Shown here: positions 1 to 29,708 of the stretch, piece after piece
How positions within the stretch are numbered: the first letter of the stretch is position 1
Layout: each line of letters begins with the position of its first letter
Origin: a virus
Direction: 5' to 3' (one strand)
IMG/VR virus record: IMGVR_UViG_3300046371_000258
Coordinates: 1-29,708 of that record
Length of the DNA: 29,708 bases
Notes under the pieces: generated by a model
Database searches by the model: none
The model's input: the letters and a program-made list of their open reading frames with translations, nothing else
Told to the model about the DNA's origin: nothing
Translations under genes and position numbers: made by a program

Positions 1-226
1 TTTGTTCAACAACATCACTAAGACCACCAAAACCCAAAGAGTCGTAGTCTTCTCTAGTATCTCTTTCAAAAAATCTAAACGCAAGTTGGTCAGAAAAGAC
101 TTTTTTCTGTTTAAAAGGTCTTAACCTATTATAAAGTCTAAGATAAAGAACTTTTTCTTTATCTCCTTTAAGAACTTCACTATCTAAGAAACTTTGGACT
201 CTTTCTTCTAAATATTGTTCACTCAT
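1..226 (-). CDS. Hypothetical phage protein, truncated by window edge
   Basis: N-terminal 75 residues of an unrecognised protein whose 3' part lies outside the window. It begins MSEQYLEERVQSFL and is rich in charged residues and phenylalanine, with no membrane segment or recognisable motif. The start is well supported: GAGAGG lies a few bases before the ATG, and a perfect TTGACA-N17-TATAAT promoter (249-277) lies just upstream, giving a short leader of about 16-18 nt. It would be an early gene by its promoter. Function not recognised. Confidence 0.75.
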   Translation of the reverse strand, partial: MSEQYLEERVQSFLDSEVLKGDKEKVLYLRLYNRLRPFKQKKVFSDQLAFRFFERDTREDYDSLGFGGLSDVVEQ

Positions 227-248
227 ATTACCTCTCAATTATGTTATT

Positions 249-277
249 ATTATAACAAGACAAACAGAAAATGTCAA
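249..277 (-). promoter_or_regulatory. Perfect sigma70-type promoter for the left-edge gene
   Basis: On the minus strand TTGACA (277-272) is followed after exactly 17 nt by TATAAT (254-249). The start codon at 226 follows a short leader with GAGAGG. The -35 box is preceded by C (CTTGACA), as at the other promoters of this window. It occupies the gap between two minus-strand genes. Confidence 0.88.
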
Positions 278-280
278 GCA

Positions 281-589
281 TTATCTTCGCATTTTTGCGA
301 TATCTTTTGCAAGTTTTTTATCATCTTCAAACACTGGTACTGCGTTAGACTTATGCATCGTTGCGATACCCATAAGTTTCCTTTCACCAGAATATACTTT
401 TCTTTCTTGTTTGCTATTACTACCTACAGAATTCTTAAGTCTTTCAAAGAAGTCTTTCTTTGCATCTTCTCTTTCTTTCTGTTTTCTTTTAACTTCTTCT
501 ACAGATACTTTAGTACTCTGACTTGTACCTATATGTATCTTTCTTTTCACTGGATTTGCAAGGTGGTTCTTTCTTTTCTTACCTTTCAT
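281..589 (-). CDS. Conserved basic phage hypothetical protein
   Basis: 102-residue, strongly basic protein starting MKGKKRKNHLANPVKRK. The C-terminal part (YSGERKLMGIATMHKSN, then VPVF and a terminal MRR) resembles a small hypothetical protein I recall from marine T4-like phages, function unknown. The start is ambiguous. ATG at 589 has a GGAGG box but 16 nt away. An in-frame ATG at 631 (116 aa, starting MTQIFNRGG) sits exactly where transcription should begin from the promoter at 638-666 and would be leaderless. Extensions beyond 631 run into the promoter and are not real. Nucleic-acid binding is possible from its charge but not shown. Confidence 0.8.
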   Translation of the reverse strand: MKGKKRKNHLANPVKRKIHIGTSQSTKVSVEEVKRKQKEREDAKKDFFERLKNSVGSNSKQERKVYSGERKLMGIATMHKSNAVPVFEDDKKLAKDIAKMRR

Positions 590-637
590 ATCGTATCGTA
601 GAGAACCTCCTCTATTAAAAATTTGAGTCATAAGTGA

Positions 638-666
638 ATTATACAGAAATATACAGAATATGTCAA
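638..666 (-). promoter_or_regulatory. Perfect sigma70-type promoter, minus strand
   Basis: TTGACA (666-661), a 17-nt spacer and TATAAT (643-638) on the minus strand. The ATG at 631 begins 6 nt after the -10 box, so the predicted transcription start coincides with it. The -35 box is separated by one base from the TATAAATA late box of the divergent plus-strand genes (668-675), so the two promoters share one short intergenic region. Confidence 0.87.
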
Positions 667-667
667 G

Positions 668-675
668 TATAAATA
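668..675 (+). promoter_or_regulatory. T4-type late promoter TATAAATA
   Basis: Exact match to the T4 late-promoter -10 element, 20 nt upstream of the ATG at 696, with AAAGGAGAGAG between as ribosome binding site. It should drive the plus-strand genes 696-2188 late in infection. It abuts the -35 box of the oppositely directed early-type promoter. Confidence 0.7.
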
Positions 676-695
676 GTATATTAAAGGAGAGAGAT

Positions 696-827
696 ATGGA
701 TATAGATTTCAGTGCAATAGAACAATTACTAACTAACATCGGTTGGATTGAAGGTGCAATTTATGTAGTCGGTGGTTTGGTCGTATATACTGCAATTAGA
801 CTAATTAATAAGTGGACAAGGTATTAA
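696..827 (+). CDS. Small single-helix membrane protein
   Basis: 43-residue ORF starting MDIDFSAIEQLL with a strong Shine-Dalgarno (AAAGGAGAG) and a TATAAATA late promoter upstream. Residues about 19-36 (GAIYVVGGLVVYTAIRL) form one transmembrane helix, followed by a basic tail NKWTRY. It ends 1 nt before the next start codon, so it is the first gene of a plus-strand late cluster. No family recognised; small late membrane proteins can be holin- or structure-related, but nothing here decides this. Confidence 0.78.
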   Translation: MDIDFSAIEQLLTNIGWIEGAIYVVGGLVVYTAIRLINKWTRY

Positions 828-828
828 T

Positions 829-1092
829 ATGAGTAAAGAGATATTTGATTTTGGTTTTACCCTAGTAGACGAAGACGAACTTGATACAGTTCAGGAGATT
901 GAACAAAAGGTATCTGAAACATCATCAACTGTAGAAGCAACTCAAGATAAACTTGATAAATTATTTGGCGCAATACAACCATTACTTAATAATTTAAAAG
1001 CAAATCCTGAGAAGGAGTTGATTAAGTGGCCTAATCGTTTAGAAAAGATTGAGGCGTTTGAAGACCACATTCAAAAAATATATAAGGAATAA
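829..1092 (+). CDS. Conserved phage hypothetical protein, acidic coiled-coil type
   Basis: 87-residue acidic protein starting MSKEIFDFGFTLVDEDEL. The middle (about 20-55) is predicted helical, and the C-terminal half (LLNNLKANPEKE, IKWPNRLEKIEAF) resembles a family I recall from cyanophage T4-like genomes, where it is annotated as hypothetical. It starts directly after the 43-aa gene and is followed 1 nt later by the 364-aa gene, so the three probably form one late transcript. A structural or assembly role is plausible from the late promoter; this is inference. Confidence 0.8.
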   Translation: MSKEIFDFGFTLVDEDELDTVQEIEQKVSETSSTVEATQDKLDKLFGAIQPLLNNLKANPEKELIKWPNRLEKIEAFEDHIQKIYKE

Positions 1093-1093
1093 A

Positions 1094-2188
1094 ATGAAAA
1101 TATCAGTAATGAATAACTTTGATGGAGACGATTTTAGTTTTCAGTATCTTAGTTTAAATACTATTAATTCTTTAACAAATAACTTACATGGTGCTTTAGA
1201 GCAATACTGTGAATCAGAAGCATCTTGGTTAGACCCAAATGCCGTACCAAATAACATAATCTCTAGAGTTATGATTAGAGGTAGTCACATTTCACATTAC
1301 ATGTTATTGTCTTTAGCAAATACTGTTGGTGGAAATAACATTTTAGTCATACCAAATTGGAATGATAGAAAACATAATCATTTATATGATAGAGACTATA
1401 CAACAATACCATATTTAAATGAAAGAAGTGACGTATTTTGTCCAACACATACTTTAGTTCAACACTTTAGTCCTGTGTGGCAAAAATTATTAAATTGTCC
1501 TTTAAATCTATACGTGGCAATGCCACCAGGTAACAGTTTATTTCATTTTCTATATGCAAAATATGGTGTAAAAATGCTTAATGCTTCAAAACAATATACC
1601 CTTGGTGAAAATGTTTTTAGTGGTTATACTATCGATGTTCCTTCAAATCTTAAATTTGATGCAGTTGCGTTAATGACTCAATATAGACCTGAAGAAGGCA
1701 TGACTTATAAAGCATCTGATATTAAAAAAGACTTTGCACATTATTGTAAACCTAACTTTGTGCTTCAAGATGCTTATACTCCTCGTGGACCATTAAAATT
1801 ACATAATAAAGATTGGATGGAATATCGAGGTATTACTAGTGACATACCTGAAAATGCAGAAGGAATATCAAACTTTGAAAAGGTAGTTCAAATAGGAACT
1901 GGTAGTAGAAATGGTGATGGCGCAGTATCTTCAACTACTTTAAATAAAGGAAGAGTAACAGGCGATTCAGATGATATAGACCCCGAAGGAAATCATACTC
2001 TTCAAAGAATTAGAAGTGGAGTAGTAAATCCAGTTATCTGGGACACTATTGACTCAAATGGTGAAAGAGTGAATGTTTATGATTTATTTGAAAAAGTTGG
2101 TATAGAAGAAACGTTTAAAGTTCAACACAAAACTTTATCAGACTTAGTAAATAGAAACGACTGGAAAGATATAATTAAAATCTGGTAG
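1094..2188 (+). CDS. Unknown 364-residue phage protein
   Basis: Starts MKISVMNNFDGDDFSF at an ATG with AAGGAAT upstream; an earlier in-frame ATG at 1049 lies inside the preceding gene and is rejected. No family is recognised. The protein is rich in Asn, His and Tyr, lacks a signal peptide and membrane helices, and has a Gly/Ser/Asp-rich stretch near residues 275-305 followed by HTLQRIRSGVVNPVIWD. The position in the late plus-strand cluster would suit a structural or assembly protein. It is the largest gene of this island and a good candidate for structure prediction. Confidence 0.85.
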   Translation: MKISVMNNFDGDDFSFQYLSLNTINSLTNNLHGALEQYCESEASWLDPNAVPNNIISRVMIRGSHISHYMLLSLANTVGGNNILVIPNWNDRKHNHLYDRDYTTIPYLNERSDVFCPTHTLVQHFSPVWQKLLNCPLNLYVAMPPGNSLFHFLYAKYGVKMLNASKQYTLGENVFSGYTIDVPSNLKFDAVALMTQYRPEEGMTYKASDIKKDFAHYCKPNFVLQDAYTPRGPLKLHNKDWMEYRGITSDIPENAEGISNFEKVVQIGTGSRNGDGAVSSTTLNKGRVTGDSDDIDPEGNHTLQRIRSGVVNPVIWDTIDSNGERVNVYDLFEKVGIEETFKVQHKTLSDLVNRNDWKDIIKIW

Positions 2189-2225
2189 AAAATATCATTT
2201 GTATATATAGTAGTGTAAGAAATTT

Positions 2226-2262
2226 GAAAAGTTATACTTAAATGACTTTTTTATAACTTTTC
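2226..2262 (+). repeat. 11-bp perfect inverted repeat before a small gene
   Basis: GAAAAGTTATA at 2226-2236 is matched by its exact reverse complement at 2252-2262, with a 15-nt T-rich loop. It lies in the 91-nt gap between the 364-aa gene and the 56-aa gene. It could be a weak AT-rich terminator for the genes before it, or a leader or operator structure for the gene after it. The low GC content argues against a strong intrinsic terminator. Confidence 0.5.
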
Positions 2263-2279
2263 TTTATATAGGAGACACT

Positions 2280-2450
2280 ATGACCACGGCGCAGTTATAT
2301 GCTGGTGCGAAGAACATAGTGCAAAAAATTGAACACCTAAAAGACACGGACACTGTTTGTCACGCCTGTGAAGTACTAAAATTGACTGCATATGTTGTTT
2401 TACCGGTAATTATACCTTTTACTTTATATTCGTTTTCGACTCTTTACTAG
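2280..2450 (+). CDS. Small membrane protein with CxxC pair
   Basis: 56-residue ORF with a good Shine-Dalgarno (TAGGAGACACT before ATG). It begins MTTAQLYAGAKNIVQKIEHL, contains a CHAC motif at residues 27-30, and ends in a hydrophobic helix (about 35-50, TAYVVLPVIIPFTLYSF). CHAC is not a haem c site (CxxCH) but could be a redox or metal pair. Its 3' end overlaps the convergent minus-strand gene by 32 nt. It is the last plus-strand gene in the window. Function unknown. Confidence 0.68.
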   Translation: MTTAQLYAGAKNIVQKIEHLKDTDTVCHACEVLKLTAYVVLPVIIPFTLYSFSTLY

Positions 2451-3057
2451 TCGTAACTACAATTTGCACATTATCTGATTCTATAGGAATCTTTATGTTG
2501 TTGTGCGTGTGATATAAAAAGAAAGTAATATTTGGAAATTCTTTAAACATTTCTGTCCATATCGGACGCCAATTATTGGCGAGTCTGACAGTATTCTCTG
2601 TGCTTCTGTCGGACTCTAAAATTGTATCAGTCCAAGAAGTTAAATCCATTTCAAAGATAGAATCAAACCCATAAATGTGAACTTCGTCTGCATTCATTTT
2701 ATTACATGCGTAATGAACTGCAAAGTGTCCACAATTGAAGTTTGTGGCATTACCAGCATATGCGGGAACGTGTGGATAGAAACCTCTAACTTTATGAGAA
2801 TACTTTAAATAGAAACTGCCTTGCATTTCCATCCAGTGTCTTGGTCTAGTGCCAAGAATCCAGTCGTATTGGTCAAGAGCAAACTTACCTTCTTGAAGTG
2901 CTTTCATCATTTTGTAATCTACCATACATGTCGCAAACACTTCTTCTGGTGGTATTTCCATAGGTGGCATATTACAAATAAGTAAAGTGCCAGGAGAACC
3001 TCTCTGATAAAGACCTGCATGATTACCATTACCTAGAACATTAATTCTTTTTGTCAT
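2419..3057 (-). CDS. Putative Rossmann-like transferase (MptE/DUF115 or sialyltransferase-like)
   Basis: 212 residues, last gene of the long minus-strand block. It opens MTKRINVLGNGNHAGLYQRG, a nucleotide-binding-like beta strand and glycine turn. It has FNCGHFAVHYACNK followed by EVHIYGFDSIFEMD in the middle, a pattern seen in DUF115/MptE-like and GT29/GT42-type proteins that handle nucleotide sugars. The assignment is tentative. It overlaps the nuclease gene before it by 4 nt (ATGA). Its place at the end of a run of glycosyltransferases supports a surface-glycan role. Confidence 0.65.
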   Translation of the reverse strand: MTKRINVLGNGNHAGLYQRGSPGTLLICNMPPMEIPPEEVFATCMVDYKMMKALQEGKFALDQYDWILGTRPRHWMEMQGSFYLKYSHKVRGFYPHVPAYAGNATNFNCGHFAVHYACNKMNADEVHIYGFDSIFEMDLTSWTDTILESDRSTENTVRLANNWRPIWTEMFKEFPNITFFLYHTHNNIKIPIESDNVQIVVTTSKESKTNIK

Positions 3058-3476
3058 TCGTTATGTCCAAATAAAGTCTGGTGGTCAATGAGTTCTCTGT
3101 TTTGTAAATGTTGTTCTGCAATGTCTTCTTTTGATTGTCCGAAGTATGCAACTGCAAGATGCGTTTCTACCATAACTTGATTGATGTTTACTCCGTCACA
3201 AATAATCTCTCCAAGTATTCTACCATACTTACCCTTTGAGTCTTTGTGTGTACGTAGTGCAACGACCTCTGCATCTTTGATTGCATCTGATAAAAAGTTA
3301 CTTGCCATTTTACCATATTTCTTTTCTTCTAAGTCTCTCGTTCTAGATTCTGGCGTATCAATACCATATAATCTAATTCTCTGCTTTTTTAACCAAGTAG
3401 AAAAACCTAAATCTATATCAACATCAACAGTATCTCCATCAACGACTCTTAAAACATTTACTTTATATTCGTGCAT
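3054..3476 (-). CDS. Staphylococcal-nuclease-like (thermonuclease) protein
   Basis: 140 residues covering one complete SNase (TNase) domain. VVDGDTVDVDIDLGF is the first metal/turn segment, RIRLYGIDTPE carries the Arg-Asp-Glu set at R35, D40 and E43, and GKYGRILGE provides the second catalytic Arg (R86). Such enzymes cut DNA and RNA with Ca2+. There is no signal peptide, so it should act in the cytoplasm, perhaps in host nucleic acid breakdown. It overlaps both neighbours (4 nt downstream, 14 nt upstream). Function beyond nuclease is not indicated. Confidence 0.9.
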   Translation of the reverse strand: MHEYKVNVLRVVDGDTVDVDIDLGFSTWLKKQRIRLYGIDTPESRTRDLEEKKYGKMASNFLSDAIKDAEVVALRTHKDSKGKYGRILGEIICDGVNINQVMVETHLAVAYFGQSKEDIAEQHLQNRELIDHQTLFGHNE

Positions 3477-4110
3477 TTATTTGCTCCTTTATAACATCGT
3501 CTCCTTTCTTTCCTGTGTGATGTATTACTTTTGGGTTTTTTACGTCTATGTTATCTATGTAGTCTAGGCGTAACGTGTTATATTCATGAGGTAAAGGATT
3601 AATCGCACCAAGTTTTTTAATTGCGTTGCCTTCCATCATTAAGTACAAGACTTCTTGGTCACCTTGCTGTGGGTTTTCAATGCATTGTTTTTCCCAATCT
3701 CGAAGCACTAGTGGTATGCCTTGAATTAAGATAACGCCACTATTATACCATGCGCCCATTTCTGGCCTTCTTTTACTCCATGGTCTGTCTTCTATCATAC
3801 CAAGTTTATCTGGTTCAGCATAATTAAATATACTTGAGATATCTTCTAACACTTGACAGTCTGTATCTAACCAACAGACTTTGTTGAATCCTAGTTCAGC
3901 AACTTTGATAAGACTAGAAGGTTTTTTAAACCAACCTTCTGCTTTATTTTGTGACATGTCTACGTAAGTAAAGTCACCATCAGGATAATTCATCATGCCA
4001 AAGTCAGCAATGACTAATTGTGTGGTGTTAAATTTTTGAAAGTTTTTGATAAACCAGGGTAATTGCCATTCTGTATTGTGGTCACACCCTGTTACAAAAA
4101 CATTAGACAT
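3463..4110 (-). CDS. GT-A glycosyltransferase with DxD motif (GT8-like)
   Basis: 215 residues from MSNVFVTGCDHNTEW. The WLDTDCQVLED segment (DTD at 82-84) is the metal/nucleotide-sugar site of GT-A enzymes; WYNSGVILIQG and GDQEVLYLMMEG are the matching later motifs seen in GT8-like proteins. A longer in-frame ATG at 4158 lies inside the previous gene and is not preferred. The ATG at 4110 overlaps the upstream gene by 8 nt. Sugar and acceptor cannot be predicted. Confidence 0.8.
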   Translation of the reverse strand: MSNVFVTGCDHNTEWQLPWFIKNFQKFNTTQLVIADFGMMNYPDGDFTYVDMSQNKAEGWFKKPSSLIKVAELGFNKVCWLDTDCQVLEDISSIFNYAEPDKLGMIEDRPWSKRRPEMGAWYNSGVILIQGIPLVLRDWEKQCIENPQQGDQEVLYLMMEGNAIKKLGAINPLPHEYNTLRLDYIDNIDVKNPKVIHHTGKKGDDVIKEQINARI

Positions 4111-4762
4111 CAGATATCTCGTAGTCTTCGTTGTAGTTGTGTTTTGCAAGACAACCATTAACGTTTTGAATAGTTGTAAAGTTATCTCTTGCTTCTGCGG
4201 GCCATGGATAGTATTCTTGAAGAAAGTTAAATCTATCTAGATGTAAGAATGTATCAGTTGGTCCAGCATCTGTCTTTGCTTGGTCAATCAGTATTTTTGC
4301 ACCTGCTGGTTTGATACCATATGCATGTGCGCCAGGGAAGTATCTTTTACTAGTTAAAGGATTTAAACCTAATGTTTGTGGTATATTAAAGTTACCATAA
4401 CTAGGTTTACCAAAACTACAGACAAAAGTATATGGTGCATTTGGTATTGGTTCTACCAACACTGCATCATGTTCAAAGATAATTATCTCTTCATCTAGTT
4501 CAATACACTTCTTCCATAAAGAATAGTGTGATAGAAATGCGGATATACAATTCAGATTACGAGAATACTTTTCTTCAAATCCTGCTTCTGGTATATCTTC
4601 TTGTTTTAAAAACGATAAAGGGTCATCTGCTGGTGTGATTGCTTCAAACCTTTCTATGTCTAAACCATATTTCTTTCCAGAAGTAATACATCTCCACGAA
4701 GTTTCTAAACTTCCTTGATGATTCATTATAGTAATTACATATGCTTTCATATTATATTTCAT
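4103..4762 (-). CDS. GT25-family glycosyltransferase
   Basis: 219 residues. The N-terminus MKAYVITIMNHQGSLETSW, the central CISAFLSHYSLWKKCIEL and IIIFEHDAVLVEP (EHD at 97-99) are the signature of GT25 enzymes that extend lipopolysaccharide cores. FPGAHAYGIKPAGAKILI is the typical later motif. It overlaps the following GT25 gene start by 4 nt (ATGA), and the two are adjacent paralogues. It probably modifies the host surface or a phage glycan; the target is unknown. Confidence 0.85.
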   Translation of the reverse strand: MKYNMKAYVITIMNHQGSLETSWRCITSGKKYGLDIERFEAITPADDPLSFLKQEDIPEAGFEEKYSRNLNCISAFLSHYSLWKKCIELDEEIIIFEHDAVLVEPIPNAPYTFVCSFGKPSYGNFNIPQTLGLNPLTSKRYFPGAHAYGIKPAGAKILIDQAKTDAGPTDTFLHLDRFNFLQEYYPWPAEARDNFTTIQNVNGCLAKHNYNEDYEISDV

Positions 4763-5472
4763 TGAGTAGTTGTACTCTTTAGTCCGTGTTGTATTGTAGT
4801 ATAATAAGGGTATATTACTTTTAGTTGTGGAAATAATTGTTTACACATTAATGCATCGTTAGGCCACATACCAAACTCTTCTACACTGTATAATAGTTTA
4901 GATGCAATCAGCGGTGTCATAGTGTATGCAGAATTACCCGCAAGTCCTTGTGGATAATCTTTAGTATCATCAACCCAAGGCACCTCTTGTATTCCTACTT
5001 GTTTTGATATCAAGTTATGAAATACTTGCGACTTACGAGTCATACCTCTCGGGTCATTTAGTCCTATGACATTGCCTACATAACCTTCTTTATGTACAAA
5101 TTTATTTGTAAACAACGCATCGTGTTCGAGTATAACAATATCTTTCTTTAAGTCAATACACTCTTCCCATAATCTCATGTGCGATACTGTACACGCAATT
5201 CTTTTCTTGATATTACCCGTTTCATATGCACGAAGTTTAAGACCCGATGCAATATCTAGTCGTTCTCCTTGTTGTGGATAAGTGTATTGTAGGTTAGTAG
5301 CATCAAATGATTTTATCTTTTTTAAATCCTCTGCGAGAGTGTCGGGTGTAGTTGCGGGAAAGATAATCGGGTCTATCTCTGATTGAGTTTCTTGTATAGA
5401 ACTTATTACTCGTCTAGTCGCAAGAGTCGACTCGTGATTGTTCACCATACTTATAATATAACCTTTTATCAT
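4759..5472 (-). CDS. GT25-family glycosyltransferase
   Basis: 237 residues from MIKGYIISMVNNHEST. This ATG overlaps the upstream methyltransferase stop codon by 4 nt, whereas a longer ATG at 5529 lies in that gene. CTVSHMRLWEECIDL and IVILEHDALF (EHD at 116-118) match GT25, as does GLAGNSAYTMTPLIASKLL. Tandem paralogue of the following gene. Acts on nucleotide sugars in the cytoplasm; acceptor unknown. Confidence 0.83.
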   Translation of the reverse strand: MIKGYIISMVNNHESTLATRRVISSIQETQSEIDPIIFPATTPDTLAEDLKKIKSFDATNLQYTYPQQGERLDIASGLKLRAYETGNIKKRIACTVSHMRLWEECIDLKKDIVILEHDALFTNKFVHKEGYVGNVIGLNDPRGMTRKSQVFHNLISKQVGIQEVPWVDDTKDYPQGLAGNSAYTMTPLIASKLLYSVEEFGMWPNDALMCKQLFPQLKVIYPYYTTIQHGLKSTTTQ

Positions 5473-6020
5473 ACTTTCACTTCTATATAGTCTTCTAGTT
5501 TCTGCCCAACAAATATGTGGTCTCTCCATTTACCTGACCTGTGGTCACCTGAGTGAAAAGTATCAATATAATCTTCAATAACTCTTATTTCATATTTAGA
5601 ATCTTCAACAATACCTTCAAACGCATCGTCCATGAATCTCCAATAGTCTTTTACATCATGTCTAGGACCTGCACTTGGTACTATAATAATAATGATACCA
5701 CTTGTTTTTAAAACACGACACATTTCATCAAACATTCTAAATGGATTTGCAACATGCTCTAAACATTGTCCTGAAACAACTACATCAAATGTTTCATTTT
5801 CTGCTGGTATACGATACTTCTGTTTCATGAAATGAGTTACACTTGGTGCATCTACTATATCTGCAACATAATAGTTTTTAGTATATTTTTCCCATACGTC
5901 TTTGTAACTTCTTTCTAGTTTACCACCGCCACCTAAATCTAGAATGTCGTTTTCTTTTTCTAAGTATGGTGCTAGTTTTTCAACCATCCATTCCATATTT
6001 TTTAGTGAACCAGGGTGCAT
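5469..6020 (-). CDS. Class I SAM-dependent methyltransferase
   Basis: 183 residues, Methyltransf_11-like. ILDLGGGGKLE (about 26-36) is motif I, the loop that binds S-adenosylmethionine; FDVVVSGQCLEHVANP is motif IV; CRVLKTSGIIIIIVPS is the post-strand-5 motif. WRFMDDAFEGI is typical of glycan-cluster methyltransferases. It lies between an oxygenase and two glycosyltransferases, which suggests methylation of a sugar or small acceptor rather than of DNA. It overlaps the upstream oxygenase gene by 19 nt. Confidence 0.85.
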   Translation of the reverse strand: MHPGSLKNMEWMVEKLAPYLEKENDILDLGGGGKLERSYKDVWEKYTKNYYVADIVDAPSVTHFMKQKYRIPAENETFDVVVSGQCLEHVANPFRMFDEMCRVLKTSGIIIIIVPSAGPRHDVKDYWRFMDDAFEGIVEDSKYEIRVIEDYIDTFHSGDHRSGKWRDHIFVGQKLEDYIEVKV

Positions 6021-6706
6021 TTTTTATCTTTATTTCCTTCTCTTATCTTTTTCCATGTATTTGCTGTTGCAGTGCCTGTTATTTGCAGTGCAGGTCTTTT
6101 TTTCCAAGAACCATTCCATGTTGCGTGTGGCAAAGTAGACCATTCCCAAGTAACAACTTCTCCTGCTTTCCATTGTATGTGTACGTGATTACCAAATTGA
6201 AATATTTGCCCTGGTTCCCAGTCTGCAAGAAAAACTAAGAATCTTGTTTTATCTCTAGCATACTTAAAGGTTTTGTCTTCAACTCTTGCCTTTCTTGGTT
6301 CACCTGGCAGATTGTCTATATGAAACATTAATTGTTGATTTGGGTTTTGGTCATGAAATTTCCATGTTTGATTTTTATTTTTATCTAATTCAAACCACTC
6401 TGCAACTTTTCTAAATTTAATAAATCTATCATCATTATTATATCTGTATGCATCAAACATTTCTGCATCAGGTTGACCAGCATAATTATCAGCATCTTCA
6501 ATCGCATGATATACATTATTTACTACAGATGCTTTATTGTTTGCATAATTATATGGTTGTTCATTAAATCGTTTTGATTTCATTTCTGTAGTTCTTGCAA
6601 GTTCGATTTCATCTGTAAAATCAATATCAAACTTACCAATGATTTTAAAGAACTCGCCTTCTTTATCTTTTTTCCATTTATTGAAATGATACGTATTTTC
6701 GAACAT
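6002..6706 (-). CDS. Putative 2-oxoglutarate/Fe(II)-type dioxygenase
   Basis: 234 residues. The core holds an HxD pair (H129, D131 in MFHIDNLPG), a distal His (H194 in TLPHATWN) and an Arg (R204 in KKRPALQITG), the usual metal and 2-oxoglutarate ligands of a double-stranded beta-helix oxygenase. The N-terminal 100 residues are charged and unrecognised. Lying between two methyltransferases in the glycan block, it could hydroxylate a small-molecule or protein substrate. The stop and the upstream start share 1 nt with the neighbouring gene. Confidence 0.7.
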   Translation of the reverse strand: MFENTYHFNKWKKDKEGEFFKIIGKFDIDFTDEIELARTTEMKSKRFNEQPYNYANNKASVVNNVYHAIEDADNYAGQPDAEMFDAYRYNNDDRFIKFRKVAEWFELDKNKNQTWKFHDQNPNQQLMFHIDNLPGEPRKARVEDKTFKYARDKTRFLVFLADWEPGQIFQFGNHVHIQWKAGEVVTWEWSTLPHATWNGSWKKRPALQITGTATANTWKKIREGNKDKKCTLVH

Positions 6707-7305
6707 TATACTCTTATGATATACTGAGTCTCACCTCGTCTTTCTTTTAATAACATATATCTTTTTAAAAATCTATTAACTGCATCGGTGACACCTTCTT
6801 TGCCCCATTTTGCATCTGGCCACCAATAATCATCACCCATAATCATGCCACCAGGTTTAACAACCTTTAGTGCGTTTTCTAAATCGTTAAGACAACCTTG
6901 ATACCCATGGTCGCCATCGATATATATCCAATCTACCTTTTCAGGTTTTGACTCAAACCATTCGTCTGAAAACATACGATGTATTGTGACTCTTGGGTCT
7001 GTTCCAACTCTTGCTCTTACTTCTGAATAAACTGCATCGTAATATTGTTGAAAGTCTTCGTCTCTCTTACTTATACCAAGAATCTTAGAATACTTTGTTA
7101 AGTAATCATCGTAAGATTTATATTCATCTGACTGCTTGTAAGGTTCTACTGACCACGGGTCAATCAATTGTAATGACTCTATTCCTCTTTCTAAAAATTG
7201 TAAAGATGTACTGCCAGTCCAAACACCTATCTCAGCACCCTTGGTGTTGGGTAAAATATCTCCCATTAAATGTTGAGAATCTTTATTTCTCTTGGTTGCC
7301 ATCAT
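6706..7305 (-). CDS. Class I SAM methyltransferase (Methyltransf_24 type)
   Basis: 199 residues. GAEIGVWTGSTS (about 23-34) is the SAM-binding loop; VDWIYIDGDHGYQG is the acidic metal/substrate motif of the Methyltransf_24/TylF-like group; VVKPGGMIMGDDYWW follows. These enzymes often O-methylate sugars. Two consecutive ATG codons lie at the start. It overlaps the DUF6165 gene by 23 nt and touches the oxygenase gene by 1 nt, so coupled translation is likely. Confidence 0.87.
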   Translation of the reverse strand: MMATKRNKDSQHLMGDILPNTKGAEIGVWTGSTSLQFLERGIESLQLIDPWSVEPYKQSDEYKSYDDYLTKYSKILGISKRDEDFQQYYDAVYSEVRARVGTDPRVTIHRMFSDEWFESKPEKVDWIYIDGDHGYQGCLNDLENALKVVKPGGMIMGDDYWWPDAKWGKEGVTDAVNRFLKRYMLLKERRGETQYIIRV

Positions 7306-7651
7306 GAGACTTTTTCTCCTTTATTTCGCTATTCCACACATTATCTATGTCTCGTTTAATTCTTGCTCTTTGGTCATTTAGAATATAAACAAGTCTTGCA
7401 TATTGAATAAAGTCATCATGAAAATTCTGTTCTTTTTCTAGTTTTCTTTTTGCATCTTCAATTAACCATAACGAACTATTTAACTCTTTTAAATGTATAT
7501 ACAAATATCTTGAGATTGTACTGTTATATTCTTGATACGCATCAGAAAGTCCTCTGAGTTCAATATCAACATCTAAACCTTTTGATTTTTTAATTTCTAA
7601 TATGGAGAGTTTGTCAAAGAGTTCTCCAACACTGACATCTATTTTAGGCAT
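7283..7651 (-). CDS. DUF6165-like protein
   Basis: 122 residues beginning MPKIDVSVGELFDKLSILEIKK. The start motif (VSxGELxDKLxILEIK), the later LKELNSSLWLIEDAKRKLE and ARLVYILNDQRARIKRDID match what I recall of DUF6165, a helical family found beside glycosyltransferases in bacteria and phages. Biochemical role unknown. It lies between a GT9-like glycosyltransferase (8-nt overlap) and a methyltransferase, consistent with that association. Confidence 0.78.
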   Translation of the reverse strand: MPKIDVSVGELFDKLSILEIKKSKGLDVDIELRGLSDAYQEYNSTISRYLYIHLKELNSSLWLIEDAKRKLEKEQNFHDDFIQYARLVYILNDQRARIKRDIDNVWNSEIKEKKSHDGNQEK

Positions 7652-8420
7652 TATATATTTTTACTCCTCTTGCTTTTGCACGAACAAAATGGTGAGAAAC
7701 ATATCCACCAGTTGTATATAAATGTATGTCTTCTGGTTTATGATATAGATTCGCCATATGTAGAAATCCACTATCGATACCAATATGCCCATCTGCTTTT
7801 GCCATAGCATAACCTATTGCTTGTATGCTATCGTTCATATCTGGTATACTTGCTTCGCCACCAACTCTGACTATTTCATATCCTTGTTCTTTATATCTAT
7901 TTTCAATAATATTTATCTCTGCCTCAGGTATGCTTCTACCAGGGTCAGTTGTGTCCCATTGAGCAGTTACAAACTTACTAGGAACAAATACAGCATACTC
8001 TTCTTTTGCTTGAAGTAGTGGATAATCTTTTAATAATAATTCTGAAACATCTAGTGGTAAAGGTATCGATGTTGGTGGGTCATTTGGGTGCATGTCTACA
8101 GTATCTTTATAGTAATACGTTTCTGCATCGTAACCATTTTCTTTTAAGTATGCTAACCACTCATTTTCTGGTAAGTCTTCAACATCATGGTCTTTATATG
8201 TAACAGTATCTGGAAACAAACTAATGATTTCTGGCCAAGATTGTTGCTTTCTTGGTTTATCGTTTTTATCAGCAGTAAGGTGTATTGTCACTTTATCATT
8301 ATGTAACAAACTATAAAGATGACCTAATAGAACACTATGTACTCTATCGCCAAGTCCTGGTGCAGTAAATGGTCTATCACCATTTCGCATACTTTTAGAA
8401 CGTAATGCTAAATGTTTCAT
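7644..8420 (-). CDS. GT-B glycosyltransferase, GT9/heptosyltransferase-like
   Basis: 258 residues. The C-terminal half has the nucleotide-sugar site of the heptosyltransferase family: IGYAMAKADGHIGIDSGFLHMAN (about 202-224), where a conserved GxDSGxxHxA-type motif is clear. The N-terminal GLGDRVHSVLLGHLYSL resembles the acceptor-domain start of GT9 enzymes. It is shorter than bacterial heptosyltransferases (about 320-350 aa). Its start overlaps the cytochrome c stop by 4 nt. It probably builds or decorates an LPS-like or capsule glycan. Confidence 0.75.
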   Translation of the reverse strand: MKHLALRSKSMRNGDRPFTAPGLGDRVHSVLLGHLYSLLHNDKVTIHLTADKNDKPRKQQSWPEIISLFPDTVTYKDHDVEDLPENEWLAYLKENGYDAETYYYKDTVDMHPNDPPTSIPLPLDVSELLLKDYPLLQAKEEYAVFVPSKFVTAQWDTTDPGRSIPEAEINIIENRYKEQGYEIVRVGGEASIPDMNDSIQAIGYAMAKADGHIGIDSGFLHMANLYHKPEDIHLYTTGGYVSHHFVRAKARGVKIYNA

Positions 8421-8851
8421 TGTAAAGTGTCAATGTATGCTTGTATATTCTCCATATCTTGTGTTGATAAGTTTGCGGCCTGTCCCCACATAAGAGCAGA
8501 CTGTGGACCTCTTGTCTCGCCATCTTTATATTGTTGTAACATTTTAACAATAGAAGTACTACCGACTAGTTTAGGGCCGATACCACCTTCTCCTTTCATA
8601 CCATGACACATATTACAGTTTACATACAACTTACTACCTTTATCGGCAGGTGTTTCTGTTTGCATTGCAACTCGTTTTGCTTCCATTTGCTCTGCAAAAG
8701 TTCCGTACTTTTTAGTATACTCTTCGTAACATTCTCCGTAACAACCGTGAACATCTGTATATCCTTTTACTTCTGCGTTCATTATAGTTGTGTATAGTAT
8801 TCCACCAATACCTAATAAACTAACTGATATCATTGCGATACTAAATTTCAT
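8417..8851 (-). CDS. Membrane-anchored c-type cytochrome
   Basis: 144 residues with one N-terminal hydrophobic segment (about 4-24) acting as signal or anchor, a Cys-containing linker (HGCYGECYEEY, C37 and C41), then a class I cytochrome c domain. CNMCH at 79-83 binds haem covalently, GPKLVG at 92-97 follows, and M121 in SALMWGQAANLS is the likely axial ligand. The domain would face the periplasm and needs host Ccm maturation. The linker resembles that of proteobacterial monohaem cytochromes. A methyltransferase gene separates it from the alternative oxidase gene, and its own stop overlaps the GT9-like gene by 4 nt. GGGAGAG precedes the ATG. Confidence 0.92.
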   Translation of the reverse strand: MKFSIAMISVSLLGIGGILYTTIMNAEVKGYTDVHGCYGECYEEYTKKYGTFAEQMEAKRVAMQTETPADKGSKLYVNCNMCHGMKGEGGIGPKLVGSTSIVKMLQQYKDGETRGPQSALMWGQAANLSTQDMENIQAYIDTLQ

Positions 8852-8852
8852 T

Positions 8853-9530
8853 TTATCTCTCCCATTTTACGTAGATTCTTGCACCATCTGGCATAACCTC
8901 TGTTATATTATAATTATGTTTGTTAGCAAATTCAAACTGTTTTGCCACTGTCCATGGATAAAAATTTGGCATTGCTAATAACCCTTTTTGTCTTAATTCT
9001 TTTCTTGATTCACTTAATTCTTTACCTAACTGTCTAAGTGAATCAGTTTCTAATAATTTAGGACTTCTTTTGTAGACATCTTTTAATTTGCCAAAGTGGT
9101 CTGCATTACCTGGATTTAATCTCCAGAATATACTAGACTTCTCTTTCATATGTAGTACTAAGTTTTCTACTTGTTTTGATATCAAGTCTTCACTACCAAA
9201 GTTAATACTACCAAGACAAACTGCAACATCAAATCTTTCATCTGATTTGAAGTCTTCAATTGCAACAACCTCGTCTGCACCAATATCTGTTATGTCGATA
9301 CCATAAACGTTATTAAGATACTGCTTCATTGGTTGTTCGCCACAACCAACATCTAGCACTCTAGCATCTTTGTCAATTTGTGTAGAAAGTCTTTCTGGTC
9401 TTGTCCAACTTATTCTCCACTCGTAGTCTTCTTTTGGTTGTTGCTGTCTGGCAACATCTAACATCTTTTGTGTTTTAGGCCAGACGTGTGTAAAATATTG
9501 TGTTAATTTTTCTCTTTCGTTACTATCCAT
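8853..9530 (-). CDS. Class I SAM methyltransferase-like protein
   Basis: 225 residues from MDSNEREKLTQYF. ARVLDVGCGEQPMKQYL (about 57-73) is a clear SAM-binding motif I; VYGIDITD is motif II; FDVAVCLGSINFGSEDLI is motif IV. The C-terminal half is unrecognised. The start is uncertain: ATGs at 9569 and 9557 would overlap the oxidase gene by over 30 nt, while 9530 has GAAG nearby and only an 8-nt overlap. It lies between alternative oxidase and cytochrome c, but nothing links it to respiration; a glycan or quinone-type substrate are both possible. Confidence 0.82.
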   Translation of the reverse strand: MDSNEREKLTQYFTHVWPKTQKMLDVARQQQPKEDYEWRISWTRPERLSTQIDKDARVLDVGCGEQPMKQYLNNVYGIDITDIGADEVVAIEDFKSDERFDVAVCLGSINFGSEDLISKQVENLVLHMKEKSSIFWRLNPGNADHFGKLKDVYKRSPKLLETDSLRQLGKELSESRKELRQKGLLAMPNFYPWTVAKQFEFANKHNYNITEVMPDGARIYVKWER

Positions 9531-10128
9531 TTTTTCTTCTATATGAGGTATTGCCATCTGCAAGACCATGATTTACTTTACTGTGATGTTCTTCATCTGC
9601 TCTTACTTTCATAATTAAATCTGAAAGTTTAGCAGACTTTTTCATCTTGTAATACTTGATTGCTAATTCTGGTGCTGGTACGTTTTCTACTTCTCCGTTT
9701 TCTACCATTGCTAGATAATCAGTATAACTTCTTACTGCTTCTTCTTCAAAGTAACCAATCATTCTATGAGCAGTTTTATAATCTATCATGTATAAAATCA
9801 TATAGAAAATAAAAAATAATGCTTGAGCAAATAAGACTAAGTATCTTTCAAACCAATTAGGGTTTGCTATCTCAATAAAAAACATTAGATGCATTCTTTC
9901 ATTCTCTGCTTCTGCTAACATTTCACGAATGTCAGGTCCATATCCAGTTTTCATCTTACGCAGACTTTTCATATGTAACCACATACCACCAACCATGCCG
10001 GGAACACCAGCGACTGTTTCTAAGACAACTGCTCTATGTCCATATCTTTTTGCAAAGAAAGTATCTGCAAAAAATCTAAAAAACTTTGTCATTGCCATTG
10101 CTAATGAGTTTCTTATTCTGGTAACCAT
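9523..10128 (-). CDS. aox: Alternative oxidase (ubiquinol oxidase, di-iron)
   Basis: 201 residues covering the whole alternative oxidase core. All four ligand motifs are present: LETVAGVPGM (E37), NERMH (E77, H80), FEEEAVRSYT (E129) and ADEEHH (E179, H182). A hydrophobic stretch (about 96-116, YLVLFAQALFFIFYMILYMID) is the monotopic membrane anchor. The enzyme oxidises quinol and reduces oxygen to water without pumping protons. The related plastid-type oxidase (PTOX) is known in cyanophages. Near a cytochrome c and a TctAC transporter, it suggests control of respiratory electron flow. No key residue is missing, so it should be active. Confidence 0.93.
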   Translation of the reverse strand: MVTRIRNSLAMAMTKFFRFFADTFFAKRYGHRAVVLETVAGVPGMVGGMWLHMKSLRKMKTGYGPDIREMLAEAENERMHLMFFIEIANPNWFERYLVLFAQALFFIFYMILYMIDYKTAHRMIGYFEEEAVRSYTDYLAMVENGEVENVPAPELAIKYYKMKKSAKLSDLIMKVRADEEHHSKVNHGLADGNTSYRRKNG

Positions 10129-10733
10129 AAATACACCTTTACTTGTTTTTCTTCGTATTGCCCGACATGTCTACCGCCAGTGATACTAAAAATATTTTCT
10201 GGATATTCTATTTCTAAAACATCACATATATCGTAAGTGCTTTCACACTCTGTAATATTACTTTGATTATAATAAAGAAAAGTTTGCAGTTCTTGAGATT
10301 CATTCTGAATATTTAAGAACATCATTTCATCATCTATATAATGTTCGTAATTCGGATATGTAATATCCCAACCACCCGCTTCTTTCCACCAATTAAAACA
10401 AAGAATAGGTTCACGATAAACTAACAACATAGGTTGTTTGTGTTCTTTTAGTTGAGATAATTGATATGCAAAATCATGTGATTTTATTATCTTCAACCCT
10501 TTACTATTCTTTTTAAATGGTTTGTCCCATTCTAACCTATTTGTCGAATACGGTTGATTCACTCCAAAGTATTCGCCAAAATGCATAGGTGATTCTTGAC
10601 CCTTTCGAGTATAAGAATTATTTTTTTTATAATCAGAAGTATTTATATCAGGCGAATAATAGAAGTCTCGAACAACACCAGACCATCTACTGCCTGGTGC
10701 TCCTGTGACTAATAAGTATTCGCAATCTATCAT
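10113..10733 (-). CDS. P-loop sulfotransferase-like protein
   Basis: 206 residues. YLLVTGAPGSRWSGVVRDF (GAPGSRWS at 11-18) is a P-loop-like motif resembling the PAPS-binding loop of sulfotransferases. KIIKSHDFAYQL and MLLVYREPILCFNWW resemble the later strand and the 3'-phosphate-binding RxP region of that fold. Weak similarity only; another P-loop kinase is possible. It sits between the TctC/small-membrane-protein pair and the alternative oxidase, and a second protein with a similar start lies on the other side of tctA (13532-14374). Confidence 0.6.
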   Translation of the reverse strand: MIDCEYLLVTGAPGSRWSGVVRDFYYSPDINTSDYKKNNSYTRKGQESPMHFGEYFGVNQPYSTNRLEWDKPFKKNSKGLKIIKSHDFAYQLSQLKEHKQPMLLVYREPILCFNWWKEAGGWDITYPNYEHYIDDEMMFLNIQNESQELQTFLYYNQSNITECESTYDICDVLEIEYPENIFSITGGRHVGQYEEKQVKVYLWLPE

Positions 10734-10945
10734 TTATCCTTGTCTGATATATCGACTTGGGCACCTTCTTCGGGTTCGTTTAGTAATCTGACAGTTGTCC
10801 ACTTCTTGCCTTTCTTTCCTCGGTCTTTAAGATAATCGTACATATTACCAGCACCATCACCTATACCAATTTTATAACCATGATACCATGCACCTCCTAC
10901 GAGTGCAAGGTATACTATTAACGTTATAAATTGTAAGTCTGTCAT
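10730..10945 (-). CDS. Small single-pass membrane protein after TctC
   Basis: 71 residues starting MTDLQFITLIVYLALVGG. The ATG at 10945 overlaps the tctC stop in an ATGA arrangement; a GTG at 10954 is possible but less likely. One N-terminal helix (about 5-23) is followed by a basic region KDRGKKGKKW and an acidic tail. It sits where a TctB subunit could lie but is far shorter than TctB (about 150 aa, four helices) and shows no similarity to it. It could be an accessory subunit or an unrelated phage membrane protein. Confidence 0.75.
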   Translation of the reverse strand: MTDLQFITLIVYLALVGGAWYHGYKIGIGDGAGNMYDYLKDRGKKGKKWTTVRLLNEPEEGAQVDISDKDK

Positions 10946-12099
10946 TGTCCACACACGATAAATGTATTCGGAACAACATCACAAGTGTCTCCGTCTTGTA
11001 CCATTAAACTAGGAGAAGGTTCTCCTATGTCAAAATCATCTTGGTACAACCAAGTCTTTAATACTGATTTTAAGTCAAGTGCCTGCTGGTTCCATTTTAC
11101 AAGAAACATCAAACTGTTTGGATTGATAAAACTCATGAGTTTATCTCTAAATGCATTACCGTCTTCTCCGATAACCCACTCATAGTTTCCAACTTTCTTT
11201 TGAATAATCTCTTTTGACTTAGGGTCTGCATTCATTTTTCGTAATGCTTCTCTTAGATATTCTTTATTAGGGTTATCTTTGTGTACCCATAATGCTTTTT
11301 GTAATCCGTCTCGAAAAGACTTCGCAAGTTTGTATGAGTCATAAAAAATACCTTCGGGTTTCTTACCCCACTTTCTCTCAAACAATATCTCAAACTGTTT
11401 GTTTGGATAGTTAGGGTCATCGACATGATTTCCGTCAGGTGCAAGTAATCCATGCGTAAACCAAACAGTTGCTTGTTTAAATGATTCTACGTGTTTTTTG
11501 TATGCCGCTGGATTCTCACGAGTTACATTTAACTCGCCTCTTTTAAATGCAAGTCTTCGTTCATTACCTTTCATTCCTTTGACCCAAATAACATTTTCTT
11601 CCCACCATGCAATTGCACCGTCTACATCATCAGTAATACCACTTTCTAACATAGTGATTGCCATAGTCTCAGGTACTTGACCTGAACCAAATGCAAAAGA
11701 AATCTTATTACAATGTTCTCCATTGAAGTCTTTACATTTCTGACCAAGTAATCTACCTACAATAATTGTTAGGTTCATAAGACCGATTGACTCATAGTCT
11801 CGGTAATCGTAGTCTACATTCTCTTGTAGAAAAGATATACCATTACCACCGTGTGATACCATGACCATGTCATTGAGTCCTTGATATTCATTGTGGAATT
11901 TATTAAATCCACCTATACCTCTTGCACTTGGTAAATGTAATAGACTGATTTTATCACCGTCTAATTGTTTCTCAAGTTCTTTTGCAACAATAGACGCCCA
12001 TACAGAAGTTCCACCACCTACTTTTTGTGGTATCACAAAAGTAAAGTTTGCAAATGCAAACGATGATGCGAACATCAATAATAATAAAAGTTTCTTCAT
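10942..12099 (-). CDS. tctC: Tripartite tricarboxylate transporter binding protein (TctC/Bug family)
   Basis: 385 residues with a clear signal peptide (MKKLLLLLMFASSFAFA, cleavage near residue 17), so periplasmic. The mature start FTFVIPQKVGGGTSVWA is the Bug/TctC pattern, with the GG[GT]T-type ligand loop; it continues with HLPSARGIGGFNKF and MVSHGGNGISF. It is longer than typical TctC (about 325 aa). This subunit captures an organic acid, possibly a di- or tricarboxylate, and delivers it to TctA. It overlaps the tctA stop by 4 nt (ATGA), so both are translated together. The ligand cannot be named from sequence. Confidence 0.9.
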   Translation of the reverse strand: MKKLLLLLMFASSFAFANFTFVIPQKVGGGTSVWASIVAKELEKQLDGDKISLLHLPSARGIGGFNKFHNEYQGLNDMVMVSHGGNGISFLQENVDYDYRDYESIGLMNLTIIVGRLLGQKCKDFNGEHCNKISFAFGSGQVPETMAITMLESGITDDVDGAIAWWEENVIWVKGMKGNERRLAFKRGELNVTRENPAAYKKHVESFKQATVWFTHGLLAPDGNHVDDPNYPNKQFEILFERKWGKKPEGIFYDSYKLAKSFRDGLQKALWVHKDNPNKEYLREALRKMNADPKSKEIIQKKVGNYEWVIGEDGNAFRDKLMSFINPNSLMFLVKWNQQALDLKSVLKTWLYQDDFDIGEPSPSLMVQDGDTCDVVPNTFIVCGQ

Positions 12100-13538
12100 G
12101 TGTACTCCATAATTGTTTTTTTATTTAGACCATAAATAAGTACTGTGATTATTGCAATACAAAGTACAATAAATAATGGTCTTGTTATTAATATATCCAA
12201 ATTGTATAAAGTTGCCATTTGAATAGATAATCCTTCAATTCTATCACTTAATATAAACCCAATTAATAATGCAGGTCTACTAAACTTTCCATATTTGCAT
12301 ATCAATCCAATAACACTCATGATTGCAAGTATCACGTAATCTTCCCAACCACCAGTATATTGAACTGCAGTCCAAATAACAAGTACCGTGAGAGGTATTG
12401 CATAATACACAAACGGTACCTTTGTAATCCTCGCAATCTGTTTATTACAAGATAAACAAATTATACAGACAAGTATTGTAGCACAAAGAAAACCAAATGT
12501 CAAGTGAAAAATAAACTTCTGGTCTTCTAATAAGTCTGGTGTGCCTAACTCAAAATTTAAATAAGCAAACAGTGCCATAAGCATCGCCGCATACTTTGCC
12601 CCCGGTATACCGAATAGCATTGTCGTTATCATTGATGTTGCTTTCTGAGAATTGTTTGCACCTTCAGGTCCTATAACTCCCTTGATATTGCCTTTACCGA
12701 AAGGTATCTTTTCATTTGGGTGTGTTGCAACTGTTTGTCCATATGCTATCCAATCAGCAATCGCACCACCAAGTCCTGGTAATAAACCAATGACTGCACC
12801 AATGAATCCACCTCTAAGTGATAACCAACGATTCTTCCAGACTTCTACGAATGCTTGTTTTGTTTGCCCTTCATTGTCCCACAAAGTATAGTTTGTAAGT
12901 GCTTTGTTTCTTAACCCTGCAATAATTTCGGGTATTGCAAATAGACCTACTGCAACAGGTACAATCTGCACACTGTCTGCAAGATAATACCAACCGAAAG
13001 TAAATCTATCAGATGCATCATATGGATTGATACCTATCATTCCTAACCAGACACCGAATGCAAGTGCAATCAGTCCACGTACCCACCATTTACTTGATAT
13101 GAAAACAACAAAAGTAAATGCTAGTATTGTAAATGCCCATAATTCTGGTATGCCCATATAAAGAACTATATTCTTATAATATGGTACTAAGAAAAAAGTT
13201 AAACAACCCCATATGAGTCCATTTACTGTAGACGAAATGATTGCAGATGATAGTGCCAGATTTGCTTTACCTTGACGTGCAAGAGGATATCCATCAAGCA
13301 TTGTTGTTGCGGCAGAGTTAGCACCAGGAATATTTAATAACACACTAGCATATGAATCACCTGTTGTTGATGCGGCAACTAGTGCCATACAGAATAGTAC
13401 TGCTAGATATGGGTCAGGAAAAAAGTGAAGAAATGAAAATGTTATTACAAGACCTGTCGTAGCACCAGCAGTTGGGATTATACCTATTAATAAACCATAA
13501 ACTGTGCCTAACAATAATATCGCAATTAGTTCTAACAT
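12096..13538 (-). CDS. tctA: Tripartite tricarboxylate transporter large membrane subunit TctA
   Basis: 480 residues, about 11-12 hydrophobic segments, full family length (about 500). Family hallmarks are present in both repeats: GLLIGIIPTAGATTGL (15-30) and GLLPGLGGAIADWIA (251-265); VLLNIPGANSAATT then DGYPLARQGKANLAL (67-96); FGKGNIKGVIGPEGANNS (280-297); TMLFGIPGAKYAAML (306-320). It imports carboxylates using the ion gradient together with TctC and normally TctB. No TctB is present nearby, so the phage may use the host's or do without it. It overlaps the upstream P-loop gene by 7 nt. Confidence 0.95.
   Translation of the reverse strand: MLELIAILLLGTVYGLLIGIIPTAGATTGLVITFSFLHFFPDPYLAVLFCMALVAASTTGDSYASVLLNIPGANSAATTMLDGYPLARQGKANLALSSAIISSTVNGLIWGCLTFFLVPYYKNIVLYMGIPELWAFTILAFTFVVFISSKWWVRGLIALAFGVWLGMIGINPYDASDRFTFGWYYLADSVQIVPVAVGLFAIPEIIAGLRNKALTNYTLWDNEGQTKQAFVEVWKNRWLSLRGGFIGAVIGLLPGLGGAIADWIAYGQTVATHPNEKIPFGKGNIKGVIGPEGANNSQKATSMITTMLFGIPGAKYAAMLMALFAYLNFELGTPDLLEDQKFIFHLTFGFLCATILVCIICLSCNKQIARITKVPFVYYAIPLTVLVIWTAVQYTGGWEDYVILAIMSVIGLICKYGKFSRPALLIGFILSDRIEGLSIQMATLYNLDILITRPLFIVLCIAIITVLIYGLNKKTIMEYT
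12122..12129 (-). promoter_or_regulatory. Possible late promoter box before tctC
   Basis: TCTAAATA on the minus strand (one mismatch from TATAAATA), 22 nt upstream of the tctC ATG and inside the end of tctA. The spacing resembles that of the plus-strand late promoter at 668. Alone it is weak evidence in such AT-rich DNA. Confidence 0.3.
12475..12503 (-). promoter_or_regulatory. Intragenic sigma70-type promoter inside tctA
   Basis: TTGACA (12503-12498), a 17-nt spacer and TACAAT (12480-12475), within tctA about 375 nt before the tctC start. It has the same CTTGACA extension and spacer as the intergenic promoters, and could give extra tctC mRNA. It may be a coding coincidence. Confidence 0.42.
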
Positions 13539-14374
13539 AAATCAATATCTAAAAAGAATCTATCAAGTAGTTCTGTATTTTTTGCAAAGTATTTTGCTAG
13601 TTGACTTTTGTAATTATCAAACTCTGTATCTGTATTTTTACCTTTAAGTAAATCATCATATGAAACTACTTTGACTTTCGTGTATTGTTCTAAGTCTGTA
13701 ATATTTGAGTCTAATATCTCATACTCTTTTAATCCTATTGCATACGTTTTTGTTTGATACTCATGATGTAAATGATTTAGAAAATCACTAGCATTCCAAT
13801 TATATCTGTCTGTATCTTTGAGTGCAAAATATTTTAATGCGACTGTCGATAATGGGTCAAGAAACTCTGAAATAGATTTTAGCATTTGTTGAAAATTATT
13901 CCATGATTGAATTTTTTCTTGATTACTTGGCACACTCCAAAATATTTTTTCGTATGCTTGTTGATTTCTATTTAACATCATCATCATAAAATATGGAGTC
14001 ATATGATAACAAGAGTTTGCGGTTACTTTTTTAAAAAATACTAAATCATCAACATAGTTTTTTTGTCCAGTTGGATTAATTATATAAGTTATTGGACAAT
14101 CACAATGATTTTTAAAAAACTCTATTGGTGAAAATCTTTTGCCAAGTAAAATTGTATTTTCATTCCAATCAGGAAAGTCATTGAACTTTACATGAAGTTT
14201 ATAATTATCAATTCGAAAAGAGTTAGGACTACCAGCATACTCATTTGTTTTCGAACATCTATTATTATCTTTGTTCTGTGTGCCTTCTACTGACCAATTA
14301 TTATCTAATAGTTCAGTAAAGTATGCCCCACCAGCACCAGATGGTGCCAGCATTGTAAAATTAATTGATTGCAT
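13532..14374 (-). CDS. Putative P-loop/sulfotransferase-like protein
   Basis: 280 residues. The start MQSINFTMLAPSGAGGAYFTELL looks like a strand and phosphate-binding loop (APSGAGGAY, 10-18) similar to the start of the gene at 10113-10733. CPITYIINPTG and a helical C-terminal half (DLEQYTKVKVVSYDDLL) would fit the sulfotransferase fold, in which a basic YDDL-like region often occurs. Family assignment is weak. It begins the tctA-tctC translation chain (7-nt overlap with tctA) and follows a glycosyltransferase (14-nt overlap). Confidence 0.55.
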   Translation of the reverse strand: MQSINFTMLAPSGAGGAYFTELLDNNWSVEGTQNKDNNRCSKTNEYAGSPNSFRIDNYKLHVKFNDFPDWNENTILLGKRFSPIEFFKNHCDCPITYIINPTGQKNYVDDLVFFKKVTANSCYHMTPYFMMMMLNRNQQAYEKIFWSVPSNQEKIQSWNNFQQMLKSISEFLDPLSTVALKYFALKDTDRYNWNASDFLNHLHHEYQTKTYAIGLKEYEILDSNITDLEQYTKVKVVSYDDLLKGKNTDTEFDNYKSQLAKYFAKNTELLDRFFLDIDLC

Positions 14375-15149
14375 TCATCAACTCTTCAACATTTTCGCCT
14401 TTGTTTGGTAATTTATCTTTAAGAAAGAAATGTATAAAGTGACATTCGTCTATTTGATTGTTTGCAGTAAATAAACCGTTCCATTTCCAGTGCATCTTTT
14501 GTAAAGGTACACGATACTTTTTAATAAAGAAGTTAAGTAGTGTTTGGTCAGTTGACCACTTCCATGAACCTACACCATCAACAAAATTTTTAAATTCATT
14601 TCGCATCAAAAACTCTTTTGGTGTTTGACCTTGTAAATATGGTTTAAAGTTTTTGTTATTTAAAACTATCATACCCATGTTGCAGAACTCAAACCCTAAT
14701 TCATTTGGTCTAAAATCTAATTCATTACAGTGTAACATTCCATATTGCATTTGTGAATAATTAATTATTTTTCTTTTATACCAATCATCGATTGGCATGT
14801 CTCGTTCTATTACTGCGCCAAAGGCCGCATCTTCACTTACTTCATCAAAGATGTTTGGTGAGTCTGGTCTAATATAAATGTCAGCATCAATAATTGCAAT
14901 CTGGTCATAGTCATCTATGTAATTAAATGCATTCTCTTTTTCATAGATAGGTAGATATCCACCATACTTCATATAAGACTCTTCACTTCTACCAGAATTA
15001 AAAGGGTCTGGTTTTATCCATAGTTGTGGTGTATTCAATACATGGTGTGTGATATCATGTTTTTCACAATAGTTTTTTACTGACTCAATGCAGTGTTCAT
15101 ATAGTTTTGACTGCGGGCCTACCGCAACCTGAAATATCATTCTATTCAT
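14361..15149 (-). CDS. GT-A glycosyltransferase with DAD motif
   Basis: 262 residues. QIAIIDADIYIRPDSPNIF (DAD at 88-90) is the nucleotide-sugar/metal site; FEFCNMGMIVLNNKNF and WSTDQTLLNFFIKKY are the typical later motifs of GT8-like enzymes. The N-terminal SKLYEHCIESVKNYCEKH matches the first helix of such proteins. The start has only a 2-nt gap from the GT25-like gene upstream, and a promoter-like site (15218-15246) lies about 70 nt before it. Confidence 0.8.
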   Translation of the reverse strand: MNRMIFQVAVGPQSKLYEHCIESVKNYCEKHDITHHVLNTPQLWIKPDPFNSGRSEESYMKYGGYLPIYEKENAFNYIDDYDQIAIIDADIYIRPDSPNIFDEVSEDAAFGAVIERDMPIDDWYKRKIINYSQMQYGMLHCNELDFRPNELGFEFCNMGMIVLNNKNFKPYLQGQTPKEFLMRNEFKNFVDGVGSWKWSTDQTLLNFFIKKYRVPLQKMHWKWNGLFTANNQIDECHFIHFFLKDKLPNKGENVEELMNAIN

Positions 15150-15151
15150 AA

Positions 15152-15832
15152 TTAATATCCAACGAGTCCATGCTGTACTGTATTTCCAATTTCATGATTA
15201 ATAATTGGTTTTGTATAACTATACACGGATTCTTTTACTTTGTCAAGTGAATTATTACATTCTTTTTCTAATTTATACTTTATTAGTAAATCATCTGCAA
15301 ATCCTTTAAAAACTACAGGTTGAAGCATTGCTAATAATTCTGTTGCTATTTCAGGCGTTAGTGTATATGCATGAGTAAAAGGAACTAATTTATTTCGATG
15401 TCCCCAATATGGGTGTAAAGTAAATCTGTGTGCATAATGTTTCCATTCACTTTCATTATCATAATTACTGAATATATTTAATCCACGTTTTTCAAAATCT
15501 AAAGGTGCAACACATTCTACATCATGTTCAATAATTGCAATATCTTTATTTTCCATCGCACATTTAATCCACAATAATGAGTGACTATACCAAGTTGCTT
15601 TCTCTGATTCGTAAAGTGGTCGACTTAACAATGCTTTATCATATTTGTTTAATACTTCGTACTTATCAAATGTTAAATAATCATATTCATGTAATGTGTC
15701 ACTCCAGACACAATCGAACATATTAATATAATATCCAAATTTATCCCAACTTGGTAGAACTAAATCAGTATAATACTTAGAAACTTTATCTTTTGGATTT
15801 TGTATCATATAAATGTTATCGTCTATATACAT
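15152..15832 (-). CDS. GT25-like glycosyltransferase
   Basis: 226 residues. ATWYSHSLLWIKCAMEN followed by IAIIEHDVECVAP (EHD at 102-104) is the GT25 signature, as in the two GT25 genes at 4103 and 4759. VPFTHAYTLTPEIATELL is the matching later motif, and NTVQHGLVGY the C-terminal one (the 4759 gene ends in IQHGL). It is the third member of this family in the window. It overlaps the cupin gene upstream by 17 nt. Confidence 0.75.
   Translation of the reverse strand: MYIDDNIYMIQNPKDKVSKYYTDLVLPSWDKFGYYINMFDCVWSDTLHEYDYLTFDKYEVLNKYDKALLSRPLYESEKATWYSHSLLWIKCAMENKDIAIIEHDVECVAPLDFEKRGLNIFSNYDNESEWKHYAHRFTLHPYWGHRNKLVPFTHAYTLTPEIATELLAMLQPVVFKGFADDLLIKYKLEKECNNSLDKVKESVYSYTKPIINHEIGNTVQHGLVGY
15218..15246 (-). 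promoter_or_regulatory. Intragenic sigma70-type promoter before a glycosyltransferase
   Basis: TTGACA (15246-15241), a 17-nt spacer and TATAGT (15223-15218), inside the GT25-like gene and about 70 nt before the next start codon at 15149. Same CTTGACA-N17 form as the intergenic promoters. It could add transcription of the genes from 15149 onward, including tctA. Confidence 0.5.
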
Positions 15833-16151
15833 CTTCTAACCTCACTATGTCATCTTCTCCTAAATACTCTCCACTCTGAACTTCAATTACTTTTAATGGT
15901 TCAGAACTTGAGTTTGATAATCTGTGTTTTTGTTTAGCAGGCACATAAGTACTTTCGTTTACATTTAAAGTAAACTCTTCATCTCCAATCTGTACTAACG
16001 CAGTTCCTTCTACTACTACCCAGTGTTCTGACCTATGTCGGTGATATTGCAGTGAAAGTTTTTCGTTAGGATTAACTGTTAAAACTTTTACTTTATAATT
16101 ATTCTGTTCTCGTAAAACTTCAAATGTTCCCCATGGTCTATCTGTAATCAT
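15816..16151 (-). CDS. Mannose-6-phosphate isomerase type II-like cupin
   Basis: 111 residues matching the stand-alone C-terminal cupin of ManC/AlgA-type proteins. RPWGTFEVL (5-13) opens the domain; LSLQYHRHRSEHWVVVEG (33-50) holds metal ligands H37, H39 and probably E42/H43; YVPAKQKHRLSN (69-80) gives H76; VIEVQSGEYLGEDDIVRLED (88-107) closes it. It should interconvert fructose-6-phosphate and mannose-6-phosphate or epimerise a related sugar phosphate, feeding nucleotide-sugar synthesis. Neighbours on both sides are glycan-type enzymes. Confidence 0.92.
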   Translation of the reverse strand: MITDRPWGTFEVLREQNNYKVKVLTVNPNEKLSLQYHRHRSEHWVVVEGTALVQIGDEEFTLNVNESTYVPAKQKHRLSNSSSEPLKVIEVQSGEYLGEDDIVRLEDVYRR

Positions 16152-17097
16152 CTAAATCAAACTCCGTTCCATGCATCTTATATAAATCTCTTTTGTGATT
16201 AGTCCATACCAGAACTTCTGGGTCATCTACCAGAAAGTCACAATCTTTACAATAGTCTGGATAATCTCCAGTTGTGTGTTGTTCTCGTAGTTCAACATAT
16301 GCAGGCCCATTCCATATTTCTTCTATAGTATTTTTACTGGTGTGTCCAAGAACTGCTTCCTCGTCCCGACCAAGAACTTGACAACATGGTGCGACTGCTC
16401 CTCTTTGACCGTCCAACCCGCCTGCACGAATAACAACATCAGGACTGAAAGGACGACCACAAGTATTAATTTTACCGCTTCTTTTATCTTTGTTATCATA
16501 TACTCCACTCCAGTTATGCATTCTCCAGATTTCTGTTTTCACTCCCAGTTCTTCTGTTAGTGCAGTATATTCTTGTAATTCATCAAACTCATTCTCTACG
16601 TCAGTAATCAAATGATAAGTTGCAACTACACAATCACTACCACTTTCTTTGACATACTTTTGCATCTCTTTGATGTTCTTACATATCTTATCGAAATTAC
16701 CACCGACACGATTGTGCATCATTTCATTATATTTATTCTTATCATATCCAATCATTGAGAACCTAAAGAAGTCTAGTCCCGCATCAACACAATCACGCAT
16801 AAATTTACCATGCATTCTAAAACCATTTGAGAAACAGAATGCAAGTGCGTTATACTTCTTGACTATCTTAATATACTCTGGTAGATTTCTTGCAAGAGTG
16901 GGTTCTCCACTTCCTTCTAGATTGACTACTCGTAATCCATGTTTTGCACAATCTTTAACATTATCTTCAAAGTCTAATAGGTTCATCTTCTTGAGAAATC
17001 TTTTATCACGACCACCCGTCCGCATGTCTTGTGGACACATAGTACATGAGTAATTGCAACCCCCATTTACTTCAATGACTGCTCTATCAATCTTCAT
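16138..17097 (-). CDS. Radical SAM enzyme with SPASM domain
   Basis: 319 residues. CNYSCTMC (C14, C18, C21) is the CxxxCxxC site for the SAM-cleaving [4Fe-4S] cluster; VVNLEGSGEPTLA is the glycine-rich SAM motif; the C-terminal cysteines (NTCGRPFSP, APCCQVLG, CKDCDFLV) form a SPASM region for auxiliary clusters. The substrate is unknown: SPASM proteins act on peptides, sugars or cofactors. The place between the cupin and a GT9-like gene suggests a sugar or a glycan-linked step. It overlaps both neighbours by 11-14 nt. Confidence 0.93.
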   Translation of the reverse strand: MKIDRAVIEVNGGCNYSCTMCPQDMRTGGRDKRFLKKMNLLDFEDNVKDCAKHGLRVVNLEGSGEPTLARNLPEYIKIVKKYNALAFCFSNGFRMHGKFMRDCVDAGLDFFRFSMIGYDKNKYNEMMHNRVGGNFDKICKNIKEMQKYVKESGSDCVVATYHLITDVENEFDELQEYTALTEELGVKTEIWRMHNWSGVYDNKDKRSGKINTCGRPFSPDVVIRAGGLDGQRGAVAPCCQVLGRDEEAVLGHTSKNTIEEIWNGPAYVELREQHTTGDYPDYCKDCDFLVDDPEVLVWTNHKRDLYKMHGTEFDLDDYR

Positions 17098-17884
17098 AGT
17101 ACTTAATTAATTTTTTATAATATTCTTTTGCACGATTTTGCATTCCGGTTATTCTTATTGATAAGTCTGAGTTAAACCACTTGAAAAACTTATTTCTACT
17201 TGATAAAAGTTTTACTTGTGGTGTATTTTGTAATGTAACAGATTCTGGCGACTGTATCGCAATTGCTTTTGCAAAGTTCCGTGCAATTCCATGCCACATA
17301 CCTTCGTAACTTATAATATAGTCAGCATTTTGTATTGCTCTATATGCCTCATACACTGGTGTTCGATACGTAAGTTCAGTAACACTACTAATTTCTTCTA
17401 ATTTATATTTGACGTTGTCCCAATCTTCTTTAGACAGTTGTCTTTTCCATACTTTTGGTGGTTCACTATTATGATTTGGCGTCCAAATAACCGCAGAGTT
17501 TTTCTTGTAACTTGGGTTTGGCATTTTTTTAAATACCCAATCACGATATGGATTTATATCTGCATTAGGTTTGTTATCTGGAAATATCCATCGTGTTTTC
17601 TGTTGATAATCTTGTGTGTATGGTATATTGTATTCAAATAAACTTGTATTGAAAACATGAGTCAAACTAACTCTTTCATTTTGATAATATTGTCTATATA
17701 ATCCAGACATTCTTTGAACAATAGTTTCTGGGTCAAGTTCATGTTCTTTGTAATCTTCATCATGATTCCAATGCATTTCTAATTCAACTAGAACATCGTG
17801 TGTATGAGAATAATTATGTGCGACATTTAATGCCATACAAACATCACCCATACCCCAAGTACCTCTCCATTTAAATTGTTTCAA
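17087..17884 (-). CDS. GT9/heptosyltransferase-like glycosyltransferase
   Basis: 265 residues. The N-terminal WRGTWGMGDVCMALNVAHN is the glycine-loop acceptor-side motif; YEAYRAIQNADYIISYEGMW followed by HGIARNFAKAIAIQSP is the nucleotide-sugar site of the C-terminal Rossmann domain, as in GT9 proteins, with E in place of the usual DSG triad (SYEGMWHGIA). The C-terminal end (about 240-265) is basic. It overlaps the carbamoyltransferase stop by 4 nt. Confidence 0.7.
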   Translation of the reverse strand: MKQFKWRGTWGMGDVCMALNVAHNYSHTHDVLVELEMHWNHDEDYKEHELDPETIVQRMSGLYRQYYQNERVSLTHVFNTSLFEYNIPYTQDYQQKTRWIFPDNKPNADINPYRDWVFKKMPNPSYKKNSAVIWTPNHNSEPPKVWKRQLSKEDWDNVKYKLEEISSVTELTYRTPVYEAYRAIQNADYIISYEGMWHGIARNFAKAIAIQSPESVTLQNTPQVKLLSSRNKFFKWFNSDLSIRITGMQNRAKEYYKKLIKYYED

Positions 17885-19464
17885 AATATTCTCACGTTGT
17901 ATTTACTTTGCCATTCTTTGACATCTTGTTCATTATTTAACATAGGTTGACCTTTAATATTTAACGAAGTGTTAAGTAACATTGGCACACCTGTTCGTTC
18001 ATAATATTCTTCTAATATTTGTCTAAGCACACTTTGACAATCTTTCTTTACCACTTGACATCTAGAAGTACCATCAATATGGATAACAGACTTGTAATCG
18101 TGTTTTGCATTACAAGTATATTGCATGTATTCGTTCTTATGTCCGTCAAAGTATTCGTCTGCATATTCCTCTAGTATTGCGGGTGCAAAGGGTCTAAACA
18201 GTTCTCTTTTTTTAATTTTATTTACTGTATCTTTAATATCGTATCTTACATCTCCAAGAAGACTACGATTACCTAATGCACGAGGCCCAAACTCTGCACG
18301 ACCATTTGCAACACCACATACTTTGTTTTTCATTAGATAGTCTACTACTTCTTTTGGATTAATTTTATTTTTTATATCATATCCTAAATATGGTGACCAC
18401 TTTAATCTTTTACCACCAGTTTCTTCTGCCCATGTTTTTGCGGCACACCCTAAAGAACTACCAGCATCACTAGGCGCAATTGCAATATGCACATCGTCAA
18501 ACATATCTCTTATCTTTGAATTAACAATAATGTTTTGGGCGCAACCACCAGAATAAACCAATTTACTTCCATGTTTTCTTGCAGTTCGCATAATTTCTAA
18601 TATCTTGTTTTCTGTAAATTCTTGAACTGATGCCGCAATAACTTTAGCATCATATTCCCAAGAAACATTCCAAAGTCTTTCTATAAACTTATATTCAAAA
18701 TCAGCAATCATTGTCGGAAATCTATAGTATACATTTGAAAGATTCGCTCCCCGGACTTCTCCTGTATTTACTTTTTCTATTGCTTTTTCATTTAAAGTAT
18801 ATTTTAATCTTAAAAATTCTTCTCTTGTATATTGACTAAATGATTCATAATAGTCTGTAAAAAATTGCACTAATTTTTTGTCGGGTTCTGCATATGAAGA
18901 CAAACCCATAACAATATATTCATGTTCTAGTGGTTTATATCCTAAAGTTCTTGTTACGTGACCATAAATTTTACCAATAGATTGTGGGTCATGAACATCA
19001 TCAATAACATTAAAATTAGCATCATAAATTACAGATGTTTGTTCTTCACCAGCACCATCAATCGATACCATAACTATATCATCATTTGTTTTCCATGGAC
19101 AAGTATATAAACTTTGTGCAACGTGTGATTCATGATGCATGTGAGATACATCATATGTCCCTTCTATTTCTTCTGGCACATATCCATAGTTTCCTGCACG
19201 AGTTACGCCTTGACTCATAGATTTCATCTGAGTAGGAAATACGTCTTTACGAATATTGTGTAGTTTACTTCTTGTTCCTATATCTTCATAAAATGAAACA
19301 ACATCATCATCTTTAATGAGTTCCATTAATTGGTATGGTAATCTAGGGTCGTTTTTTACTTTTGTATATCTTTCAGCATGTGCGGCAAATGATACTGAAC
19401 CATCTTCTTCAATGATTGATAGTCCAGCATCATGAAATTGACTTGAAAAACCTACGTATCTCAT
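17881..19464 (-). CDS. Carbamoyltransferase, NodU/CmcH/TobZ family
   Basis: 527 residues, full length for the family. The N-terminal Kae1-like domain has SHMHHESHVAQ (H110, H111, H114) and VSIDGAGEE (D136), the metal site that makes the carbamoyl-adenylate intermediate; GGCAQN and APSDAGSSLGCA follow. The C-terminal YrdC-like part has GRAEFGPRALGNRSLLGD and GVPMLLNTSLNIKGQP. It transfers a carbamoyl group from carbamoyl phosphate to a hydroxyl, usually of a sugar. Such genes occur in cyanophage T4-like genomes. The start overlaps the holin-like gene stop by 4 nt. Confidence 0.95.
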   Translation of the reverse strand: MRYVGFSSQFHDAGLSIIEEDGSVSFAAHAERYTKVKNDPRLPYQLMELIKDDDVVSFYEDIGTRSKLHNIRKDVFPTQMKSMSQGVTRAGNYGYVPEEIEGTYDVSHMHHESHVAQSLYTCPWKTNDDIVMVSIDGAGEEQTSVIYDANFNVIDDVHDPQSIGKIYGHVTRTLGYKPLEHEYIVMGLSSYAEPDKKLVQFFTDYYESFSQYTREEFLRLKYTLNEKAIEKVNTGEVRGANLSNVYYRFPTMIADFEYKFIERLWNVSWEYDAKVIAASVQEFTENKILEIMRTARKHGSKLVYSGGCAQNIIVNSKIRDMFDDVHIAIAPSDAGSSLGCAAKTWAEETGGKRLKWSPYLGYDIKNKINPKEVVDYLMKNKVCGVANGRAEFGPRALGNRSLLGDVRYDIKDTVNKIKKRELFRPFAPAILEEYADEYFDGHKNEYMQYTCNAKHDYKSVIHIDGTSRCQVVKKDCQSVLRQILEEYYERTGVPMLLNTSLNIKGQPMLNNEQDVKEWQSKYNVRIF

Positions 19465-19787
19465 TTACCAATAGTAGTTTTGCCACCTCTACTTCCAGTA
19501 CCTGCATATAAACCAAACCATGCCGCACCAGCACCAACTACAACAGATATTAAACCTGCTTGAGCAGTGTTAGGGTCGGGTAAAGTTGTAAACCATATAG
19601 TTGTTTTATATAACAGATATATGTATGTAGAAATAAAGACACGTGGAAAGATTCTCCAAGCATCTACTGCCTCAGATAAATCTATCAACCATTGATATCT
19701 ATTTACCTTCGGTGCTTTTAAAGTTGGGTCAATTTCTAATTCGACCGCAACTTTCTTTTGTACTATATTTAAAGTATCTTCTGCCAT
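19461..19787 (-). CDS. Small membrane protein, holin-like
   Basis: 108 residues from MAEDTLNIVQKK. AAGGAG precedes this ATG at good spacing, so it is preferred over a GTG at 19793. Two hydrophobic segments (about 50-66 and 76-95, AGLISVVVGAGAAWFGLYAG) and a basic Gly-rich tail give a holin-like topology. The C-terminal segment resembles small membrane proteins of cyanophages, some annotated as holins; no experimental basis. A CATAAATA box (19809-19816) lies upstream, which would suit late lysis expression. Confidence 0.72.
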   Translation of the reverse strand: MAEDTLNIVQKKVAVELEIDPTLKAPKVNRYQWLIDLSEAVDAWRIFPRVFISTYIYLLYKTTIWFTTLPDPNTAQAGLISVVVGAGAAWFGLYAGTGSRGGKTTIGK

Positions 19788-19808
19788 AATCACTCCTTAT
19801 AAAAGAAC

Positions 19809-19816
19809 TATTTATG
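19809..19816 (-). promoter_or_regulatory. Late-promoter-like box before the holin-like gene
   Basis: CATAAATA on the minus strand, one mismatch from TATAAATA, 21 nt upstream of the ATG at 19787 with AAGGAG between. The spacing matches that of the plus-strand late promoter at 668-675. It overlaps the stop codon of the HAD gene. Confidence 0.45.
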
Positions 19817-20408
19817 CAGATGCTAAATCTTCGTAGATAGATTTCCAAGTAGGATACTTTTTAAATTGTTCGTTATTCATGTTGAACCCATGTTCAAATA
19901 ATACTGAGTCTAGACCGTATTTAAGTCCACACTCTGCGTTCTGAACTTTATCTTCAATCCATAGATAACCACTATCTTGATAATCTTCTAAAACTCTATC
20001 TTTGTCTTCACCAGTGTCTAAACAAATAATCTTTTCAAAACAAGTATCACCAAAAATCTTTTCTAAGTTTTGTTTACGTAATTGTTGTGCAGAATAATCT
20101 TTAGATAAAGAAGTAATACAGTGAAAGACATATCCAAGTTCTTTGTGAATCTTTGGTACCCAGTGTGCGGCATCTCTTAATGCTGGCAAGAAACCTATTG
20201 CCGCAGATTGGTTAAACATTCTAATGTGATACTTTGCTTGTTCTTTACTAATGTAAAAGTTATCTGCAACATTATAAGAACCCCAACCTTCTTCTCGTTT
20301 TTCTTCACCTTGTTGTTGCATGTAAATACTAAAAGCATATCCCCAATTCAAGAGAACGCCGTCGCAATCAGTAAGAATAACTTTATTGTAAGGGTCTTTG
20401 TTCAGCAT
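19812..20408 (-). CDS. HAD-superfamily hydrolase
   Basis: 198 residues. KVILTDCDGVLLNWG (D14, D16) is HAD motif I with the nucleophile and acid Asp; CITSLSKD is the motif II region; LWIEDKVQNAECGLKYG is the motif IV region. It probably dephosphorylates a small metabolite or nucleotide. An earlier in-frame ATG at 20423 lies inside a perfect sigma70 promoter (20415-20443); transcription from that promoter should begin at the ATG at 20408, which has no Shine-Dalgarno and so would be leaderless. Confidence 0.85.
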   Translation of the reverse strand: MLNKDPYNKVILTDCDGVLLNWGYAFSIYMQQQGEEKREEGWGSYNVADNFYISKEQAKYHIRMFNQSAAIGFLPALRDAAHWVPKIHKELGYVFHCITSLSKDYSAQQLRKQNLEKIFGDTCFEKIICLDTGEDKDRVLEDYQDSGYLWIEDKVQNAECGLKYGLDSVLFEHGFNMNNEQFKKYPTWKSIYEDLASA

Positions 20409-20414
20409 ATGTAT

Positions 20415-20443
20415 ATTATACATAATGCCTCACGTTTTGTCAA
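20415..20443 (-). promoter_or_regulatory. Perfect sigma70-type promoter before the HAD gene
   Basis: TTGACA (20443-20438), exactly 17 nt, TATAAT (20420-20415). The ATG at 20408 starts 6 nt after the -10 box, the same geometry as at 631-643. The -35 box overlaps the stop codon of the upstream 60-aa gene. Confidence 0.85.
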
Positions 20444-20622
20444 GTAACTAATTGAATTAAATAGAAGTTCAATCCCATAAAAAGTATTGTACATACTTGC
20501 AGAATAGATGCAAAAATCACGAACTTTAATGCTCTATCTGCCCACCATTTACCTTCGGTCTCATGCCACTCTTTTATTTGCTCTGGAGTTGCTTCTTTAT
20601 ATCTATGTTGTTTTTTACTCAT
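20440..20622 (-). CDS. Small single-pass membrane protein
   Basis: 60 residues. A charged N-terminus (MSKKQHRYKEATPEQIKEW) precedes one transmembrane helix (about 34-55, FVIFASILQVCTILFMGLNFY). No family recognised. It overlaps the hydroxylase gene upstream by 8 nt, so it is probably translated together with it. Its stop lies under the promoter of the HAD gene. Confidence 0.72.
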   Translation of the reverse strand: MSKKQHRYKEATPEQIKEWHETEGKWWADRALKFVIFASILQVCTILFMGLNFYLIQLVT

Positions 20623-21145
20623 AATAATCTATAACTAAATGTATTCTATCTTTATCAGATGCATTATTTACCGCATGTGTTTTAGAATTATCTATTTCGT
20701 ATGCTCGACCTTCTTTCATATTTACAACATGTCCTGCATTAATAAACAAAACTTTATCATTAGTAACAATTGGTATGTGAATTCTTCTATACAATTTGCC
20801 AATGATTGGGTCTATATGTGGTAAAATTTTTGTATTTTTTTCTAATAAATTAAAAAATATATTAGATATTTTACTTTGGTCTCCGAAGTAATCAAGAATA
20901 GGTTTAAAAAATTCTTCATCATAAAACATATTATATAAATTTGTTTCTTTATTTAAAAATTTAAGAACTATTGCTTTATCAAAACCAACAGGTAAATGTG
21001 CCATATCTTTAAATAGTCCGCTCGACTTTAAAATCATTTTCTCTTGCAATTTATTTAAATAGTTCCAATCTAAATTATCAAATTCATTTTGATAGACAGA
21101 AACATCGATATTAAAATCAAATGTTTTTATAGTCTCATTCTTCAA
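20615..21145 (-). CDS. Aspartyl/asparaginyl beta-hydroxylase-type dioxygenase
   Basis: 176 residues. ILPHIDPIIGKLYRRIHIPI has H110 and D112 as iron ligands and R120/R121 near the substrate site; THAVNNASDKDRIHLVIDYYE gives the distal His (H157) and the 2-oxoglutarate Arg (R167). This order and spacing fit the Asp_Arg_Hydrox (bacterial Asp/Asn beta-hydroxylase) family. The target protein or metabolite is unknown. It overlaps the M15 peptidase gene by 11 nt. Confidence 0.85.
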   Translation of the reverse strand: MKNETIKTFDFNIDVSVYQNEFDNLDWNYLNKLQEKMILKSSGLFKDMAHLPVGFDKAIVLKFLNKETNLYNMFYDEEFFKPILDYFGDQSKISNIFFNLLEKNTKILPHIDPIIGKLYRRIHIPIVTNDKVLFINAGHVVNMKEGRAYEIDNSKTHAVNNASDKDRIHLVIDYYE

Positions 21146-21617
21146 TAAAATCCTCAGTCACTAAGTAGACAGTTTTGTTTCCGTCTTTCAATGCAATCAG
21201 ATTTCTCTCTCGGTTTTGTGATAAGTCTGCTTTACATGATGCGTGAACCCAACCGCTGTTAGGCCCTTCTGCAGGATTATAGAATTCTAATATCACTTGG
21301 TCATAATCACAATTCTCTGCAATCCAACCTGCAACTTCCATGTTCGATACGCCGTCTATTTCTAAGTCGAGTGCTTCTCCTTTACTGTGTTGAGATTTCT
21401 TAGAACCGCCAATTGCATCATTCAATGCAGGAGAACGATACCCACTGTTTATTCTAACGGGTTTACCGAAATAGTCTCTGAGTGGTTGTGCAATTTCATC
21501 AACCACTACTTGTAGATTTTTTAAATGTTCTTCGTTTGGTGTATTATCAATGCCCAACTTTGTTGCAGTCGAACTTCTAATTACTTCTTCTAAACTAAAA
21601 TTTTTACTAAGTTTCAC
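21135..21617 (-). CDS. M15-family peptidase (D-Ala-D-Ala carboxypeptidase-like)
   Basis: 160 residues, Peptidase_M15_3 type. INSGYRSPALNDAIGG (57-71), SQHSKGEALDLEI (H77 and D84 zinc ligands) and GWVHAS (H125, third ligand) are all present. Such proteins cut the peptide stems of peptidoglycan and serve phages as endolysins or virion-associated lysins. There is no signal peptide, so release would need a holin, and a holin-like gene lies 1.3 kb downstream. It overlaps the TagD-like gene by 11 nt. Confidence 0.92.
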   Translation of the reverse strand: MKLSKNFSLEEVIRSSTATKLGIDNTPNEEHLKNLQVVVDEIAQPLRDYFGKPVRINSGYRSPALNDAIGGSKKSQHSKGEALDLEIDGVSNMEVAGWIAENCDYDQVILEFYNPAEGPNSGWVHASCKADLSQNRERNLIALKDGNKTVYLVTEDFIEE

Positions 21618-22014
21618 AAACTCTCCTTCTTAAATCGCTAGTAGAGAATCTATGGTCTCTTTTGTTGAAATATATTTCAATATCTCTTTGACGACAGATG
21701 TCTCTTCCCGTAAAGTCTTTATCACGATATTCATCTCCTAATATTCTTACGTCAATAGTATATAGACTTAGAATGTCTTCTAGGTCTTGTTCAGTTGCAT
21801 AGGGTATAATCTCGTCAACGTACTTAACACCTTTGAGTTGCGTATACCTTTCAACGATTGTTTGAATGGGTGCATTCTTTTCTTTTCTATCTACACTCGG
21901 GTCTATCTGTAATCCCACGATAAGATACTCACATTGAGATTTTGCATCACGTAACATCTGTACATGACCCGCATGTAGTAAGTCAAAAGTACTGCAAGTA
22001 AATCCTACTCTCAC
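21607..22014 (-). CDS. Cytidylyltransferase-like nucleotidyltransferase (TagD-type)
   Basis: 135 residues from a GTG start: the GTGA overlap with the upstream stop codon and the family's usual start (MRVGFTCSTFDLLHAGH) both support it, while a longer ATG at 22053 lies inside the previous gene. FDLLHAGHVQML carries the HxGH motif of this superfamily; FSTSDLRRRV near the end resembles the ISTT-type motif. It likely couples CTP to a phosphorylated alcohol such as glycerol-3-phosphate, making an activated glycan precursor. Confidence 0.87.
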   Translation of the reverse strand: MRVGFTCSTFDLLHAGHVQMLRDAKSQCEYLIVGLQIDPSVDRKEKNAPIQTIVERYTQLKGVKYVDEIIPYATEQDLEDILSLYTIDVRILGDEYRDKDFTGRDICRQRDIEIYFNKRDHRFSTSDLRRRVCET

Positions 22015-22241
22015 TTTAATTTTCTCCAGACAGAATGCAAAATATAAAACCATACACCATTTATTGCAGGTTCAACAAGTGCAACTATACCTGCTTCAAA
22101 TAATGTGGCACCTGTCATAAAATATATAACTGTCATTGAAATGACTATGTGTCCAAAGGTATAGATTAGTGCAAGTGTTAAACTTGAACTTTTTAGTATA
22201 GTTATACATGCATTGTGTATACCTGTAGTAAATTCTGTCAT
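22011..22241 (-). CDS. DUF2061 membrane protein
   Basis: 76 residues with two hydrophobic segments (about 19-42 and 47-66). The pattern of SSSLTLALIYTFGHIVIS, then GATLFEAGIVALVEPAING and YILHSVWRKLK at the end, matches DUF2061, a small family of two-helix proteins seen in bacteria and marine phages. Role unknown. Its start overlaps the previous membrane protein stop by 4 nt, and its stop overlaps the TagD-like start. Confidence 0.8.
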   Translation of the reverse strand: MTEFTTGIHNACITILKSSSLTLALIYTFGHIVISMTVIYFMTGATLFEAGIVALVEPAINGVWFYILHSVWRKLK

Positions 22242-22525
22242 TTTATATTACCGTTTTTTGCCTCTTTAAACACGTAATTCGTTATCATGATAGGAACAAG
22301 AACTGCAATGTGTATTATAATTGAAGTGGGTATATTATAATTTTCCCAGTCTAACCAAACAATTGCAACTATGCCAAAATAACAAGACCACATTACAAAC
22401 AATGCTAATGTAAAATAACTTTGAATACTTGGGTCTTTAATATAACTTAGTGGATTGTATCTATTGTCCATGACACTACGCCAACAAGTTAATATCCATT
22501 CAATCAATTTCATTACTGTTTTCAT
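22238..22525 (-). CDS. Small two-helix membrane protein
   Basis: 95 residues. An amphipathic N-terminus (MKTVMKLIEWILTCWRSVM) precedes two transmembrane helices (about 37-57 and 66-84). No family recognised. The start overlaps the PhoH stop and its own stop overlaps the DUF2061 start, both by 4 nt, so phoH and the two membrane proteins are translated as a chain. Confidence 0.75.
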   Translation of the reverse strand: MKTVMKLIEWILTCWRSVMDNRYNPLSYIKDPSIQSYFTLALFVMWSCYFGIVAIVWLDWENYNIPTSIIIHIAVLVPIMITNYVFKEAKNGNIK

Positions 22526-23175
22526 TTTTTCTCCAACATTTCTTTTGTCATAATATAATCACGAACAAAATCAGAACGAACTATATCTTTCCAATCAAAC
22601 TCTATAACTGAAAATCTATTTAGATGTTCAATTATATCAATAAATTCAATAATGCCTGCTTTATCTTTTGCTTGTTTGAAATCACTTTGATAGTAATCAC
22701 CACAAAAAATAATTCGACAATTATTGCCAACTCGTGTAATTATACTATCTAATTCATGAAATGTCAAGTTCTGACATTCATCGATTATAAGAATAGAATT
22801 ATTAAATGTGGTACCACGAATATAAGATGTTGATAAAAACTCTATTTGGTTTTTAGTTTTAAGTGTTTCATATGAGTTCTTATCATTAAATAACTCTGTA
22901 CACATTTGTTGATATGGTGTTTCAAATGCAGATAGTTTTTCTTCTACTGTTCCTGGTAAAAACCCTAAATCTCTTGTCGGTACAACACTTCTTATGATAA
23001 CAAGTTTTTTAATTCTAGATTTACTAAAGATTTTTTCAAGTGCAAGATATAGAGATACAAAAGTTTTACCTGTGCCTGCACTTCCGTTAAGTACTAGATT
23101 ATCACCGCCCTTCCATGCTTTAAATACTAGTTCTTGATTTTTAGTAGTAGGTTCTATCTTATTTAATTTTAACAT
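22522..23175 (-). CDS. phoH: PhoH-family ATPase
   Basis: 217 residues. Walker A GSAGTGKT (31-38), Walker B ILIIDECQN (128-136, D132 and E133), and VVPTRDLGFLPGTVEEKL, the family's characteristic segment. PhoH is a P-loop ATPase common in marine phages, with a suspected role in RNA metabolism; its link to phosphate starvation is by homology. A perfect sigma70-type promoter sequence is embedded in the coding region (22739-22767). It is preceded by a 3-nt gap from the 77-aa gene. Confidence 0.96.
   Translation of the reverse strand: MLKLNKIEPTTKNQELVFKAWKGGDNLVLNGSAGTGKTFVSLYLALEKIFSKSRIKKLVIIRSVVPTRDLGFLPGTVEEKLSAFETPYQQMCTELFNDKNSYETLKTKNQIEFLSTSYIRGTTFNNSILIIDECQNLTFHELDSIITRVGNNCRIIFCGDYYQSDFKQAKDKAGIIEFIDIIEHLNRFSVIEFDWKDIVRSDFVRDYIMTKEMLEKK
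22739..22767 (-). promoter_or_regulatory. Perfect intragenic sigma70-type promoter inside phoH
   Basis: TTGACA (22767-22762), 17 nt, TATAAT (22744-22739), all inside the phoH coding sequence around the residues NLTFHELDSII. The -35 is again CTTGACA. A transcript from here would start about 200 nt before the next gene (22525) and serve the membrane protein, TagD-like and M15 genes. Confidence 0.6.
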
Positions 23176-23178
23176 ACA

Positions 23179-23412
23179 TTACAAATTTCTCCATGCGGGT
23201 TTGATATCCTTTATAGATGTAAGTTCAATATCTTCAAATCTTTTATCATCTTTCAAATAAACAAGAATACTATTCCCTTCTTTTTGATTTACTTTAGTTG
23301 GAGTTTCTTTCAAAGTGCATTTTTTAGTATACACTTTATCACTATTCATACTTTGAAAAGTAATGAAGTATTCATCTTTCAATAACATAGATTGTAATTC
23401 TTTAAACTTCAT
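23179..23412 (-). CDS. Small conserved phage hypothetical protein
   Basis: 77 residues, start MKFKELQSMLLKDEYFITF. A small beta-rich protein (KVYTKKCTLKETP, then NSILVYLKDDKRFEDIELTSIKDI) resembling a family of short T4-like phage proteins that end in a similar ESIKDI pattern; function unknown. It shares 1 nt with the cupin gene stop and lies 3 nt before phoH. Confidence 0.75.
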   Translation of the reverse strand: MKFKELQSMLLKDEYFITFQSMNSDKVYTKKCTLKETPTKVNQKEGNSILVYLKDDKRFEDIELTSIKDIKPAWRNL

Positions 23413-23777
23413 TAATGGTTTCTCTTACCATCAAACACACAAAGAAAGTATAAAGGTTCTTTCAGAATATTATGAACTCGATGAAAAGCACCATCAGGAA
23501 TCAACACTACTGTGCCCGGTTCGACATCAATCTTTTCTTCATCAACTGTTATATAACCTCTACCACTCATAAAGATATAGACTTCTTCTTGTCCTGAATG
23601 ATTGTGACCTGTAGTTTGTTTAAAAGAATGTAATAATGTTGAACTCAAAACAAGATTCTTAAGAGTCTTATTGTCTTTGAGTAAATAGGTTTCGTTGTCT
23701 TTGACAACTTCACCACCAATATCATCAATCGTGTACTGTATTGGGTTTTGAGAGTCCGTGTTTGACTGCGACATCAT
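23412..23777 (-). CDS. Single-domain cupin protein
   Basis: 121 residues. TGHNHSGQEEVYIFMSGRGY is cupin motif 1 (His-rich metal site) and PDGAFHRVHN is motif 2, so one complete small cupin barrel is present. Metal-dependent sugar or small-molecule enzymes and binding proteins share this fold; the substrate is not evident. GGAGGTAATA sits just before the start, where two ATG codons follow each other. It overlaps the previous gene by 53 nt, the largest overlap in the window. Confidence 0.88.
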   Translation of the reverse strand: MMSQSNTDSQNPIQYTIDDIGGEVVKDNETYLLKDNKTLKNLVLSSTLLHSFKQTTGHNHSGQEEVYIFMSGRGYITVDEEKIDVEPGTVVLIPDGAFHRVHNILKEPLYFLCVFDGKRNH

Positions 23778-23994
23778 TATTACCTCCTGCTTCTTTTTTA
23801 ATTTTAGTTAATAAATTTTTCCAATCACCACTTGTTTTGTTAAGTGTTGACCCTGCTTGAGATATTGTTGCTGTTGCAGATATTCTTTTCTTTAGATGTG
23901 GATTGTCTTCTGCGAATTTATCTAAGTCTTTGTAAGACATTAGATGTTCTTCTATCTCTTCTGTTTCAGTGTTGTAAAATTCATATGTCGGCAT
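23725..23994 (-). CDS. Conserved phage hypothetical protein, FmdB-like start
   Basis: 89 residues. MPTYEFYNTETEEIEEHLMSYKDLDKF resembles the first strands of the FmdB-type zinc ribbon but lacks its cysteines; similar proteins occur in cyanophages without known function. A TATAAATA late box lies 7 nt before the ATG, and no Shine-Dalgarno is present, so its late mRNA would be leaderless. Confidence 0.8.
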   Translation of the reverse strand: MPTYEFYNTETEEIEEHLMSYKDLDKFAEDNPHLKKRISATATISQAGSTLNKTSGDWKNLLTKIKKEAGGNNDVAVKHGLSKPNTVHD

Positions 23995-24001
23995 AATATA
24001 T

Positions 24002-24009
24002 TATTTATA
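24002..24009 (-). promoter_or_regulatory. T4-type late promoter TATAAATA
   Basis: Exact TATAAATA on the minus strand, 7 nt before the ATG at 23994 and just downstream of a GC-rich hairpin (24015-24039). It should start late transcription of the FmdB-like protein, the cupin and perhaps phoH. Confidence 0.65.
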
Positions 24010-24014
24010 ATTAA

Positions 24015-24039
24015 CGTAAGGGGGAAATACCCCCCTACG
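24015..24039 (-). terminator. GC-rich hairpin, probable terminator
   Basis: CGTA plus five G pair with five C plus TACG, with one mismatch and an AAATA/TATTT loop. It is by far the strongest hairpin in this AT-rich region. It follows the stop codon of the 54-aa gene by about 15 nt in the minus direction; the T-rich tract after it is short (TTAATT), so termination may be partial. The late promoter lies directly after it. Confidence 0.6.
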
Positions 24040-24054
24040 AGATAAGACCACCCC

Positions 24055-24219
24055 CTATTGTGTTTCGTTAAAAGAATCACATATAGATTGCTTAAGGAAT
24101 CCACGTTTTATGGTGAGTTTTCGAACTAAATTATCTTTACCTTGTTTCTTTAATCGATAAATCCGATTATCTAGTTCTCTTTCATCTTTCCTTAAACGTT
24201 CTACTTGTGCCAATGTCAT
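24055..24219 (-). CDS. Small basic phage protein
   Basis: 54 residues starting MTLAQVERLRKDERELDNRI, with a strong Shine-Dalgarno (TAAGGAGG, about 7 nt away). A charged helical protein with many Lys and Arg (YRLKKQGKDN, KLTIKRGFLKQ); no family recognised. It lies between the DUF6433 gene and the hairpin terminator. Conserved small genes are usual at this place in T4-like phages. The 61-nt gap upstream (24220-24280) shows a TTGACT but no convincing -10 at 17 nt. Confidence 0.75.
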   Translation of the reverse strand: MTLAQVERLRKDERELDNRIYRLKKQGKDNLVRKLTIKRGFLKQSICDSFNETQ

Positions 24220-24280
24220 ACATTGTCCTCCTTAAGTATCATAACGAAACTGGGAGTCAAGTTCTTTAAAAGTTCCCTAC

Positions 24281-24715
24281 TTATTCGTCAAATCCAGAAC
24301 CTTTAATCAAACCAGGGAATGCTTCTCTGGCAAGACTTTCGGTAAGATACTTTGCAGGTTGTTCTTTGTTTATCATTTTAACAACAATCTCTGCATCTTC
24401 CGCATGAATAGATTCTAGTAACTGTACAAATTTTCGTTCTATCTTGAATTGAGGTACACCCTGAGTTTTTCTGCCACGCACAAAGTCGCCAAATTGTCTA
24501 TGCAATCTTCTTAATGAAGATGGCACACTCTCTGGTCTATTTGGTGTATATGGTGGTTTACCTGCGGGTAGCATAAATTCTAAAGTACTATCGTAACAAC
24601 CTCTAACTACATCTTTCAATGCTGGTATAGAGTTTGCTTGTAAAAATTGTACTCTTTCTTTTTTACTCTTTATTTTTTCAAAACGTTCTAGAATTTCGTA
24701 TAGTTCTAATTCCAT
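24281..24715 (-). CDS. DUF6433-like phage protein
   Basis: 144 residues. SIPALKDVVRGCYDS, then EFMLPAGKPPYTPN and FVQLLESIHAEDAEIV with EAFPGLI near the end match the pattern I recall for DUF6433, a family of T4-like marine phages of unknown function. There is no signal peptide or membrane helix. TAGGAAATAATT lies before the ATG. A terminator-like hairpin (24741-24765) lies just upstream. Confidence 0.85.
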   Translation of the reverse strand: MELELYEILERFEKIKSKKERVQFLQANSIPALKDVVRGCYDSTLEFMLPAGKPPYTPNRPESVPSSLRRLHRQFGDFVRGRKTQGVPQFKIERKFVQLLESIHAEDAEIVVKMINKEQPAKYLTESLAREAFPGLIKGSGFDE

Positions 24716-24740
24716 AATTATTTCCTATAAAATTATATAT

Positions 24741-24765
24741 AAAAACCACTCCCTTTACAGGAGTG
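24741..24765 (-). terminator. Rho-independent terminator, minus strand
   Basis: CACTCC and GGAGTG form a 6-bp stem with a 7-nt loop, followed on the minus strand by GTTTTTATATATAA, a T tract. It ends transcripts coming from the right (genes 24803-25941) before the DUF6433 gene. The intergenic region 24716-24802 also contains a GATAAATA box (24779-24786), a weak late-promoter candidate. Confidence 0.68.
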
Positions 24766-24802
24766 ATTTCCCGTAGTTATTTATCTAAGAGTTAACTATC
24801 TC

Positions 24803-24889
24803 TTATTGTTTCTGCAACTGTTGTTGCTTAATCAATTCTTTTAATTCTTTTTTACTAAGAATTTTTTGTACTTGTATTGGTTGTGTCAT
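24803..24889 (-). CDS. Possible 28-residue peptide or frameshifted tail
   Basis: Starts MTQPIQVQKILSKKELKEL and ends in a glutamine-rich tail, all helical and charged. It overlaps the end of the 58-aa gene in another frame. It may be a separate small gene (weak AGAAAAG upstream) or the C-terminal part of the 58-aa protein after a slip at an A6 run. Evidence is limited to its protein-like composition and its position just before the terminator. Confidence 0.35.
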   Translation of the reverse strand: MTQPIQVQKILSKKELKELIKQQQLQKQ

Positions 24890-25031
24890 ATTCTTTTCTA
24901 TACTTCGCAGTCAAGAACATATAGTTTTTTGACTCGTAGTAATTTATATCATCGTAAGGTTTTTCACCATATGCTACTCTTTCCTTACAATTTTCTGCGA
25001 ACATCTTTTTTACAAAATCATTATAATGCAT
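24855..25031 (-). CDS. Small phage hypothetical protein
   Basis: 58 residues, start MHYNDFVKKMFAENCKERVAYG, ending TNTSTKNS. The pattern (an FVKKMFAENCKER-type start, YYESKNYMF in the middle) resembles short conserved proteins of T4-like marine phages. Its ATG shares 1 nt with the stop codon of the 67-aa gene, a typical coupled arrangement. Acidic and aromatic-rich, no membrane helix. Function unknown. Confidence 0.72.
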   Translation of the reverse strand: MHYNDFVKKMFAENCKERVAYGEKPYDDINYYESKNYMFLTAKYRKEYDTTNTSTKNS

Positions 25032-25234
25032 TATTTGACCCCCACTGAGGCAGGAACTTCTGTACCCATACTCATGAGTAGTTCCTCTATTTTATCAAAT
25101 GACTCTTTACCGTCAGCACTCATTCGTTGGTACTCCCAACCTAAGTCAGTAATCAATGGAATTAACTTTTCCACGATGTCTGCTTTTTTTAAGACTTCTT
25201 TTAAGATGTCTACTTCTATTAACATTTCTGCCAT
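25031..25234 (-). CDS. Small helical phage hypothetical protein
   Basis: 67 residues starting MAEMLIEVDILKEVLKKADI, with GAGAGGTAAT as ribosome binding site. Mostly helical and acidic (IVEKLIPLITDLGW, SFDKIEELLMSMG). No family recognised. It lies 9 nt after the 126-aa gene and touches the 58-aa gene. Confidence 0.75.
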   Translation of the reverse strand: MAEMLIEVDILKEVLKKADIVEKLIPLITDLGWEYQRMSADGKESFDKIEELLMSMGTEVPASVGVK

Positions 25235-25243
25235 ATTACCTCT

Positions 25244-25624
25244 CTAGTTTGTTTTAATAATGTGTCTGAATACTTCTGCTGGGTCAGTTGGAATGAAGTG
25301 AGTTTCCTCTAAAGGCAACCATTCTTGTCCAACGTCTTCCGCATCTCTTTTTAATCTATCGTCTAATAACTTAATACAAAGATTAATACCTGTTATTGTT
25401 TTCTCTTTATTTAGATAAACATATTGGTCAATCAACTGACACTCTTTGTAGTTCAAAGGTATCCAATCTTTATAACCCGTTGCGATGTGTTCTAGTTCTA
25501 GATAACAATGTGGTAGTACACAATCTCCACCACCTTGATTAGTACTAACCTTTAACAAAGGAAAATCTTCTATTCTCCAATGTGCAAGATTAGTATTATA
25601 GTTAAAGGGTCTTTGGTAATCCAC
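25244..25624 (-). CDS. Phage hypothetical protein
   Basis: 126 residues, start MDYQRPFNYNTNLAHWRIED. Two Cys and two His (DCVLPHCYLELEHI) lie close together but do not form a known zinc motif. No family recognised. It shares 1 nt with the stop codon of the ArdC-N-like gene, so both are probably translated together as early genes. Confidence 0.75.
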   Translation of the reverse strand: MDYQRPFNYNTNLAHWRIEDFPLLKVSTNQGGGDCVLPHCYLELEHIATGYKDWIPLNYKECQLIDQYVYLNKEKTITGINLCIKLLDDRLKRDAEDVGQEWLPLEETHFIPTDPAEVFRHIIKTN

Positions 25625-25941
25625 TACGCAACCTCTTTAACTGAGTTCAAATAATCAACATTGTCAAGTGCGTTCAAAACAATCTGTTGTTTTGCTTGTT
25701 CTACTGAGAAGACATTAAAGAACCTTCTGACCTTTTCAGTCTCGCCCTTTTCGTTTTCTACTTCTTTAACAAAGAACAAAGTTGCAAACGACTTAAGACC
25801 TTTAAGGTCTTTACCCGAACAACCTAGATATTTAATCATCTGTTTGAAAGTTGCGAACTCTTGACCTTCAACAGCACCATTTACCATAAGAGTATCGAAG
25901 TTAGTACCTGTATACTCTCTTTTACTTATTGCGTTTATCAT
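25624..25941 (-). CDS. ArdC N-terminal-like (ssDNA-binding-like) protein
   Basis: 105 residues. The order YTGTNFDTLMVNG, EFATFKQMIKYLGCSGKDLKG, SFATLFFVKEVENEKGETEK and FFNVFSVEQAKQ parallels the ArdC N-terminal domain of anti-restriction proteins: TFKQ-helix, a K-G turn, then a strand and a F[NS]VEQ motif. This part binds single-stranded DNA in ArdC; the metallopeptidase half is absent. Assignment is by pattern and only moderately sure. It is the first gene after an early-type promoter (25977-26005), where host-takeover genes are expected. Confidence 0.6.
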   Translation of the reverse strand: MINAISKREYTGTNFDTLMVNGAVEGQEFATFKQMIKYLGCSGKDLKGLKSFATLFFVKEVENEKGETEKVRRFFNVFSVEQAKQQIVLNALDNVDYLNSVKEVA

Positions 25942-25976
25942 TATTTACCTCTCTAATATCACTCAATATACTGTAT

Positions 25977-26005
25977 ATGGTACAGGGTTCAACAATTTTT
26001 GTCAA
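25977..26005 (-). promoter_or_regulatory. Sigma70-type promoter for the ArdC-N-like gene set
   Basis: TTGACA (26005-26000), 17 nt, TACCAT (25982-25977), in the gap between the ANL gene and the ArdC-N-like gene. The leader of about 30 nt ends in GAGAGGTAAATA before the ATG at 25941. The -10 box is weaker than at the other promoters. Confidence 0.68.
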
Positions 26006-27233
26006 GTCTTTTTTTCACATTTTTTATATGTCCACGTAATTGTTCCATATTAATTTTAGTATCATAAAAGAAATCATATAGGTTTATAGGTTCTGGACAT
26101 GATTTAACTAATTCATCTAAACGAATTGAATTATCTACTCTACCTTTCAATATATATTTACCATCAACTATTTCTAATATATCGTCCATAGCACGTCTTT
26201 CAGACCACATAGGGGTGTTTACAGATACGTGACCAGTGGGTGATACGTCTATGTCATAAAAATCGTCTGGAGCGACTCCTAGAGAGTCTGGAGTGTGTTC
26301 TGAGTCACTATCAATATAATTCACTAATAATGGAATTGCAGTGTCTACACTACCGTAATGTGAAATAAACTCTACGTTGTATTTTTTACACATATCTACA
26401 TGTTTTTGTGTCATTGCAAATCCACACATAACTAATGTTGTGAGTTCTTTTAGTCCACCATTTTTCTCAAAGAATTCAATAAACCAGTCTAACATCTTTT
26501 CGTTTGGTATCATTACATGATTAAAATCCATCAAATGAAGATTTGCGCCTTGCCATTTAGTAAATTCTGCTAAAGTAAACGACCTATGTTTTTTAACTAC
26601 CATAAGTGATGGTAAAAGTGTACACAACATTGCACTAATATGGTGCATATTTTTACTATGTAAAATCTTTGTATCTGGTTTTAATTTAAAGACATCAATA
26701 TTTCTTTTTGCTATTGCGTATATTTCTTTGTGTGTAAATTCAACTTTACGAGAAGGTTTAGTAGAACCAGAAGTAGAACTAATCATAAAAATATCATCTT
26801 CTGATACTTCACTAATGTAGTCCATACCTGTTGGTACTTTTAATTTAAGTTCTCGTGCATCAATTAGTTCTTTACTATATTCACGAATCATCTTGCCATG
26901 TAGACCACCATAAAGGTCATCGCCTGAAAAATTTTCATGAATCAAATAATCAACAGGACCATGAAGTGCAATTTTTGTATAAGGTAAAGACTCTTCTGTT
27001 GCTGGAGCATCAATCAAAAATATTTTTAGACCTAACTCGGCACATGCAATAATAGATGTTAAATGTAAATGATTTACATCTAGAATACCAATAGCAATTG
27101 TTTCTCCTTTACGAACATTGTAGTTCTCTTTGAGTAACATTTTCCATTGTCTTATTTCATAGATAAGGTCCGCTTTTGATTTATTATCATCAAAATCTAT
27201 TTCATCATTAATAATGTCACGACTAATTATCAT
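25989..27233 (-). CDS. AMP-forming ligase of the ANL superfamily, short form
   Basis: 414 residues. STSGSTKPSR (153-162) is the A3 P-loop that binds ATP phosphate; SHYGSVDTA (291-299) corresponds to A5 (YGxTE); GRVDNSIRL (364-372) to A8. Only about 40 residues follow, so most of the mobile C-terminal subdomain with the A10 lysine is missing (family about 500 aa or more). It would activate a carboxylic acid as acyl-AMP if active. The N-terminus MIISRDIIND nearly repeats that of the gene upstream, with which it shares 1 nt: the two are tandem paralogues. Confidence 0.82.
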   Translation of the reverse strand: MIISRDIINDEIDFDDNKSKADLIYEIRQWKMLLKENYNVRKGETIAIGILDVNHLHLTSIIACAELGLKIFLIDAPATEESLPYTKIALHGPVDYLIHENFSGDDLYGGLHGKMIREYSKELIDARELKLKVPTGMDYISEVSEDDIFMISSTSGSTKPSRKVEFTHKEIYAIAKRNIDVFKLKPDTKILHSKNMHHISAMLCTLLPSLMVVKKHRSFTLAEFTKWQGANLHLMDFNHVMIPNEKMLDWFIEFFEKNGGLKELTTLVMCGFAMTQKHVDMCKKYNVEFISHYGSVDTAIPLLVNYIDSDSEHTPDSLGVAPDDFYDIDVSPTGHVSVNTPMWSERRAMDDILEIVDGKYILKGRVDNSIRLDELVKSCPEPINLYDFFYDTKINMEQLRGHIKNVKKRLDKNC

Positions 27234-28240
27234 TATCCAACAAACTTACCTGTTTCTATGTCAACACCAGCATCATCTACTACTCTAGTTTTAGAACTAA
27301 TTTCTTGTTTACCGACATTGTATAAAACTTCATGTGTAAAAGGTTCTGTAAGTTTACTTTTAAAAAACTCAAGTGATTCTGGGTCAGGAAATAGTATTCT
27401 TTCTATTTCATGTTCACGAACTGCCTTAACTGCATAGTCTGTAACGTATTCGTAAATAAATGCTTCTTCAGGACGTTCAGTGTGGTCCATTAACGTGACA
27501 TCGAATATTTCTTCACAATTCATTAGTGCTGGTAAAAAGTAGTAATCAATACATCTATTGTGATGAATTGTTCTAGACATTGCACATTTTTTGTAAGGAA
27601 ACGAGTATTGTTTTACAGACTCGATAATTTGTTTGTGTGTAAAATAATCAGGGTGCCACCATTCATCAATTTCTTTTATGTCCATGCATGGGTCAATAGA
27701 CATAACTGCAGACGAATCTTCACTCACTTCCCAAGGTTGAATAGGTGTGCCAGGATATGGTGCAACATCGTCCATCAACATAACATTGTCTGTGCCTTGT
27801 TCGTTTTCCCAATGATTATATAAATTTATTACATCAGCATAAAGACCATCTTTTAAATCCATACGAGTCAAACCACCTGAGTTGTTTGGGTCTAATGGTT
27901 TATTTAAATCATGTACACAAAATTCTTGATAACCACGAAAGGACTTACTGATAGTGGTAATCATATGTTCGACAGCATCTAACATGTGTTTTGCATCTTT
28001 TCTTGTTTTTAATATTCTATCTGAGCAGGTAATAACTTTCATACCAAGTTCCCATGCCGCAAACAAGGCCGCATAATAATCACTTGGACAATTTAATGTT
28101 GTGACACTAATACTATCATGTTGTTTCATGCCTCTGTCAAGAAACATGTGTTTGAATTTGTTAATTCTCTGACATATTTTTTCATATGTCATGCCATTTA
28201 TGATAATATTAGGATTTATCAGTTCTCTTGAAATAATCAT
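27233..28240 (-). CDS. ANL-like paralogue without ATP motif (probable pseudo-enzyme)
   Basis: 335 residues, start MIISRELINPNIIING with AAGGAGATGAAGA upstream. It aligns with its neighbour over the N-terminal 240 residues: MIISR start, AAWELGMKVI against CAELGLKIF, VSEDSSAVM against VSEDDIFMI, and FTHKQII against FTHKEIY. The expected P-loop (STSGSTKPSR in the neighbour) is replaced by SIDPCMDIKEIDEWWH, so ATP binding of the usual kind is unlikely. It ends before the A8 region. It may be a regulatory or structural partner of the active copy, or have a changed function. Confidence 0.72.
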   Translation of the reverse strand: MIISRELINPNIIINGMTYEKICQRINKFKHMFLDRGMKQHDSISVTTLNCPSDYYAALFAAWELGMKVITCSDRILKTRKDAKHMLDAVEHMITTISKSFRGYQEFCVHDLNKPLDPNNSGGLTRMDLKDGLYADVINLYNHWENEQGTDNVMLMDDVAPYPGTPIQPWEVSEDSSAVMSIDPCMDIKEIDEWWHPDYFTHKQIIESVKQYSFPYKKCAMSRTIHHNRCIDYYFLPALMNCEEIFDVTLMDHTERPEEAFIYEYVTDYAVKAVREHEIERILFPDPESLEFFKSKLTEPFTHEVLYNVGKQEISSKTRVVDDAGVDIETGKFVG

Positions 28241-28649
28241 TCTTCATCTCCTTAATAAACTTAGAATGTATCTTACAACCAATAAACTCATTGAAATAGT
28301 CGTTTCTCAATAGAACATCATTTTCAAATTGAAGTTTTGCTTCGTAGTAAGAACACTCACCTTTTGTTCGACATAATTGTAATATTTTTCTAGTAAACTT
28401 AAATCCTTGCTCTGCAAGTTGTTTTACTTCTGCAGAAGAACCATGGTATGTTTTCCAGTCTGACTGAACTCTGGTTATGATTTTACGTTTTCTTGATTTA
28501 TTTTTAGGTAGAACTTTCTTTTTCCAAAAGAATTTCTTACCTATATATTTCATACCAGTTTCAAGTTCTGTTACTTCGTAGACAAAACCTTGATAGTTCT
28601 CAAGGTCTTCTTCACTCATATTAAATGGTTCATCATTATAATACCACAT
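28209..28649 (-). CDS. GIY-YIG-like endonuclease
   Basis: 146 residues. GFVYEVTELETGMKYIGKKFFW (GFVY at 21-24, YIG at 35-37) is the GIY-YIG start; SDWKTYHGSSAEV and ECSYYEAKLQFE (E103) are the later motif of the phage subgroup that includes free-standing homing-type endonucleases of T4-like phages. There is no Shine-Dalgarno; AATAAATA lies 9 nt before the ATG. It overlaps the ANL-like gene by 32 nt. Confidence 0.85.
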   Translation of the reverse strand: MWYYNDEPFNMSEEDLENYQGFVYEVTELETGMKYIGKKFFWKKKVLPKNKSRKRKIITRVQSDWKTYHGSSAEVKQLAEQGFKFTRKILQLCRTKGECSYYEAKLQFENDVLLRNDYFNEFIGCKIHSKFIKEMKNDYFKRTDKS

Positions 28650-28658
28650 AACTTTATA

Positions 28659-28666
28659 TATTTATT
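28659..28666 (-). promoter_or_regulatory. Late-promoter-like box before the GIY-YIG gene
   Basis: AATAAATA (one mismatch from TATAAATA) on the minus strand, 9 nt before the ATG at 28649, with no ribosome binding site between. Same geometry as at 24002 and 29200. Confidence 0.42.
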
Positions 28667-29192
28667 CTCTATCGTGTAGTGCCTGAACCATAGCACTATT
28701 ATTACCCCACCATGTAATTAGTGCTAATCTTACTCCTTCTGTAACTTCTGTTACAGAATGTAATGCATCGCCTGGTATTAAAAAAGTTTCATTTGCTTTC
28801 ATTTTAATTTTTTGTCTTTGATATGGAGATTCTGAATTAGCATACTCATTAATATAAAAATCACCACCTTTGAATTCATTTGGTTCAGATATTAATGTTG
28901 TTGTTGAAATAAGACTTGCCGCATCTTCATGTTTATGTGGAGTTGCAAATGCACCTTCTTGATATTCTATAAAATACCAAGATTGCAAATTTAAATTTAT
29001 TTTAAAATGTTCTTTTATTTTATCTGTAAATTTATTTGGCGTTTCAGATGCAGTTTTAAAGATTGAAAATAAATATCTGTATATGTGAAGAGTATTTTTT
29101 GGTACTATAGGTTTATAGTCGAGAGTTTTAGATAGTTCTTTTAATTCTTTAAATTCTGTATCTGTAAATATAGTATCAAGATTGAATTTCAT
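28662..29192 (-). CDS. 2-oxoglutarate/Fe(II) dioxygenase (prolyl-hydroxylase-like)
   Basis: 176 residues. TPHKHEDAASL (H88 and D90), LIPGDALHSVTEV (H145) and EGVRLALITWW (R155) give the iron and 2-oxoglutarate ligands in canonical order; FKGGDFYIN is the usual strand between them. Similar short hydroxylases are common in T4-like marine phages; the substrate is unknown. There is no Shine-Dalgarno. A TCTAAATA box (29200-29207) lies 7 nt before the ATG. Confidence 0.9.
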   Translation of the reverse strand: MKFNLDTIFTDTEFKELKELSKTLDYKPIVPKNTLHIYRYLFSIFKTASETPNKFTDKIKEHFKINLNLQSWYFIEYQEGAFATPHKHEDAASLISTTTLISEPNEFKGGDFYINEYANSESPYQRQKIKMKANETFLIPGDALHSVTEVTEGVRLALITWWGNNSAMVQALHDRE

Positions 29193-29193
29193 T

Positions 29194-29213
29194 ATGAACT
29201 ATTTAGAGTTCAT
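29194..29213. repeat. 7-bp inverted repeat around a late-like box
   Basis: ATGAACT at 29194-29200 is matched by AGTTCAT at 29207-29213, with a 6-nt ATTTAG centre. The centre carries the TCTAAATA box on the minus strand and overlaps the zinc-ribbon gene stop. It could be a weak terminator or an operator for the hydroxylase gene. Confidence 0.4.
29200..29207 (-). promoter_or_regulatory. Late-promoter-like box before the hydroxylase gene
   Basis: TCTAAATA (one mismatch from TATAAATA), 7 nt upstream of the ATG at 29192, same spacing as the exact late box at 24002. No ribosome binding site follows. Confidence 0.42.
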
Positions 29214-29334
29214 TTATCTCTATTGCATCTACTCCACACATGGGACAGTATAAAGGTTCTTCATCATTATCTATGATGATGTGAGTATGAGACTCGCATA
29301 CATGACAGATTATCTCATACTCTTTTTCTTCCAA
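29203..29334 (-). CDS. Zinc-ribbon miniprotein
   Basis: 43 residues from a TTG start (alternative TTG at 29343; neither is certain). CHVC (10-13) and CPMC (30-33) form a four-cysteine zinc ribbon, surrounded by acidic residues (IIIDNDEEPLYCPMCG). Similar short CxxC/CxxCG proteins occur next to ribonucleotide reductase genes in T4-like marine phages, to my recollection. It starts directly after the nrdB stop codon. Confidence 0.72.
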   Translation of the reverse strand: MEEKEYEIICHVCESHTHIIIDNDEEPLYCPMCGVDAIEINEL

Positions 29335-29336
29335 AA

Positions 29337-29708
29337 CTAACAACCCACATTTGCAACTAAATCATCTAGTTTATCTTCAATTCTTTCGAGTTGTTGTGGT
29401 TCGTCCACATTCTCCCAACCCCAATCGCCTTCTAGACCATTGACAGAATACTCCGTAACTCTCTTTTCAAAGAAGTTATCGTGTGATGCACCATTGAGTA
29501 CCCAATCTAACCACGGTAGTGGATTGTCTTTTGCTTTAAAGTTTGGTTTCATGCCAAGTTGTAATAATCTTCGGTCTGCGATGTGTCTGATATATTGCTT
29601 AACATCTTCTTTCTTAAGACCTTCTATTTCATGGTCATTATAAGCAAGGTCAATAAACTTATCTTCTAACTTAACTACATCTTTTGCAATCTGATAGATT
29701 TTAGATTT
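29337..29708 (-). CDS. nrdB: Ribonucleotide reductase small subunit NrdB, C-terminal part
   Basis: Open reading frame running off the right edge; 123 C-terminal residues are visible. QYIRHIADRRLLQLG then NPLPWLDWVLNG and NFFEKRVTEYS is the conserved C-terminal helix region of class I ribonucleotide reductase beta subunits, which make deoxynucleotides with the NrdA partner. The final residues (VANVGC) form the tail that docks to NrdA. The metal and tyrosyl site lies upstream, outside the window. An internal Met at 29552 is not the start. Confidence 0.92.
   Translation of the reverse strand, partial: KSKIYQIAKDVVKLEDKFIDLAYNDHEIEGLKKEDVKQYIRHIADRRLLQLGMKPNFKAKDNPLPWLDWVLNGASHDNFFEKRVTEYSVNGLEGDWGWENVDEPQQLERIEDKLDDLVANVGC

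Follow-up and report, generated by a model that had tools for sequence, protein, structure and literature searches.

The question raised by this locus is what a phage might do with two adjacent homologues of adenylate-forming (ANL) enzymes, one of which has lost the loop expected to bind ATP. The window, by which we mean the whole stretch of marine virus DNA analysed here (29,708 bases), carries the two genes on the minus strand, head to tail, with that for protein B (27233-28240) ahead of that for protein A (25989-27233), in the following setting.

27236..28240, minus strand: open reading frame B, 335 aa, translated first, a predicted N-terminal ANL-like pseudoenzyme; stop codon at 27233-27235
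25992..27233, minus strand: open reading frame A, 414 aa, a predicted compact ANL enzyme with a truncated C-terminal lid; stop codon at 25989-25991
27231..27235, minus strand: TAATG, in which the stop of B overlaps the start of A, as read from the sequence; translational coupling is expected
28209..28649, minus strand: SegE-like GIY-YIG gene directly upstream of B (PF19835, 6.4e-33), a syntenic anchor
29337..29708, minus strand: end of nrdB (ribonucleotide reductase small subunit), named from its sequence, a syntenic anchor

Overlaps of 14-20 nt occur at other B-A junctions, in sibling clades. As far as each of the 14 contigs compared reaches, the gene order is nrdA-nrdB-(2OG oxygenase)-segE-(B)-A, followed 3' of A by a DUF6433 gene, phoH, a HAD-like gene and a carbamoyltransferase; the segE-like gene keeps its place in 14/14 contigs and the nrdB cluster (C0) was likewise found in all of them. 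Two groups of paired loci, in which B lies next to A wherever flanking DNA suffices, are referred to below as pair clade I (the window and its siblings, 82-100% identical) and pair clade II (L026-L042; A about 57%, B about 41%). In both, a small protein resembling the ArdC N-terminal domain is encoded shortly downstream of A (25624-25941, minus strand; PF08401, 6.5e-5). In L057 (7388-8005), and with members of the same cluster in L053 and L056, a PP-loop-like gene (SGGVES) stands between segE and A; its sequence resembles QueC-type ATP pyrophosphatases, and it has no confident Pfam match.

A and B are homologous members of the ANL superfamily, as judged by sequence comparison. BLASTP aligns them at 24% identity over 267 positions (E 1e-5), profile-profile alignment with hhalign spans 272 columns at a probability of 98.5% (E 1.9e-15), and both match the AMP-binding family PF00501: A over residues 37-320 at 3.7e-7 and 29.7 bits against a cut-off of 29.9 (by-frame score, 31 bits), a cut-off exceeded by the relatives L048 and L049, and B weakly, at 1.6e-4, within residues 17-89. 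The AA-adenyl-dom profile also matches A (4.6e-7). AlphaFold2 models of A and B are poor (mean pLDDT 38 and 43, from alignments of 12 and 15 sequences); when either weak model is searched with Foldseek, the top PDB matches are mainly ANL enzymes, MenE first, under a score that takes in amino-acid similarity and is thus not independent of sequence. The initial annotation, which had placed two ANL paralogues at these positions, is confirmed by the BLASTP, hhalign and PF00501 matches. It had also pointed to a common MIISR start, for which the R-x-[IL]-I-N block is indeed homologous but the likeness is partly chance, sibling A proteins starting with MMSENKISR or SRLINR.

The anatomy of B was followed through 28 distinct B proteins of 305-372 aa from IMG/VR, and its main features in the window are these.

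27653..27700, minus strand: B residues 181-196, SIDPCMDIKEIDEWWH, at the site expected for the A3 P-loop from the alignment with A
27842..27892, minus strand: B residues 117-133, the conserved B-specific motif DPNNSGGLTRMDLKDGL, which diverges in other B groups
27725..27739, minus strand: B residues 168-172, QPWEV, just ahead of the lost P-loop; QPW is invariant in one B alignment
27560..27565, minus strand: B residues 226-227, His-His, the HH of the A4 region, kept despite the lost ATP site

A TSG core occurs in 0/28 of these proteins, as does any P-loop or A5, and the proposal that SIDPCMDIKEIDEWWH occupies the P-loop position in B is borne out. B had further been said to stop before A8. That motif is indeed absent, but the end comes earlier, ahead of A5, so that A5, A7, A8 and A10 are all missing. 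Other elements are well kept: QPW or HPW in 26/28, the A4-region HH in 27/28, and DPNNSGGLTRMDLKDGL almost without change in the B proteins of pair clades I and II despite about 40% overall identity. DIQPWE is also present in the single A protein of L048. B is almost certainly a functional pseudoenzyme paralogue. As a separate observation, the last about 110 residues are near-identical among the B proteins of L005, L012, L018 and the window, which are only about 87-89% identical overall; this near-identical C-terminal third suggests, at the level of sequence, recombination within the gene.

For A, conservation was counted over 38 distinct complete proteins (385-445 aa) from IMG/VR marine phage contigs.

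26745..26780, minus strand: A residues 152-163, SSTSGSTKPSRK, the A3 P-loop, with its TSG[ST]T core kept and its GxPKG half altered
26340..26360, minus strand: A residues 292-298, HYGSVDT, an A5-like motif
26181..26186, minus strand: A residues 350-351, DD, with an A7-like aspartate; GD in relatives
26133..26144, minus strand: A residues 364-367, GRVD, a remnant of the A8 hinge by alignment; lost in L063, L071 and L073
26034..26063, minus strand: A residues 391-400, DTKINMEQLR, an invariant tail (Lys393), candidate stand-in for motif A10

The TSG[ST]T core is present in 38/38 A proteins and the GxPK half is mostly replaced, KPSRK standing in the window where GxPKG would be canonical. The A5-like motif, H[YF]G[ST][IV][DE]T in all 38, keeps the acid of the consensus YGxTE but not its Thr, and D351 is invariant in an alignment of 16 proteins that includes the full-length protein of L049. 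Of A8, window A retains the hinge KGRVD only, and a GRxD hinge is present in just part of the family. Beyond this remnant follow about 40-50 residues, compared with about 110-130 in E. coli ANL enzymes. The initial annotation had credited A with motifs A3, A5 and A8, which stands for the TSGST half of the P-loop, the A5-like motif and the KGRVD hinge, but not for the GxPKG half (KPSRK), a consensus A5 (HYGSVDT instead of YGxTE) or the A8 loop, which is gone. Its statement that both proteins lack most of the C-terminal domain is upheld, the lid of A being almost entirely absent.

The short tail that remains in A is itself conserved, as DTK[ILV][ND]x[ED]QLR, in 38/38 proteins. MAFFT places its lysine on the A10 motif of EntE, FadD and MenE, and its spacing, K-h-x4-L-R, is that of the A10 consensus GKI-x3-ELR. 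With the tail lysine on A10, the likeness is not significant by a position-specific BLOSUM score (shuffle p 0.006-0.19; eight reference sequences, a small set): the tail reaches 3-7 where true A10 motifs reach 10-22, and unrelated tails do equally well. An equivalence of this tail to A10 is a hypothesis, at slightly less than an even chance.

The lid of an ANL enzyme takes part in adenylation through its A10 lysine and in thiolation through its A8 side (PMC11253843; PMC8388817). Because A keeps the ATP-site elements of the N-terminal domain and has no A8 loop, acyl-AMP formation without CoA chemistry is predicted: A would probably adenylate, forming acyl-AMP from ATP and a carboxylic (or amino) acid. 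The lid, of roughly 110 residues and with the A8 loop by which the thioesterification site is normally built, is almost gone, and given this loss A is not expected to be an ordinary acyl-CoA ligase; the invariant tail might fold back and supply the lysine that normally comes from A10, and the acyl group would then pass from acyl-AMP to an acceptor other than CoA. B, which through the overlapping frames would be made together with A, is probably its non-catalytic partner, either as a stabilising or activating subunit or as a dock for acceptor or substrate. Taken as a whole, the proposal that A is a compact adenylating enzyme and B its non-catalytic paralogue partner has, in our estimation, an even chance of being right. 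The fully specified version, i.e., a minimal-lid A with an A10-lysine tail, in a heteromer with B, passing the acyl group straight from acyl-AMP, without CoA, to a phage or host target, is rather doubtful. None of the genes next to the A/B pair was recognised as coding for a carrier protein, an acyltransferase or any other obvious acceptor, and the neighbouring 2OG oxygenase, SegE, ArdC-N-like and PhoH genes give no clear hint of the substrate.

The same anatomy can be read as that of two pseudoenzymes, with A using its surviving P-loop core to bind a nucleotide or an acyl-AMP-like ligand without activating acids, and with the pair serving as a scaffold, a sensor or a module for interaction with the host. 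A has neither the A8 loop nor the A10 region in canonical form, both its P-loop and its A5 depart from consensus, the A10 test is not significant and the ATP site of B is wholly lost; with the second half of its P-loop and its A5 consensus altered, A may be inactive too. We nevertheless consider this reading unlikely, since TSG[ST]T, H[YF]G[ST][IV][DE]T and the invariant tail lysine persist in 38/38 A proteins across deep divergence, and none of the 16 aligned proteins departs from the A7 Asp, a pattern that fits a working active site.

The proposal of a working pair gains from how the two families are distributed. Both were recovered from many IMG/VR marine phage contigs; no relatives of either were found among the cultured phages of INPHARED, nor among the cellular genomes of GTDB at one genome per species with a pattern-based search that distant relatives could escape, and phage ANL pairs were not found described in the open-access literature. 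Beyond pair clades I and II, a diverged B lies upstream of A in L061, L062 and L073, the order is swapped, with B downstream of A, in L063-L066 and L117-L121, and the two genes are about 8 kb apart within one contig in G017-G020; their spacing ranges from overlapping through about 0.8 kb to about 8 kb. Whatever the gene order, no B-bearing record with enough sequence is without A: where no A is visible, the record ends at or near B (L018, L042, L113, L127) or is a fragment (L136, L137). The pair, sought in other phages, co-occurs across deep phage clades, and the outcome that the initial annotation had held against its own reading, a pair that never recurs elsewhere, was not found. A catalytic and a pseudo-enzyme paralogue paired in a phage, as it had proposed, is well supported as a prediction by motif conservation and co-occurrence; the heteromeric acid-activating system that it went on to suggest is a candidate reading.

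That B is conserved without an ATP site and restricted to A-bearing genomes argues for a partner role, and its confinement to A-bearing viruses suggests that A and B work as a pair; a physical A-B complex seems slightly more probable than not. Not every lineage requires B, as several phages have A alone (L043-L048, L050-L059, L069-L072, L074 and L075 carry A with no detectable B). On this could be built a different reading, in which A alone is a minimal acyl-adenylate synthetase and B does a separate job, for instance as a binder of the acid, of a glycan or of a host protein, the two being linked solely through shared origin and position; many contigs with A and without B, among them the 116 kb G001 and the 148 kb G003, are compatible with it. 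It is nonetheless quite improbable, because B is never without A in sufficient records, including those where about 8 kb separates the genes or their order is swapped, and because several B-less phages have a longer ANL homologue, as though a second partner with the ANL fold were called for.

These longer, divergent homologues in B-less phages form a clade of their own outside A+B (support 100/98) and differ in how much of the ATP site they keep. In G001 and G003 the protein has 483-489 aa, is encoded elsewhere in the genome near a ThyX-like gene and a pair of genes that match DUF6071 weakly, and has a degraded P-loop and HH (YSDG and MHCM in G001). Second homologues of this kind (483-489 aa), in phages with A and without B, lie at these positions.

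L105, 5197-6645, plus strand: second ANL homologue with degraded P-loop and HH
L106, 4876-6342, minus strand: second ANL homologue with degraded P-loop and HH

In G007, G009 and G010 a 472 aa homologue retains THTSGYSG. The 337 kb contig L049 encodes a 508-aa ANL homologue with a full C-terminal domain, within an operon (7908-12179) that joins this full-length ligase to a TctC receptor and the alpha and beta subunits of a Rieske ring-hydroxylating dioxygenase, looking, from its sequences, like aromatic-acid catabolism on a jumbo phage.

The L049 operon, typical of aromatic-acid use and carrying a distant full-length relative of A, could be taken to favour an ordinary host-derived acyl-CoA ligase (of MenE, FadD or aryl-CoA type) kept as an auxiliary metabolic gene, the more so as menE and FadD types are the best curated profile matches of A. 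Such a role for A is very improbable: the match to TIGR01923 menE (3.5e-9) reaches 36 bits, far under the cut-off of 330.15, the CoA side of the lid is missing, A belongs to a phage-only clade, and at the sensitivity used the collection of cellular genomes yielded no relatives.

In the trees, the phage ANL proteins described here form one clade apart from the E. coli ANL enzymes (100/99), within which B is monophyletic (99/97), A is monophyletic (87/75) and the two are sisters (96/95), with broadly congruent subtrees; long branches leave the deepest order unsure. The monophyly and sister relationship of the families imply an old duplication, and by sequence B and A stem from one ancient duplication, not from a recent tandem copy. 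Purifying selection acts on both families, dN/dS being 0.08-0.35 in A and 0.16-0.51 in B, and B evolves faster than A. L048, whose single protein combines DIQPWE with an intact P-loop core, was considered as an unduplicated ancestor and rejected, since the trees place it inside the A clade; B was therefore lost or replaced there, and the common features are retained ancestral ones. Decay of a recent tandem duplicate, which the tandem placement, overlapping frames and faster evolution of B might suggest, is refuted in substance by an ancient B clade with 28 distinct copies all open, the dN/dS of B, a conserved motif of its own (DPNNSGGLTRMDLK) and copies lying apart from A, and is scarcely credible.

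Known systems resemble a pair composed of an adenylating A and a partner B in part. Like MenE and FadD, A has the N-terminal fold, the TSG[ST]T core, the A4-region HH, a YG-type A5 and a remnant of the GR hinge; unlike them, it has no C-terminal lid, A8 loop or canonical GK A10, and the second half of its P-loop is altered. The adenylation domains of NRPSs and free-standing acyl-AMP ligases would have their chemistry in common with A, the formation of acyl-AMP by means of an A10 lysine (PMC11253843), whereas A has no Asub domain and no carrier protein recognised adjoining the pair. In the way it might work, A/B recalls trypanosomal AdoMetDC and its prozyme, an enzyme and an inactive paralogue of common origin (PMC5201418), although fold and organism are unrelated. 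The phenylacetate-CoA ligase PaaK1 is an ANL enzyme whose N-terminal-domain dimerisation is described as necessary; it is a single-gene dimer with a conserved A10 lysine (PMC8388817), whereas A/B would be an enzyme with a motif-less paralogue. Among the top viral Foldseek matches of A are two phage ANL homologues in BFVD from uncultured Caudovirales (A0A6J5L571 and A0A6J7WHT9), annotated automatically as 'AMP-dependent synthetase/ligase'.

Catalysis by ANL enzymes is thought to depend on a mobile C-terminal lid, swinging from one half-reaction to the other. A natural family that is nearly lidless yet preserves much of the adenylation site would test how minimal an adenylating machine can be, and a conserved pseudoenzyme partner, if real, would be a new viral pair of enzyme and dead paralogue, with a phylogeny that clearly shows both paired and B-less states. 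If the proposal is true, a group of T4-like marine phages uses a syntenic locus beside ribonucleotide reductase to activate an organic acid, and this activation could serve virion, DNA, glycan or host modification.

At 10945-13538 on the minus strand, the window also encodes a TctA membrane protein of a tripartite tricarboxylate transporter (PF01970, 3.7e-93) with, beside it, a TctC-like binding protein named from its sequence (no Pfam match at 0.01); together they would form a phage carboxylate importer, a possible source of the acid used by A. An open reading frame at 1049-2188 on the plus strand was considered as kin of A and rejected (E 0.59). Respiratory genes are present on this marine phage DNA as well, namely those for an alternative oxidase (9526-10128, minus strand; PF01786, 1.2e-69) and, not far from it, a cytochrome c (8420-8851, minus strand; PF00034). 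A NodU-type carbamoyltransferase (17884-19464), a radical SAM/SPASM protein (16141-17097) and an aspartyl/asparaginyl beta-hydroxylase-like gene (20618-21145), all on the minus strand, are adjoined by several glycosyltransferase-like genes.
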